A stretch of DNA of 64,000 bases from Thiorhodococcus drewsii AZ1. GTDB taxonomy: Bacteria > Pseudomonadota > Gammaproteobacteria > Chromatiales > Chromatiaceae. Location: contig NZ_AFWT01000027.1 of assembly GCF_000224065.1 (NCBI RefSeq), forward strand, positions 1 to 64,000. The letters run 5' to 3'. Of this stretch, positions 1 to 64,000 are shown in pieces. Numbering within the stretch: position 1 is the stretch's first letter; the number at the start of each line of letters is the position of its first letter. The notes under the pieces are model-generated. The model saw nothing but the letters and a program-made list of their open reading frames with translations. It was not told where the DNA came from and did no database searches. Both the position numbers and the translations under genes were made by a program.

Positions 1-89
1 CCGATGCTGTGCTGTTCCTGGCCTCGCCGCAGGCGCGTCTGGTGACCGGTGCCACGTTGAGCGTGGATGCGGGATACGCCTTGGGTTGA
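1..89 (+). CDS. Short-chain dehydrogenase/reductase, C-terminal end only
   Basis: Reading from base 3, 28 codons end at a TGA at 87-89. The peptide contains FLASPQA, VTGAT and VDAGYALG, which matches the usual C-terminus of classical SDR oxidoreductases (the 'FLAS...ITGxxxxVDGG' segment near the substrate lid). The catalytic and cofactor-binding parts lie upstream of the window, so substrate and pathway cannot be assigned. The repeat element that follows begins one base after the stop codon. Confidence 0.75.
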   Translation, partial: DAVLFLASPQARLVTGATLSVDAGYALG

Positions 90-90
90 A

Positions 91-297
91 AGCGACCAGC
101 GACCAGCGGCCAGCAATTATTTTTGCTCAATTTAACCGGGAACCCCGGTTAAATTCACACATTCCAAAGGCTGGTAGCTGGTAGCTGGTAGCTGGTAGCT
201 GGTAGCTGGTAGCTGGTAGCTGGTAGCTGGTAGCTGGTAGCTGTAGCTGGTAGCTGGTAGCTGGTATCTGGTAGCTGGTAGCTGGTAGCTGGTAGCT
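91..297. repeat. Inverted heptad-repeat element, copy A, with an expanded arm
   Basis: The left arm (91-114) consists of CCAGC-type units (AGCGACC, AGCGACC, AGCGGCC, AGC). A 54-base spacer follows, then a right arm (169-297) built of about eighteen tandem copies of the 7-mer GGTAGCT, with one 6-base unit near 240 and one TATCT variant near 266. Left and right arms are of opposite polarity (CCAGC against GCTGG), as in the two other copies at 9373-9474 and 47570-47738. A reading frame through the right arm on the minus strand only translates the repeat (SYQLPAT units) and is not a gene. The near-identical units indicate recent expansion, probably by slippage. Confidence 0.9.
131..153. terminator. 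Perfect 10-bp hairpin inside repeat copy A
   Basis: TTTAACCGGG (131-140) is an exact reverse complement of CCCGGTTAAA (144-153), separated by AAC. It lies in the spacer between the two repeat arms and downstream of the dehydrogenase stop codon. It could act as a transcription terminator or as the core of the repeat element. There is no clean T-run after it on the plus strand, so terminator function is uncertain. Confidence 0.45.
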
Positions 298-372
298 ACC
301 CCACAGTTTGTCCTTCGCGGCGCCTTGCCGCATCATGCCCGCCCTGTTTGCGATCGGATCCATGAATCAACC

Positions 373-2625
373 ATGACGGAAACCCTGACCTACAACGCCG
401 AGGGTCTCGAACGACTCCCACTGAAGGATTTCACCGAGAAGGCCTACCTGGACTATTCCATGTACGTCATTCTCGATCGTGCCCTGCCGTATCTGGGCGA
501 TGGGCTTAAGCCGGTTCAACGGCGCATTCTCTACGCCATGTCCGAGTTGGGGCTGTCGGCGGCGGCCAAATTCAAGAAATCGGCCCGGACCGTCGGCGAC
601 GTGCTCGGCAAGTTTCATCCGCATGGCGATTCGGCCTGCTACGAGGCCATGGTGCTCATGGCCCAGTCCTTCAGCTATCGCTATCCGCTGGTCGACGGAC
701 AGGGCAACTGGGGTTCGTCCGACGATCCTAAGTCGTTCGCGGCCATGCGCTATACCGAATCGCGCCTGACGCCCTATGCCGAGCTTCTGCTCGGTGAGCT
801 GGGGCAGGGCACGGTGGATTGGCAGCCGAACTTCGACGGCACCCTGAATGAGCCGCTGCTGCTACCAGCGCGTCTGCCCAATCTGCTGCTCAACGGCACC
901 ACCGGCATCGCGGTCGGCATGGCCACCGACATCCCATCGCACAACCTCAGAGAGATCGCGCGGGCCTGCATCCATCTGCTCGACCATCCAGAGGCGAGCG
1001 TGACCGATCTGATGCGTTTCGTGCCGGGGCCGGATTTTCCGACCTCGGGCGAGATCGTCACCCCGCCGGAGGATCTGCTCAAGCTCTACCAAACCGGCGG
1101 CGGCAGCGTGAAGCAGCGCGCCCGTTATGAGATGGAGCACGGCGATATCGTCATCACGGCCTTGCCCCATCAGGTTTCGGGCAGTCGTGTGCTGGAGCAG
1201 ATCGCGGCCCAGTTCAATGCCAAGAAGCTGCCCATGATCGAGGACTTCCGCGACGAGTCCGACCATGAGTATCCGATCCGATTGGTTATCGTGCCGCGTT
1301 CGAACCGGGTGGACGTCGAGCGTCTTATGTCGCACCTGTTCGCGACCACCGACCTAGAGCGCAGCTATCGGGTCAACATGAATCTGATCGGGCTCAATGG
1401 CCGTCCGCGCGTTATGGATCTGCGCGAGATGCTGGCCGAGTGGCTCGTCTTCCGCACCCAGACCGTGCGCCGTCGTCTGCAGCACCGCCTGGAAAAGGTG
1501 CTGGAGCGCATGCACCTCCTGGAAGGGCTGTTGATCGCCTTCCTCAATCTCGACGAGGTGATCCGTATCGTCCGGACCGAGGACGAGCCCAAGCCGGTTT
1601 TGATGAAGCGTTTCGGTCTGAGCGACGACCAGGCCGAGTACATCCTCAATACCCGTCTGCGCCAGTTGGCGCGGCTTGAGGAGATGAAGATCCGGGGCGA
1701 ACAGGATGCGCTGGCCGTCGAGCGAGCCGAACTGGAACGTCTACTGGGCGATGCTAAGGCGCTCAACCGCTTGATCCGCGACGAGATCGCCGCCGATGCC
1801 GAGAAGTATGGCGATGATCGTCGCTCGCCACTGATCGTCCGGACGGCCGCCAGCGCGATCGACGAGACCGAGCTGGCGCCGAGCGAGCCGGTGACGGTCG
1901 TGTTGTCCGAGAAGGGGTGGGTGCGCGCGGCCAAGGGGCACGACGTGGATGCCGAGGGGCTGAGCTATCGCTCGGGCGACCAATTCCTCGGGGCGGCGCG
2001 GCTGCGCAGCAATCAGACCGCCGTCTTCCTGGACTCCACCGGGCGTAGTTATTCGCTTGCGGCGCACACGCTGCCCTCGGCGCGCGGACAGGGTGAGCCC
2101 TTGACGGGCCGGCTCGATCCGCCACAGGGGGCGCGATTCGTCGCCGTGCTGGGCGACCGGCCCGAGGCGCGCTATCTGCTTGCCAGCGATGCCGGCTATG
2201 GCTTCATCGCCCGGTTCGAGGACCTGCTGGCCAAGCCCAAGGCTGGCAAGGCGGTGCTGACCTTGCCCAAGGGGGCGGGGGTCTTGATGCCGGTTTCGGT
2301 GGGCGACTCGGCCGGGGCGCGCTTGGCGGCCGTGACCAGCGGCGGACATCTGCTGGTCTTCCCGGTGACCGAGCTGCCCGAGATGGCGCGTGGCAAGGGT
2401 AACAAGATCCTCGCGCTTCCGGCCGCCGCCGACGAGCGGATGATCGCGCTCGCCGTGGTGCCCGAGGGAGGCAGTTTGGTCGTGCACTCGGGTAAACGCA
2501 CCCTGACCCTCAAGCCGGCCGACCTGGAGACGTATCGGGGCGAGCGTGGGCGTCGCGGACGTCTGCTGTCGCGCGGATTTCAGCGGGTCGATGCATTGGA
2601 GACCGTCGCACTCCAGGATCCGTGA
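373..2625 (+). CDS. parC: DNA topoisomerase IV subunit A (ParC)
   Basis: A 750-residue protein, close to the usual ~750 of gammaproteobacterial ParC. It breaks and rejoins DNA in the ParC2ParE2 enzyme that decatenates daughter chromosomes. The catalytic tyrosine is Y127 in AAMRYTESR. The quinolone-determining region is [13 protein letters not shown] with wild-type-like S87 and E91. The winged-helix/tower part is followed by a C-terminal beta-pinwheel region (roughly residues 490-750) that is shorter and less repetitive than in GyrA. The ATG at 373 is chosen because family proteins begin just before the '[19 protein letters not shown]' segment; an in-frame ATG at 325 would add 16 unsupported residues. 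parE is not in the window. Confidence 0.95.
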
Positions 2626-3032
2626 TGTGGATCTCGCTTTCTGCGCGTTGCGCGAACAACAAGGCGCGATGCCTGTAGGCTGGCGTTCCATGCGTTCTCG
2701 CGCGGTCGGGCCTTGCCCCTTTGGGCTTCCGCGCTGGCCGCCTTTTCTATAATGGAGAGGATGCCTGAGGCGGTTTCATCGAAAGACTGTACCGACTCGT
2801 AGAACGTGGCGGGAACACACCGCATCGGTTGCGAAAGATGCGGTTCGCGCGCTCGCTGCATCCGCATCTACGGGGAGGTTCTTTTCTGGGGACTGTCTTG
2901 GTCCGGATTCGGGCCAGGGCGTTTCGGCACGGCTCCGGGGAAGCACGTTATGCGCGCGATCTTCACTCGGTGGCAGGGCTCTCGATCCAGCCGCGCGGAC
3001 GCACAATGAGCGCATGCTCAGGAGCAATTCGG
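2626..3032 (+). other. Long intergenic/leader region before the HD-GYP gene
   Basis: There are 407 bases between parC and the chosen start of the HD-GYP gene. The frame upstream of 3033 stays open back to 2829 but its translation is Arg-rich and lacks any receiver-domain character, so it is treated as non-coding. The region holds a perfect TATAAT (2748-2753) and a small hairpin near 2820-2842 (CGCATC ... GATGCG). If transcription starts near 2760, the leader is about 270 nt. I looked for the signatures of c-di-GMP, TPP and cobalamin riboswitches and did not recognise any. Confidence 0.5.
2721..2753 (+). promoter_or_regulatory. Candidate sigma-70 promoter for the HD-GYP / hybrid kinase genes
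   Basis: The -10 hexamer TATAAT at 2748-2753 is a perfect consensus in otherwise GC-rich DNA. No good -35 lies at the right distance: TTGGGC at 2721-2726 would need a 21-base spacer. The promoter may therefore depend on an activator, or the match may be chance. Confidence 0.35.
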
Positions 3033-4142
3033 ATGACGGATGCAGCATTGCCGACAATTCTGATCGTCGATGATTCGCCGGAGAACCTCACGGTCCTGAG
3101 CGAGCTTTTGCAACCCGAGTATCGAGTGCGTGCGGCGACCTCTGGCGAAAAGGCGTTGCGTGTCGTTGCCACTCCACCGCGACCGGACATCATCCTGCTC
3201 GACGTCATGATGCCCGGCATTGACGGCTACGAGGTCTTCTCGCGTTTGCGCAGCGACGAGCGCACCAGTGACATCCCCGTGATCTTCGTCACCGCCATGG
3301 ATAGTACCGATGCCGAGATCCACGGCCTGGACGTCGGTGCCGTGGACTACATCGCCAAGCCGATCGTCCCGCCCATCCTGCGTGCACGCGTGCGTACTCA
3401 GCTCGAACTCAAGCAGGCCCGCGATTGGCTCAGGAATCAGAACAGCTATCTGGAGGGCGAGCTGCTGCGGCGCATGAAGGAGAATCTGCTGGTCCAGGAT
3501 GTCAGTATTCATGCCTTGGCACATCTGGCCGAGATTCGCGATCCTGAGACGGGCAACCATCTGCGCCGCACCCAGGGCTATGTGCGCGCCTTGGCGAACC
3601 GGTTGCGTCATCATCCCAAGTTTGCCCATTTCCTCACCGACCACATCATCGAGCAATTGTTCAAATCGGCCCCCTTGCACGACATCGGCAAGGTTGGCAT
3701 TCCGGATCATATCCTGCTGAAGCCCGGAAAGCTGACCCCGGAGGAGTGGACGATCATGAAGACCCACGCCAAGCTCGGCAGCGATGCCATCGAATACGCC
3801 GAGCGCGATGTCGACCGGCCGGTCGAATTCCTCGTGCTGGCCAAGGATATCGCGCATTATCATCATGAGCGCTGGGATGGAACCGGCTATCCAGACGGCT
3901 TGGCCGGCGACGATATCCCCATTTCGGCCCGACTGATGGCACTTGCCGATGTCTTCGATGCCCTCATCTCACCGCGTGTCTATAAGCCGCCCATGACATT
4001 TCAAGAGGCTCGGGACATCATCCTCGCCGGGCGCGGCAGCCATTTCGATCCGGACGTCACCGACGCCTTTTCTCAGGCCTACGACGAGTTCCGCGAGATC
4101 GCCAAACGCTACACTGAAACCGAGAAGGTCTCGCTGGGTTGA
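3033..4142 (+). CDS. Response regulator with HD-GYP c-di-GMP phosphodiesterase domain
   Basis: A 369-residue two-domain protein. Residues 8-125 form a receiver domain: acidic pair D13/D14, phospho-acceptor D57 in LLDVMMPGIDG and conserved K109. Residues ~155-350 form an HD-GYP domain with HD at 216-217 (LHDIGKVGIPD) and the full HHERWDGTGYP motif (277-287), so it is predicted to hydrolyse c-di-GMP via pGpG in a metal-dependent way. The architecture is that of RpfG-type regulators. The ATG at 3033 has AGGAG (3020-3024) eight bases upstream, which decides the start against earlier in-frame codons. The next gene, 78 bases on, is a hybrid histidine kinase and a plausible partner. Confidence 0.92.
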   Translation: MTDAALPTILIVDDSPENLTVLSELLQPEYRVRAATSGEKALRVVATPPRPDIILLDVMMPGIDGYEVFSRLRSDERTSDIPVIFVTAMDSTDAEIHGLDVGAVDYIAKPIVPPILRARVRTQLELKQARDWLRNQNSYLEGELLRRMKENLLVQDVSIHALAHLAEIRDPETGNHLRRTQGYVRALANRLRHHPKFAHFLTDHIIEQLFKSAPLHDIGKVGIPDHILLKPGKLTPEEWTIMKTHAKLGSDAIEYAERDVDRPVEFLVLAKDIAHYHHERWDGTGYPDGLAGDDIPISARLMALADVFDALISPRVYKPPMTFQEARDIILAGRGSHFDPDVTDAFSQAYDEFREIAKRYTETEKVSLG

Positions 4143-4220
4143 TCGTCGCCGGTTCTTGCGTGCCGGCACAGGATGGGTACGCAAGAGCGTCTTGGTGCGG
4201 GATGAGCGCATGGAGAGTTC

Positions 4221-7200
4221 ATGAGCAGCGATTCGGATTCGCAGATATCCCATATCCCCCGGGGCGGCATTGTCCTGGTCGTTCTCGTTTATGCCGTCTT
4301 CGCTGGCGCTTGGATCCTCTTTTCCGATCCGTTGCTGGGCTGGCTGCTCAAAACGCCGGGCCGCTTCATTTTGATTAGCAGCCTCAAGGGTGGCGTTTTC
4401 GTGATCGTCAGCAGCGGACTGCTCTATGTCGTCATGAGGCGTATGTTCCGGCGTCCTTTCGTCGGATCGGGAAACGAACCCCAGGGTTCTCTGACCCTGC
4501 CGATGGTCCTGCTCTCCGTCGCCGTCCTCTCCTTCACGGTGGGGGCCATCCTGCTCGATGTTCGGCAGCACAAGGAGAGCACGGCCGAGAACCTGAAAAC
4601 GATTGCCGAGCTCAAGACCACGCAGCTGGCCGACTGGCTGGACGAGCGTCATGGAGACGCCGAGTTTCTACGCTCCAGCATGAGCGGATCTGATCGATCC
4701 CTCCTGCTGGGCCTGGAGCAGGGTGAGGCGGTGGTCGGTAACATGCATCTGCTCGACCGAATGCGCGAGTTTTCCCATCTGAACTCCATCTCCAATGTGG
4801 TGGTGACAGATCTGAAGGGCGAGGTACTCTTGGCCTCCGAACCGCTATCGCATCCGCTGTCGTCGCGTCTGGTGCGCGTTATCGGAGAGGCATCCACGTC
4901 TCAGGCCATCTCGCTGTTCGGACCCTATTGGGATCGGGAGGGTCGTGTGCATCTGGATTTCATCGTCCCGCTACCGGCTGAGTCCGCAGACACTCCGGGC
5001 CTGGTCGTGGTGTTGCATAGCGATCCGGCCGCCTATCTCTATCCCGCTCTTCAGATCTGGCCGCTGCCGACCCAAACCGGTGAGACGCTGCTGTTTCGGG
5101 TGGAGGGGGATCAGGTCCAGTTTCTCAATCCGCTGCGTCATCGGGACGATGACGCCGGTCTGTTTTATCTGCCCTTGAAGGACGAGCGACTGCTGGCGGC
5201 CAGGTACGGACGGAACGGTCGACTGTTGGGAACCGGTCTCGAGGGGTTGGACTATCGCGGCGCCCCCGCCATGGGCTATGCGATGGCGGTGCCTTGGACC
5301 GATTGGATCCTGCTGGTCAAGGTCGATCTCGCCGAGGTCTATGCCGATGCGGTCGGGAGTGGGATCTGGATCGCGCTCGCAGGTCTGTTGGCGCTTCTCA
5401 TGGTCACCAGCGGTGCCTTCATGCTGCGCCAGCGTCAGCAGCTCGAATGGGCCGAGCGGCTGCACAGGTCCCAGAGCGAGCGACTGAACGCGCTGAATCT
5501 GCTCGACGCGATCGTCGACGGCTCCAGCGATGCCATCTTTGCGAAGGATCTTGAGGGTCGCTACATCCTCTTCAATCAGGCGGCGGCGGATTTCGTCGGT
5601 CGCGCCTCGGAAGAGGTCGTCGGTTTCACCGACGACGCGCTCTTTTCGTCCGAGCAGAGCGCCCGGATTCGTCAGCACGACCGTTCGGTGATCGAGGCCG
5701 GCTGCATCCAGAGCTTCCACGAATATCTGGACACGGCTCAGGGTCCACGCGCCTTTTTGGCCATCAAGGGGCCGTTGCTCGACGCCCAGGGAACCGTCAT
5801 CGGGATGTTCGGCGTCTCGCGCGACATCACCGAACTCGACCGCATCAATCGTGAACTCTCCGAGGAGACGGCGCGTCGTCAGGCGCTGATCGAAAGCTCG
5901 CGCGATGGCATCCTGGTTCTGGATCAGTCCTATCGGATCATCGAGGCCAACGGACGTTTCGCCGAGATGCTGGGTTATGCGTCCCAGGAGGTGGTCGGTC
6001 TGGGAATTTGGGATATCGATACGCGTTTTTCGGAGCGGGAGATTCGTGAGCGGTTCGTCGACCACTCCAGTCCGCACGTCCAATTCGAATCCCGTCATCG
6101 TCGCAAGGACGGCTCGGAGTACGACGTCGAGGTCAGCACCAGCAGTGTCGTCTGGGGGGTGGATAACCTCGTCCTCTGTATCTGCCGCGATATCACCGAT
6201 CGCAGACGTGCCGAACAGTTGCTGCGCGACACCAACCAGCTCCTGGCCGAGATGAGCTCCATCGCTCACATCGGTGCCTGGGAGTTCGATTTGGTGACCG
6301 GTGAGGGCACCTGGACGGACGAGGTTGCCCATATCCATGGCCTGGATCCCGATCATCCGACGAATTTGCAATTGGGATTGAGCTTTTTCGAGGGCGAGCA
6401 ACGCGATCGGGTCGAGGCGGCGATCGAGGCGGTCGTGAGCCAGGGTCAAGCCTACGATCTGGAGCTGGAGCTGCACGCGGCGGACGGGCAGGTCAAATGG
6501 GTCCGGAACATCGGGCGTCCGGTCTATGAGGATGGACGGATGGTGAAGGTGCGTGGGTCCATACAGGATGTCACGGAGATGAAGCGCGCGAGCCAGGAGA
6601 TCGAACGTTACCGGCATCATCTCGAGGAGTTGGTCGATACACGCACCGCCGAGCTGCGACGTCAGAGTCAGTCACTGCGCGCCATCATCGACAATATCCC
6701 ACACATGATCTGGTTGAAGGACCGCGACGGACGTTTCCTGGCGGCGAACCGGGCGATGGGCGAGGCGATGGAGCGGCCCATCAATGAGCTTATCGGCAAG
6801 ACAGACCTGGATCTCTGGCCGATTTCGTTTGCCGAGCGCTATCGAGCGGACGACGACAGGGTGATGGCATCGGGGCAGCGCATCACGGTCGAGGAGTCCT
6901 TTCCGAACCAGTCCGAATCCTTCAACGAGACCCTCAAGGCGCCCGTGCTCGATGACGACGGCAGCGTTTGGGGGACGGTCGGATTCTCGCGCGATATCCG
7001 TGCCCAGAAAGAGACCGAACGCGCGCGCGAGGCGGCGCGTGAGGAGGCCGAGGCGGCCAACCGCGCCAAGAGCACCTTCCTGGCCAATATGAGCCACGAG
7101 ATTCGCACCCCCATGAACGCCATCGTGGGACTGACCTTTCTACTGCGTCAGGGCGGCGTCACGCACGAGCAGGCGGATCGTCTCGCCAAGATCGATTCGG

Positions 7201-8864
7201 CCGCCCAGCACCTGCTATCGATCGTGAACGATATCCTGGATCTCTCCAAGATCGAGTCCGGTCGGCTGGAACTGGAACAGACCGATTTCGCCCTGTCCAG
7301 CATCCTCGATAACGCCTGCTCCATGATCGCCGATCAGGCGCGCTCCAAGGGCGTGGCGATCGAGGTGGATCCGGGCGACGTACCCAAATGGCTGCGGGGC
7401 GACCCGACTCGACTGCGTCAGGCGCTGCTCAACTATGTCGGTAACGCCATCAAATTTACCGATCAGGGGCGTATTTTGCTGCGCTGTCGTCTGGTGGAGA
7501 AACGCGAATATGCGTGTCTGGTTCGGTTCGAAGTCAGCGATAGCGGGATCGGGATCGCTTCCTCGGAGCTGCCCCGTCTCTTCTCGCCCTTCGCTCAGGC
7601 CGACGTCTCGACCACGCGCAAGCATGGCGGAACCGGATTGGGGCTCGCCATCACGCGTCGTCTGGCGCTGCTCATGGGTGGCGATGCTGGTGTGGCCAGC
7701 GAGCAGGGACGTGGAAGTACGTTTTGGTTTACCGCTAGGCTCGGGCTGGGCCATGCCGTTTCTGCGGAGGCGAAGCCGAGCGAGCGGGACAACGCCGACG
7801 CCGTATTGCGAGCGCGCTATTCCGGGGCGCGTCTGCTGCTCGTGGAGGACAACTTCATTAACCAGGAGGTTGCGCTGGAGCTGCTCCATGCCGTCTCGCT
7901 CTCGGTGGACATCGCAGAGAACGGTCAGGAGGCGGTCGAACGGGTCGGGAGCGGTGACTATGCATTGGTGTTGATGGACGTTCAGATGCCTGTCATGGAC
8001 GGCTTGGAGGCCACCCGTCGGATTCGTGCCGCAGGTACCCATGCTGGCCGACCGATTCTAGCGATGACGGCCAACGCCTTCGATGAGGATCGTCAGGCCT
8101 GTCTGCGCGCGGGCATGGACGACTTCGTCCCCAAGCCGGTCGAGCCGAGTGCGCTCTACGCGAGTCTAGTGAAATGGCTGAGTCAGGATGCCGGCGAGGC
8201 CGATGCATCCAATGGGATGCCGGTGGATGCTGAGTCAGCAGCGGCTGGTGCGGTCGACTCGTTCGTTGGCATCGAGGGGCTCGATACGGTGCGCGGACTG
8301 GCCGCAGTACGCGGACAGACGCGGGTCTATCGGCGTTTGCTCGGACTTTTTGCCCAGTCCCACGGCGCAGATATGGAGCGGCTCTCTGCATTCCTGGAGG
8401 CTGGAGAAATGCACGAGGCGCGCCGGCTTGCCCATGCGCTCAAGGGGGCCTCGGCGACCCTTGGGGCCGATCGGTTGTCGGGATTGGCCGCCGGGATCGA
8501 GACTGCGTTGCGCCAAGGCGCGGACAAGGAGGATCTCGAAGCGAGTATCCGCGAGGCGGATCTGGTCATGAAGCGGCTGGTGGAGTCGATCGAGACGTTC
8601 GGCGAGCGTTCGAGCACGTTCGAATCGGTCGTCGCCGATTCGGAGCGTCTGCATTCCGTTTTGAACGAACTGGAGACGCTCTTGTTGGAGGACGACAGCC
8701 GGGCTGTGCAGTTCGCTCGCGATTCGCGCCTGTTGCTGCGCGAGGGGCTCGGCGAGACCTTCGATGGTCTGATGAGCCAAATCGAGAGTTTCGATTTCGA
8801 TTTCGCCCTGGCGGCCCTGCGCGCGGCACGGCATCTCGTCGATCCCGATCTGCCCGCCAAGTAG
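4221..8864 (+). CDS. Membrane hybrid histidine kinase with four PAS domains, receiver and HPt
   Basis: 1547 residues. Hydrophobic segments lie at about 16-34, 48-70, 92-113 and 379-402; the last two bracket a ~265-residue periplasmic sensor region of unknown ligand. Four PAS-like modules follow (about 427-545, 550-665, 680-790 and 815-930), two ending in a PAC-like 'RDIT' segment. Next come a HisKA domain with H959 in [12 protein letters not shown], an HATPase domain (N-box [20 protein letters not shown]), a receiver with phospho-acceptor D1253 in [11 protein letters not shown], and a C-terminal HPt domain with H1405 in [13 protein letters not shown]. This is a complete intramolecular phosphorelay of the ArcB/BarA type. 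No DNA-binding partner is adjacent; the upstream HD-GYP receiver is the obvious candidate target. An ATG at 4221 is preceded by GGAGAG. Confidence 0.93.
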
Positions 8865-8882
8865 GTGCGAATTTATTCGCAC
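8865..8882. terminator. Hairpin between convergent kinase and holC genes
   Basis: GTGCGAAT (8865-8872) and ATTCGCAC (8875-8882) form a perfect inverted repeat with a tiny loop. It begins at the base after the kinase stop codon and ends 20 bases before the holC stop on the opposite strand. The position suggests a bidirectional terminator; neither side has a strong T-run. Confidence 0.5.
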
Positions 8883-8902
8883 TTCCGGCGTTGGCTCATG
8901 CG

Positions 8903-9334
8903 CTAGAGCTGAATCTGATGATGTCTCAGCGGATGTCCCTGGTCGCGGTAGTACCTGAATCGATCGCGACCGGCGGCGCGCAGGGTGGGGTCCAGATCGA
9001 CCAGATCGCAGACCCGATCGAAGCGCGTGAAGAATCCGGGCACCTCTCGGCCCAGGTTGAGCAGTACCTGGACCTCCGTCTCGGGACGTCCGTCCTCGGC
9101 GATCAGAATGGGGGTCAGTTCCTGATCGACCTTGCCGACCAGTCCATGCGGCAGGAAGCTGTCCTCACGATAGGTCCAGAGCAGTCGGTCGAGATGGCGT
9201 GCCTCATCGCGGTTCGGGCAGTGGATGAGCAGGCGCAGATCCTGGGCGCGGATGCGTTCCGCCAGACGGCAGGCGACCTGGAAACGGTCGCCTCGGCTCG
9301 TGGGTTTCAGGCTGTAGAAGTCGATTTGGGGCAT
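8903..9334 (-). CDS. holC: DNA polymerase III chi subunit
   Basis: 143 residues, the normal size for HolC, which bridges the clamp-loader complex to SSB through psi. The N-terminal MPQIDFYSL and the central AQDLRLLIHCPNRDEARHLD / LWTYREDSFLPHG segments are characteristic of the family (a Rossmann-like fold with the conserved 'LW...F.PH' stretch). It is convergent with the kinase gene. It is not next to pepA or valS, its usual neighbours; instead a repeat element lies just upstream of its start. Confidence 0.88.
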   Translation of the reverse strand: MPQIDFYSLKPTSRGDRFQVACRLAERIRAQDLRLLIHCPNRDEARHLDRLLWTYREDSFLPHGLVGKVDQELTPILIAEDGRPETEVQVLLNLGREVPGFFTRFDRVCDLVDLDPTLRAAGRDRFRYYRDQGHPLRHHQIQL

Positions 9335-9372
9335 TGACGTCGCTCGTGGGTCGTGAGGATTGCTTGAGGGGA

Positions 9373-9474
9373 AGCTTTCAGCCTCCAGCGACCAGCTTCC
9401 AGCCAGACTTCACAGCTGCGGATGCGGCTCATATCTAGCCACTGCTGGAAGCTGAAGGCTGGAGGCTGGAAGCT
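9373..9474. repeat. Inverted heptad-repeat element, copy B
   Basis: Bases 9373-9403 and the reverse complement of 9444-9474 agree at 27 of 31 positions. Each arm is made of 7-base units (AGCTTCC, AGCCTCC and similar). The 40-base spacer is unlike the spacers of copies A and C. It lies between the holC start and the end of the YdcF-like gene, i.e. in the short gap at the downstream end of the aryl-polyene operon. A C8 run follows the right arm. Confidence 0.85.
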
Positions 9475-9485
9475 TCCCCCCCCCA

Positions 9486-10166
9486 TCATGTCACGCGCGC
9501 CAACATGCGCCGGTTGCGGGTTATGGTCGCCCATTCCTTCCCGACCACGAACCAGAGACAGAAGAAGCCCTCGCGCGCCAGTTGGACGAGGGTCGCTGCT
9601 CGATGGCTCAGTCGTGGCTCGGCCGGTTCCAGCCGATGGCGAAGTCCCAGGCTGGCGGCCATGAGCCCGAGCCGGGCCAGGTGGTAGCGGTTCGAGACGA
9701 TCAGGAATCGCGCCTGACGGTCGTTTTCCCGGTTGGCCAGCTCGCGCAAATTGCGCAGGTTGGTGAGCGTGTTGCGCGATTGACCTTCCAGAATCAATGA
9801 CAGGTCTGGATTTATCACGCTGAGTTCTAGATAGTCGGCCCCGGCCTGCGCCTCGCTGAGGGTAGCATTCGCCGTCCTGCCCCCAAGGATGGCCAGTCGT
9901 CCGGCGAACGGTGGGCGCGCGAGGGTTGCTGCACGATCGAGCCGTTGGCGGAAATCGGCGTCGGGTCGATTGCCGATCAGGCGCTTGCCCGGTACCACCA
10001 GCCAGCCGCTGTTTTCCGTACGTGAGGCGTGGACTGCTCGGGCGGTCCCGATCACGCGTTTCAGCCAGTAGAGATAGGCGAGTCCGAAGGTCGCAAGGAC
10101 GACGGCGACGGTCAGTGTGATGGTGAAGAGTCCGTCCCAGTCGAGCTGGCGCGGATTGGGCGTCAC
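9486..10166 (-). CDS. DUF218 / YdcF-SanA-ElyC-like membrane protein
   Basis: 226 residues. One N-terminal membrane segment (about residues 13-33, LFTITLTVAVVLATFGLAYLY) is followed by a soluble domain with GWLVVPGKRL, AILGGRTANAT, NTLTNLRNLRELA and FLIVSNRYHLARLGLMA. These match the DUF218 pattern in which 'vlG.....s' and 'vts.yH..Ra' segments form a Rossmann-like site. Family members (SanA, ElyC, YdcF) are linked to envelope and polyisoprenoid/peptidoglycan precursor integrity, but the reaction is unknown. It overlaps the upstream glycosyltransferase by ATGA (10163-10166), so it is the last gene of the aryl-polyene-type operon. Confidence 0.75.
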   Translation of the reverse strand: MTPNPRQLDWDGLFTITLTVAVVLATFGLAYLYWLKRVIGTARAVHASRTENSGWLVVPGKRLIGNRPDADFRQRLDRAATLARPPFAGRLAILGGRTANATLSEAQAGADYLELSVINPDLSLILEGQSRNTLTNLRNLRELANRENDRQARFLIVSNRYHLARLGLMAASLGLRHRLEPAEPRLSHRAATLVQLAREGFFCLWFVVGKEWATITRNRRMLARVT

Positions 10167-10954
10167 GGTGAACTGCCCTCGCGCTGCTCTTCAAGTGGCT
10201 GCAGGTCCTGGCGTAGCTGTGGCGGAGGCAGGCGCATGAGCGAACGCCAGAGACCGAGCGGGTAGAAGCTGCGGCGCGCCAGCTTGGCGGCAACCATGCG
10301 TACGATGCTCGACGTGTCCTTGAAGGCGCGGTAATGGCTGGGACGGGCGTTCGGATGGTAGAGGGTCGCGATAGGGATGGCGAAGGTGAAATAGCCTTGG
10401 CGAGCGGCGTCGATCAGGATCTCGCTCTCGAAGGCGAATCCGGCGTCCGGGCGTGGGTTGGTGGCGAGTCGGTCGACGAGCGGTCCCGGATAGAGCCGGA
10501 ATCCCGACTGGGTGTCGCGGATGGCCTGTCCGCAGGCCCAGGAGATCCAGAAGTCGGCGAATGCATTGGCGAAGCGGCGCAGCGGTGGTGCCTGCTCGCG
10601 ACTGTGCAGACGCGCCGCGATCAGGATGCGCTCCGGGTACTCCTGCGCTCGGGCGGTGAGGCGGGGGATGTCCTCGGGTCGATGCTGTCCGTCGGCGTCG
10701 ATGCTGATGATGTGGCTGGCACCAGCCGCCCGGGCGTGCCGCATTCCGCGCAGCAGGCTGGCGCCTTTGCCTTGATTGTCCGGGTTGTTCAGACGGATGA
10801 GCGGCAGGTCGGCGATGGCGGCGGCGGTGCCGTCGGTCGAACCGTCGTCGACCACGACCAGCCGTTCGATCGGTTGCTCCAGCACCCGCAGACAGATATC
10901 GCGGATGCTCGCGGCCTCGTTGAAGGCCGGTACCACCACCCAGATGCGGTTCAT
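10163..10954 (-). CDS. Family 2 glycosyltransferase of the aryl-polyene-like operon
   Basis: 263 residues of GT-A fold: VVVPAFNEAASI at the N-terminus, VVDDGSTDGT, a DXD-type SIDADGQH, then DTQSGFRLY and a C-terminal FKDTSSIVRM segment. This pattern (DPM1/GtrB-like or ApeJ/K-region GT2) suggests transfer of a sugar from a nucleotide sugar to a lipid or pigment acceptor at the inner membrane. No C-terminal transmembrane pair is evident. Start ATG (10954-10952) overlaps the ketoreductase stop by ATGA; the end overlaps the YdcF-like gene the same way. Confidence 0.85.
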   Translation of the reverse strand: MNRIWVVVPAFNEAASIRDICLRVLEQPIERLVVVDDGSTDGTAAAIADLPLIRLNNPDNQGKGASLLRGMRHARAAGASHIISIDADGQHRPEDIPRLTARAQEYPERILIAARLHSREQAPPLRRFANAFADFWISWACGQAIRDTQSGFRLYPGPLVDRLATNPRPDAGFAFESEILIDAARQGYFTFAIPIATLYHPNARPSHYRAFKDTSSIVRMVAAKLARRSFYPLGLWRSLMRLPPPQLRQDLQPLEEQREGSSP

Positions 10955-11670
10955 GTCATGGCTCCATCGAGACAGATGACCTGGCCCGATAGATAGCCCG
11001 AGTCGCCGCAGACCAGATAGGCGACCAGATCGGCAACCTCCTCGGGACGCCCCGCGCGGCGCATGGGGACCAGTCGCTCGATGGCGGCCCGGTCGAAGAG
11101 TGCTCGGGTCGATTCGCTGTCGATGATGCCGGGCGCGATGGCATTGACTGTGATCCCGCGCTTGGCCAGCTCGCGCGCGAGCGATTTGGTGGCACCGTGC
11201 AGACCGGCCTTGGCCGCGGCATAGTTGGTCTGTCCCTGGTTGCCGAGCACCCCGGAGATGGATGAGATGTTGACGATGCGTCCCCAGCGGGTGCCCATCA
11301 TGGGCAGCAGCAGCGGCTGGGTGACGTTGAAGAAGCCGCTCAACGAGACGTCGACGACGGACTTCCAATGTATGAAGTCCATTCCGGCCATAGGGGCGTC
11401 GCGATGGATGCCTGCATTGTTGACCAGGACCTGAATCGGGCCTTCGCTCAACAGGTCGTCCAACGCACGCTTGCTGTCCTCCGGGTCGGTGACGTCGAAG
11501 CTCACGGTGGATGCGTTCCCGCCAGCGGCTGCGATTTCCTCGACCAATGCCTCTGCACGCTCCATCCGGCGATGGGTGTGGACATGGACTCGGAGCCCCT
11601 CGGCGGCCAGTCGGCGCGCGATGCGGGACCCGATCTCGCCGGTTGCGCCCGTGACCAGTGCCCGTTTCAT
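10951..11670 (-). CDS. 3-ketoacyl-ACP reductase (FabG/ApeQ-like)
   Basis: 239 residues, classical SDR. The cofactor motif is TGATGEIG at the N-terminus, then NNAG, the catalytic Ser in NISSISG and YxxxK in NYAAAKAGL. The C-terminal GYLSGQVICLDGAM is the usual SDR end. In aryl-polyene synthesis the equivalent enzyme (ApeQ) reduces each 3-ketoacyl-ACP before dehydration. ATGA overlaps join it to both the dehydratase upstream and the glycosyltransferase downstream, giving strong evidence of translational coupling. It differs from housekeeping fabG in its operon context. Confidence 0.92.
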   Translation of the reverse strand: MKRALVTGATGEIGSRIARRLAAEGLRVHVHTHRRMERAEALVEEIAAAGGNASTVSFDVTDPEDSKRALDDLLSEGPIQVLVNNAGIHRDAPMAGMDFIHWKSVVDVSLSGFFNVTQPLLLPMMGTRWGRIVNISSISGVLGNQGQTNYAAAKAGLHGATKSLARELAKRGITVNAIAPGIIDSESTRALFDRAAIERLVPMRRAGRPEEVADLVAYLVCGDSGYLSGQVICLDGAMT

Positions 11671-12104
11671 TCTGTCTCCTGGCGTTGCGCCATGACGGTG
11701 AGGCGACCGCTGGACAGTCGCTGCTCGCCGTCCTGTATTTCGAAGCGATAGATAGCGTCCTGCTCCGATCCATGAAGCCGCGTCACCCGGATTTCCAGCG
11801 AGCCGTCCAGATCCGAGAGCGGATCGGACGGGAGCTCGACCTGGGATGCTGCGACCAATAGGGCTGGAGTCGGCGGGGCTCCCCGTGCGCGCGCTCGAAG
11901 CCCTCCGTGCAACGCGCAGGCCTGTCCGGCATATTCGATGACGTGGGCTACTGCAATGACCCCATCGGTTCGCAGCGGGTTGTCGGTTCCTCGGTGCGAG
12001 TGCGTTCGAGCGATCAGTCCATCGGCGTCCCAGGACAGCACCTCGTCGATGAGGCACATGTCGCCCGCGTGCGGGATGAGCGCGCGCAGCGCGTCGCTCA
12101 GCAT
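11667..12104 (-). CDS. Hotdog-fold 3-hydroxyacyl-ACP dehydratase (ApeP-like)
   Basis: 145 residues. The N-terminal LIPHAGDMCLIDEVLSWD matches the 'xxPHrgpMxLiD' start of the ApeP-type dehydratase family, and VAHVIEYAGQACALHGGL corresponds to the hot-dog helix with its conserved acidic residue. In E. coli, ApeP works alongside ApeI in dehydrating the growing polyene. The ATG at 12104 lies inside the end of the chain-length-factor gene (7-base overlap). Confidence 0.85.
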   Translation of the reverse strand: MLSDALRALIPHAGDMCLIDEVLSWDADGLIARTHSHRGTDNPLRTDGVIAVAHVIEYAGQACALHGGLRARARGAPPTPALLVAASQVELPSDPLSDLDGSLEIRVTRLHGSEQDAIYRFEIQDGEQRLSSGRLTVMAQRQETE

Positions 12105-12934
12105 GGAGCTTCACTCGGCATGGGTTGAAATCCAAGGTCGACAGACAGAACGGCACCGTCGAGATAGGGCAGCCGCACCTTGCCCGCGCGTTGCTGGGCG
12201 ATGGCCTGTAGCAGCGGCAGAACGCGTGCGGCCGGATTGCCCGCACGCATGGACTCCAACGCCGGGGACAGTGCATGCGTTTCGTCCTCTCCTTGCGGAT
12301 CGGGGGCCGTTATTGGATCGAGCGCCATGCGCGCCAGCGCGGTCTGGCTCCGGTCCCGTGCGAGCAGCAAGGCGCAGGCGAACGGTGTCTCGAAATGCCG
12401 ATGGATGTCGAGCGTCGGCGGTCCGGGAAGGTCGTAGGCCACCAGCAGGATCTCGTCGCACTCGGTCGCGAGCTGTGTGGCGCACTCCAGAAGCCCGGCG
12501 GACAGTGTGGCGTCGCCCGCTGCCAGGCTGGTCGATGGGGACATACAGCCGCTGCCGATCGACCAGTATCCGGCTGCGGCGTTGTGCACCGAGTTGTGGA
12601 AGAGGGTCGGCGAGAGCGCGACCGGTTGTTGTGCGATGCCCTCACAGAGCCGGTCGATCAGGCTCAGGTCGCCATCCGAGGAGGCGAAGACGCTGGGCAG
12701 ATGGGTGAGATCCGCCGCGATCGGCTCGATCGCCTGTCGCGCCGCCTCCATCGCCAGACGGGTCGGCGGCGTCGCGCGGCGGCGCTCGTTGGGCGGCAGC
12801 AGCAGGGGGGCGAGCGGCGGCAGTGGGGCCGGCTGGTACTGGATCTCGCCGCGCAGGATGGCCGCAGTCGTGGTCCAGTCGGTCAGGCCGGGTGCAATGA
12901 CACCGATCGATCGGATCAAGATCGGGGGGATCAT
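12098..12934 (-). CDS. Ketosynthase-like chain-length factor (ApeC-like)
   Basis: 278 residues, shorter than a full ketosynthase (~400). The central HNSVHNAAAGYWSIG and SLAAGDATLSAGLLE segments match the 'beta-ketoacyl synthase chain length factor' family (ketoacyl-synt_2). No Cys stands at the nucleophile position, as expected for a non-catalytic partner that dimerises with the ketosynthase and sets chain length. It overlaps the ketosynthase stop by ATGA (12931-12934), supporting a 1:1 complex made by coupled translation. Confidence 0.85.
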   Translation of the reverse strand: MIPPILIRSIGVIAPGLTDWTTTAAILRGEIQYQPAPLPPLAPLLLPPNERRRATPPTRLAMEAARQAIEPIAADLTHLPSVFASSDGDLSLIDRLCEGIAQQPVALSPTLFHNSVHNAAAGYWSIGSGCMSPSTSLAAGDATLSAGLLECATQLATECDEILLVAYDLPGPPTLDIHRHFETPFACALLLARDRSQTALARMALDPITAPDPQGEDETHALSPALESMRAGNPAARVLPLLQAIAQQRAGKVRLPYLDGAVLSVDLGFQPMPSEAPC

Positions 12935-14127
12935 CGCGGATACCCCAGGACGAGCGAGGCGTTGGTGCCTCCGAAGCCGAACGCGTTGGTCATGACGATC
13001 TGGGGGCTGAATTCGAGGCCCGTCTCCAGGACGTCCAGTGCCAGATCCGGATCTTGGACGCCACGATTGAGGTTGGCGGGCAGGAAGCCCTGTTTCAGCG
13101 CCAGCAGACAGATGACCGCCTCGGTTACCCCGGCGGCACCCAGCGTGTGTCCGGTCCAGCCTTTGGTGCCGCTGGCGCGCGGCGGGCGGGTGAAACATTG
13201 GGCGATGGCCCGATCCTCGGCACGGTCGTTGGCCGGGGTTCCGGTCGCGTGCAGATTGAGATAGTCGATCGCCTCGGGGGGGAGGCCGGCACGATCGAGT
13301 GCGGCGCGCATGGCCAGCGCGGCGCCCAATCCGTTCGGATGGGGCGACGAGATGTGATGCGCGTCGCTGCTCTCGCCGTAGCCGAGCAGCGCGGGACGGC
13401 TCGGGCTGGGTGGGAGGCGTTCGAGCAGCACGAATCCGGCGCCCTCGCCGAGCGAGATGCCGCGCCGGTCGCGCCCCCAGGGCTGGCAGGGATGAGGCGA
13501 GAGCAGCTCCAGCGAGGCGAATCCATGGAGCGTGGTGGAACAGAGCGTGTCGGTGCCGCCGACGATGGCGGCATCGCAGAGTCCCGACAGCAGATGACGG
13601 CTGGCGGTTGCGAAGACCTTGGCGCTCGACGAGCAGGCGGTCGAGACGACCTGGGTCGGGCCGCTGATCCCCAGTCGGGTGCGGCAGAAGGCGCCGAGCG
13701 AGAAGTTGCTGTGGGTTTGATCGAAGCGCAGGTCGTCGCCCAGATCCTCGTTGCCGGACAGGGTGCGACGGCGGTAGGCCGCCTCGGTATGTTCCAGGCC
13801 CGAGGTGCTGGTGCCGAGAAAGAGACCGATGCGCTCGGGTCCGTAGCCCGCGCGGACACGCTCGACCTCGCGATCGAATCCGTCCTGTTGGAGCGTCAGG
13901 TTGGCGAGCCGGTTGTTGCGGCAGTCGAACGCCTGGAGTCCGTCTGGCAATGGGGCCGATTCGAGGTCGGGGACGCGTCCGATCCAGGTGTCGAGCGCAA
14001 TGCCGGGGAGGTCGCAGTGCGTCAGGCCCGAACGCGCCTCGCGGAGCGCCTGCAGCGAGGCCGAGCATCCGAGTCCCAGTGCGTTGACGAGAGTGAAGGC
14101 GGTGACGCTGAGGGGCTCGATAGACAT
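12931..14127 (-). CDS. Beta-ketoacyl-ACP synthase (ApeO-like)
   Basis: 398 residues with an intact Cys-His-His triad: C165 in VSTACSSS, H293 in NLHATGTP and H327 in GWTGHTLGAAG, plus the C-terminal NAFGFGGTNASLVL. It should condense malonyl-ACP onto the growing polyene in complex with the chain-length factor downstream. The ATG at 14127 (MSIEPLSVTAF) is preferred because it matches where family members begin; an in-frame ATG at 14169 would add 14 unsupported residues. It follows the exporter gene after about 60 bases. Confidence 0.92.
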   Translation of the reverse strand: MSIEPLSVTAFTLVNALGLGCSASLQALREARSGLTHCDLPGIALDTWIGRVPDLESAPLPDGLQAFDCRNNRLANLTLQQDGFDREVERVRAGYGPERIGLFLGTSTSGLEHTEAAYRRRTLSGNEDLGDDLRFDQTHSNFSLGAFCRTRLGISGPTQVVSTACSSSAKVFATASRHLLSGLCDAAIVGGTDTLCSTTLHGFASLELLSPHPCQPWGRDRRGISLGEGAGFVLLERLPPSPSRPALLGYGESSDAHHISSPHPNGLGAALAMRAALDRAGLPPEAIDYLNLHATGTPANDRAEDRAIAQCFTRPPRASGTKGWTGHTLGAAGVTEAVICLLALKQGFLPANLNRGVQDPDLALDVLETGLEFSPQIVMTNAFGFGGTNASLVLGYPR

Positions 14128-14188
14128 CTGACTCTGCACGGAAAGACAAACACGTTCGGCGCGCATCATAGCAGTTTGTGCTCGCGCC

Positions 14189-16543
14189 TCAACCGCTCAG
14201 ACTCGGCCGTCGAGGGCGTGCCAACAGGAAGGTGGCCGGCAGCGCCAAGCCGATGCCGAGCGCGGTGGTGAGACCGATGGCGTGCAGCACCGGGATGCTG
14301 GACAGGGCGAGCAGTCCGAACATGAGCAGGCTCGAGAGTGCCGAGAGGGCGACGGCGAAGGCGGCCCGCGCGGATTCGGCCGGATCCGCGCATCGGCGGC
14401 TGAGAAAGAGGCTGTAATCGATGCTGAGTCCGAGCACCAACAGCAGAGAAACCAGATGGAAGAGGTTGATCGCGCCTTCGATGGCCAGCAGCAGGCCGTA
14501 GTCGAGGACGAGGGTCAGGGCGATGGGCAGGATCACCCTCAGTGTGCGTCCCTGACGGCGGACACCGAGCCAGATGAGTACGCCGATGAGCGCGGCGGCG
14601 AGCGTCAGACTGTTCAGCGTCTCCCGGATGAAACGGTCGATCAGTCCGGCGCTGGTCTCGCGCAGGTCGAGATAGCGCAATCCGCTGGCGGGATCGAGCG
14701 ACTGGAGCGCGGCGATGGCCGCCGGATGATCGGCTCCGATCAACGGGATGAGTCCCACCCATTCAGCGTCGAAGGGCTGGAGCAGCGTCTCAAGTCGTTC
14801 GCCGATGGGCGTTCCTTTCAGGTCATCCGGTGTCAGCGGCGTCTGGGCGTGCGCCAGATCCAGGTCGTCCAGAAAGGGCGCGAAGGCACCGGTGCGAAAT
14901 GGCAGCCCGGCGACGGCCTGATCGAGTCGCCGTTGCAGCTGGTCCCGGGTCGGTAGCTCGGATTGACGGGCGCGCTGGGTGGCTTGGCTGGGCAGGATCC
15001 GCGTGGGTGTGTCGAAGCCGGCGATGAGGCTGGCGTCGACCAGTCGATTCAGTTCGGTGCTCGATGACTCGATGCGTTGCAGCACCTGTTCGGGATTCGT
15101 GCCGACGACGAAGAGGATCTGCGCCACCTCGGGTGCGCCCAGCTCGGCGCGCAGACGTTGGTCCAGGGCGATCTCGGACCTGGGGACCGTGCTGAGACGC
15201 GAGAGATCGCTGCTCCAGGGATCTGGATGAAGCGCCAGCAGCGCGGTCAGGAGTCCGGTCAGGCCGAGCGCGATGAGACGGGCGGGGCAGCTGTCGAGGG
15301 TCGGTAGACGGTCGAGCAGGCCGGGCAGGGCACTGGGCGCCTTCCAACGGTAAGGCTCCGGGAGCAGGGCTGGCAGCAGAAACCTGGAGCAGGCAGCGGC
15401 GCTGGCCAGCCCGGCTCCGGCGAGCACCCCCAGCTGGGCCAGTCCCTCGAATTCGGCCAATGCCAGGGCCGCGTATCCGCAGACCGTGGTGACGACCGCG
15501 AGCAGCAGGCTCGGCCCGATCCCGCTCAGGCCTCCGATGTCCCCATCCCGGCGCTCGGTGTGCACGAAGATGTGCACCGGGTAGTCCATCGCCACACCCA
15601 TGAGGGTTACGCCGAGTGCCAGGGTGATGCCCTGGATGGAGCCGAAGGTCAGGACGACGGCGGTGGTGCCGATCAGGATGCCGGTCGCCAGCGGCAAGGC
15701 GCCGATCAGCACCAGTCGCGGCGAGCGGAAGGCGGCGAACAGCAGGGTCGCAACCACCAGTGACGCGGCGGCGCTGAGCCAGGTCGTCTGGGTCTGGATG
15801 GTCTCCTGCGATCCGATGGCGAAATAGCCCGGTCCGCTGATCGCCAGATGCAGCTGCGCGCTGTCGGCGAGCGCGGCGAATCCGGTTCGAACGGCTGTGA
15901 CGGCCTCGGCCTGGGCCGCCAGGTCCGATGCCTGGGCGCGCGTCTCGGCCAGCAGCAATGCCTCGCGACCGTCTTGTGAGACCCAGACGCCGTGCCGCTG
16001 GTGTGGTCTGGTGGGCGGTTTCAGTCCGAGCAGCAAGGCGCGCAAGCAGCCGGTCGGGTCTCGGGCGATGAGCGATGTGTCGATCGGCGGCATGGGACCG
16101 GCCAGCTCATCCAGGCGCCGTTCGAGCGCACGACGCAGACCTTCCGTGCCGAGATCCATCTGACAGGGTTCTCGCGGGCCGATCAGATAGCGGTGCGCGA
16201 GCGCCGGCGCCAGAGCGTCCGCCTCGAAGGTCTCCGAACCGTTGGCGACACGCCGAAAGCGCCCGCTGGCATCGAGCGCGGCGCTCAGTGCCCGGCTGGC
16301 GTCCGCCAGACGCTCCGGATCCAGATCGCCCTGGAGCGCGATCAGCAGGGTCCTGGCGGCGATCCCCTCGCGCAACTGGTTCAGCAACAGATGTTCCTGG
16401 AGGGTCGCCGTGCGCGGCAGGAACATGGAGAGGTCGCGATGCAGCGTCGTCTGGTTCAGGTTCCAGAGCATCAGAAGCAGCAGGCAGAGTAGCCAGACGG
16501 CGAGCAGAGGGCCGGTTCGCGGGAGGCGCATGCGGGGTGCCAT
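14189..16543 (-). CDS. MMPL/RND-family exporter of the aryl-polyene-like operon (ApeM/XanF type)
   Basis: 784 residues from the ATG at 16543, or 802 from a TTG at 16597; neither has a clear ribosome binding site. It has two RND-like halves, each with one TM helix, a large periplasmic loop and about five TM helices. Visible are LLAVWLLCLLLLMLWNL at the N-terminus, TWLSAAASLVVATLLFAAF and VAMDYPVHIFVHTERR in the first half, and VLDYGLLLAIEGAINLFHLV and LGLSIDYSLFLSRR in the second. The 'MDYPVH' and 'IDYSLF' Asp residues sit where proton-relay Asp occur in RND pumps. Homologues are proposed to move the lipid-linked polyene across the inner membrane, with the LolA-like protein encoded next to it. 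Confidence 0.9.
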   Translation of the reverse strand: MAPRMRLPRTGPLLAVWLLCLLLLMLWNLNQTTLHRDLSMFLPRTATLQEHLLLNQLREGIAARTLLIALQGDLDPERLADASRALSAALDASGRFRRVANGSETFEADALAPALAHRYLIGPREPCQMDLGTEGLRRALERRLDELAGPMPPIDTSLIARDPTGCLRALLLGLKPPTRPHQRHGVWVSQDGREALLLAETRAQASDLAAQAEAVTAVRTGFAALADSAQLHLAISGPGYFAIGSQETIQTQTTWLSAAASLVVATLLFAAFRSPRLVLIGALPLATGILIGTTAVVLTFGSIQGITLALGVTLMGVAMDYPVHIFVHTERRDGDIGGLSGIGPSLLLAVVTTVCGYAALALAEFEGLAQLGVLAGAGLASAAACSRFLLPALLPEPYRWKAPSALPGLLDRLPTLDSCPARLIALGLTGLLTALLALHPDPWSSDLSRLSTVPRSEIALDQRLRAELGAPEVAQILFVVGTNPEQVLQRIESSSTELNRLVDASLIAGFDTPTRILPSQATQRARQSELPTRDQLQRRLDQAVAGLPFRTGAFAPFLDDLDLAHAQTPLTPDDLKGTPIGERLETLLQPFDAEWVGLIPLIGADHPAAIAALQSLDPASGLRYLDLRETSAGLIDRFIRETLNSLTLAAALIGVLIWLGVRRQGRTLRVILPIALTLVLDYGLLLAIEGAINLFHLVSLLLVLGLSIDYSLFLSRRCADPAESARAAFAVALSALSSLLMFGLLALSSIPVLHAIGLTTALGIGLALPATFLLARPRRPSLSG

Positions 16544-16646
16544 CAAACCAGTCTCGAGGTCTTCGTCTCTTGCGAGAGCGCTTTGCAACCTGGGCAACGG
16601 ATTGAAGCGTTTGGTGTCCCTTGCCAGTCGATGGCCGTTGGGGCGT

Positions 16647-17339
16647 TCACTGCGTGCTCCGGCAGTCCTTATCCGGCCCAGAGCACGCCAGCAGTCGCTG
16701 ATTGCTCAGTCGCATGCTGCGTCGGTCGCCGTTGCCTTCCACGATCTCCAGCCGATCGATCCGGTTCTCGACTCCCGTGATGCGAATCGTTTGGACGATG
16801 TTGCCGATACCGCGCTCGCGCGGGGTGAGCGCGAGTGTCCAGCTGTCCGTTCGGGGTTGGTAGTCAAGTTCGAAGTGTCTGCGCAGTCGATCCAGGTTGC
16901 CGGCGAAGGTCGCCCTCAGTGCCAGCACGACACTGGCGAGAGCGGCCTGATCCGAGATCATGAACTGGGCTTTGCTGTCCCCTTCGATCACCTCCACGCG
17001 ATCCCCATCGATATGGACGGCATCGCCCCGGTCGCTGGTCTTGCTCAAATGGTCGGGGGCCTGGTAGCGGAGATGGCCGCGCGATTCAAGTGGCTGGTCG
17101 AGCAGCGAGAGCTCGACCGTCTCGCGATACTCGGCCTCGACCTGGGTCACCTGGGCGAGCGAGCGCATCCGTGTCTCCAGGTCGATCGGCGCGGCGATCG
17201 GGTCCGCCGTGCACAGCAGGAGTCCGATGGCGGCCATGGCGACTGCGGCCAAGGGACGTTGGCGTCGGCGGCCAATGCTGGGTCGACACCAAGACGCTTG
17301 GCTGGATCTGGGTTGGTTCTCCAGCCGATCAGGTTTCAT
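16647..17339 (-). CDS. LolA-like periplasmic lipid carrier (ApeL-like)
   Basis: 230 residues. An Arg-rich n-region (GRRRQRP) and a hydrophobic core (LAAVAMAAIGLLLCTA) followed by DPIAAP indicate a Sec signal peptide cleaved near residue 36. The mature part has the LolA-like pattern: FxQ-type start (VTQVEAEYRETVEL), GHLRYQAPDHLSK, then alternating beta strands. It is inferred to ferry the aryl-polyene lipid across the periplasm after MMPL export. The start at 17339 lies 11 bases inside the acyltransferase gene and keeps the signal peptide intact. Confidence 0.8.
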   Translation of the reverse strand: MKPDRLENQPRSSQASWCRPSIGRRRQRPLAAVAMAAIGLLLCTADPIAAPIDLETRMRSLAQVTQVEAEYRETVELSLLDQPLESRGHLRYQAPDHLSKTSDRGDAVHIDGDRVEVIEGDSKAQFMISDQAALASVVLALRATFAGNLDRLRRHFELDYQPRTDSWTLALTPRERGIGNIVQTIRITGVENRIDRLEIVEGNGDRRSMRLSNQRLLACSGPDKDCRSTQ

Positions 17340-18222
17340 CCCAGAAGTCATAGAAGTTGAACCAGTTGTAGGGTGCCTGGCGGGCGTGGTGTTCGAGCCG
17401 CTCGGCATAGCGTTGGGTCCATCGCTCCACGGCCTGGGCGCGCTGACCGCGATTCGGGGCGATCACCTCGGTGAGGGGTTCGAAGATGACGTCGTAGCGG
17501 TTGCCGCCGCGATAGAGCCCGAAGAAGAGCACGACGGGTGCGCGGGTCGCGGCCGCGAGCGTCATGGGGCCGATCGGAAGGCGTGCCGGTCGGCCCATGA
17601 AGTGGTAGGTCAGGGTGCCTTCGTTCGTTCTGGCTCGGTCGCCGAGCAGTGCCACCATGCAGCCCAGGTCCAGACTCTCCTTGACCTGCAGCAGGCTTTC
17701 CGGGGTGCCGAGCGGGATGATGGTCGCGGCGGCCTGCGGATTGAGCGCGTGCAGGATCTCGGTGATGACCTGATTGTGCTCGGGGACCATGAGCACCTTG
17801 AGCGGCAGGTTGCGGCGTCCGATGGCCAGGGCGCGCACCACCTCGAAGCTGCCCAGATGCGAGCCGAGCAGCAGGAATCCCTGTCCCGCGTCGATGCGTT
17901 CCAGGACGCACTCGGGGTTGTGCAGCCGGATATCGAGCAGGTCCTCGCGGCCCGAGAGCAGAAACAGCCGGTCGAGGATGGTCGCCGCGAAGCAGTGGAT
18001 GTGACGGGCGACGTCGAACAGGCTCGCCGCTCGGCCGAGCGCGCGGTTCAGATAGAGTCGGGAGGCGATGCGCTGCGGTCTGGCCTTGATGAGGAAATAG
18101 AGCGTGATGGGGTAAAGGAAGGCTCGGGCCACCGGGCGTCCGAGACGCAGTCCGATCCAGCGAATCAGCCGCAGCGATGCGCGCGATCCGCGCTCGTGTT
18201 GGGCGGTCCATTGCAGGCTCAT
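17329..18222 (-). CDS. LpxL/HtrB-type acyltransferase (ApeD/XanD-like)
   Basis: 297 residues of the lysophospholipid/lipid A acyltransferase family. The catalytic HX4(D/E) motif is GSHLGSFEV, followed by the GDRARTNEGT segment that corresponds to the second conserved block. An amphipathic/hydrophobic N-terminus (FLYPITLYFLI) anchors it to the inner membrane. In pigment clusters this enzyme is thought to attach an acyl chain to make the membrane-bound polyene lipid. Its start overlaps the ApeI-like gene end by ATGA (18219-18222). Confidence 0.87.
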   Translation of the reverse strand: MSLQWTAQHERGSRASLRLIRWIGLRLGRPVARAFLYPITLYFLIKARPQRIASRLYLNRALGRAASLFDVARHIHCFAATILDRLFLLSGREDLLDIRLHNPECVLERIDAGQGFLLLGSHLGSFEVVRALAIGRRNLPLKVLMVPEHNQVITEILHALNPQAAATIIPLGTPESLLQVKESLDLGCMVALLGDRARTNEGTLTYHFMGRPARLPIGPMTLAAATRAPVVLFFGLYRGGNRYDVIFEPLTEVIAPNRGQRAQAVERWTQRYAERLEHHARQAPYNWFNFYDFWDET

Positions 18223-18503
18223 GGCGTGATGGTCAGACGTCCGGCACAGATGCTTCGGCCGCTCTGGAGACAGCGGAAATCCAGTGCGCGCCCGTCGCGC
18301 GCCGGGCCGAATTCGACCTCTGCCTCGCGTCCCGGGATCAGAGGATGCTGGAATTTGATGAAATCCAGATGGCTAGAGCCGGTTGGGCAAAGGGCGAGGA
18401 TGCGTTCGAGGATCACCGAGCCCGGAACCATGGGGGTCCCGGGGAAGTGTCCGGCCAGTGCCGGGTGATCTGCCGGGACGCTGAATCGGATCGCGCGTGT
18501 CAT
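18219..18503 (-). CDS. Small FabZ-like hotdog dehydratase (ApeI-like)
   Basis: 94 residues, a minimal hotdog fold. VPADHPALAGHFPGTPMVPGSVILER is the FabA/FabZ signature with catalytic His in GHFPG. ApeI in E. coli dehydrates 3-hydroxyacyl-ACP intermediates carrying aryl head groups. ATGA overlaps on both sides (18219-18222 and 18500-18503) couple it to the acyltransferase and the AMP ligase. It is distinct from the fabA gene at 23.2-23.8 kb. Confidence 0.87.
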   Translation of the reverse strand: MTRAIRFSVPADHPALAGHFPGTPMVPGSVILERILALCPTGSSHLDFIKFQHPLIPGREAEVEFGPARDGRALDFRCLQSGRSICAGRLTITP

Positions 18504-19846
18504 GTCTTCCGCCCCTCCTCGGATTTCAGGAGTGCGAGCAGCCATTGGTGGGGCGTCTTGCCGACCTCGTTGCGCGGCAAGGCATCGACGAAGAGGATGG
18601 GGCGCGGAATGAAGACCGGGTCGATCTGTTCGCGCAGCCGGGCGATGAGTTCGGCGCGATCGAGTCCGTGCGCGACCAGGATGGCGGCGAGACGGCTGGG
18701 CGATGGATCTCGGTCGTCCGGGACCAGGATCACGCCCTCGCGCACGCCTGGGATGGCGTTCAGCGTGCGGTTGAGATCGGCGAGCGAGGCGCGTTTGCCG
18801 CCGATATTGACCATGTCGCTGCCTCGGCCCAGGAGCCGGAAATGGGTCTCGTCGATCAGCTCCAGTCGGTCGTTGAGCGGGATGCTGCCGGGCAGGAAGT
18901 CGGCCTCGACCTGGGTCCGCTCGGCGTCCAGCTGGGTGGCCCGGACACCGTCGTACCACTGCCAGATCGGACCGGCGACGGTGCGGCGGCTGGCGATGGA
19001 CCCGGCTTCGGTACAGCCGTAGATCTCGTTGACCTGGGTCGAGAACGTCGACTCGACCGATCGCGCCAGGTCGGTGTCGAGCGGGGCGGTGGCCGAGATG
19101 ACGCGGTCGATCTCGGGCCATTTCAGCCCAGCCTTGAGGCAGGCGCGCAGATGGACGGGCGTGGTCACCAGGATGCGCGGACGGCGGGTTTCGGCGAGGG
19201 CGCGACGAACGTCCTCGGGGAAGAAGGGACGGCCGGCATGGGCGGAGGCGCCGGTCGCCAGCGGGATGAAGACCGAGAGTTCCAGGCCGTACATATGCTG
19301 CGGCGGTACGGTGGCGACGATGTTGGTCTCGGGTCCGATGCCGAAGCGTTCGGCTGCGCGCAGCGAGCAACGCATCTGGTCGCTCCAGCGCTTGGCGTGC
19401 GGCTGGGGCGTGCCGGTGCTGCCGGAGGTGAAGGCGATGATGGCGTCCGCTCGATCGGACAGATCGGGGACGCGAGCCGGTTTCAGATCCGCGGGGTCCG
19501 GTTCATGGATGTTGTGATGTGGCAGGCTCGGGTCCGTGGCCTCGCCGTCCGAGAGCGTCACGCAGCCCGGATAACGCTCGGCGATTCCACGCACGGTGGC
19601 GTCGAGCCGGTTGGGCGGCAAGAGTGTGGGGATGTCGCGCACCAGGGCCGCGCACAGCGACAGCATGAAGCGATAGCGATCCTCGCAGAGATTGATGAGG
19701 TGCGTCGCCGGCGGTAGTCGCTCTGCGATCAGTGCGACCTGGGAGAGGAATGTCTCGCGCGAAATGGTTCTGCCCTCTCGCCAGGCGATCGGTCCTCCCC
19801 GCCGGTGGGCGGGCATAAGCGCATTCACGCGAGGATCCCCCATCAA
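18500..19846 (-). CDS. AMP-dependent acyl-ACP ligase (ApeH-like)
   Basis: 448 residues of the adenylate-forming superfamily. The P-loop is FTSGSTGTPQPHAKRW, the A5 region is NEIYGCTEAGSI, the A7/A8 region is LLGRGSDMVNIGGKRAS, and the terminal LPRNEVGKTP holds the catalytic Lys. In aryl-polyene systems the enzyme activates the hydroxybenzoate or hydroxycinnamate head group and loads it on ACP. Here the chorismatase in the same operon should supply that acid. It overlaps the ACP stop by ATGA (19843-19846). Confidence 0.88.
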   Translation of the reverse strand: MMGDPRVNALMPAHRRGGPIAWREGRTISRETFLSQVALIAERLPPATHLINLCEDRYRFMLSLCAALVRDIPTLLPPNRLDATVRGIAERYPGCVTLSDGEATDPSLPHHNIHEPDPADLKPARVPDLSDRADAIIAFTSGSTGTPQPHAKRWSDQMRCSLRAAERFGIGPETNIVATVPPQHMYGLELSVFIPLATGASAHAGRPFFPEDVRRALAETRRPRILVTTPVHLRACLKAGLKWPEIDRVISATAPLDTDLARSVESTFSTQVNEIYGCTEAGSIASRRTVAGPIWQWYDGVRATQLDAERTQVEADFLPGSIPLNDRLELIDETHFRLLGRGSDMVNIGGKRASLADLNRTLNAIPGVREGVILVPDDRDPSPSRLAAILVAHGLDRAELIARLREQIDPVFIPRPILFVDALPRNEVGKTPHQWLLALLKSEEGRKT

Positions 19847-20112
19847 TGCGTGCGGTTGGCCGCGATGTGGGCGCAGAGATCGCGTAGCGAGGCGAAGATG
19901 GAGCGGACGTTCGGGTCCTGGGAGCTGATGGTCACGCCGTATGTTTGGGTGACGGCCAGCGAGAGCTCCAGGGCATCGATCGAGTCCAGCCCCAGGCCGT
20001 CGCCGAACAAGGGGGCGGTGGGGGAGATCTCCGAGACCTGCATGCCATCGAGATGCAGGGTCTCGATGATCAGTTGAGCGACTTCTTGTTCGAGTGGTGC
20101 AAGCGTTTCCAA
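19843..20112 (-). CDS. Acyl carrier protein of the aryl-polyene-like operon
   Basis: 89 residues. The phosphopantetheine attachment site is S44 in LGLDSIDALEL. Acidic, helical and of normal ACP length. E. coli-type aryl-polyene clusters carry two ACPs (ApeE and ApeF); only this one is present here, so either it does both jobs or the housekeeping AcpP helps. It lies 28 bases downstream of the methyltransferase. Confidence 0.92.
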   Translation of the reverse strand: METLAPLEQEVAQLIIETLHLDGMQVSEISPTAPLFGDGLGLDSIDALELSLAVTQTYGVTISSQDPNVRSIFASLRDLCAHIAANRTH

Positions 20113-20140
20113 ATTGACTTCCTTAAAGGCCTAATCCGAG

Positions 20141-20905
20141 TCAGAGCCCCGGTTTAAGCGCTGTGTATTCGTTCATGATGGCATGGAGGACCGATCGCTT
20201 GACGGCGGAGAACCCCGATGCCTTCAGGGCGGTCTCGATGGTTCTGGGAGGAACGCACCGATCGACCGTATCCCAATAGTATTGCATCAGGCGTCGCGCA
20301 TCCGTGCGACCTGTCACCAGGACCGCCAGCGAGGGCACCAGATGCTTGAGATAGAGGCGTGTCATACGGTAGCCCAGCGGCGAATCGGGCGGCACCATCT
20401 CCAGCAGCAGGAGTCGCCCACCCGGCTTGAGCACGCGAAGATATTCGTCGAAGGCCACCCTCAGATCGCAGACATGGCGTAGCGCGTAGCCCATGGATAT
20501 GAGGTCCACCGAGGCGTCTTCGAGCGGCAGCGATTCGGCGATACCGCAGGCGCGGTTCTCGACGCCCCGTTTGCCCGCCTGTTGGAGCATCGGCAGGCTG
20601 GGGTCGATGGCGATGACGGTGCCCTCGGGACCGACCAGTTCCGAGGCATGTCGGGCCAGGACCCCGGTGCCGGTGGCGATGTCGAGCACCCGGTCTCCGG
20701 TCCGAATGCCGGCGCGACGCAGTGCCTCCAGCCGGTAACGCTCGCCGGTGCCGAGGCTCATCCAGCGGTTGATGCGGTCGTAGCTCGGCGCGGTCTGGTC
20801 GAAGAGCTGGCGAATATAGGGAACGCGCTGCTCGCGGCCGGCGTAGTGTTCGTCCAGGACCGGGTGGGGCGGGAGCTCGGCGGATGGCGTCTTGGTGCGA
20901 GTCAT
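20141..20905 (-). CDS. UbiE/COQ5-like class I methyltransferase
   Basis: 254 residues. The N-terminal VPYIRQLFDQTAPSYDRINRWMSLG is the UbiE/MenG signature. The SAM-binding motif I is VLDIATGTGVLA, followed by ISMGYALRHV and LRVLKPGGRLLLLE. Its place between ACP and chorismatase, rather than in a ubiE-ubiJ-ubiB operon, argues that it methylates the aryl head group or a pathway intermediate. A quinone role cannot be excluded from sequence alone. Confidence 0.85.
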   Translation of the reverse strand: MTRTKTPSAELPPHPVLDEHYAGREQRVPYIRQLFDQTAPSYDRINRWMSLGTGERYRLEALRRAGIRTGDRVLDIATGTGVLARHASELVGPEGTVIAIDPSLPMLQQAGKRGVENRACGIAESLPLEDASVDLISMGYALRHVCDLRVAFDEYLRVLKPGGRLLLLEMVPPDSPLGYRMTRLYLKHLVPSLAVLVTGRTDARRLMQYYWDTVDRCVPPRTIETALKASGFSAVKRSVLHAIMNEYTALKPGL

Positions 20906-21023
20906 GGCGATGGCTCTTGGCTTGGCGGACGCAGGCGGCGTATGGGGGCGCGTCGCATGGGAGTCGGTTCGGTTCGGCGGGACCCGGAGGCCATGCCTGG
21001 CCTGTCCGAGGAGGCTCGACGGT

Positions 21024-22085
21024 TCAGTTCGCTGCGACGCATGGCTCAAGCACGCCCTCGATCTCGATCGCGAGATCGCGCCGACAGATCGCGCCGCGCA
21101 GATACTGGATCGCGGTCGCCGGCCCGCACCAGTGGCGCAGGGTCGGCTCGATCCAGTCGATCTCGTGTGGGGCGCGGACATAGACGCGGAGCAGATCCGG
21201 GCGACGTCCTCCGGGTGCTCCGGTCGCCTCGATCAGCGTCTCCAGATTGCGCAGCGTCTCGGTCAGTTGCGCCTCGGGCTGATCCGGGTGGTTCGAGGCG
21301 TGTCCCACGACGCTCGCCGTGCCCGAGAGGAAGAGCCTGTCCGACAGGCCGCCGGCGCCCCGCATGGCGCGCGCAAAGTAGGGTGGTCGGATGCCGTACT
21401 CTGGTGGATAGCGATAGGCCGGGACCTGGCGAGGATTCTCGACCGCCGTCCCCGGCGAGCGTGCGAACAGCCCGTAGACCAGGAGCCCCCCGCAATGGGT
21501 GCCGATGGCGCTGGCGGCCGGGATGCGCTCGATTCCGAATCCGGCGCGGTCGAAGGCGTTGGCCCGACCGGTGCTGAACGCCCGGTAGCCGTCCTGTCCG
21601 TCGGCCGGGTCGTGGATCGCCTCGACGAGGTTCCAGAGGCGCAGCGGATGCGGATAGCCGCGCCGAGCCGTCAGGTCGAGCATCTCCGTATAGAGTGCCT
21701 CGGTCGTTGCGGCGAGTGCGTTGCGGTCGGTGTCCTCGATCAGTCGATGGGCCAGCATCAGGTCCTCGCCTTCCACAAAGCCCATGCCGCCCTCCCAGCC
21801 GAGATCCTCGATTCGCTCGACGCCCCAGTGCTCGAGCGGTTGGCTCGGCCCTAGTGGAGCGAGACCGACGGTCAGCGCGCGCGGATCCTCCGAGCGCAGA
21901 TGTCGGTGGCCGAAGCGAATCTGGGCGAAGGTGCGTGCGTCGAGTGGAGTGGGCTCGACACTGTCCGCGATCCGATATGACAGTATCATCTGGTGCGGTG
22001 TCGCGGCCTTGGGGCGGGAGCTGTCGTTGGCATGATCGCGGTCTGTTCTGAGTGAGTTCGACAGGTTCCTTGGGCCGTCCGTCAT
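21024..22085 (-). CDS. Chorismatase, FkbO/Hyg5/XanB2-like
   Basis: 353 residues from the ATG at 22085, or 321 from the ATG at 21989 (MILSYRIADS); neither start has a clear ribosome binding site and the first 32 residues look unstructured. The body resembles the chorismatase (YjgF-like double domain) family: RFGHRHLRS, RLWNLVEAI, GYRAFSTGRANAF, PAASAIGTHCGGLLVYGLF, FLSGTASVVGHAS and LRVYVRAPHEIDWIE, ending in a LAIEIEGV strand. Family members cut pyruvate from chorismate to give dihydroxycyclohexadiene-, 3-hydroxy- or 4-hydroxybenzoate. XanB2 does this for xanthomonadin in Xanthomonas. As first gene of the operon it most likely makes the polyene head group. Which acid it makes cannot be read from sequence here. 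Confidence 0.82.
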   Translation of the reverse strand: MTDGPRNLSNSLRTDRDHANDSSRPKAATPHQMILSYRIADSVEPTPLDARTFAQIRFGHRHLRSEDPRALTVGLAPLGPSQPLEHWGVERIEDLGWEGGMGFVEGEDLMLAHRLIEDTDRNALAATTEALYTEMLDLTARRGYPHPLRLWNLVEAIHDPADGQDGYRAFSTGRANAFDRAGFGIERIPAASAIGTHCGGLLVYGLFARSPGTAVENPRQVPAYRYPPEYGIRPPYFARAMRGAGGLSDRLFLSGTASVVGHASNHPDQPEAQLTETLRNLETLIEATGAPGGRRPDLLRVYVRAPHEIDWIEPTLRHWCGPATAIQYLRGAICRRDLAIEIEGVLEPCVAAN

Positions 22086-22194
22086 TGCGCCAGGCCGCCT
22101 GACGGGGACGGCGGGAGTCTACGCATAGCGCTGATTCGCATCAAGGTAATCGGCGGTTGGGTTTTTGAATGCGGCTGTTGTCCGGGGGGATGGA

Positions 22195-23100
22195 ATGCGC
22201 GTGTTGGTCGAGGTCGTTCGTAAGGCGAGGCGGACCGTTCGGGTCTCCTGGCATGGCTCTGGGAGGACGGTTGAAAGCGGGCTTTTGGTCCTGGTGCTGC
22301 TCGGTGCGGGTGCCGTCCAGGCCGCGCGCGAACCGCTGTGGGAGGTCGCGCTCGGTGGCGGCGCACTCACCTTGCCCGACTATCGCGGCGCGGGCCAGTC
22401 CAATGGCTACGTCTATCCATTCGTCCTGCCCTATTATCGCGGCGATGTGTTCAAGTCGGACGAGAACGGCATCCGTGGGCTCTTCTTCGAGTCCGAGCGC
22501 ATCAAGCTGGATGTGAGTTTGGACGGGACCGTCCCGGCATCGAGCAGCGACGATCCGGCGCGTCGCGGTATGGACGATCTGGATCCGACCTTTCAGATCG
22601 GCCCTATGTTTCGCTATCTGTTATGGGATCGCGAGGATCGGAATCGTTCGTTGAGTCTCAACCTGCCGGTTCGCGCGGCCTTCGCCGTGGGGAGCGGGCT
22701 CCAGCACATCGGTTATACCTTCTATCCCCATCTCACCTATCGACAGGATCTGGACCTGCTTGGAGAGCGCTGGCGGGTGCGTCTGTCGGGCGGTCCCATG
22801 CTTGGGACCGAGAGCCATCACGACTATTTCTACCGCGTCTCCAGTCGGGACGCGACGCCCGGGCGCGCGGCCTACGATCCTGACGGCGGTTATGGGGGCG
22901 TGCGGATGATCGGGACCCTCTACCACCGTCACAAGGATTTTCTGGTCAATGTCTATGCCATGTACGACTCGGTCGATGGGGCCGTCTTCGACGACAGCCC
23001 GCTGGTCCGGCGCGACAGTGGTGTGACCTTCGGTTTCCTGGTGAGCTGGTTTCTGTTCAGGTCGGACCGGACGGTCGAGACGGGTGGTCTGGATTGGTGA
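22195..23100 (+). CDS. MipA/OmpV-family outer membrane protein
   Basis: 301 residues, divergent from the pigment operon. The N-terminus has a basic segment, a hydrophobic stretch (GLLVLVLLGAGAVQAA) and an AxA cleavage site. The mature start WEVALGGGALTLPDYRG and the ending SWFLF are typical of MipA/OmpV barrels, with alternating aromatic beta strands throughout. Homologues are MltA-interacting scaffolds or porin-like proteins; the substrate is unknown. The ATG at 22195 follows a G-rich GGGGGG stretch that can serve as ribosome binding site. Confidence 0.85.
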   Translation: MRVLVEVVRKARRTVRVSWHGSGRTVESGLLVLVLLGAGAVQAAREPLWEVALGGGALTLPDYRGAGQSNGYVYPFVLPYYRGDVFKSDENGIRGLFFESERIKLDVSLDGTVPASSSDDPARRGMDDLDPTFQIGPMFRYLLWDREDRNRSLSLNLPVRAAFAVGSGLQHIGYTFYPHLTYRQDLDLLGERWRVRLSGGPMLGTESHHDYFYRVSSRDATPGRAAYDPDGGYGGVRMIGTLYHRHKDFLVNVYAMYDSVDGAVFDDSPLVRRDSGVTFGFLVSWFLFRSDRTVETGGLDW

Positions 23101-23237
23101 GGCGCGGGCCAGAAGGGCCGCTCCCGAATCGCATCTGTTCGCCGCCTGAAGCCGAGCGCCGCTCGATGCGGAAACGCTCGGCAAGATTCGGTGCCCCCCG
23201 GAGTCGGCTCATGCCTCATCCGGGCTACGGGGCTCGA

Positions 23238-23753
23238 TCAGAAGCCGTCGGTGGAGGTGAAGAGTCCGACGCGCAGGTCCTTGGTGGTGTAGATGGTACG
23301 TCCGTCGACCTGGACGACACCGTCGCCGATGCCGAGTACCAGCTTGCGGCTGATGACCCGCTTTATGTCGACGTGGTAGGTGACCTTCTTGGCGGTCGGA
23401 AGCACCTGGCCGGTGAATTTGACCTCGCCGACGCCGAGCGCGCGTCCATGTCCGGGGTTGCCGATCCAGCCTAGATAGAAGCCGACCATCTGCCAGAGCG
23501 CGTCGAGACCCAGGCAGCCGGGCATCACGGGGTCGCCGGGGAAGTGGCACTCGAAGAACCAGAGGTCGGGGCGGACGTCGAGTTCGGCGATGATTTCGCC
23601 CTTGCCGTTGGCGCCGCCGAAGTTCGCGATGCGCGCGATGCGGTCCATCATCAGCATGTTCGGGGTTGGCAATTGGGCATTGCCTGGGCCGAACATCTCG
23701 CCGTGGCCACAGGCCAGGAGTTGATCGCGGTCGAATGAGGCTTCTTTGTTCAT
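23238..23753 (-). CDS. fabA: 3-hydroxydecanoyl-ACP dehydratase/isomerase
   Basis: 171 residues, identical in length class to E. coli FabA (172). Catalytic His is in [13 protein letters not shown] and the conserved Asp in [11 protein letters not shown]. It introduces the cis double bond in unsaturated fatty acid synthesis. fabB, its usual neighbour, is absent here. It ends facing the MipA gene. Confidence 0.96.
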
Positions 23754-23898
23754 GTGATCCTTGTGTTCTTCAAGTGGTTGGCGTTTGGCTTTCCATGCCC
23801 TTGCGTAGCGGAATCGCTGCCAGGTTGTGGGTCATTCGTCTCGAATTCCCGACCTCGTCTGCGCGGATGTCGCAGTCTCCGCGCAGGCGCAGCTCGTC

Positions 23899-25635
23899 TC
23901 AGGCGGCGGTGTTGTACGCGGCCTTCAGGCGTTCCTTGAGGAAATCGACGATCTCGGCGATGGGGATGAGCTGCATTTCGGCATCGGTGCGGCCTTTATA
24001 TTCGATGACGCCATCGTCCAGCCCTTTGTCGCCGACAACGACCCGGTGCGGGATGCCGATGAGTTCCATATCCGCGAACATGAAGCCCGGGCGCGCATCG
24101 CGGTCGTCGAGAAGGACCTCGATGCCGGCCGCCTGGAGATCGGCGTAGAGTTGCTCGGTCGCCTCGCGCACCCGATAGGATTTGCCGAGCTTCATCGGCA
24201 GCAGCGCAACCTCGAAGGGGGCGATCGGGGCGGGCCAGCAGATACCGCGCTCGTCGTGATGCTGTTCGATGGCGGCGGCGACGACGCGCGAGACGCCGAT
24301 GCCGTAGCAGCCCATGGTCAGTGTGGTGGCCTTGCCGTCCTCGCCCAGTACCGTGGCATTCAGTGCCTCGCTGTATGTGCGACCGAGTTGGAAGATGTGT
24401 CCCACCTCGATGCCGCGCGCGATGGTCAGGGTTCCCTTGCCGTCGGGGCTGGGGTCGCCTTCGACGACGTTGCGCAGATCGGCGATCTCTGGCAATGGCA
24501 GATCGCGTCCCCAATTGAGGCCGAACCAGTGCTTGCCGTCCTGGTTGGCTCCGGCGCTGAAGTCGGCGGTGACGGCGACAGTGCGATCGGCGATGCAGGG
24601 AATGGTCAGATCCTTGGGTCCGAGCGAGCCTGGTCCGGCTCCGATCGCGGCACGGATCTCCTCTTCGGTGGCCATGCGCAGGGGCGAGGCGACCTGGGGC
24701 AGCTTTTCGGCCTTGATCGGGTTGAGTTCGTGGTCGCCTCGCACCAGTAGGGCGATCAGATCGGCGTCGATAGCCTCCGAGGCTGCGACCACCAGCGTCT
24801 TGACCGTGTGCTCGATCGGCTGTTGGAATTGCTCGACCAGATCGGCGATGGTTCGGGCCTTGGGTGTATCGACCAGGCGAGCCTCTTCGTTTGCTGCGGG
24901 CAAGGCGTTCGCGAGGGCCACGGCCTCGGCCAGCTCGACGTTGGCGGCATAATCGCTCTCGGTCGAGAAGGCGATGGCATCTTCGCCCGAGGTTGCGAGT
25001 ACGTGGAATTCGTGCGAGGCGTTGCCGCCGATGCTGCCCGTGTCCGCCTGCACCGGGCGGAAATCGAGTCCGCAACGGCTGAAGATGCGACAGTAGGTCT
25101 CGTGCATCTTGCGGTAGGTTTCGGACAGGGATGCCTCATCCAGATGGAAGGAATAGGCGTCCTTCATGAGGAACTCGCGTGCGCGCATGACGCCAAAGCG
25201 CGGGCGGATCTCGTCGCGGAATTTGGTCTGGATCTGATAGAAGTTAACCGGGAGTTGCTTATAACTTCTCAGTTCGTTACGCGCCAAGTCGGTAATGATC
25301 TCTTCGTGCGTCGGGCCGAAACAGAATTCGCGTTGGTGGCGGTCGCGCAGACGCAGCAGTTCCGGTCCATATTTCTCCCAGCGCCCGGATTCTTGCCATA
25401 ATTCAGCTGGTTGGACCGCAGGCATGGCGACCTCGAGCCCGCCCGCCCGGTCCATCTCTTCGCGCACGATGCGCTCGACCTTGCGCAGGACACGCAGGCC
25501 CAGAGGTAGCCAGGTGTAGAGCCCGGCTGCTAGCTTGCGGATCATGCCCGCGCGCAGCATAAGCCGGTGGCTGGCGATTTCGGCGTCCGCAGGGGTTTCT
25601 TTGATGGTCTGTAGAGGAAACTGAGAGGTGCGCAT
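23899..25635 (-). CDS. proS: Prolyl-tRNA synthetase, bacterial type
   Basis: 578 residues. Class II motifs: motif 1 around [20 protein letters not shown], motif 2 in [26 protein letters not shown], motif 3 in [17 protein letters not shown]. Between motifs 2 and 3 is a ~170-residue insertion that matches the YbaK-like editing domain which removes Ala-tRNAPro ([22 protein letters not shown]). The ATG at 25635 ([13 protein letters not shown]) matches the usual family start; the open frame upstream to 25695 is not conserved-looking. Confidence 0.96.
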
Positions 25636-25730
25636 GGCGACGGCCGTCGATCGGGGAAAACGCGAGAGTCTATTGTCCAACGCAGATGGACACAACTCTC
25701 TGACCTCTGCCAGTCCCTGTGACGCTCGGG

Positions 25731-25766
25731 TCGGGTCGGCGGGTTCGACCCGAAGAGGGCTTTTTT
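25731..25766 (+). terminator. Hairpin plus T6 upstream of the PilZ gene
   Basis: TCGGGTCG (25731-25738) pairs with CGACCCGA (25746-25753), followed after AGAGGGC by six T (25761-25766). It is oriented for transcripts on the plus strand, yet no annotated plus-strand gene ends here: the region lies between proS (leaving on the minus strand) and the PilZ gene. It may end a small RNA, act as an attenuator in the PilZ leader, or be chance; the seven bases between stem and T-run weaken it. Confidence 0.35.
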
Positions 25767-25854
25767 AGAAAATACTTGAAATTTTGGATGCGGTTAAGGT
25801 ACACGCATTGGTTGAAACGCGATGAGGCATCTGGATCAAGGACACCACGCCATC

Positions 25855-26925
25855 ATGCAACAGAGTATTCGCACTATGAACCATTCGGAGTCGGGTGAGG
25901 TCGCCCCAGATCGGCGTACGCAGGCGCGAATCGAGGTACGGATCCCGGTCAAGGTCACGCTTCCAGGACAGGAAGGCTCGATCACGGGAGTGAACGAGGA
26001 TATTTCCTGGGGTGGGGCCTTGCTGCGGATTCCGGGTCCTCTCCCCAAGGTCGCGGGCAATATACGACTCGTTTATCCCTGGAAGCAGGGCGACAACATC
26101 ACGATCGAGGGGAGGATGCTGCGCGCAACGCCGCTCGACGACGGTCGCCACTATGAGGTCGCGGTTCGGTTCGTCAGTCTCTCTCCCCGCAGTCAGTCGC
26201 GTCTGGTGAAGCTGCTCAAATTGCTGCGCAACGGTCGTCAGTCGACCGAGGGCTCGGATACGATAGATCTCGTCCGCGAACTCGAGGTCGAGGTGAACGA
26301 TGCCGATAACCTACGCGGTATGCTCAAGCAGATTGCCAGGGGGCGGCATTCACTGACCGTGTTCGATGCCTACGAGCCCAATCAGAGCATCAGTCTATCG
26401 ATCGTGGGAACCAAGAATCTGCCAGGTATCCGACTTCGGGCACGCGTGATCCAGGTGGAGAAATCTCACGCCAAAGGTTTCGAGTGGGCCGAGCTCTATA
26501 CCTTGCTGCTTGGTTTCGAGCATCCAATAAAGGCGCTCAGGGCCAGCGTCAAGATGTTGCTCGAACAGCTTCCTGCGGAGCGCGAAAGCTCCCTGACGTC
26601 GGAGGCGGCGCCGGACTGGCTGAAGGCGACGCCTTTTGCGCATCCCACGGTTGCGGACCGAGCGCGCTTTTCGCTGCAAAGCAATGCCTTGAGCACCCTC
26701 GAAGCCGATTATCCGGAGGCGTTGAACCACCTCATCGTCGGTTGGGGTGACGTCGAGATGTTCGAGTCTCTGTTTCGGGATTTGACCTTGGGGGATCAAG
26801 GATTGCCCGGCGGTTGGCCGCCCGATGCTTGGGCCGAGTTGGAGATGCTTCAGGACGTGCACGACCTGTCCTATGGGAAGTCTTCCGACCGCAAGGCGCT
26901 CCTGAAAGGCGGCCGGATCACCTGA
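25855..26925 (+). CDS. PilZ-domain protein with an uncharacterised C-terminal region
   Basis: 356 residues. A PilZ domain occupies about residues 15-115: RRTQARIEVRIPVKV carries the RxxxR-type c-di-GMP motif and EDISWGGALLR the (D/N)xSxxG motif, so binding of c-di-GMP is expected. The remaining ~240 residues include LYTLLLGFEHPIKALRASVK and a Leu-rich segment, and I do not recognise a domain there. Starts at 25822 and 25876 are possible; 25855 is chosen because AAGGAC precedes it, though the spacing is long. Its location next to GGDEF and HD-GYP genes elsewhere in the window fits c-di-GMP-dependent output. Confidence 0.78.
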   Translation: MQQSIRTMNHSESGEVAPDRRTQARIEVRIPVKVTLPGQEGSITGVNEDISWGGALLRIPGPLPKVAGNIRLVYPWKQGDNITIEGRMLRATPLDDGRHYEVAVRFVSLSPRSQSRLVKLLKLLRNGRQSTEGSDTIDLVRELEVEVNDADNLRGMLKQIARGRHSLTVFDAYEPNQSISLSIVGTKNLPGIRLRARVIQVEKSHAKGFEWAELYTLLLGFEHPIKALRASVKMLLEQLPAERESSLTSEAAPDWLKATPFAHPTVADRARFSLQSNALSTLEADYPEALNHLIVGWGDVEMFESLFRDLTLGDQGLPGGWPPDAWAELEMLQDVHDLSYGKSSDRKALLKGGRIT

Positions 26926-26975
26926 AATCCTGTGGTCTCCGTGGGGCTGGACGTTCGTAGGTCGCCTGGTGGCGC

Positions 26976-27004
26976 TTGACCCTCGGTTGCGATCGCGGTA
27001 AATT
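26976..27004 (+). promoter_or_regulatory. Strong sigma-70-type promoter of the ilvI-ilvH-ilvC genes
   Basis: TTGACC (26976-26981) and TAAATT (26999-27004) are separated by exactly 17 bases. The predicted start near 27011 leaves a leader of about 160 nt before the ilvI start codon. The leader has T-rich and GA-rich stretches but no clear attenuator stem followed by a T-run. Confidence 0.7.
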
Positions 27005-27170
27005 CGGACTCTTTTTCAATGTTTTTCCAAGCTCCTCCTCGACCGGAAAAACCGACTCTTCCTCCGCCGTCTTACGGGCCTCGCCGATCACCGGCTGGGC
27101 CGCTCGTGGTGTGTTGGAGGCATGAGCCGAAGAAGTCGCCGAGGGGGAGGCTGATCGGAGGTCGCGAAAG

Positions 27171-28952
27171 GTGGCACTGACTGGAGCGGAACCAGATGGG
27201 GCGAATGTGACGGCGGCTGGCATGGAGTTGAGCGGGGGCGAGATCGTCGTCCAAGCGCTGCTGGACGAAGGGGTCGAATACGTCTTCGGCTACCCGGGTG
27301 GTTCGGTCCTTCACATCTACGATGCCCTGTTCAATAAGGGTGGGGTCAAACATATCCTCGTCCGGCACGAGCAGGCGGCGGCGCATGCGGCCGACGGCTA
27401 CGCGCGCTCGACCGGCAAGTGCGGCGTCTGTCTGGTCACCTCGGGGCCGGGCGCGACCAATGCCGTCACCGGCATTGCGACTGCCTATATGGATTCCGTC
27501 CCCATGGTGGTGCTCACCGGCCAGGTGCCGACGCCCTTCATCGGTAGCGACGCCTTCCAGGAGGTCGATACCGTCGGCATCACGCGTCCCTGCGTGAAGC
27601 ACAACTTCCTGGTCAAGGATGTGCGCGATCTGGCGGAGACCATCCGCAAGGCCTTTTATATCGCGACCACGGGCCGTCCGGGTCCGGTGGTAGTCGATAT
27701 CCCCAAGGATGTGACGGATCCCAACGTCAAGGTGCCCTACACCTATCCCAAGGACGTCAAGCTGCGCTCCTATAGTCCGGTCGAGCGCGGGCATCTTGGG
27801 CAGATCCGGCGGGCGGTGGATCTCATGCTCGAGGCGAAGCGCCCGATCTTCTATACCGGCGGTGGCGTGGTGCTGGGAGAGGGATCGGCCGAGCTGAGAG
27901 CCTTGGTCCAGGCGACAGGATTCCCCGTCACCAGTACGCTCATGGGGTTGGGGGCCGTTCCGGGAACGGACACGCAGTTCCTCGGCATGCTCGGCATGCA
28001 CGGCACCTATGAGGCCAACATGGCGATGCACGAGACCGATGTGCTGATTGCCGTCGGTGCGCGCTTCGACGATCGAGTCACCGGCAAGATCGAGCATTTC
28101 TGTCCGCACGCAAAGATCGTCCACATCGACGTGGATCCCTCATCGATCTCCAAGAACGTCAAGGTGGACGTGCCCATCGTGGGGCAGGTGGCGAGCGTGT
28201 TGGCCGATATGTTGCGCCTGTATCAGGAGCAAGCCACGAGTCAGAGGGCCTCCCAGCTCGCTGACTGGTGGGCCAAGATCGCCGAATGGCGGCGTGTCGA
28301 GTGCCTTCGTTATGACCAGGATCCGGCGGCGGCCATCAAGCCGCAGTTCGCGGTCGAGACGCTCTACAAGGTGACTCAGGGCGAACTCTATCTGGCCTCC
28401 GACGTGGGTCAGCACCAGATGTTCGCGGCCCAGTTCTATCCCTTCGACGAGCCGCGCCGCTGGATCAATTCCGGCGGTCTGGGCACCATGGGATTCGGAT
28501 TGCCGGCGGCGATCGGGGCCCAGCTCGCCCATCCTGAGGCGCAGGTCGCCTGCATTTCGGGCGATGCCAGCATTCTCATGTGCATCCAGGAGCTTGCGAC
28601 CTGTCTGCAGTATTCGCTGCCGATCAAGGTGGTACTGCTCAACAATGGCTACATGGGCATGGTCCGTCAGTGGCAGGAGCTCTTCTACGAGAGCCGCTAC
28701 TCTCAGTCCTACGTGGACGCCCTGCCGGATTTCGTGAAGCTCGCCGAGAGCTTCGGGCATGTTGGGATGCGGGTCGAACGCCCGGGCGATCTCGAGGGCG
28801 CTATGCGCGATGCCTTCGCCATGAAGGATCGTTTCGTGTTTATGGACGTCTTGGTCGATCCGACGGAAAACGTCTATCCCATGATCGTCGCGGGCAAGGG
28901 GCATCACGAGATGCAGTTGTCGCCTGGCCTGTCCGACCGCGAGTTGTCCTGA
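27171..28952 (+). CDS. ilvI: Acetolactate synthase, large subunit
   Basis: 593 residues. It condenses two pyruvates, or pyruvate with 2-ketobutyrate, using ThDP and FAD. ThDP glutamate is in RHEQAAAHAADGYAR, with GYPGGSVLHIYDA before it. The C-terminal ThDP/Mg motif is GDASILMCIQELATCLQYSLPIKVVLLNN. The GTG at 27171 is preceded by GGAGG (27157-27161) nine bases upstream, which decides this start; the ATG at 27222 (MELSGGE) has no such site and would give 576 residues, closer to E. coli IlvI. It is followed by its small subunit after 39 bases. Confidence 0.95.
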   Translation: MALTGAEPDGANVTAAGMELSGGEIVVQALLDEGVEYVFGYPGGSVLHIYDALFNKGGVKHILVRHEQAAAHAADGYARSTGKCGVCLVTSGPGATNAVTGIATAYMDSVPMVVLTGQVPTPFIGSDAFQEVDTVGITRPCVKHNFLVKDVRDLAETIRKAFYIATTGRPGPVVVDIPKDVTDPNVKVPYTYPKDVKLRSYSPVERGHLGQIRRAVDLMLEAKRPIFYTGGGVVLGEGSAELRALVQATGFPVTSTLMGLGAVPGTDTQFLGMLGMHGTYEANMAMHETDVLIAVGARFDDRVTGKIEHFCPHAKIVHIDVDPSSISKNVKVDVPIVGQVASVLADMLRLYQEQATSQRASQLADWWAKIAEWRRVECLRYDQDPAAAIKPQFAVETLYKVTQGELYLASDVGQHQMFAAQFYPFDEPRRWINSGGLGTMGFGLPAAIGAQLAHPEAQVACISGDASILMCIQELATCLQYSLPIKVVLLNNGYMGMVRQWQELFYESRYSQSYVDALPDFVKLAESFGHVGMRVERPGDLEGAMRDAFAMKDRFVFMDVLVDPTENVYPMIVAGKGHHEMQLSPGLSDRELS

Positions 28953-28991
28953 GCGTCATCCCCACATAGACCGAATACGAGATCTGAGCCA

Positions 28992-29483
28992 ATGAGACAC
29001 ATCATTGCCGTGTTGCTTGAGAACGAAGCCGGTGCGCTCTCGCGCGTCGCCGGGCTTTTCTCGGCCCGTGGCTACAACATCGAATCTCTAACCGTCGCGC
29101 CTACCGACGATCCCACCCTGTCCCGCATGACGCTGGTGACGACCGGGAACGACGAGATCGTCGAGCAGATCAAGAAGCAGTTGAACAAGCTGATCGATAC
29201 GGTGAAACTGCTCGACCTGTCCGAGGGGCCTCACATCGAGCGCGAGATGATGATGGTCAAGGTGCGTGCCGAGCGCGAGGACCGCGAGGAACTCAAGCGC
29301 CTTACAGACATCTTCCGTGCCAAGATCATCGATGTGACGGATACCAGCTACGTGATCGAGCTGACCGGTGCCTCCAGGAAACTCGATGCCTTCATCGATA
29401 CGCTGCCCGGCGGGGCGATCATCGAGGTGGTTCGCTCCGGGCCGACCGGCATCGCGCGGGGCGAGAAGGGACTCGTCCTCTAA
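28992..29483 (+). CDS. ilvH: Acetolactate synthase, regulatory small subunit
   Basis: 163 residues, the same length as E. coli IlvH. The N-terminal ACT domain begins RHIIAVLLENEAGALSRVAGLFSARGYNIESL and binds valine for feedback inhibition. The C-terminal ACT-like domain includes TDIFRAKIIDVTDTSYVIELTG. It stabilises and activates the large subunit encoded just upstream. Confidence 0.96.
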   Translation: MRHIIAVLLENEAGALSRVAGLFSARGYNIESLTVAPTDDPTLSRMTLVTTGNDEIVEQIKKQLNKLIDTVKLLDLSEGPHIEREMMMVKVRAEREDREELKRLTDIFRAKIIDVTDTSYVIELTGASRKLDAFIDTLPGGAIIEVVRSGPTGIARGEKGLVL

Positions 29484-30620
<1,137 letters not shown>

Positions 30621-30663
30621 TCGCACCGGTTGCGCCGGCTCTGGTCGGCGCTCCGAGCATCCG

Positions 30664-30694
30664 AATGGCCGCCTTGCGCGGCCATTTGCGTTTT
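30664..30694 (+). terminator. Intrinsic terminator after ilvC
   Basis: AATGGCCGC (30664-30672) and GCGGCCATT (30678-30686) form a perfect 9-bp stem with a CTTGC loop, followed by TGCGTTTT. It sits 43 bases past the ilvC stop and before the convergent GGDEF gene. Confidence 0.75.
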
Positions 30695-30709
30695 CAGGAG
30701 GGGGCAGGG

Positions 30710-31338
30710 TCAGGCGACGCGCGTGAGGCGTCGGGCGGGCCGCCGCTGGGGGTTCGGCGTGCGTTGACCGCGCGAGTCCTGCATGGCCTGGGTGGCGCGC
30801 TCGAAGATCGCTTGGGCCTCGATGCCCTCTTGCGGATAGAGGGCGTAACCCATATCGTTCAAGACCTGCAGCAGAGCTCCCTTCGCCATGATGGGTTTTT
30901 GGCGAGGCGCTTGGTGAGCCGGTCGGCGACACCCTGGGCCTTCGGCGGCTCCATGATCCCTTCCAGAATGACGGCGAACTGGTCGTCTCCGATCCGTGCG
31001 ACCGTGTCGGTGCTGCGCACCCCGGTGCGGAGTTGTTCGGCGTACTTGCCGATGACCTGTTCCGCGACGCCGTTGCCGTAACGCTCACAGATGGACTCCA
31101 GATCGTCCATTTTCAGCAGGAGCAGGGCGAACGAGCCGCGATGGCTGCGGTGATACCTGATGGCATCGGTCAAGCGATCGAAAAAGGCCTTGCGGTTGAT
31201 GAGGCCGGTCTGTACATCGTAATCGCTGGCGCTTGGTGTGCGGCGAGGTGTCAGGTTCCTCGTTGAGCGGTTGTCGCGCTGCGAATCGGGCGGTTCGGCC
31301 TGCATGCTGTCGGGATTGGGGGAATTCGGTCCAACCAT
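30710..31338 (-). pseudogene. GGDEF-domain protein with degenerate active site and a frameshift
   Basis: The frame from the ATG at 31338 gives a variable N-terminus, the GGDEF start motif DVQTGLINRKAFFDRL, and VARIGDDQFAVILEG, where GGDEF is replaced by GDDQF. After RLTKRLAK the frame breaks and stops 16 codons later at 30859. Adding one A to the A5 run (T5 at 30896-30900 on the plus strand) restores a normal GGDEF C-terminus (KPIMAKGALLQVLNDMGYALYPQEG) that ends with a TGA at 30710-30712. Whether this is a true mutation, a slippery-site frameshift or a sequence error cannot be told here. The altered signature predicts no cyclase activity even when intact. Confidence 0.75.
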
Positions 31339-31493
31339 CTTGTCCTCATCATCGTGGACGGCGTGTCGTTATGTGTTCGGCATCGGCCCAGGTTCAACTA
31401 TTGTCGCATCGGTGGGCATCTGACAGAGTATATGAAAAAACCGATAGGATAATGAGATTCTTCCTCTCGCAAAGGTGCCGTCGATGATAACGA

Positions 31494-32132
31494 TCAAGCC
31501 TTGATGAAGGACATGAATTCGGCGCGGGTGCGGGGGTCCTCGTCGAAGGCGCCTCGCATGGCGCTCGAGACCGTCGTGCTGCGCTGTTTCTGCACTCCGC
31601 GCATCATCATGCAGGTGTGGCTGGCCTCCAAGACGACCGCGACGCCGTGCGCTCCGAGATGCTCCATCAGGGCGTCGGCGACCTGATTGGTCAGGCGTTC
31701 CTGGACCTGCAGTCGGCGGGCGAAGACGTCGACCACGCGTGCGATCTTGCTCAGTCCGACGACCTTCCCGTTGGGCAGATAGCCGACGTGGGCGTGCCCG
31801 AAGAAGGGCAGCATGTGGTGCTCGCACATGGAATAGAACTCGATGTCCCGCACCACGACCATCTGTTTGACGTCTTCGGCGAAGACGGCTCCCTTGATGA
31901 TGTCCTCGGCGGACAGGCCGTAGCCGCTGGTCAGGAAGTCCATCGCCTTCGCGACCCGTAAGGGTGTGCGTTTCAGTCCCTCGCGATCCGCGTCCTCGCC
32001 GATTTCGACGAGCATGCGCCGGACCAGATCCTCTTTCAGTGGGTCGTAGACCTCCTCGTTGGACTCGGGTTCGAAACTGGTTGCGTAATGGCTGTGTGCC
32101 AGTACCTGAGACAGCTTGGACTTCTCTGACAT
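31494..32132 (-). CDS. folE: GTP cyclohydrolase I
   Basis: 212 residues. It converts GTP to 7,8-dihydroneopterin triphosphate for folate synthesis. Zinc and catalytic residues are in [20 protein letters not shown] and in [13 protein letters not shown]. The usual family signature [23 protein letters not shown] is complete. The ATG at 32132 (MSEKSKLSQ) is chosen because the frame upstream to 32255 lacks any conserved feature. Confidence 0.96.
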
Positions 32133-32300
32133 GCGATGGCCTCGATATCCTTTGCGCTCGCTACGGGGCGGCCTTGTCCGTCCCCGAACGGCTTCCGTTG
32201 AGTGCTCGAATGCAAAAATTGGGGCAATTCCGCAAAAGGGAATCGGACCTGACACTACGAATCGGCAAGGCGGGTCGGATTGGGTTGGGTCGGTTTTCGC

Positions 32301-33323
32301 TCATCCGCCGGTGGCGTTCATGTGGCGTAACACAAGGGGTTGACCGGAGAGGTTGAAGTCGTGGCCGCGCGGTTTCAGGTCCATCGCGGAGACGATGGTC
32401 TGTTTGACCGGCGCATCGTCGCAGGGGTTGGCCCGTAGCGCGCGTCGGAGGTCGACCGAGTGCTCTTGTCCCAGACAGAGCAGAAGCCGTCCCTCGGCGG
32501 TCACACGGACGCGATTGCAGTCGCCGCAGAAATTATGGCTGTGGGGCGAGATGAAGCCGACCCGGGTCTCGGTCCCGGCGATGCGGTAATACTTGGACGG
32601 ACCGCCGGTGGTTTCGGTTGTAGGCAGCAGCTCGAATGCCCGTTCCAGATCGAGGCGGATCGCATCGCTCGGATAGTAGGCCTCGGCCCGGTCATGATCG
32701 GCGATAACGCCGAGGGGCATCTCCTCGATGAAGCTCAGATCGATGCCCTGGTCGATGGCGAAGCGGGTGAGGTCGAGAATCTCGTCGTGGTTGCGGTTCT
32801 TGAGGATGACGCTGTTGAGCTTGATACGCTCGAATCCGCAGCGGATAGCCGCTTCGATTCCGTCCAGTGTCTTGTCGATGTCTCCGAGCCGGGTAATGCG
32901 TCTGAAGCGCTCGGGCTTGAGCGAATCCAGGCTGATGTTGATGCGTTTGACCCCGGCGTTCTTCAGCGCCTGGGCGTGCTGGCGAAGCTGGCTTCCGTTG
33001 GTGGTCAGTGCCAGGTCGCGGATCCCCGGGGTTTCGCCGAGTCGCTCGAAGAGCCAGGTGGCGTTGCGGCGGACCAGGGGCTCGCCGCCGGTAATGCGGA
33101 TGCGAGTGACGCCGAGTTCGCTGAAACAGCGGCCGAGTCGTGCCATCTCTTCGAGTGTGAGCAATTGGTTGCGCGGCAGGAATCTCATGTTCTCGGACAT
33201 GCAATAGACGCAACGCAGATCGCATCGATCCGTGATGGATAGACGGACGTAGTGAATGCGCCGGCCGAAGCGGTCGGTCAGCTCGCCTCCCGCATCGATG
33301 CTCTTTCGGGTGGATGGGCTCAT
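32301..33323 (-). CDS. moaA: GTP 3',8-cyclase (molybdenum cofactor synthesis)
   Basis: 340 residues, a radical SAM enzyme making the cyclic pyranopterin precursor with MoaC. The N-terminal cluster motif is CDLRCVYC (CX3CX2C), followed by RITGGEPLVR. The second cluster site is FCGDCNRVRVTAEGRLLLCL. The functionally needed C-terminal GG is present (NATGG). No other moa gene is in the window; folE next door uses the same GTP substrate but is a separate pathway. Confidence 0.96.
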   Translation of the reverse strand: MSPSTRKSIDAGGELTDRFGRRIHYVRLSITDRCDLRCVYCMSENMRFLPRNQLLTLEEMARLGRCFSELGVTRIRITGGEPLVRRNATWLFERLGETPGIRDLALTTNGSQLRQHAQALKNAGVKRINISLDSLKPERFRRITRLGDIDKTLDGIEAAIRCGFERIKLNSVILKNRNHDEILDLTRFAIDQGIDLSFIEEMPLGVIADHDRAEAYYPSDAIRLDLERAFELLPTTETTGGPSKYYRIAGTETRVGFISPHSHNFCGDCNRVRVTAEGRLLLCLGQEHSVDLRRALRANPCDDAPVKQTIVSAMDLKPRGHDFNLSGQPLVLRHMNATGG

Positions 33324-33598
33324 GTGCTCGGCGCTCCTCGTCCCGTCGGCTCGGATGGCCGATCATGCTTCTATTCGGTGTCGTTCAGGGCCGTTTACTC
33401 TCGCAGGACTTGAGGTCGGCAGCAACCCGAGGAAAGGGTGGTTTTGTCCGGCTCGCTCGGTTGGCTCTGCGCTGCGTCGATTGGGGCTCTCGTTGACCCG
33501 GTGAAGGCCATGCTCTAGCCTGCCGTTTCGTCCTCGGGCTTGGGCTCGGGATTTCTGGCGGGCGGCGAGCGATCGCCGTATCAATCGGACGCGTTCCC

Positions 33599-34663
33599 AT
33601 GAAAGATTCCTGGAAGGCCGCGATGCAGGAGGCCGCTCGGTTGACTCGAGCCGGTCAGATTGCCGAGGCGACCGCGCTTATCGGACGTGCACTGAGCAAG
33701 GATTCGTCCACTCCCGAGCCTGGCGACGCTTCGGGTTCAGTGATCGATGGCGAGTTCGAGGTCGTTCAGGATGCGCGCGCGCCGGCATCGCCCGAATCTT
33801 CGGGTTGGTCGTCCGGGACCTTCGCGAACGCATCGGGTGCGCGCGACTATCGGCTTTTTGCGCCTCCGCCCGACTCGCGGGCAGAGGCTCCGCGTCCACT
33901 GTTGCTCATGCTTCATGGATGTACGCAGGATCCCGATGATTTCGTGGCATCGACCCGAATGCAGGCGCTGGCTTTGGAGCAGGGTGTGTATCTGCTGTGC
34001 CCGGCGCAGTCCGTTGCGGCCAATTCCAACCGCTGTTGGGGTTGGTTCGAAGAGACGAATCAATCGATCGATCAGGGGGAGCCGGGAATCATTGCCGGCC
34101 TGGTTCGCCAGATTCTCTCCACCCATCCGATCGATAGGCGCAGGGTCTATGTCGCGGGCTTTTCGGCCGGCGGGGCCATGGCGGCGACCCTGGCTGCGCT
34201 CTATCCGAACCTCTTTGCGGCAGCGGGCGTTCATTCGGGGGTGGCCCATGGTGCGGCACGCGATCTCATGTCCGCATTGGTCGTCATGCATCAGGGTGCG
34301 CCGGCGGTGGATGCAAGCCAGGGCTTGGGGGGCGAGCCCGTGCCCATGATCCTGTTCCAGGGCGACGCGGACGCAACGGTGCATCCGAACAACGCCGCGC
34401 GTTTGATCGCGCAGGCCGGTTTCGTCGTCGGCGGCCCCGATGAACGGCCGGCGGAGCAGGGGCGCGTGCCTGGCGGCTACGCGTATAGCCACTGGGTCTA
34501 CGCCGATCCTGCTGGTCGTCGTTGCGCCGAACGCTGGTCGATCCATGGCGCCGGTCACGGCTGGTCGGGCGGCAGCGCCCTGCACGCCTTTACCGAGCCG
34601 CGAGGACCGGACGCCTCGCGCGAGATCCTGCGATTCTTTCTTGAGCACCCCAAGGGCGGTTGA
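33599..34663 (+). CDS. PHB-depolymerase-family esterase (LpqC-like)
   Basis: 354 residues. Residues ~80-350 form an alpha/beta-hydrolase of the PHB depolymerase family: oxyanion-side MLHGCTQDPDDF, nucleophile Ser in AGFSAGGAM, Asp in FQGDADATVHPNNA and His in GAGHGWSGG. Residues 1-75 are an Ala/Glu-rich and then Ser/Pro-rich extension. No signal peptide is seen, so the enzyme is probably cytoplasmic and may act on stored polyhydroxyalkanoate or on small esters. It starts with the ATG at 33599 and is divergent from moaA. Confidence 0.83.
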   Translation: MKDSWKAAMQEAARLTRAGQIAEATALIGRALSKDSSTPEPGDASGSVIDGEFEVVQDARAPASPESSGWSSGTFANASGARDYRLFAPPPDSRAEAPRPLLLMLHGCTQDPDDFVASTRMQALALEQGVYLLCPAQSVAANSNRCWGWFEETNQSIDQGEPGIIAGLVRQILSTHPIDRRRVYVAGFSAGGAMAATLAALYPNLFAAAGVHSGVAHGAARDLMSALVVMHQGAPAVDASQGLGGEPVPMILFQGDADATVHPNNAARLIAQAGFVVGGPDERPAEQGRVPGGYAYSHWVYADPAGRRCAERWSIHGAGHGWSGGSALHAFTEPRGPDASREILRFFLEHPKGG

Positions 34664-34743
34664 TCGCGCGCCGGGGAATCGAGTCGGGCCAAATAGTGTT
34701 TTGCACAATCCCATGTAAGAATCACGGTTTCCTGATACTCAAC

Positions 34744-35298
34744 ATGAGGTATTCGTCCGTGAGTCAAGATATTAAGGTCGCGCGTTATGGCCTGGTCGCA
34801 CAGGGGTTTCACTGGCTAGTGGCCCTGCTTCTATTGGGCCTCTTCGTCACCAACAGTCTGCGGGAGGCAGCGCCCGAGGCGTCCGAGCTGTTCTGGCTCC
34901 GACTTCACATGTCGCTCGGTATCCTGGTCTTTCTGGTGACCATCGCCCGGATCGGCTGGCGCAAGATCGTCCCTCCGCCGGCGATGCTGGATGCGCCTAA
35001 GTGGAGCCAGTTCGCGGCCAATGCGGCCCACGTTCTGCTCAACCTCGCAACCTTGCTGGTTCCCATCTTTGGTTATTTGCGTGTCGCCTCGAAGGGCTAT
35101 GCGGCTGATTTCTTCGGCGCTCAGATTCCGTCTATCACGGGTGAGATGCACGCTCTGCACGAGCTCATGGAGAACGTTTTCCATGGCGAGCCGATGGAAC
35201 TCTTCCTCTATGCGCTGATCGCGCTGCACGTGGTCGCGGCGCTTTGGCATCAGTATGTTCTGAAGGACAACGGGCTTCGGCGCATGTTGCCTTGGTAG
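34744..35298 (+). CDS. Cytochrome b561-family protein
   Basis: 184 residues with four membrane helices (about 20-40, 53-70, 95-115 and 155-175). Likely haem-ligand histidines are in QGFHWLVALL, RLHMSLGILVF, ALHELMENVFH and ALHVVAALWHQ, the pattern of bacterial b561 (CybB-like) superoxide:ubiquinone oxidoreductases. A GTG at 34759 with AGGT eight bases upstream would give a 179-residue form; both starts keep the first helix. Confidence 0.87.
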   Translation: MRYSSVSQDIKVARYGLVAQGFHWLVALLLLGLFVTNSLREAAPEASELFWLRLHMSLGILVFLVTIARIGWRKIVPPPAMLDAPKWSQFAANAAHVLLNLATLLVPIFGYLRVASKGYAADFFGAQIPSITGEMHALHELMENVFHGEPMELFLYALIALHVVAALWHQYVLKDNGLRRMLPW

Positions 35299-35411
35299 GC
35301 CGTTGCGGCGATGGGGTCTGTGGAGTCCGTTGCCGCGACAGCGTACGGATGTCTGGAGGCGGTGCGAGGCGAGCGCCGATGCGCCGTCGAGAGAAGGGAG
35401 TGAGGCCGATG

Positions 35412-35459
35412 GATCGCTTGACGAAGACGCGCCACTCTCGGCGTTTTCGTCAAGCGATC
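35412..35459. terminator. Long hairpin between convergent cytochrome b561 and mltD genes
   Basis: GATCGCTTGACGAA (35412-35425) is an exact inverse of TTCGTCAAGCGATC (35446-35459). After one G-T position, ACGC (35427-35430) also pairs with GCGT (35441-35444), giving a 19-position stem around a 10-base loop. It lies 12 bases before the mltD stop codon. It probably ends both convergent transcripts, although no T-run is present. Confidence 0.6.
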
Positions 35460-35470
35460 GCTCGGTCGGA

Positions 35471-36904
35471 TTAGCTGGATCCGTTCGCGGTGCGGCGATA
35501 GATGCGTACCGTATCACCCGGGTTGAAGCGTTTCTCCACGACCGGGTTCCAGCGGCGGATATCGGCGGTCGTCACCCCGTAGCGACGGGCGATGGCCGAG
35601 ATGGAGTCGCCCTTGCGCACGCGATGGGTGAGCACGGCGGAGGTCCGCTTCTGGGTTGGGATGCTCAGGGTCTGTCCGGGCAGTAGCGGGTCGCGAACCG
35701 ACATGCCGTTCCGGTCGGCCAGGGTCTTGAGATCCAGTCCGTGTCGCAAGGCGACCGAGGCCAGTGTCTCGCCGTTACGCACGACGTGATCCTTGCTGTC
35801 GAGCATGGATTCGTCGACGAAGCTCGGTTGGCGCTGATGGACTCGGACCGCGACTCGCGAGGACATGGAGCCGGTCACCACCGGTATGACGTCGATCTTC
35901 GAGGACTTGGCGCTGATCTTGGATCCCATCCCGGCGGGAACCATCAGCTGACGTATCGATTGACCGCTCTTGATCTTGAGGGCTGGGTTGAGCTGACGCA
36001 GTACGGCGAGATCGACCCCGCTAGCGGTTGCCACCTTGACCAGATCCATGGGCTCGCGACTGCGGATGACCTCCATGCCCGGCCGGTCGGGGATGCTCGG
36101 CAGGTGCTGGCCATATTTGCGGGCCTCGGCGACCAGTCGTGCGTCTGCGAGGATCTTCGGGACGTAATTCTTGGTTTCGGCGGGCAGGTCGAGCGACCAG
36201 AAATCGGTGGGCTTGCCCTTGCGGCGGTTGGCGGCGATCGCCGATTCGACGCGTCCCGGGCCGCAGTTGTAGGCGGCCATCGCCAGTTCCCAGTCTCCAT
36301 CGAAGCGACGGCTGAGCTGCTCGAGATATTTCAGCGCGGCACGCGTCGATGCGACGACGTCACGACGCTCGTCATAACCTCTATCCAGTCTCAGGCCCAT
36401 CTCCCGCGCCGTGTAGGGCATGAACTGCCACATGCCACCAGCGGCCTTGGGTGAGGTTGCTGCGGGGTTGTAGCGGCTTTCCACATGCGGCAGAAGGGCG
36501 AGTTCCATCGGGAACCCGCGGCGCTCGATTTCGGCGACGATCTGAGGCAGATAGGGCGAGGCGCGTTTGGAGAGCTTTTCGAGATAGCGCGGATCGCGTC
36601 TGAATCGCTCCAGCGTGCTGTCGATGCGAGCGTTCGCGTGGAGGTTGAGCTGCATCCCTGCTCGAACCCGTGACCAGAGATCCCCTTTGCTGCCTCCCTG
36701 GGCCAACTTGGCGCGTCCGGAAACGGAGACGTCGCGAGCGGGCTTGACGAATCCGTATTCGCGAGCCGAAACGGTGCCGGCGTAACTGCCGTAAGGTTGT
36801 TCGATCGTTGAGACATCCGTTCGGTTCGCGCAGCCCAGCATCAGGGGCAGGGCAAGGACAGCCAGCGCGCAGGCTACGCGTCCGACAAGGCTGGCTTCAG
36901 TCAT
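35471..36904 (-). CDS. mltD: Membrane-bound lytic murein transglycosylase D
   Basis: 477 residues. A lipoprotein signal ends in LPLMLGC. A family-1 transglycosylase domain (about 120-250) carries the catalytic Glu in LPHVESRYNP and the motifs AAGGMWQFMPYTARE and AAYNCGPG. Two LysM repeats near the C-terminus (about 375-420, HVVRNGETLASVALRHG, and 427-472, HRVRKGDSISAIARRYG) bind peptidoglycan. It cleaves glycan strands to 1,6-anhydro products at the outer membrane. Confidence 0.95.
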   Translation of the reverse strand: MTEASLVGRVACALAVLALPLMLGCANRTDVSTIEQPYGSYAGTVSAREYGFVKPARDVSVSGRAKLAQGGSKGDLWSRVRAGMQLNLHANARIDSTLERFRRDPRYLEKLSKRASPYLPQIVAEIERRGFPMELALLPHVESRYNPAATSPKAAGGMWQFMPYTAREMGLRLDRGYDERRDVVASTRAALKYLEQLSRRFDGDWELAMAAYNCGPGRVESAIAANRRKGKPTDFWSLDLPAETKNYVPKILADARLVAEARKYGQHLPSIPDRPGMEVIRSREPMDLVKVATASGVDLAVLRQLNPALKIKSGQSIRQLMVPAGMGSKISAKSSKIDVIPVVTGSMSSRVAVRVHQRQPSFVDESMLDSKDHVVRNGETLASVALRHGLDLKTLADRNGMSVRDPLLPGQTLSIPTQKRTSAVLTHRVRKGDSISAIARRYGVTTADIRRWNPVVEKRFNPGDTVRIYRRTANGSS

Positions 36905-37082
36905 GGTAACCCCGACTTGAAATTATGTAACTACCTGTTTAAGCGAGTATTATGATTTTACGCGTGCCATCATACGCAAAGGGGCGGCCTAATTCCAGGT
37001 TTGCCGCATGGCTTGGGTCTCTTCGGCAGCACGACAGACGTGTCGATCCTGGGTACCATGTGCGGTCTCAAGAGGCATCCTC

Positions 37083-37847
37083 ATGATCGTTTCCACTCGT
37101 CAGGAATCCCCGTTGGCCCGCTTGCCAGACTGGTATCGCTCCCCGCTCGGACAGGAGGTGGCGAGGCTTGAGTGTGCCTGCGTGCAGGGATTGCTCAACA
37201 CCACCTTCGGCTACCATCTGGTGCAGATCGGCGCGACGGAGGTCTTTCGGGACGTCCTCGCCGCCAGCCGCATCCGGCACCGCGTTCTCATGCCGTTCGA
37301 GTCCGCGCCTGGTTCCGAGGGTTCTCGGGTCATCGGCTCGGTTCAGCGGCTTCCGTTCGCCTCCGACAGCATCGACGCCGTGCTCCTGCCGCACACGCTG
37401 GATTTCGCTTCCGATCCCCAGGGGGTTCTGGAAGAGGTCGAACGAATCCTCATTCCCGAGGGACGGGTCGTGATCGTGGGATTCAATGCCTTGAGCTCCT
37501 GGGGCGTCCGTCGTCTTCTCTGGCGCTCCAAGGGGCGGATGCCCTGGTGCGGCCGCTTTCATCGTCCCGGACAGGTTCGGGATTGGCTGTCGGCGCAGGG
37601 CTGCGATCTGGAATGCTGCGAATACAGGATGTTCCGCCCACCGTTGGCGAGTCTCCAGGGCCCTCGTTGCGGTGGGCTCGACCTTATGGGGCGACGCTTC
37701 TGGCCGATTCTGGGCGGCATCTATGTGATGCGCGCGGTCAAGCGAGTCGCCACCGTCACGCCTTTGCGCCCGCGTATGGCTCAGGCTTCCGCTTTGCTAT
37801 CGGGCCGCGCGGTCCGTCCGACGACACGAGGAACAGGTCATGTCTGA
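37083..37847 (+). CDS. YafS-like class I methyltransferase
   Basis: 254 residues. Recognisable are [27 protein letters not shown] and [15 protein letters not shown], motif III-IV of a SAM-dependent methyltransferase (methyltransf_11). Motif I is weak, as in E. coli YafS, which is likewise encoded immediately before rnhA and dnaQ. Function is unknown. The start ATG has AGAGG seven bases upstream, and the end overlaps rnhA by 8 bases. Confidence 0.85.
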
Positions 37848-38301
37848 TTGCGTTCAGGCCTTCACCGACGGCGCCTGCAAGGGCAATCCCGGCCGGGGAG
37901 GTTGGGGTGTGCTGCTGCGCTGGGGCGAGGTGGAGAAGGAGCTGTTCGGCGGCGAGCGCGAGACCACCAACAATCGCATGGAGCTGATGGCCGTCATTGC
38001 CGCCCTGGAGTCGCTGACCCGTCCGACCTGTATCGAGATCACGACCGACTCCCAGTACGTCAAGCGTGGTGTCGGCGAGTGGATGCCGCGCTGGAAGCGC
38101 AACGGTTGGATGACCGCCGGTCGCCAGCCGGTCAAGAACCGCGACCTCTGGGAGCGCCTGGATCGGGCGCTGGGCGCGCATCAGGTCGGCTGGCACTGGG
38201 TCAAGGGGCATGCTGGGCATGCCGAAAACGAGCGCGCCGACCGTCTCGCCAACCGAGGCGTCATCGATCAGGAGGGCAGTCGTGCGTCAGATCGTTCTTG
38301 A
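37840..38301 (+). CDS. rnhA: Ribonuclease HI
   Basis: 153 residues. It cuts RNA in RNA-DNA hybrids. The DEDD active-site residues are visible: D in [12 protein letters not shown] in [11 protein letters not shown] in TTDSQYVK and the last D in NERADRLAN. The gene overlaps both neighbours (methyltransferase by 8 bases, dnaQ by 20), so the three are translated from one message. Confidence 0.97.
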
Positions 38302-39001
38302 TACCGAAACCACCGGTCTGGATCCGAAAGAGGGGCACCGCATCATCGAGATCGGCTGTGTCGAGGTGGTCGACCGCCGCCTGACCCGCAACAGCTTCCA
38401 TCAGTACATTCAGCCCGACCGCGAGATCGACGCCGAGGCGATCGAGGTGCATGGGATCACCAACGAGTTCCTCGCCGACAAACCGCGCTTCGCCGAGGTG
38501 GCCGAGTCCTTCGTGCGTTTCGTCGCGGGCGCCGAACTCATCATCCACAACGCACCCTTCGACGTCGGCTTCCTCGATCACGAATTCAGGCGCTGGCGCC
38601 CGGATGCGCCCTGCGTCGCCGATCTGTGCGCGGTGACGGATACCCTCGCGATGGCGCGGCGGCTCCATCCCGGGCAGCGCAACGGCCTGGATGCGCTCTG
38701 CAAGCGCTACTCGGTCGACAACTCGCACCGCGAACTGCACGGGGCTCTGCTCGACGCCGAGATCCTCGCCGATGTCTATCTCGCTATGACGGGGGGGCAG
38801 GTGGCGCTGCACCTGGGGAGCGAATCGCGGGAAGAGGATGGTGGCGGCTCAGGCGTGGTGCATCGCGGCCGCATCGACCTAGGGCGTCCGTCGCTGCGGG
38901 TGGTGCGTGCCGACGATGTGGCCCTGGAGGCGCACGCGCGGCGCCTGTCGGCCATTCAGTCGGCCTGCTCCGATGGCTGTCTCTGGCTCAAGGACGCCTG
39001 A
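38282..39001 (+). CDS. dnaQ: DNA polymerase III epsilon subunit (proofreading exonuclease)
   Basis: 239 residues. Exo I motif VLDTETTGL, Exo [16 protein letters not shown], Exo [22 protein letters not shown] with the expected His and Asp. The GTG at 38282 is chosen because AGGAGGG (38270-38276) lies five bases upstream and the motif I strand starts immediately; an ATG further upstream would add 24 residues that read through rnhA in another frame. The C-terminal segment would bind the alpha subunit. Confidence 0.95.
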
Positions 39002-39034
39002 GTCTTTGCCCTGAACGTTGCGCCCAGGCGCCCC

Positions 39035-39796
39035 TCAGGTCTGCTGTTGCTGCTGGCGGCGTCCCTGTCCCGAGCCGCCGACCAGGGATTCGAGCGCGGT
39101 GAGATCGAGCAATTGGATATGCTTGCGGTCGACACGCATCAGGCCGTCTTCCTGAAAGCGCGTGAAGAGTCGACTGACGGTTTCGACCGCAAGACCGAGA
39201 TAGTTGCCGATCTCGTGCCGTGACATGCTGAGATAGAAGTCGGACGGCGACAGTCCGCGCTTGTGCAGACGTTGCGACAGGCTCAGCAGGAAGGCGGCCA
39301 GGCGTTCCTCGGCGTTCTTCTTGCCGAGTAGCAGCAGCATGTCCGTGTCCTGTGCGATTTCCTTGCTCAACAGCCGGTACATCTGATGCTGAAGGCTCGG
39401 GATGATCGAGGTGAGTTCTTCGAGACGGCTGAAGGGAATCTCGCAGATCGCGGAGGTTTCGAGTACCTTGGCCGAACAGGCATGGGCATCCTTGTCGATG
39501 GCGTCCATGCCGATGATCTCGCCCGGCAGGTGGAAGCCGAGTACCTGCTCCCCGCCCTCCGGGCTGGGCGCGAAGGTCTTGACCGATCCGGTCTTGACGA
39601 CATACAGAGAGCGGAAGCGATCGCCCTCGCGAAACAGGAAGTCGCCCCGATGCAGGGGCCGGGTTCGTTTGACGATGTCGTCCAAACGCTCGACGTCCTC
39701 TGCAACCAGGCCCATGGGCAGGCATAGAGAGGACAGCGTACAATTTTTACAGGCGACACGGATGGTTTCTAGAGAGATCACTTTTCGCTGATTCAA
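39035..39796 (-). CDS. fnr: FNR-type oxygen-sensing transcription regulator
   Basis: 253 residues. The four [4Fe-4S] ligands align with E. coli FNR: C16, C19 and C25 (CKNCTLSSLC) and C118 (AICEIPF). A cNMP-type fold is followed by the helix-turn-helix SMSRHEIGNYLGLAVETVSRLFTRF, whose E..SR residues recognise TTGAT half-sites. The C-terminus has a Gln-rich tail. I choose a TTG start at 39796 because TAAGGGG lies seven bases upstream. The longest frame would begin at 39859, but that start overlaps the FNR box and would lie at or upstream of the likely transcription start. Confidence 0.9.
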   Translation of the reverse strand: MNQRKVISLETIRVACKNCTLSSLCLPMGLVAEDVERLDDIVKRTRPLHRGDFLFREGDRFRSLYVVKTGSVKTFAPSPEGGEQVLGFHLPGEIIGMDAIDKDAHACSAKVLETSAICEIPFSRLEELTSIIPSLQHQMYRLLSKEIAQDTDMLLLLGKKNAEERLAAFLLSLSQRLHKRGLSPSDFYLSMSRHEIGNYLGLAVETVSRLFTRFQEDGLMRVDRKHIQLLDLTALESLVGGSGQGRRQQQQQT

Positions 39797-39845
39797 TGCG
39801 CCGCCCCTTAGACTGACATCGACGGTAGGGTTTTCATTCTGCTGT

Positions 39846-39868
39846 TTGATCTGGATCAAATATTAGCA
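39846..39868 (-). promoter_or_regulatory. FNR box and extended -10 promoter of fnr
   Basis: TTGATCTGGATCAA (39846-39859) is an exact match to the FNR consensus TTGATnnnnATCAA. Reading on the minus strand it directly follows TGCTAATAT (39868-39860), an extended -10 element. A transcript from this promoter would start inside the FNR box, so bound FNR should block it: an arrangement suited to negative autoregulation, as known for E. coli fnr. Confidence 0.78.
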
Positions 39869-39986
39869 TTTTGTAACCTGATCCACGTCAGAATACAAGG
39901 GCGGCATTCCGTGTACGAAGGCTTTTCGGCTCCAGATACCTTTCGTCGCTCGGCGCCTGATCGCGGCGATTCCAGGCCTCAGTTGA

Positions 39987-42550
<2,564 letters not shown>

Positions 42551-42842
42551 AGCAGCATCTGTTGCCGCTTTGGGGGGAATCGCGGGCACGCGATATTTCG
42601 GCTCGGTGAGGTCGAGCCTCGAACACTCTAGGTGATGATCCTTGCGCACAAGCGCCTGGGAGTGGTGATGTGACTTTCCGGGACGGCCTTAACAGATACG
42701 CTGGTGCGTTTCCTGATAGTGTCGTGCCGTTGGCTAGTATCGGGAATGCGTTGCTGAATGTCTTGGTCCGTGCGGATCGACTCCCGATTTTCTCTTCAGC
42801 TCCGTATCGATTTGGAGCACTGATCATCGAGAGCCGTTTCAG

Positions 42843-44183
42843 ATGCCATCGCCATCTGCTCGAACCCTCGTGTCGACCGGTCGTCACTTCCTCGGGTTGA
42901 TTCCCGGCGTTCAATCCGCCGGCGCCTGCGAGCCGGACCTGGGCGCGCGTATTCGCGCCGAACGGATCGCCGTGCTCTTCGCTAACACGGGCGCGGCACT
43001 GACCGGCAACCTGCTGGTGGCCGTGTTGGCGCTGGTTGTCGCATTTCCGCTGATGCCGGCGAGCTTATTGGTGTCTTGGTTCGCTGTTTTCATGCTGATC
43101 GCTCTGGTTCGCGGTTGGATGGCTTGGCGGTACAACCGATGGTCGGGCGATCGGCGGCCCTCTGCGGATGTCTGGGTGCGCGCCCTGTTTTTCGTTCTGG
43201 CCTTCCAGAGTGTCTGGTGGGGCGTCTTCTGCGTCTTGCTGATACATTACGCCAATCCATTTCAGGCCGTTTTCGCGCCCTTCATTATCGGTGGAATGGT
43301 GGCTGCTGCGGTGGCGACCCTGGGCTCAGTGAGGTCGGCCTACCTGGCGTTCACGCTGCCGATGGCCGTCTCCTTGGTCGGTGTGCTGATTTGGCAGGGA
43401 GATCATGATGCCCTGTTCATGGCTGGATTTTCGATCGCCTTCGAGATCACCATGATCGTGACGGTCTGGCAGGTGAGCGCGATCGTCAGTCGCAATATCG
43501 AGCTGAGGATTCAGAACGAGCATCTGGCCGGCTCATTGGCCGCGACCAACGAGGAATTGAGCGAGGTCAACCGGGATCTCGCCCGCGAAATCGAGGAGCG
43601 TAAGCGCGCGGAGGCGCGTAGCGACTTCCTGGCGACCCATGATGTGCTCACGGGGCTTCCCAATCGTCGCACCCAGTCGGACCGCTTTGCCCAGGCCGCT
43701 GCGCGGGTTTCGCGCTCGGGGGGGCTGGTCGCGATACTCTTCGTCGATCTCGATCGCTTTAAACAGGTGAACGATGCTCTGGGGCATGCGGCTGGAGATC
43801 GTCTCCTGTGCTTGGTCTCCGAGCGGTTGCGTCATGCTCTGAGAGGTGGCGATTCGGTCTGTCGGCATGGCGGGGATGAGTTCCTGGTTCTGGTCGGCGA
43901 GGCGGCCGATCGCGCCACGATCGTTCAGGTTGCGGAGCGCATTCTGGAGGCGGTCTGCGCGCCGATCGATCTGGACGGGCAGTTGGTGCAGATCGGCTGC
44001 AGCATCGGGATCAGTCTCTATCCGGATGACGACGACGCGTTCGAGCGCCTGGTCGTTCATGCCGATCAGGCGCTCTATCGCGCGAAGGGTCAGGGTGGAT
44101 ACGCCTATCGCTTCTTCGCGCCCGAGCCGATCCTGTCCACGGGGTTCGGATTGGCTGCGGGCGGCGGCGAAACGGTGGTCTGA
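42843..44183 (+). CDS. Membrane-bound diguanylate cyclase
   Basis: 446 residues. Six or so hydrophobic segments fill residues ~45-215 and resemble a MASE-type integral membrane sensor. A coiled coil follows (about 220-260, rich in Glu/Arg), then a GGDEF domain with DVLTGLPNRR, LDRFKQVNDALGH and the intact signature RHGGDEFLVLVG. RGGD, five residues before the signature, is a product-binding I-site, so feedback inhibition by c-di-GMP is expected. The C-terminal YRAKGQGG is normal. It sits between kdsA and eno, which usually lie close together in this group. Confidence 0.93.
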   Translation: MPSPSARTLVSTGRHFLGLIPGVQSAGACEPDLGARIRAERIAVLFANTGAALTGNLLVAVLALVVAFPLMPASLLVSWFAVFMLIALVRGWMAWRYNRWSGDRRPSADVWVRALFFVLAFQSVWWGVFCVLLIHYANPFQAVFAPFIIGGMVAAAVATLGSVRSAYLAFTLPMAVSLVGVLIWQGDHDALFMAGFSIAFEITMIVTVWQVSAIVSRNIELRIQNEHLAGSLAATNEELSEVNRDLAREIEERKRAEARSDFLATHDVLTGLPNRRTQSDRFAQAAARVSRSGGLVAILFVDLDRFKQVNDALGHAAGDRLLCLVSERLRHALRGGDSVCRHGGDEFLVLVGEAADRATIVQVAERILEAVCAPIDLDGQLVQIGCSIGISLYPDDDDAFERLVVHADQALYRAKGQGGYAYRFFAPEPILSTGFGLAAGGGETVV

Positions 44184-44271
44184 ACGCGCGCGCGTCCGTT
44201 GGGCTTGAAGGCAGTCCGCTTCGCCCTACAGTCTTGACTTCAGATCCAGGGTTTGAGGCGAGGTGAAGACG

Positions 44272-45066
44272 ATGGCAACTCACATTCGTGCATTCCTGAT
44301 CGATATGGACGGCGTCCTCTACGAGGGCGAGCGCGCCATTCCCGGCGCGGCCGAGGCGCTCGATTGGTTGAGGCGCGAAGGGCTTCCGTACCTCTTCGTG
44401 ACCAATACCAGCTCGCGTCCGCGTTCCATGCTGGTCGAGAAGCTCGCCGGTCTCGGGATCGCGGCCGAGCCCGGCCAGATCCTGACCCCACCAGTCGCCG
44501 CTGCAGGCTGGCTGGCCGCTCATGTCGAAGGTCCAATCGCGCTCTTCGTCGCGGAGGGGACCGTCTCGGATTTCGCCGAACTGCCGCTGGCCGATCCGCA
44601 AGGCGAGGCACCAGTCGGCGCGGTGGTGATCGGGGATCTCGGCGAGGGTTGGAGCTTTGCCAGGCTCAATCGGGCCTTCCGTTGTCTGATGCGCTCGAAT
44701 GAGTCTCGTTTGGTCGCACTCGGTATGACCCGCTACTGGAAGGCCGAGGACGGTCTGCGGCTCGACACGGGGCCCTTCGTCGCCGCGCTGGAGCAGGCGA
44801 CCGGGCGGTCCGCCGTGGTGCTGGGCAAACCCGCCGCGCCCTTCTTCGAGACCGCGCTCTCGGTGCTCGGGGTCGGTGCCGATGAGACCTGCATGATCGG
44901 TGACGATCTGAGGGGCGACATCGGCGGCGCCCAAGGCGCGGGTATGCGCGCTCTGTTGGTCAGAACCGGAAAGTTCCAACCGAGCGATCTCGGGCAGCCG
45001 ATTCGTCCCACGGCCGTGATCGATTCATTCGCCGATCTGCCGACCTGGTTCGCGGCTTCGCGGTGA
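44272..45066 (+). CDS. HAD-superfamily class IIA hydrolase (LHPP/HDHD2-like)
   Basis: 264 residues. Motif I FLIDMDGVLYEGE has the nucleophile and acid/base Asp, motif II VTNTSSRP, motif III Lys in VLGKPAAPFFETAL and motif IV MIGDDLRGDIGGAQGAGM. The C2-type cap lies between motifs II and III, as in LHPP and 4-nitrophenylphosphatase-like enzymes. Substrate unknown; a phosphoester or phospholysine/pyrophosphate is typical. The ATG at 44272 is preferred to the GTG at 44263; GAGG precedes it by nine bases. Confidence 0.87.
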   Translation: MATHIRAFLIDMDGVLYEGERAIPGAAEALDWLRREGLPYLFVTNTSSRPRSMLVEKLAGLGIAAEPGQILTPPVAAAGWLAAHVEGPIALFVAEGTVSDFAELPLADPQGEAPVGAVVIGDLGEGWSFARLNRAFRCLMRSNESRLVALGMTRYWKAEDGLRLDTGPFVAALEQATGRSAVVLGKPAAPFFETALSVLGVGADETCMIGDDLRGDIGGAQGAGMRALLVRTGKFQPSDLGQPIRPTAVIDSFADLPTWFAASR

Positions 45067-45124
45067 TTGGGGGCGGCTGCCAGCCGCCAGCGAATGCGTG
45101 GCTCTCCGGTGACGGCCGCGCTGA

Positions 45125-46504
<1,380 letters not shown>

Positions 46505-46568
46505 TACCCTGTCATGGGGGATCGCGTTGTCTCGCTGATCCCTTTCTCTGATCGCCATAGGCCTGGAT

Positions 46569-46862
46569 ATGCGTTGGCTGATCGCCATTTTGGTCGTCCT
46601 TCTGGTCGCCCTCCAGTACCGGCTCTGGGTCGGCGAGGGTAGCCTCGCCGAATTGCACGCCCTCAAACAGGAGATCGCTCTCCAAGAGGACGAGAGCAAG
46701 CGCCTGATTGCACGCAACCAGGAGCTACAGGCCGAGGTCGAGGATCTCGGCGACGGATTGGATGCGGTGGAAGAACGGGCGCGTAGCGAACTCGGTATGA
46801 TCAAACCCGGAGAGATCTTCATTCAGGTCATTGAGGCGCCCACGCCGGAGGTCGCCAAATGA
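46569..46862 (+). CDS. ftsB: Cell division protein FtsB
   Basis: 97 residues. One N-terminal membrane helix (WLIAILVVLLVALQYRLW) followed by a coiled coil (about 30-70, Glu/Leu-rich) and RARSELGMIKPGEIFIQV, the conserved C-terminal segment. It is part of the FtsQLB divisome complex. Its place between eno and ispD is typical of gammaproteobacteria. It overlaps ispD by ATGA (46859-46862). Confidence 0.94.
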   Translation: MRWLIAILVVLLVALQYRLWVGEGSLAELHALKQEIALQEDESKRLIARNQELQAEVEDLGDGLDAVEERARSELGMIKPGEIFIQVIEAPTPEVAK

Positions 46863-47566
46863 CGGGGCATCCTGCACTCTGGGCGGTGTTGCCCGCTGCC
46901 GGCGTCGGACGCCGCATGGGCAGCGCAGTCCCCAAGCAGTATCTCGATCTGGCCGGTCGCGCGGTGATCGATCACACCCTGGATCTCTTCGTTGCGGATG
47001 AGCGGATTCGCGGTGTCGTGGTCGCGCTGGGGCTGGAGGATGCCTATTGGGGCGATACCTGCTACGCCGATCACCCCAAGGTGATGCGCGCCCCCGGCGG
47101 GGCGGAGCGTTGTCATTCGGTACTCAATGCGCTGGCTGCGCTCGACGGCCGCGCCGACGATGCCGATTGGGTTCTGGTGCACGATGCCGCTCGGCCCTGT
47201 CTGCGGGTCGCCGATCTGGATCGTCTGATCGACGCCCTGATCGACGACCCGGTGGGCGGTCTGCTCGGCATCCAGGTGCGCGATACCATGAAGCGTGCCG
47301 GGGATGGTGGGCGTATCGCGTCCACCGTCGACCGCTCCAGTCTCTGGCATGCCTACACGCCGCAGATGTTTCGCCTCGGATTGCTGCGGCATGCACTGCG
47401 GGATGCCCTGGAGGCCAACGACCTGGTGACGGACGACGCCTCGGCCATCGAGCGTCTCGGCCAGGCACCGCGTCTGATCGAGGGGCATGCGGACAACATT
47501 AAAATCACCCGGGCCGAGGATCTTCCCCTGGCCCGTTTCTACCTGCAGCAGCAGGGACGTATTTGA
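46859..47566 (+). CDS. ispD: 2-C-methyl-D-erythritol 4-phosphate cytidylyltransferase
   Basis: 235 residues. Nucleotide-binding VLPAAGVGRRMGSAVPKQYLDLAGRAVIDHTL, then VLVHDAARPCL and the C-terminal GHADNIKITRAEDLPLA. Third step of the MEP isoprenoid pathway. The next gene of the pathway in order on the chromosome, ispF, is separated from it by a repeat element rather than fused or abutting. Confidence 0.96.
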   Translation: MTGHPALWAVLPAAGVGRRMGSAVPKQYLDLAGRAVIDHTLDLFVADERIRGVVVALGLEDAYWGDTCYADHPKVMRAPGGAERCHSVLNALAALDGRADDADWVLVHDAARPCLRVADLDRLIDALIDDPVGGLLGIQVRDTMKRAGDGGRIASTVDRSSLWHAYTPQMFRLGLLRHALRDALEANDLVTDDASAIERLGQAPRLIEGHADNIKITRAEDLPLARFYLQQQGRI

Positions 47567-47569
47567 CGG

Positions 47570-47738
47570 AGCCTCCAGCTTCCAGCTTCTAGCTGCCAGC
47601 TTCCAGCCATCAGCTTCGGGGTGCCCTCTCCTCAGCGCTTCATTGCCCGGCTTCGGTCATGGACAAGGGCAATGGGCGAGTCCCCGATGACGGTTGGAGA
47701 CTGCAGCTGAAGGCTGGGGGCTGGCGGCTGGAGGCTGA
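47570..47738. repeat. Inverted heptad-repeat element, copy C
   Basis: The left arm (about 47570-47617) is a run of 7-base units: AGCCTCC, AGCTTCC, AGCTTCT, AGCTGCC, AGCTTCC, AGCCATC, AGCTTC. The right arm (47703-47738) is the opposite polarity: GCAGCTGAAGGCTGGGGG and on to GGCTGGAGGCTGA. An 85-base spacer between the arms is unique. The element fills the whole gap between the ispD stop and the ispF start, placing the ispF start codon three bases after the right arm. Confidence 0.85.
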
Positions 47739-47741
47739 CAC

Positions 47742-48221
47742 ATGCTTATCGGACAGGGCTTCGATGCCCATCGTTTCGCGCCGGATCGTCCGCTCATTCT
47801 GGGCGGTGTCGAGATTCCTCACGACCAGGGGATGCTGGCCCATTCGGACGGCGACGTCCTCATCCATGCGCTTTGCGACGCCTTACTCGGTGCCGCTGGA
47901 CTGGGCGACATCGGGCGTCATTTCCCCGATACCGACGCGGCCTTCGCGGGAATCGACAGCCGTATCCTGCTGCGTCGCGTCATGGAAAGCCTTGTCGAGC
48001 GTGGTCTTTCGGTGCGCAATGCTGACCTGACGCTCATCGCTCAGCAGCCCAAGCTGTCCCCCTATATCGACGCCATGCGCGAGGTCCTGGCCGGCGATCT
48101 TGGCTGTTCGGTCGCGCGGGTCAACGTCAAGGCGACGACCATGGAGAAGATGGGATTCACCGGGCGTGGCGAGGGGATTGCGGCCTCGGCGGCCGTGCTC
48201 CTGAATGAATCCGATGACTGA
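47742..48221 (+). CDS. ispF: 2-C-methyl-D-erythritol 2,4-cyclodiphosphate synthase
   Basis: 159 residues. Zinc-binding DAHRF (D and H) and the His in [24 protein letters not shown] are present, with the C-terminal [23 protein letters not shown]. Fifth step of the MEP pathway. No classical ribosome binding site is visible: its upstream sequence is the GGCTGGAGGCTGA end of repeat copy C, in which GGAGG (47728-47732) can serve as the ribosome binding site nine bases before the ATG. Confidence 0.97.
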
Positions 48222-49278
48222 GATCCCGTCTCCACGCTGGACGCGTTTCACGGCCCTGCCAAGGGTCTATGGCGGCCCACTCGGAAGCGGTCGGTTGCGC
48301 GCGCTCCCCGAGGATTTTCAGGTCGAGGAGCGCCTCGGTTTCGAGCCGGACGGCGAGGGCGATCATCTCCTGCTCTGGGTGCGCAAGACTGGCGCCAATA
48401 CCGAGTGGGTGGCACGCAAGCTGGCCGCCTTGGCCGGGGCGACCCCGTCGGCGGTCGGTTATGCCGGACTCAAGGATCGCCACGCGGTCACCTGTCAGTG
48501 GTTCTCGTTGCCGCGTCCGCGTGAGTCGCTGCCGGATTGGTCCGAGCTGGCGCCTCTGGGGATCGAGGTGCTGGAGGTGCATGCCCATCGGCGTAAGCTG
48601 CGTCGAGGGGCGTTGCAGGGGAACCGCTTTCGGATCCGGGTTCGCGACTGCCACCTCGACGCGGCTCGGCTGTCCGAGCGGATCGCGGCGATCGTCGAGC
48701 GTGGCGTTCCCAACTATTTCGGCGAGCAGCGGTTCGGACGCGAGGATGGAAATCTAGTCCGTGCGGGTGAGCTCTTTTCCGGTGCGGCACGGCGTGTTCC
48801 GCGTCATCTACGTAGCCTCTGGCTGTCTGCGGCGCGTTCTCAGATCTTCAACGAGGTGTTGGCCAGACGCGTCGAGCGCGGCGATTGGGATCGTCCGCTG
48901 GACGGCGACTGTCTCCAGCTCGACGCCAGCCATTCTTTCTTCGTTGCGGAGCTGATCGACGAGACGCTCGACGAGCGCGCACGGCGCATGGACGTACATC
49001 CGACCGGTCCCCTTTGGGGTGCGGCGATGCCGCCGAGCCTCGGTATTACGCGCACGCTCGAAGAGTCGGTCGCCCGTGAATTCGACGATTGGGCGCTGGG
49101 GCTCGCGACCTTCGGCATGGAGCAGGAGCGCCGTGCGCTGCGTCTTGGTGTGACGGATCTTCTGGGCGAGCTGCAAGGCGACGATTTGGTGCTTGAATTC
49201 TCCCTGACCTCTGGTGCCTATGCCACGGCCGTGCTGCGCGAATTGATCGATTGGACGCAGGATCGATCCGAGGACTGA
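48205..49278 (+). CDS. truD: tRNA pseudouridine(13) synthase
   Basis: 357 residues. Catalytic Asp is in [17 protein letters not shown]. The family motifs [36 protein letters not shown] and a C-terminal [18 protein letters not shown] are intact, with the TRUD insertion domain around the middle. The first ATG (48205) lies inside ispF (17-base overlap); another at 48214 would shorten it by three residues. ispF-truD adjacency is standard in gammaproteobacteria, but the usual surE and pcm do not follow. Confidence 0.95.
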
Positions 49279-49411
49279 TCGAGAAAGCCTTGCTGCGTGC
49301 GCCATGTTGTCTGCTGGATTTTATCGTGTGGTGTCCCAATTCACGGTTCGAGGGAACGCGAAGGAGGGCTAAGGTTTTGCGTGGAAAATCCAAAACGAAA
49401 GGGCGTGTGAC

Positions 49412-50329
49412 ATGGCTAGGTTGTTGATCGTCGATGACGAGCCCATCAATCTCGAAATCATTGCGCATTGTCTCGGTGACGATCACGCCTTGAGCTTTGC
49501 CCATGACGGACTGGAGGCCTGGCAGATACTGCAATCGGAGCCGGACGTCTTCGATGGCGTCATCCTCGATCGCATGATGCCGCGCATGGATGGTATCGAC
49601 GTGCTGCGTCGACTCAAAGCCGATCAGCGCTTCAGGGATGTCCCGGTCATCATGCAGAGCGCGGCCGACAGCTCGGAGGAAGTCGCCGAGGGATTGGCGG
49701 CCGGTGCCTGGTATTACCTTGCGAAGCCCTATTCGACCAAGGCGCTGACCAGCATCCTCGCCGCCGCGCTGGACGACCGGCGCAGCCGGCGCGATCTCGC
49801 GCGCCTGGGCTCGGAGATGAAGGGCATGCTCTCCATGACCCGACAGGCGACCTATACCTTCCGCGATCTCGATGATGTCTCGATGCTGGCATCCGTGCTG
49901 GCACAGGCCTGCTCTCATGCGGAGACGGTTTCGATGGGCCTCTCTGAGCTCATGCTCAATGCCGTGGAACACGGCAATCTGGGCATCGACTATGCCGAGA
50001 AGGGCCGGCTGATCGAGGCCGGGGACTGGCAGGCGGAGGTGGAGCGGCGTTTGGCCGACCCGGCTCAGGCCGATCGTGTTGCAACCATCGAGTTCCGTCG
50101 CGAGCCCGACCATCTTTCCTTCCTCATTACCGATCAGGGAGCTGGATTCGAGTGGGGCAGCTATCTGGATCTGGACACCGCGCGCGCCTTCGACAGCCAC
50201 GGGCGCGGGATTGCGATGGCGCGCCATCTGGCCTTCAGCTCGCTCGAATACCTCGGCTGCGGCAGCCAGGTCAGGGTCACGGTCGTCCCGGTCGAGGAGG
50301 GTGAAGAGGGCGGCCAACCTGACCCCTAG
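49412..50329 (+). CDS. Response regulator fused to an anti-sigma-kinase-like ATPase domain
   Basis: 305 residues. A receiver (about 3-120) with LIVDDEPIN, phospho-acceptor Asp in VILDRMMPRMDG and Lys in AKPYS. The C-terminal half is a GHKL ATPase of the RsbW/SpoIIAB type: N-box GLSELMLNAVEHGNLG, G1 DQGAGFEW and G2 GRGIAMARH. No HisKA or phosphorylatable His is seen. The pattern suggests phosphorylation-controlled partner switching (serine kinase or anti-sigma activity). No sigma factor or STAS antagonist lies beside it. Confidence 0.85.
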   Translation: MARLLIVDDEPINLEIIAHCLGDDHALSFAHDGLEAWQILQSEPDVFDGVILDRMMPRMDGIDVLRRLKADQRFRDVPVIMQSAADSSEEVAEGLAAGAWYYLAKPYSTKALTSILAAALDDRRSRRDLARLGSEMKGMLSMTRQATYTFRDLDDVSMLASVLAQACSHAETVSMGLSELMLNAVEHGNLGIDYAEKGRLIEAGDWQAEVERRLADPAQADRVATIEFRREPDHLSFLITDQGAGFEWGSYLDLDTARAFDSHGRGIAMARHLAFSSLEYLGCGSQVRVTVVPVEEGEEGGQPDP

Positions 50330-50394
50330 GTTGACAAGCGGGGCGCGTCTGACGAAAGTCGGTTCATTACAAGCCAGACGGACGCGCTCGAACC

Positions 50395-51837
50395 ATGGAA
50401 CTACTCGACGACATCGCTGAACGTTTTCGTTCGCGGGCACCCTCCTGCGATTACTGGACCCTGCGTCTGGTCGCCGAGGAGTCCGACCATCTGGAGGTGC
50501 GACAGGGCGTGGTCGAGCCCAGCGTCATCGCCTCCACGCTGGGCGCGATGGTCACGATCGTCACCGCTGGCGGGGTCGGTTATGGCGCCACCAGCGATCT
50601 CAGCCCCTCTGGCCTAAGCAGTGCCGCCGAGCGCGCGGCAGACTGGGCTCGCATGCACGCGAGTCACGGTCTCTTCGAGGCCGATCTCTTTCCGCGCAGC
50701 GCGACGGTGGCCGATTATCGCTCCCCGGTCTCCGAGCCGTGGAAAGGAATGTCGGTCGCGGACAAGCTCGATCTGCTGCAGCGGGCCGACGCGGCGCTCG
50801 ACATCGACGAGCGGATCCTCGACTGCTCGGCCTGGATCACCCGCAGCCGGCTCAAACAGCTCCTGGTGACCAGCGACGGCGGGCGTATCGCGCAGCGATT
50901 CGAATACGTCTTTCCCGGACTGCTGGCCGTCGCCAATGCCGGCTCTCAGACGCAGCGCCGCCACGGTGGCGGTGCGGACAGCGTGCAACAGGGCGGGCTG
51001 GAGCGTCTGGCCGCCGCGCGTTTGTTGGAAGAGGCTCCGCGCGTCGCGGAGGAGGCCATCGCTTTGCTTGACGCCCCGGAATGTCCCTCCGACACCCGCG
51101 ACCTCATTCTGCTGCCCAATCAGATGGCGCTGCAGATCCACGAGAGTATCGGCCATCCGCTCGAACTGGACCGGATCCTCGGTGACGAACGCAACTATGC
51201 CGGGACCAGCTTCGTCACGCCCGGCATGTTCGGCCGCTATCGCTATGGGTCCGATTTGCTGGATGTCACCTTCGATCCCACGGTACCTGGCGAGCTGGCC
51301 TCCATGGTCGCCGACGACGAGGGCAACGCGGCCGGTCGCCGCTATCTGATTCGGCGCGGCATCCTGGAGCGACCGCTCGGCGCTCCGCTGTCCCAGGCGC
51401 GTGCCGGTCTGTCTGGCGTGGCCTGCAGCCGCGCATCCAGTTGGGATCGTCCGCCCATCGATCGCATGGGCAACATCAATCTGGAGCCGGGTGAGGGGAG
51501 TCTCGAGGACCTCATCGCTCGGGTCGAGCGCGGTGTGCTCATGGATACCAATCGTTCCTGGTCGATCGACGATAGTCGCAACAAGTTCCAGTTCGGCTGC
51601 GAGCTCGGGCGTCTGATCGAGGACGGCCAGCTGACCGGCCTGGTGCGCAATCCCGGCTACCGAGGGATCTCGGCCGAATTCTGGCGCAGTCTGGATGGGG
51701 TCGGAGGTCCCGAGACCCGCGAGGTCTGCGGTGTCGCCAACTGCGGCAAGGGCGAGCCGAATCAGGCCATCTTCGTCGGACATGCCTCGCCGCCGTGTCT
51801 GTTTCGCGACGTTGCCGTCTTCGGGGGTGGTGAATGA
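50395..51837 (+). CDS. TldD-family zinc metalloprotease
   Basis: 480 residues. The metal site HESIGH gives H249, E250 and H254, with the expected C-terminal Cys region (EVCGVANCGKGEPN). TldD/TldE heterodimers degrade unfolded peptides and mature microcin B17. The N-terminal half is unlike canonical TldD in its opening residues, and the pair looks like a separate subfamily from the housekeeping proteins, so I leave the symbol blank. It overlaps its partner by ATGA (51834-51837). Confidence 0.87.
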   Translation: MELLDDIAERFRSRAPSCDYWTLRLVAEESDHLEVRQGVVEPSVIASTLGAMVTIVTAGGVGYGATSDLSPSGLSSAAERAADWARMHASHGLFEADLFPRSATVADYRSPVSEPWKGMSVADKLDLLQRADAALDIDERILDCSAWITRSRLKQLLVTSDGGRIAQRFEYVFPGLLAVANAGSQTQRRHGGGADSVQQGGLERLAAARLLEEAPRVAEEAIALLDAPECPSDTRDLILLPNQMALQIHESIGHPLELDRILGDERNYAGTSFVTPGMFGRYRYGSDLLDVTFDPTVPGELASMVADDEGNAAGRRYLIRRGILERPLGAPLSQARAGLSGVACSRASSWDRPPIDRMGNINLEPGEGSLEDLIARVERGVLMDTNRSWSIDDSRNKFQFGCELGRLIEDGQLTGLVRNPGYRGISAEFWRSLDGVGGPETREVCGVANCGKGEPNQAIFVGHASPPCLFRDVAVFGGGE

Positions 51838-53153
51838 ACCAGGAGTACTTTCAAAAACTGGCCGAGCGTCTCTTTACCCGATTGGAAGGCGAGGAGATCC
51901 TCTTTTGCTCGTTGGGCGGCGAGACCTCCGACTTCGTTCGCCTGACCCGTAATCGTATCCGGCAGGCGGGGAACGTGCATTCGGCCGCCCTGGGGCTGAC
52001 GCTCATCTCCGGCGCGCGCCAGGCCGAGGGCAGCTGCGATCTGGCCGGCGAGTCCGGTCCTGATCTGTTGCGGGCCATCCGTTTGCTCCAGGCCCTGCGT
52101 AAGCGCATCGGGCATGTCCCGGAGGACCCCTATCTCAACTACTCGACCGAGCCGAGCGAGAGTCAGCGCCGAGTCGAGGCCGAGCTGCCGCCGGTCGAGG
52201 AGGCGTTGGCCGAGCTGATCGGCGCGGCCGAGGGGCTGGATCTGGTCGGAATCTGGGCGAGCGGGGAGATCCAGGAGGGATTGTCGAGCTCAATCGGTCA
52301 TCGTCACTGGCATCAGAGCAACAGCTTCAATCTGGATTGGAGCTGTTATCTGGAGTCCGACAAGGCGCTCAAATCGGGCTACGGCGGATTCCGTTGGGAT
52401 TCCTCTGTCCTGCGCAGCAAGTTGGGCGCCATGCGGGATGCCTTGCACGTGATGGCGCAGCCAGCCGTGACCATCGCGCCGGGTCGCTATCGCGCCTATC
52501 TGGCGCCGGCGGCCGTCCAGGAGCTGATGGAGATGTTGGCCTGGGGCGGATTCGATCTCAAGAATCATCGCACCCAGCAAACGCCTCTGCTCAAGCTGAT
52601 TCGGGGCGAGCGACATCTGGATCCGAGGATTTGCATCCGCGAGGAGTCGTCGCGCGGTCTGGCGCCGGCCTTCACAGCCGAGGGGTTTCTGCAGCCCGAC
52701 TCCGTGGCGCTGATCGAGCAGGGCCGTCATGCCGAGTGCCTGGTCGATGCCCGCAGCGCCAAGGAGTACGGTGAGTCCGTGAATGCCGCCGGAGCGTCGC
52801 CCGAGTCGCTCGCCCTGGATGCGGGCGATCTGTCGCTCGCGGATGTCCCCGCCCGACTGGATACGGGGCTCTATATTGGCAATCTCTGGTATTGCAACTG
52901 GTCCGACGCCAACGACTGCCGCGTCACCGGAATGACCCGTTTCGGTACCTTCTGGATCGAGAAGGGCGAGGTCCAGGGGCCGGTCAAGGTGATGCGGTTC
53001 GACGACAGCCTCTATCATGTGCTGGGCGATCGGCTGGAAGCTCTGACGCGGGATCGAGAGCTCATACTCTCCGCCGATACCTACGACGGGCGCTCGACGA
53101 GCAGCGCCTTGCTGCCTGGGTTGTTGGTGTCTGGGATCGACCTGGCGCTTTAG
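51834..53153 (+). CDS. TldE/PmbA-like partner subunit
   Basis: 439 residues, same fold as TldD (GEEILFCSLGGETSDFVRLTRNRIRQAG at the N-terminus is the family opening) but with no HExxxH motif. That is how TldE differs from TldD. The C-terminal part includes GLYIGNLWYCNWSDANDCRVTGMTRFGTFWIEKGE, a family signature. It should form a heterodimer with the upstream TldD-like protein. A BLUF gene follows after 90 bases on the same strand. Confidence 0.83.
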   Translation: MNQEYFQKLAERLFTRLEGEEILFCSLGGETSDFVRLTRNRIRQAGNVHSAALGLTLISGARQAEGSCDLAGESGPDLLRAIRLLQALRKRIGHVPEDPYLNYSTEPSESQRRVEAELPPVEEALAELIGAAEGLDLVGIWASGEIQEGLSSSIGHRHWHQSNSFNLDWSCYLESDKALKSGYGGFRWDSSVLRSKLGAMRDALHVMAQPAVTIAPGRYRAYLAPAAVQELMEMLAWGGFDLKNHRTQQTPLLKLIRGERHLDPRICIREESSRGLAPAFTAEGFLQPDSVALIEQGRHAECLVDARSAKEYGESVNAAGASPESLALDAGDLSLADVPARLDTGLYIGNLWYCNWSDANDCRVTGMTRFGTFWIEKGEVQGPVKVMRFDDSLYHVLGDRLEALTRDRELILSADTYDGRSTSSALLPGLLVSGIDLAL

Positions 53154-53243
53154 GCGATCAGCAGAAACCGTTTCCTCGGAGCGCCGATCGCGAATGATGC
53201 CGACCTATCCCCGGTGACTTGGGATCCGTTTTTGGAGGGAATC

Positions 53244-53699
53244 ATGGAAAACTGCCGCCTCATCTATCGCAGCACCTGTCAAGACGGCTTTATCGACAAC
53301 GCCGATTTGCGCGACCTTATCGCAAAGAGCGCCGAGAACAACCGGGCCGCTGGGATCACCGGCATGCTGATCCTGAGTGGCGACCAATTCCTGCAGGTAC
53401 TGGAGGGGCCGGCGCAAGCGGTCAACCAGCTCTATGGGTTCATCATGGCCGACGGGCGTCATCAGGATCTGAGGCTAATCTCTTATGAGCCGATCGCGGA
53501 GCGCTATTTCGACGACTGGGGCATGTCTCTGGTCGATCTCTACGACCTACCCAAGCCGGCGCGTGATCTGCTGGAACACAAGTATTCGGTTCGTGACGGC
53601 GCCATTCTGATTCCGGAGCGGCTCCACGAGGTCTACGCGCTGCTGCTCGACGCCCGTTTCCTGTGCCAGGGACGGCCTTGGGAGGACGGGGCGGACTGA
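53244..53699 (+). CDS. Short BLUF-domain blue-light photoreceptor
   Basis: 151 residues, a BLUF domain with little else. Residues that contact FAD or control the photocycle are present: Y8 (LIYRST), N33 (NNRAAGITG), Q51 (FLQVLEG), and W92/M94 (DDWGMSL). No effector domain is fused, so signal output must go through a partner protein, as in PixD or BlrB-like short BLUF proteins. The ATG at 53244 is preceded by GGAGGG; an in-frame GTG at 53214 lacks this. Confidence 0.92.
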   Translation: MENCRLIYRSTCQDGFIDNADLRDLIAKSAENNRAAGITGMLILSGDQFLQVLEGPAQAVNQLYGFIMADGRHQDLRLISYEPIAERYFDDWGMSLVDLYDLPKPARDLLEHKYSVRDGAILIPERLHEVYALLLDARFLCQGRPWEDGAD

Positions 53700-53730
53700 G
53701 GGGGGGCTCGCGGCGCGAGGGCGTTTTCAT

Positions 53731-53747
53731 CGGGCCTTGTTGGCCCG
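53731..53747. terminator. Hairpin between convergent BLUF and PIN-PhoH genes
   Basis: CGGGCC (53731-53736) and GGCCCG (53742-53747) flank TTGTT. It sits 31 bases past the BLUF stop codon and 70 bases past the PhoH stop on the other strand. Read on the minus strand it is followed by ATGAAAAC, a weak tract. Confidence 0.45.
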
Positions 53748-53817
53748 TCCTCGTACCGGAGCGGATCCCGGAATGCTCGGACGGCGCCAACCGGCGAAAG
53801 ATTTTTTGGGTGTCGCC

Positions 53818-55233
53818 CTACAACTCCTGAGAGGCGAAGTCGGCGAGTCGCGAGCGTTCGCCGCGCATCAGTGTGATGTGCCCGCTGTGCGGCCAGTTCT
53901 TGAAGCGGTCCACCACATAGGTCAGGCCGGAGGTGGTCTCGGTCAGGTAGGGCGTATCGATCTGGCTGATATTGCCCAGACAGACGAACTTGGTCCCAGG
54001 TCCGGCGCGGGTGATGAGCGTCTTCATCTGCTTGGCGGTGAGGTTCTGGGCCTCGTCGAGGATGATGTATTTGTTGAGGAAGGTGCGTCCGCGCATGAAG
54101 TTGAGCGATGAGATGCGGATGCGATTGCGGATGAGATCGTTGGTCGCGGCTCGACCCCACTCGCCGCCCTCGGGTTGGGTGAGTACCTCCAGGTTATCCA
54201 TAAGGGCGCCCATCCAAGGCGTCATCTTTTCCTCCTCGGTGCCGGGCAGGAAGCCGATGTCCTCGCCGACCGGGACCGTGACGCGGGTCATGATGATCTC
54301 GCGGTAGAGACCGCGATCGAGCACCTGCGCCAGCCCGGCGGCCAGCGCGAGCAGCGTTTTGCCGGTTCCGGCCGAGCCGAGCAGGGTGACGAAGTCGAGC
54401 TCCGGATTCATCAGCATGTTGAGCGCGAAGTTCTGCTCGCGGTTGCGCGCCGTGATGCCCCAGACATTGCGGCGCGGGAGCCGGTAGTCCTCGATCAGCT
54501 CGATGACGGCCTCGGTGTCGGAGCGCTTCTCGCGCACCATCGCCTCGAAGCTGGCGTCCTCGCTCAGGGCGAGACATTGAGCGCTGTACCAGTCGGCGAC
54601 ATCCGGTCCGATGACGCGATAGAAGGTGCGTCCTTCCTCCTTCCAGGCGTCGAGGTTCTTCTCGTGACGCTCCCAGAAGTCCTCAGGCAGGATCTCGAGC
54701 CCGGTGTATAGCAGATCCGCGTCGTCCAGGACCTGATCGTTTGAATAGTCCTCGGCCGGTATACCGAGCACGGCGGCCTTGATCCGCAGGTTGATGTCCT
54801 TGGAGACGATGATCACCTGACGGTCGCTGCGCAGCTCGCGCAACGCCTGGGCGGTGCCCAGGATGTTGTTGTCCGGTGTGCTGCCGGGAAGTGAGTTGGG
54901 CAGCTTGAGATCGAGCGGCTCGGTTTGGAAGAAGAGGCGTCCCGTGGCGGGGCTGGCGACGCCGCCGCTCGTACCGGATTGCATAAGCTCTAGTCCGGCG
55001 TCGATTTCCTGCTTGTCCGCGTCGACCATCAGTTGATCGAGGAAGCGACTGACCTGGCGCACGTTGCGGGCGACCTCCGACATGCCCTTCTTGCCGTGGT
55101 CGAGTTCCTCCAGGACCATCATCGGCAGGAAGATGTCGTGCTCCTGGAAGCGGAAGAGCGCAGTCGGGTCGTGCATCAGCACGTTGGTGTCCAAGATGAA
55201 CAGGCAGGGCTTGTCGTTTTCGCGCTTGATCAT
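53818..55233 (-). CDS. PIN-PhoH ATPase (PhoH2/YlaK type)
   Basis: 471 residues. The N-terminal PIN nuclease domain (about 10-150) has the acidic residues LDTNVLMHDP, VLEELD and DNNILGTA. The C-terminal PhoH ATPase has Walker A in GSAGTGKTLLALAAG and Walker B in YIILDEAQN. PhoH2 proteins of this architecture are sequence-dependent RNA helicases/RNases. It is well separated from ybeY/ybeZ, so it is not the ybeZ-type short PhoH. Confidence 0.92.
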   Translation of the reverse strand: MIKRENDKPCLFILDTNVLMHDPTALFRFQEHDIFLPMMVLEELDHGKKGMSEVARNVRQVSRFLDQLMVDADKQEIDAGLELMQSGTSGGVASPATGRLFFQTEPLDLKLPNSLPGSTPDNNILGTAQALRELRSDRQVIIVSKDINLRIKAAVLGIPAEDYSNDQVLDDADLLYTGLEILPEDFWERHEKNLDAWKEEGRTFYRVIGPDVADWYSAQCLALSEDASFEAMVREKRSDTEAVIELIEDYRLPRRNVWGITARNREQNFALNMLMNPELDFVTLLGSAGTGKTLLALAAGLAQVLDRGLYREIIMTRVTVPVGEDIGFLPGTEEEKMTPWMGALMDNLEVLTQPEGGEWGRAATNDLIRNRIRISSLNFMRGRTFLNKYIILDEAQNLTAKQMKTLITRAGPGTKFVCLGNISQIDTPYLTETTSGLTYVVDRFKNWPHSGHITLMRGERSRLADFASQEL

Positions 55234-55330
55234 GGGGTGCCGGGGGATCGGTTGGCCGTCCTGAAGGACTGGCGTGGGACTGGCGGCGGAGCCGGCCCGA
55301 TGCCGGCTTCAGGGGCTGGCGTCGAAAAGG

Positions 55331-55804
55331 TCAGCGTCCGGCGAGTTCGCGTGCGGCGCTCAGAACCTCATCGACGTGGCCTTTGACCTTCACATGGCGC
55401 CATTCGCGTTGCAGGACGCCCTCGGCGTCGATCAGGAAGGTGCTGCGCTCAATGCCCAGGCTCTCCTTGCCGTACATCTTTTTGAGCTTGATGACGTCGA
55501 ACGCCTGGCAGAGTGATTCGTCCTTGTCCGAGATGAGATCGAATGGGAATCCCTGCTTGGCCTTGAAGTTTTCCTGGGCCTTGATGCCGTCGCGCGAGGC
55601 GCCGAGGATCAGTGTGTTGGCCTCGGCGAAGGCGTCGGTGGCGTCGCGGAAGTCCTGTCCTTCCTGGGTGCAGCCGGGCGTGCTGGCCTTGGGGTAGAAA
55701 TAGAGGACGAGTTGCTTGCCCCGGTAATCGGAGAGCTTGATGGTCTGGTCGCCGGTGGCCGGCCGTTCGAGATCTGGGATCGTTGCACCGATAGCGGGAG
55801 GCAT
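55331..55804 (-). CDS. bcp: Thioredoxin-dependent peroxiredoxin BCP
   Basis: 157 residues. It reduces hydroperoxides. Peroxidatic Cys is in YPKASTPGCTQEGQDFRD; the Gln after it occupies the position where a resolving Cys occurs in some members, so this may be a 1-Cys form with another Cys at 'LCQAFDVI' serving as resolver. BCP followed by gcvR on its upstream side is the E. coli arrangement as well. Confidence 0.93.
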   Translation of the reverse strand: MPPAIGATIPDLERPATGDQTIKLSDYRGKQLVLYFYPKASTPGCTQEGQDFRDATDAFAEANTLILGASRDGIKAQENFKAKQGFPFDLISDKDESLCQAFDVIKLKKMYGKESLGIERSTFLIDAEGVLQREWRHVKVKGHVDEVLSAARELAGR

Positions 55805-55903
55805 GGTCGAGGGCTCCGAATTCAGCTCGTCGTCGAAACGAGGAGGGCGCCGCGCGGATCCGCCGAGGGTCCGGGTGGGGACGTCCTCCCCGGGTTGAGT
55901 GGA

Positions 55904-56443
55904 TCAGCCTTTGAGCGGCTCCAACACCGCGTCCAGATTGAGTCCGTCGCAATAGTCCATGAATTCCTCGCGCAGACCCGCGATGTGGATGTCGGCTGGA
56001 ATGCCGACGGTTATGTGCACCGAGAACATGGTCGTGCCCGTGTGGGCGGCGGCATAGGTGCTGGTCGCCATGTCCTCGATGTTGATGCTGCGCTCGGCGA
56101 AGAATCCGGCCAGGTTGTTGACGATTCCGGGGTGATCCATGGAGACCACGTCTACCGCATAGGGCAGTAGGTTGCGTCCGGAGGCGCGCTCGCCGGTGCG
56201 TTTGGAAATGATGGTCATACCGAGCTGGCGTTCGAGCTCGGGAAGCGTGTTTTCGATCTTGGCCAGTGTGTTCCACTTGCCTTCCACTAGCAGTATCGCC
56301 GCAAATTCCCCGCCGAGGACGGTCATGCGGCTGTCCTCGATATTGCAGCCATGGTCGAGCACGGCCTGCGAGAGTTGGTTGACGATACCTGGGTGGTCTT
56401 CGCCGAGTGCCGAGATCACGAGGAATGTCTTCTGCCTGGTCAT
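55904..56443 (-). CDS. gcvR: Glycine cleavage system regulator GcvR-like ACT protein
   Basis: 179 residues with two ACT domains: FLVISALGEDHPGIVNQLSQAVLDHGCNIEDSRMTVLGGEFAAILLV and VVSMDHPGIVNNLAGFFAERSINIEDMATST. GcvR binds GcvA and glycine to control the glycine cleavage operon. No gcvA is in the window. The start at 56443 has ACCTCC on the antisense side corresponding to CACCTCC-ATG: an ordinary GGAGG is not visible, and the frame upstream to 56503 is not conserved-looking. Neighbouring bcp supports the assignment. Confidence 0.87.
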   Translation of the reverse strand: MTRQKTFLVISALGEDHPGIVNQLSQAVLDHGCNIEDSRMTVLGGEFAAILLVEGKWNTLAKIENTLPELERQLGMTIISKRTGERASGRNLLPYAVDVVSMDHPGIVNNLAGFFAERSINIEDMATSTYAAAHTGTTMFSVHITVGIPADIHIAGLREEFMDYCDGLNLDAVLEPLKG

Positions 56444-56570
56444 GGAGGTGCCGGGGGTCCTGAGTTTATTAGGGAGGCTGTATTGCTCGGGGCAGTTTAG
56501 CATGGGCTAACCTGCAACCACATTGCCGCTGATGGGGGGGCGGTGTGCCGGGCCGAATCCTCCATTCTGG

Positions 56571-57245
56571 CTAGAGATCGCTCCACATTCGCACTAGATT
56601 GGCGTATGTGCGGTTCACGTAGGCGGTCGTCGACTGATCTGGAGCATCCGTCAGCAGTTGTTCGCGGGCCAGATTCAGTTCGTAGAGGAGTTCGCGCTGT
56701 GCCGGATCGCGCACATAGCTTTGGATCCAGGTGAGTGCGACCAGCCGCTCGCCCTGTTCGACCTCGGCGACCCGGTGCAGGCTCGATGAGGGATAGATGA
56801 CCGCGTCTCCGGCCGGGAGCTTGACCTGGCGTTCGCCGAATGAGGTTCGGATCACCAGTTCTCCACCGAGGTAGGCTTCGGGGGGATTGAGGAAGACGGT
56901 CATGGAGACGTCGCTACGAAAACGCGGTCCGTTCGTACCCATGATGGGGTCGTCGACATGTTCGCCATAGGCCATGCCTGGCGTATAGCGGGCAAAGACG
57001 AGTTCGGCCACTTTGTGCGGAAATGCCCCGGAGCGGAAGGTCGGGTGGTGGCCCAGGCTCGCCATGAGGATTCGGGTCAGTCGCTGTTGACGCTGCGGAT
57101 CCGGGCCGAGCTCCTGGTTGTGTTTGACGCGGGCCGCCGCGAAGCCGGCGCTGAGTTTGCCGTCGACGAATGGGGCGTCGGCGAGGGTTTCCTGGATCTT
57201 AGCGAGTTGAGCCGGGTTCAGAAGCTCGGGAATCGTGAGTAGCAT
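56571..57245 (-). CDS. PKHD-type Fe(II)/2-oxoglutarate hydroxylase (PiuC/YbiX-like)
   Basis: 224 residues. The facial triad is visible as HVDDPIMG (HxD) and the distal His in SSSLHRVAEVEQG, with the 2-oxoglutarate-binding Arg just after (GERLVALTWIQSYV). The N-terminal MLLTIPELLNP and the C-terminal SYVRDPAQRELLYELNLAR are family hallmarks. Homologues sit beside TonB-dependent receptors for iron siderophores; no receptor is adjacent here. The ATG at 57245 matches the usual start. Confidence 0.9.
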   Translation of the reverse strand: MLLTIPELLNPAQLAKIQETLADAPFVDGKLSAGFAAARVKHNQELGPDPQRQQRLTRILMASLGHHPTFRSGAFPHKVAELVFARYTPGMAYGEHVDDPIMGTNGPRFRSDVSMTVFLNPPEAYLGGELVIRTSFGERQVKLPAGDAVIYPSSSLHRVAEVEQGERLVALTWIQSYVRDPAQRELLYELNLAREQLLTDAPDQSTTAYVNRTYANLVRMWSDL

Positions 57246-57329
57246 GGTCTGAGGTTCCACGCGTGTCCGTGGGGGCGGGAATCGCCCCATACCGATGAAT
57301 CCACATCTTTATAAGACGAGGGGGTGTCT

Positions 57330-57905
57330 ATGATCCTGAATGCCATCATCGACGATCAGGTCTGCGAGCTCAACGTGCCGGATGCGCTGCTCGGTCAGGC
57401 GGAGGGTTTCTTCGATAAGCTCGACAGCGACATGGACGGTGGCTGGCAGATGGGGCGCGAGTGGGTGGAGTGTCCGGATCGGGTTCAGCGCTGCCAGATC
57501 GTGGCCGATAAGCTCCTGACGGCCATGGAGTCCGAGAACGAGCGGCTCGGAGTCATGATGGCGGGCTATCTCTTGGCGCGGATGCCGGGGTTGAAATCGG
57601 TCCAGCTCGACATCCAGGGCGAGGTGCAAAACAACAGCTTCGAGATCGAGGAACGGCCAGTCGAATCGACCGCCGTGGCTGTGGAAATGGCGCCGGGATT
57701 GAGCAAGCTGGAGGCGATGGAGCAGGCTGGAAACGCGGTGAGCAAGGTCTTCAAGGTCGGTCGAGGCTACCGTTTCTCGGTGTTCGACGCCGTGTCCGGG
57801 GACTGGTGCGATTCGCCGCTGATCGCTACAGAGGAGGAGGCGGGACGTTTGCGTCAGGCGGCGTTTCGAGAGCGCTACGAGTCTTTGCTGAAGGGCGAAG
57901 CGTGA
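57330..57905 (+). CDS. Conserved-looking hypothetical protein, 191 residues
   Basis: I do not recognise the family. The protein is soluble, acidic (Glu/Asp-rich), with no signal peptide or membrane segment. Residues 1-18 begin with a strand MILNAIIDDQVCELNVP, and the centre has LGVMMAGYLLARMPGLKSV. Codon usage and GC-rich third positions look coding, a GAGGGGG stretch precedes the ATG at 57330, and no overlapping frame is more plausible. It stands alone between two minus-strand genes. Confidence 0.7.
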   Translation: MILNAIIDDQVCELNVPDALLGQAEGFFDKLDSDMDGGWQMGREWVECPDRVQRCQIVADKLLTAMESENERLGVMMAGYLLARMPGLKSVQLDIQGEVQNNSFEIEERPVESTAVAVEMAPGLSKLEAMEQAGNAVSKVFKVGRGYRFSVFDAVSGDWCDSPLIATEEEAGRLRQAAFRERYESLLKGEA

Positions 57906-57951
57906 GGGGCGTGGCCGCATGGCCGCGCCCCTCGGCCGAAAACCGGATGGA

Positions 57952-58152
57952 TCAGCCTTCCTTCTTCTCGGTGGTGTCGATCTTGAGCGGGACGTAGGCC
58001 AGACAGGTGCCGAACGCGCCGGTGGCGAGCACGATCAGGCCCAGGATGTCCAGGAGCACTGAGTTGGCAATGAGCCCGGCCAGGATGAGAACGCCTGCTA
58101 CGGCCAAGCGGATGTTGCGGTCCATGGTTCCGACATTCTTAGGAAGTGTCAT
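57952..58152 (-). CDS. DUF2892 (YgaP-like) small inner-membrane protein
   Basis: 66 residues. The N-terminal MTLPKNVGTMDRNIRLAVAGVLIL is the DUF2892 signature, with two hydrophobic helices (about 17-35 and 37-56) separated by a short loop. This domain is found as the membrane part of YgaP-type rhodanese proteins; here it is alone and its function is unknown. Confidence 0.87.
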   Translation of the reverse strand: MTLPKNVGTMDRNIRLAVAGVLILAGLIANSVLLDILGLIVLATGAFGTCLAYVPLKIDTTEKKEG

Positions 58153-58562
58153 CGTCGAATCTCCTGCTATTTGAGTTTAAGGTGTCGTGCGTTGATTCGT
58201 CGTTTCGTGCCTGAGGCCGCAGCGTCCGAATATTGGTCGAGCGCGCATGCCTTCGGGGACGTCGGTCTTTGTGCGGTTGGCGGACTTGTCGGTCGTGTCC
58301 TTACGGGGGAGGCTGAGTTCGTCCGCCGGTCGTTGTCGGTTCGGCGCGAGCGATTCCTCGGAGGAAGGCGCTCTGATCGCGGCCCTCTGTTGTGATGAGT
58401 CCCTGCTCCGATCGGCATGCATCTGAAGAGGGATGGCATTGGCGCGCCTAGTATACGCGTTGCGCTCGCCCTGCGTGATTGCGATATGTGGTGTTCTGAC
58501 GTTCTTTCGCAGTGCCGATCCGTTCATCTATAAATAATGCTGCTGTTTCCTGGAGTCTTTGC
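58153..58562. other. Intergenic region without a convincing gene
   Basis: 410 bases. Several short open frames exist but have no start signal, domain or plausible composition (one minus-strand frame, 58177-58527, is Arg/Thr/Pro-rich noise). TATAAA at 58529-58534, about 30 bases before the lipoprotein start, is a candidate -10; no clear -35 is seen. No terminator, tRNA or repeat was recognised. Confidence 0.5.
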
Positions 58563-59068
58563 ATGAATGCCATCTTCTCGAATCTACGGAGTGCCGTGAT
58601 CCGCGCGCTTTTGGTGGCCGGAGTCGTTGCGGTGAACGGGTGCTCGGATTCCGGCGAGGACGTGCGGGTCGTCCTGTGCAAGGATCTCGCATTGGAGCTG
58701 TCGCGACCGACGTTCGAATCGGTCGAATGGACCCGGGTCGAGACCCAGATACGTCGCAGCGAAGAGTTGAAGGTGAATCTGGGTTTCGAGTCACGCGCCG
58801 GGGATGGCTCGACCCAATCGATGCGCGCGGCCTGTTTTTATCGCTACGATGCGGTCGAGGATACGGCTCTGACGCTGGCCGACCCCCTGTCCGCCTACTC
58901 GACCTCGCCGAATCGCGTCATCCTGAACGGCCGCCTGACCTCTGGTCGCGAATTGGCCGATGCGGTCGGTCGGGCAATGCTGGGACAGGGGCGCGATCTG
59001 CTGGAGCGCGCACAACGCGGGGTCGAGGGCGCGGTGCGAAAGCTCGGACAGGGGGGCAGGACCTTTAG
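58563..59068 (+). pseudogene. Small lipoprotein gene with a probable frameshift near its end
   Basis: The ATG at 58563 has GGAG seven bases upstream. A hydrophobic signal (VIRALLVAGVVAVNGC) ends in a lipobox-like VNGC. About 140 further residues of unknown family follow. In the sequence as given the frame does not stop but runs on to 59633, translating the antisense of a conserved gene. One extra G in the G6 run (59051-59056) would end the protein at a TAG at 59066-59068 (C-terminus GGQDL), just before the convergent gene. I infer a real frameshift or sequence error at that run and give the coordinates of the repaired gene. I do not recognise the family. Confidence 0.6.
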
Positions 59069-59117
59069 TCGCGATAGCTCGGCGAGCGATCCGCATCTCG
59101 GGCTCTCTAGGCGCTCA

Positions 59118-59603
59118 TCAGTAGAGGGCATGCGAGCGGCTGACGTATTTGGTCAGCTCGACGTGCTGCGCGTTCATGCGTCTCAGAATGTCCTGACTCA
59201 CCTTGACGATGTTCTGCATCACCCGATAGACCAGCCAGGGGTGTTCGGCCAGGAGCGATTCGAAGGCTTCGCGCTCGAAGCTGCAGACCTGAGTGCGTCC
59301 GAGCGAGCGCAGCGTCGCCGTATGGGATTGTCCGCTGATAAAGCCCATCTCGCCCGCCAGGTCGCCGGTGCGCAGCACATGGATGGTGGTGTATTCGCCC
59401 TTGCCGACATCGCGCGTTACCGCGATCGCCCCCTCCGTGATGATGTGCAGGCTGTTGTCCACGTTTCCTTCCTTGATCAGAACCTCTTGGTCGGCGAGTC
59501 GTCTGCAATAGGCGATGACGGCGAGCGCCTCGACCTCATCGTCCGTGAGGCTGGCGCTCAGGCTAGACCGGCGAAGCGAGGAGAAGTCGTTCTCGATGCT
59601 CAT
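59118..59603 (-). CDS. Stand-alone cyclic-nucleotide-binding domain protein
   Basis: 161 residues: a cNMP-binding fold (EEVLIKEGNVDNSLHIITEGAIAV-like roll, GDLAGEMGFISGQSHTATLRS as the phosphate-binding cassette) without a DNA-binding domain. The cassette has Glu in GEMGF and Arg-lacking SHTA, where CRP has RxA, so cAMP binding is uncertain. A short helical tail (VKVSQDILRRMNAQHVEL) follows. Output must be through partner proteins. It is convergent with the lipoprotein gene. Confidence 0.85.
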   Translation of the reverse strand: MSIENDFSSLRRSSLSASLTDDEVEALAVIAYCRRLADQEVLIKEGNVDNSLHIITEGAIAVTRDVGKGEYTTIHVLRTGDLAGEMGFISGQSHTATLRSLGRTQVCSFEREAFESLLAEHPWLVYRVMQNIVKVSQDILRRMNAQHVELTKYVSRSHALY

Positions 59604-59707
59604 CTGGAAGCCCCGAATATTCTGATTTACTGATGTTCTGTCAGTTTGATCCAGGGTTGGAATTTGATCAAGCGAGGTGATTCGCGATGGGTTGTTTTTT
59701 TAGGGTT

Positions 59708-59735
59708 TTGTCGTTGCGTGCTTTTCATATAGAAT
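59708..59735 (+). promoter_or_regulatory. Promoter of the rpsF operon
   Basis: TTGTCG (59708-59713) and TAGAAT (59730-59735) are 16 bases apart. AT-rich sequence lies around it, as is usual for ribosomal protein promoters. It leaves a leader of about 75 nt before rpsF. Confidence 0.6.
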
Positions 59736-59741
59736 GCGCGA

Positions 59742-59815
59742 TTCCCTGAAATATCGGGGATACTCCTTGCCTCACCGATTTTCGTCGGGAGGCTGCCAAT
59801 CCGAAGGGAGCAGCA
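59742..59815 (+). ncRNA. Candidate S6:S18-type leader of rpsF
   Basis: The 5' leader contains CCTCACCGATTTTCG followed by TCGGGAGG, able to form a stem CCGA/TCGG with a CCT/AGG extension, and a CCG trinucleotide in AATCCGAAG just before the start codon. Known rpsF leaders bind the S6:S18 complex through a hairpin with a conserved CCG, giving feedback control. I have matched only the general pattern, not a covariance model. Confidence 0.4.
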
Positions 59816-60232
59816 ATGCGACATTACGAAGTGGTTTTTCTGGTTCATCCCAGCCAGAGCGAGCAGGTGCCCGGCATGATCGAGCGCTATCAGGGCAATC
59901 TGGAGAAGCGTGGCGGTGTCATCCATCGCCTTGAGGATTGGGGGCGGCGTCCGCTGGCCTATCCGATCAACAAGGTTCACAAGGCGCATTATGTGCTGAT
60001 GAACGTCGAGTGCGATCAGGAAGCGATCGACGAACTCGAGAACACCTTCCGTTTCAACGACGCTGTTCTGCGCAATCTGATCGTCAGCCGTAAGGACGCC
60101 GTCACCGAGCCTTCGCCGCTCGCGAAGACTGGCGAGGAGCGCGAGCGTTCCGATTCCGATTCGTCCGACGACGATTCCCGTTCCCGTGATAACGATTCCC
60201 GCTCCCGTGACAGCGATTCCAGCGACGATTGA
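59816..60232 (+). CDS. rpsF: 30S ribosomal protein S6 with a long Ser/Asp/Arg tail
   Basis: 138 residues. Residues 1-~97 are ordinary S6 ([44 protein letters not shown]). The remaining ~40 residues are low-complexity: [18 protein letters not shown] and on, made of imperfect GATTCC-rich DNA repeats. E. coli S6 carries a shorter Glu tail added by RimK; here a charged tail is encoded. It starts the rpsF-rpsR-DUF2232-rplI operon. Confidence 0.96.
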
Positions 60233-60300
60233 TCTGTCGCTCGTCTGAATCCGTCGCGTATCGCGAATCCCGCTCAAGCTAAAAAACTACGGAGAAATCC

Positions 60301-60525
60301 ATGTCCCGTTTCTTTCGCCGCAAGCGCTATTGCCGCTTCACCGCTGAAGGCATCACCGAGATCGATTACAAAGATCTCAACCTGCTCAAGGCCTATGTGA
60401 GCGAGTCCGGCAAGATCGTGCCGAGCCGTATTACCGGTACCTCGGCCAAGTATCAGCGTCAGTTGGCCCAGGCCATCAAGCGCGCGCGCTATCTGGCCCT
60501 GCTCCCCTACACCGACGGCCACTGA
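60301..60525 (+). CDS. rpsR: 30S ribosomal protein S18
   Basis: 74 residues. [42 protein letters not shown] and [24 protein letters not shown] are full-length S18. It pairs with S6 on the 30S platform. The Cys in YCRF shows the zinc-independent single-Cys form. Confidence 0.98.
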
Positions 60526-60619
60526 TCGAGGGCGCGCTCGGGGTCATGGGTCGTCGCTTCGCGGCGTCCATGTTGACTCTCGGCGCGCTCGCATGACATC
60601 CCCGGTATAGGTCTCCGCA

Positions 60620-61528
60620 TTGAAGGCGCTCGCTCATTTCGTTATGCGAGGCTATTCGCAGGCCGCGCTGGTCGCTGCGGTCTCGGCCTTGCTGTCGATG
60701 CTGATGCCGCTTCTGGGGCTGATCAGCTCGGCCTCGGTCGGGCTGGTGACGCTTCGAAATGGCGCGCGCGCGGGCATCCTGCTCATGCTGCTGTCGACGC
60801 TGGGGGCCGGGGTGTTCGCCTGGCTCGCGCTCGGTTCGCTTTGGCCGGCCTTGGGCGTCCTGCTGGTCTTCTGGCTGCCCGTCTGGGCATTGGCTGTTGT
60901 CCTGCGGCTGGGGCGCTCGCTCGATCTGACGGTCCAGCTCGCTGGGCTCGGCGGTCTGCTGCTGGTGATCGCCCTCTTCACGCTGGTCGGCGATCCGACG
61001 GACTACTGGCATCAATTGCTTGAGCCAGTTCGCCAGTCGCTGCTCAAAGATGGTCTGGTCGAGGCGGATTCCAGCCAGGCGATGTTCGCGGAAATCGAGC
61101 GCTGGATGACCGGCGCCTTCGCGGCCGGGCTCGTGCTGCAGTCGCTCGTCGGGCTCTTTCTGGCGCGTTGGTGGCAGGCGGTGCTCTTCAATCCGGGCGG
61201 TTTCGGGCAAGAGTTCAGGGCGCTCGGCGTCGGTCGCGTCGTGGGGGGGCTGTTTTTGGTCCTGTTGGGCTGGGTCCTCATGGGGGCCGGCGCAGGCGCT
61301 GCAGCTGGGCTGTTGCCGGTGTCGGGCGTGCTCCTGCTGTTGCAGGGGCTGGCCGTGGCGCATGGCGTGCGTCACATCCGGAATGCTCCTCGGGGATGGT
61401 TGATCGGTTTATATGTGCTGATGGTGTTTATGCCGCAGATGGGCTTGTTGGTCGCCTGTCTCGGCTTGGTGGATGTCTGGCTGGACATTCGTGGCCGAAT
61501 GGCGCGTCGTACCTCAAAGTCAGGCTGA
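60620..61528 (+). CDS. DUF2232 membrane protein of the rpsF-rplI operon
   Basis: 302 residues from a TTG at 60620 that has AGGT about eight bases upstream; an ATG at 60644 would give 294. Eight or so hydrophobic segments, Gly/Leu-rich. A gene of this family between rpsR and rplI is widespread in gammaproteobacteria, yet its function is unknown; related Bacillus YybS-type proteins are uncharacterised membrane proteins. No catalytic motif is recognisable. Confidence 0.83.
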   Translation: MKALAHFVMRGYSQAALVAAVSALLSMLMPLLGLISSASVGLVTLRNGARAGILLMLLSTLGAGVFAWLALGSLWPALGVLLVFWLPVWALAVVLRLGRSLDLTVQLAGLGGLLLVIALFTLVGDPTDYWHQLLEPVRQSLLKDGLVEADSSQAMFAEIERWMTGAFAAGLVLQSLVGLFLARWWQAVLFNPGGFGQEFRALGVGRVVGGLFLVLLGWVLMGAGAGAAAGLLPVSGVLLLLQGLAVAHGVRHIRNAPRGWLIGLYVLMVFMPQMGLLVACLGLVDVWLDIRGRMARRTSKSG

Positions 61529-61576
61529 CATCATTCGGATTGCGGCATCCAAACGAATTTTGAGAGGAATACACAA

Positions 61577-62026
61577 GTGGAAGTCATCCTGCTGAAGAAT
61601 GTGGGCAACCTGGGTGTGCTCGGCGACAAGGTGAAGGTTCGCGCCGGCTACGGTCGCAACTATCTGCTTCCGGGCGGATTCGCGGTCGCCGCGACGCCAG
61701 AGAACCTGGAGGCGTTCGAGGCTCGTCGCGCCGAACTGGAGCGCGAGGCCGCTGAACTGCTGGCTGCAGCCGAGGCACGCAAGGCGCGTCTGGAAGGTGT
61801 TCGACTGACCGTTGCCCGCAAGGCTGGCGACGAAGGTCGTCTCTTCGGCTCGGTTGGAACCGCTGACATCGCTCAGGCGGCAGTCGAGGCCGGTTTCGAG
61901 CTGGACAAGTCCGAGGTGCGCTTGCCGAATGGTGCCTTCCGCGCGGTCGGCGAGTACGACGTCATTCTGCATCTGCACGTGGATGTGAACGTCGAGATCA
62001 AGGTCGACGTCGTTCCTGGGGACTGA
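61577..62026 (+). CDS. rplI: 50S ribosomal protein L9
   Basis: 149 residues. The N-terminal domain EVILLKNVGNLGVLGDKVKVRAGYGRNYLLPGGFA is the L9 signature, joined by a helix to the C-terminal RNA-binding domain (GRLFGSVGTADIAQA, LPNGAFRAVGEYDVILHLH). The start is GTG at 61577 with GAGAGGAA upstream. It is the last gene before dnaB. Confidence 0.98.
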   Translation: MEVILLKNVGNLGVLGDKVKVRAGYGRNYLLPGGFAVAATPENLEAFEARRAELEREAAELLAAAEARKARLEGVRLTVARKAGDEGRLFGSVGTADIAQAAVEAGFELDKSEVRLPNGAFRAVGEYDVILHLHVDVNVEIKVDVVPGD

Positions 62027-62036
62027 TGCCCCGCGA

Positions 62037-62062
62037 CCATCCCGGCGGCCCTGCCGGGATGG
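62037..62062 (+). terminator. Hairpin after rplI
   Basis: CCATCCCGGC (62037-62046) and GCCGGGATGG (62053-62062) are a perfect 10-bp stem with a GGCCCT loop, 11 bases after the rplI stop codon. It has no T-run, so it may only attenuate or protect the 3' end. About 260 bases then separate it from dnaB, in which I see no gene and no clear promoter. Confidence 0.5.
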
Positions 62063-62325
62063 GGGCTGATCGCTTGGTCGGCTCCGCCCATGCGGCTGGA
62101 TAGCCGCAGTTGACCCGTTTCCGTTTTCGCCTATTTGCGCTTTTCGTCCTTCCCGCGCTCCATCTGCGGCGCTCTTGTTTCACTCTGTTTAGCACGACAG
62201 AATAACCCCTTATGCCGAGGCCATCGTCCCTCGCCCCCGGGCACGGTGACCGCCTTCTTCCGCCATTGTCTCAGTAGGTCTCTCGCCCTAGGGCGCAGCC
62301 TGCTTCTTCGCCTGTTCGAGGACTC

Positions 62326-64000
62326 ATGTTCGATTCAGATGCCGACGAGATTGCGAAACTCGCATCGGAGGCGGGGGTCGACGACCTGCGCGTTCCTCCA
62401 CACAATATCCACGCCGAGCAGTCCCTGCTTGGTGGTCTCATGCTCGATAACAGCGCCTGGGACCGTGTGGCCGACATGGTCTCGGAAAAGGACCTCTACC
62501 GGCGCGAGCATCGACTCATCTTCGCGGCCATCGTCAAGCTCGCCGAGAGCGATCAGCCATTCGATGTGGTGACGCTGGCGGAGACGCTCGAGCGCACCGA
62601 GCGTCTGAGCGACGCCGGCGGTTTGCCCTATCTGGGGACGCTGGTCGGCGAGACCCCTAGCGCCGCGAACATCAAGGCCTATGCGCGAATCGTGCGTCAG
62701 ACCTCGGTGCTCAGGCAGATGATCTCCGCCGGGACCGAGATCGCCGACAGCGGCTACAACCCGCAGGGGCGCGATGCCGCCGAGCTACTCGATGATGCCG
62801 AGCGTAAGGTGTTCGCCATCGCCGAGCAGGAGTCGCGCGGCGGGGGCGGTTTTCAATCGATCAAGGTGCTGTTGAGCCGGGCGGTGGAGCGCATCGACAC
62901 GCTCTATCAGCGCGACGAGCCCATCACCGGGCTGGGGACCGGATTCTCTGACTTCGACGAGATGACCTCTGGCTTGCAGCCTTCGGATCTCATCATCGTG
63001 GCCGGACGCCCCTCGATGGGTAAGACCACCTTCGCGATGAATATCGCCGAGAACGTCGCCATCCAGTCCAAGCGACCGGTGGCCGTCTTCAGTATGGAGA
63101 TGCCGGGCGACTCGCTCGCCATGCGCATGATGTCCTCTCTGGGCCGCATCGATCAGCACCGGGTGCGGACCGGCAAGCTGGAGGACGACGAGTGGCCGCG
63201 TCTGACCTCGGCGGTCAACATCCTCGCCGGCGCACCCATGTTCATCGACGACACCCCAGCGATGTCGCCGACCGAGGTGCGCGCTCGGGCGCGGCGTCTG
63301 AAGCGCGAGCAGAACGACCTGGGTCTGATCGTGCTCGACTATCTGCAGCTCATGCAGGCTCCGGGGGCGGGCGAGAACCGGGCGACCGAGATCTCGGCCA
63401 TCTCGCGCTCGCTCAAGGGGTTGGCCAAGGAGCTCAACGTTCCGGTCATCGCGCTCTCGCAGCTCAACCGCAGCCTGGAGCAACGTCCGAACAAGCGTCC
63501 GGTGATGTCGGATCTTCGTGAGTGCGTGCCTGGGGAGACCCTGGTGGTCCTGGCCGACGGTCGCCGCGTTCCGATCCGGGATCTCGTCGGTACCTGTCCG
63601 GATCTGGTGTCGGTCGATGCCGCCGGTCGCCTGATCGAGGCCAAGGCCGACTGTGTCTGGAGCGTCGGGCGGCGCCCGGTCTTACGCGTTCGGCTCGCGA
63701 GCGGCCGCCAGATCCGGGCAACGGCCGAGCATCGACTGTTAGGTGCCGATGGCTGGCAAATCGTTGGCGATCTGCTGCCTGGTGCGCGTCTGGCGATCTC
63801 GCGCAAACTGCCCGAGCCGGTCGAGACGCTGCGTTGGCCGGAACATCAGCTGATCCTGCTAGCACATTTGATCGGCGACGGCAGCTATCTGAGCGGTCAG
63901 CCTCTGCGCTATACGACGGCCTCGGAGGACAACAGTCGCGTCGTGACCGAGAGTGCGGCTCGGTTCGGCGTCCGTATCAATCGCCACGCCGGTGTAGGGG
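62326..64000 (+). CDS. dnaB: Replicative DNA helicase DnaB, interrupted by an intein; runs off the window
   Basis: The open frame from the ATG at 62326 continues to the end of the window (558 codons visible). The N-terminal domain starts PPHNIHAEQSLLGGLMLDN. The RecA-like domain has Walker A in GRPSMGKTTFAMN (K233) and Walker B-like LIVLDYLQLM; LSQLNRSLEQRPNKRPVMSDLRE is helicase motif region H4. The conserved continuation SGxIEQDAD is absent: after RE at residue 399 an intein begins at Cys400. The C-terminal extein and the intein end lie outside the window. It follows rplI, the usual order. Confidence 0.96.
   Translation, partial: MFDSDADEIAKLASEAGVDDLRVPPHNIHAEQSLLGGLMLDNSAWDRVADMVSEKDLYRREHRLIFAAIVKLAESDQPFDVVTLAETLERTERLSDAGGLPYLGTLVGETPSAANIKAYARIVRQTSVLRQMISAGTEIADSGYNPQGRDAAELLDDAERKVFAIAEQESRGGGGFQSIKVLLSRAVERIDTLYQRDEPITGLGTGFSDFDEMTSGLQPSDLIIVAGRPSMGKTTFAMNIAENVAIQSKRPVAVFSMEMPGDSLAMRMMSSLGRIDQHRVRTGKLEDDEWPRLTSAVNILAGAPMFIDDTPAMSPTEVRARARRLKREQNDLGLIVLDYLQLMQAPGAGENRATEISAISRSLKGLAKELNVPVIALSQLNRSLEQRPNKRPVMSDLRECVPGETLVVLADGRRVPIRDLVGTCPDLVSVDAAGRLIEAKADCVWSVGRRPVLRVRLASGRQIRATAEHRLLGADGWQIVGDLLPGARLAISRKLPEPVETLRWPEHQLILLAHLIGDGSYLSGQPLRYTTASEDNSRVVTESAARFGVRINRHAGVG
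63523..64000 (+). other. Intein in DnaB with a LAGLIDADG-type endonuclease domain (3' part missing)
   Basis: Starting at the TGC for Cys400, block A reads CVPGETLVVLADGRRVPIRDLVG. Block B is RQIRATAEHRLLGADGW, with the TxxH motif that activates the N-terminal peptide bond. A homing-endonuclease block C follows: LILLAHLIGDGSYL. The sequence resembles bacterial DnaB inteins that insert at the same RE|SG bond. The second LAGLIDADG helix, blocks F and G (HN) and the C-extein Ser are beyond the window, so activity cannot be judged. GC content is as high as in its host. Confidence 0.9.

Follow-up and report, generated by a model that had tools for sequence, protein, structure and literature searches.

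The 64,000-nucleotide window of Thiorhodococcus drewsii AZ1 analysed here carries an open reading frame that the initial annotation took for a chorismatase, the type of which (FkbO-, Hyg5- or XanB2-like) would dictate the acid loaded by an AMP ligase and with it the head group of the product. The question raised by this locus is therefore which acid the enzyme makes, and the importance given to product type holds up. As set out below, the open reading frame probably encodes a XanB2-like (type III) chorismatase that starts an aryl polyene with 3-hydroxybenzoate (3-HBA) and probably also yields some 4-hydroxybenzoate (4-HBA).

Family, fold and translation start

The open reading frame list confirms the frame at positions 21024-22085 of the reverse strand (353 aa counted from the first ATG). 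The predicted protein matches the Pfam family FkbO_Hyg5-like_N with 92.4 bits (cut-off 27), but its 186.6 bits against NCBIfam TIGR04444, a strict subfamily model for FkbO and Hyg5 proper, fall under the strict cut-off of 325, which places it, as judged from the profiles, outside that subfamily and inside the wider chorismatase fold family. Its sole sequence relatives in the PDB are Hyg5 (E 1.6e-41) and FkbO (E 3.5e-35), with an identity to either of only 34 percent. The AlphaFold model, built from 43 sequences, has a mean pLDDT of 90.6, and its residues 1-315 match the Hyg5/FkbO structures 5ag3, 5a3k and 4bps (Z 40.5-41.4, rmsd 2.2-2.3); in the best match, to 5ag3_B, 312 residues are aligned (Z 41.4, rmsd 2.2), and the two-domain fold is found over the full length. 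Structures of the RidA/YjgF family match the model mainly in its C-terminal half (Z about 16), and the protein has the N-terminal domain that single-domain RidA/YjgF proteins do not have. Judged by profiles and modelled fold, the frame encodes a true chorismatase and no mere RidA domain.

Two in-frame ATG codons, at 22085 and 21989, are 96 bases apart, as first noted from the letters. In the nearest relative, the chorismatase of Imhoffiella purpurea AK35 (68 percent identity), a stop codon lies one codon ahead of the Met equivalent to the ATG at 21989, and for this reason the second ATG is the preferred start, giving a predicted protein of 321 aa. The first ATG was rejected on account of this stop together with frame-breaking indels: when the upstream DNA is aligned with that of I. 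purpurea, the gaps add up to 13 bases, which is no multiple of three. In the fold comparison, the 321-aa form already contains the whole fold.

An aryl-polyene cluster headed by the chorismatase

The chorismatase heads an aryl-polyene cluster, the other genes of which lie downstream on the same strand (Table 1). A ligase, an acyl carrier protein (ACP), a ketosynthase pair, a ketoreductase, LolA, an exporter and an acyltransferase are all present, and because this gene set matches the tables in PMC8253772 and PMC3949708, the cluster is called aryl-polyene. Both the cluster with its AMP ligase and the UbiE-like methyltransferase placed next in the operon had been proposed in the initial annotation and are found here. 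No promoter or terminator was found in the scan upstream of the chorismatase. A FabA-type dehydratase gene (23238-23753) is located upstream of the cluster, and the gene for DNA polymerase III chi (holC, 8903-9334) just past its far end. In 6 of 80 loci, a homologue of the divergent MipA/OmpV-type neighbour lies close to the chorismatase gene; arcC of Azoarcus is likewise MipA-type.

Table 1. Features predicted in and beside the aryl-polyene cluster of T. drewsii AZ1 (window positions)
Position	Strand	Feature	Basis
10163..10960	-	Family 2 glycosyltransferase	82.8 bits
10951..11673	-	FabG-type ketoreductase	Profile matches
11667..12104	-	Probable hotdog dehydratase, without Pfam match	Position and conservation in chorismatase loci; function inferred
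12098..12931	-	N-terminal-type ketosynthase (chain-length-factor-like)	PF13723, 115 bits
12931..14169	-	Beta-ketoacyl-ACP synthase	NF006618, 484 bits (cut-off 407)
14189..16597	-	MMPL/RND exporter	MMPL, 46 bits
16647..17408	-	LolA-like carrier	LolA_3, 41.9 bits
17329..18222	-	Lipid A-type acyltransferase	Lip_A_acyltrans, 43 bits
18222..18497	-	Short hotdog-like ORF	Weak FabA match, 20.9 bits (under cut-off 23)
18500..19846	-	AMP-dependent acyl-ACP ligase, XanA2/ArcT-like, predicted hydroxybenzoate loader	Profile matches, co-occurrence, tree
19843..20112	-	Acyl carrier protein	PP-binding, 39 bits
20141..20983	-	SAM-dependent methyltransferase, UbiE-like fold, below UbiE cut-offs, start provisional	Pfam, 104.3 bits
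21024..21989	-	Predicted chorismatase, 321 aa, XanB2-like	Profile matches, model fold, residues; preferred ATG 21989
21990..22085	-	In-frame extension upstream, from first ATG	Judged non-coding: I. purpurea stop and indels
22165..23100	+	MipA/OmpV-type outer-membrane protein, divergent neighbour, start provisional	122 bits

Of eight core pigment genes, at least five were found near the chorismatase in 42 of 80 relatives, at least three in 50 and none in 18, counts that are limited to the available flank DNA, several of the loci being short contigs. In two Thioalkalivibrio loci (L095 and L098) the chorismatase is paired with a methyltransferase of the cluster type, and the available flank showed no further pigment genes. 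Our literature searches found no paper on aryl polyenes in purple sulfur bacteria, and no mention of Chromatiaceae appeared among the listed matches for aryl polyene and xanthomonadin.

Phylogenetic position

In the chorismatase tree, the T. drewsii protein forms a pair with that of I. purpurea (support 100/100) inside a nine-row Chromatiaceae group with Thiocapsa-like genomes (97/88). Hyg5 and FkbO form another pair (100/99), and the Xanthomonadaceae homologues, with which the T. drewsii protein shares 36-41 percent identity (23 rows), another group, although the deep branches do not split the named groups cleanly. The chorismatases of Chromatiaceae do not all stay together in the tree but are spread over several places, a pattern that suggests gain or transfer on more than one occasion. 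The tree omits the duplicate genomes L043 and L109, the truncated sequences L018 and L019, and L020 and L024, which duplicate the genomes of L038 and the T. drewsii window. The protein adds a member to an enzyme family already known, whose biochemically tested proteins lie outside its clade.

Active-site residues

The catalytic Glu of Hyg5 is E334, and the residues of type II are given as Gly, Gly and Cys at positions 164, 231 and 318 of Nat-hyg5 (PMC7170507), the first of which we map to Hyg5 position 173 by a constant offset of 9. In the T. drewsii protein, the equivalent of E334 is E309, so that the catalytic Glu is present, and G223, C302 and A161 correspond to Hyg5 G240, C327 and G173, respectively. 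FkbO has Gly, Ala and Ala at Hyg5 positions 173, 240 and 327, and Ala-Val in the region of Hyg5 197-201 where the T. drewsii protein has R187-Q188. The Ala pair of type I at positions 240 and 327 is thus replaced by Gly and Cys, and the Gly-Gly-Cys triad of type II by Ala-Gly-Cys, the type III (XanB2) pattern of proteobacterial pigment-cluster homologues, a pattern drawn from the relatives collected here and not from a published definition.

Position 173 is occupied by Ala in 74 of the 80 named relatives, proteobacterial and other (Cys in 3, Val in 2, Gly in 1), and by Gly in Hyg5 and FkbO, so that A161 is in line with the XanB2-like group of proteobacteria. All 80 have Cys at 327 and Glu at 334, whereas Gly at 240 and Arg-Gln were partly selected among the relatives, the peptide patterns of the scan including both. 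The single Gly at 173 is that of a chorismatase encoded in a gammaproteobacterial pigment locus (L086:9748-10734), which groups with Hyg5 and FkbO (94/87); this fits the idea that position 173 marks the type. As far as residues allow, R187, Q188, G223 and C302 rule out the FkbO type. The active-site comparison suggested at the outset thus yields a XanB2-like pattern in place of an FkbO-like one, and the product may be 3-HBA alone or a mixture of 3- and 4-HBA. Alignment alone is stated to be no accurate predictor of the reaction (PMC3949708).

The ligase and the acid loaded

Of 274 genomes of the class, 38 have both the ligase (presence threshold E at most 1e-40) and the chorismatase, 11 have only the chorismatase, 9 only the ligase and 216 neither. 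The ligase is found in 38/49 chorismatase genomes versus 9/225 others, uncorrected for relatedness. We tried a ligase tree as a discriminator between 3-HBA and 4-HBA. It comprised 59 rows, from 29 class genomes with loci and from the 80 named loci, with five further ligase-only genomes, which have no locus, left out. The attempt failed: four ligases from genomes that do not encode a chorismatase, including that of the UbiC-containing single-contig genome G319, were scattered and formed no group of their own. Given this scatter, and given that ArcT in vitro also activated benzoic acids with changes at the 4-position (PMC3949708), the ligase alone is no proof of 3-HBA.

ArcB, a XanB2-type enzyme, makes both 3- and 4-HBA, and analogues of 3-HBA enter the pigment, although assays with purified enzyme also give spontaneous 4-HBA (PMC3949708). 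In Lysobacter, a strain with the homologue deleted loses about 90 percent of its pigment, which returns when 3-HBA is supplied (PMC3691225). Aryl-polyene clusters of E. coli that start from 4-HBA draw it from UbiC (PMC8253772), and since such clusters do so, the presence of a dedicated chorismatase argues for 3-HBA.

Sources of 4-hydroxybenzoate for quinone synthesis

UbiC has no match in the T. drewsii genome, which is estimated to be 100 percent complete, and UbiA is present. A Rv2949c-like chorismate lyase is encoded on contig C104 (24506-24937 within a gene of about 24362-24943, + strand; L125:4363-4941; 41.5 bits, cut-off 22) and, in an alignment of nine sequences, retains the Arg and Glu columns common to UbiC; it could supply the 4-HBA for ubiquinone. 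In the order, UbiC is present in 110 of 195 genomes and a Rv2949c-like gene of its own in 83, one genome having both and three neither. For these numbers, 23 Rv2949c-like matches that coincide with the UbiC gene were set aside, and one genome (G194; 20.8 bits, under cut-off, same place) was counted as Rv2949c-like and not as UbiC. The two lyases are thus almost mutually exclusive across the order.

UbiC is absent from 20/24 chorismatase genomes of the order versus 65/171 others (Fisher p 3.5e-5, uncorrected for relatedness). We considered whether this absence makes the chorismatase the supplier for ubiquinone and set the idea aside, given that the Rv2949c-like gene is found in 20/20 UbiC-less genomes with a chorismatase and in 62/65 without one, from which we infer that the supply of 4-HBA in these genomes is independent of the chorismatase and that it is the Rv2949c-like lyase that feeds ubiquinone synthesis.

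In the class as a whole (274 genomes; own and UbiC-overlapping matches separated by eye from the listed places), 34 of the 49 chorismatase genomes have neither UbiC nor a Rv2949c-like lyase, and in another 54 genomes all three are missing. Elsewhere in the class, the chorismatase may be the only source of 4-HBA, as is XanB2, the ubiquinone 4-HBA supplier of Xanthomonas (PMC5069965, PMC4682078).

The methyltransferase of the cluster stays under the cut-offs of both NCBIfam UbiE models (152.5 versus 216 bits and 145.7 versus 158.35 bits), and a true UbiE (401 bits, cut-off 378) is encoded on contig C139, where it adjoins a SCP2/UbiJ-like ORF. Fifteen of the 80 chorismatase loci include a homologue of the cluster methyltransferase, and each homologue scores about twice as many bits against that enzyme as against UbiE. 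By these scores the cluster enzyme is not UbiE and is read as a predicted pigment-decorating enzyme, for which C- and O-methylation are both possible. The suggested cross-talk between the chorismatase and quinone synthesis is therefore possible but not needed, being weakened by the methyltransferase scores, by the separate UbiE and by the Rv2949c-like lyase.

Comparison with known systems and alternative readings

The cluster resembles those of Xanthomonas and Lysobacter, in which the chorismatase (XanB2 or its homologue) has the same fold family, most Xanthomonadaceae-group homologues share the residues Ala-Gly-Cys-Glu, and the same kind of pigment cluster includes a ligase, ACP, acyltransferase, LolA and exporter. 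The T. drewsii enzyme differs in its identity of about 38 percent and separate clade, and the UbiC-family lyase encoded elsewhere probably makes a ubiquinone role unnecessary. In Azoarcus sp. BH72, ArcB likewise leads to an aryl polyene via an AMP ligase, and the clusters include a methyltransferase and a MipA-type protein (PMC3949708); arcuflavin differs in being joined to a dialkylresorcinol. In contrast to the arcuflavin system, none of the scanned window proteins was noted as matching a halogenase. The ape cluster of E. coli shares the ligase, ACP, ketosynthase pair, LolA, RND exporter and methyltransferase, but it starts from UbiC-made 4-HBA and its gene table includes no chorismatase (PMC8253772). 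The Streptomyces enzymes share the fold and the catalytic Glu; Hyg5 (type II) also has the Gly and Cys positions and the RQ motif but Gly for A161 and a macrolide instead of a pigment context, whereas FkbO (type I) differs at the four active-region positions (A, V, A, A).

The alternative that deserves most weight, though we consider it the lesser prospect, is a Hyg5-like outcome, with 3-HBA as the only product and 4-HBA left wholly to the Rv2949c-like lyase. It would agree with the identity of G223 and C302 to Hyg5 and with the lyase in all UbiC-less chorismatase genomes of the order, which would leave no need for 4-HBA; A161 and the formation of both acids by tested XanB2-type relatives (PMC3949708) speak against it. 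An enzyme making mainly 4-HBA (type IV-like, or a type III biased to 4-HBA), with a 4-hydroxyphenyl head group as in E. coli, is unlikely: the many class genomes with a chorismatase and neither lyase suggest that 4-HBA might be an old duty of the family, and related ligases exist in genomes that do not encode a chorismatase, but a dedicated source of 4-HBA would be redundant beside the T. drewsii lyase, and the tested cluster relatives use 3-HBA (PMC3949708, PMC3691225).

Still less probable is that the chorismatase supplies the cell's ubiquinone with 4-HBA and that the neighbouring methyltransferase acts in quinone synthesis. The missing UbiC and the role of XanB2 in Xanthomonas would be in line with this, but the UbiE on C139, the methyltransferase scores and the distribution of the Rv2949c-like lyase, which occurs in UbiC-less genomes with or without a chorismatase, are against it. 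For an FkbO-type enzyme making a dihydroxycyclohexadiene carboxylate, the shared fold is outweighed by the four residue differences, and we give it hardly any credence. A RidA/YjgF protein devoid of chorismatase function, the outcome by which the first reading was to be refuted, can be dismissed almost entirely, since the RidA fold of the C-terminal half is common to all chorismatases and the full-length fold, the N-terminal Pfam domain and the catalytic residues are those of a chorismatase.

In the preferred reading, the XanB2-like chorismatase would split chorismate into pyruvate and hydroxybenzoate, with 3-HBA as the useful product and probably some 4-HBA, as in XanB2 and ArcB. The neighbouring AMP ligase would load the acid, presumably this hydroxybenzoate, onto the cluster ACP, and the type II polyketide machinery (ketosynthase pair, ketoreductase and dehydratase) would extend it into an aryl polyene. 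The methyltransferase would decorate the molecule, probably at the aromatic head. Attaching the pigment and placing it in the outer membrane would be the task of the acyltransferase, the LolA-like carrier and the RND exporter. The product would be a yellow pigment of the aryl-polyene type, made by a purple sulfur bacterium.

Implications

Our results cut the head-group question to a short list, separate pigment supply from quinone supply and add a purple sulfur bacterium to the hosts of aryl-polyene pathways that begin with a chorismatase. We tentatively propose, as a scenario that is less likely than not, that in Chromatiaceae a Rv2949c-like lyase replaced UbiC as the source of 4-HBA for ubiquinone, and that the chorismatase, thus freed from the two tasks that XanB2 combines in Xanthomonas, specialised in 3-HBA with its XanB2-like residues kept. 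Our literature searches found no paper joining Rv2949c with chorismate and ubiquinone, and none joining UbiC with Rv2949c or DUF98. If the scenario is true, a 3-HBA-specialised chorismatase with XanB2-like residues would be a natural test of product choice in this fold. The near exclusivity of UbiC and the Rv2949c-like lyase also provides a candidate for the absent 4-HBA step in UbiC-less proteobacteria, a gap stated for Hyphomicrobium (PMC12423496), and this may outweigh the main result.
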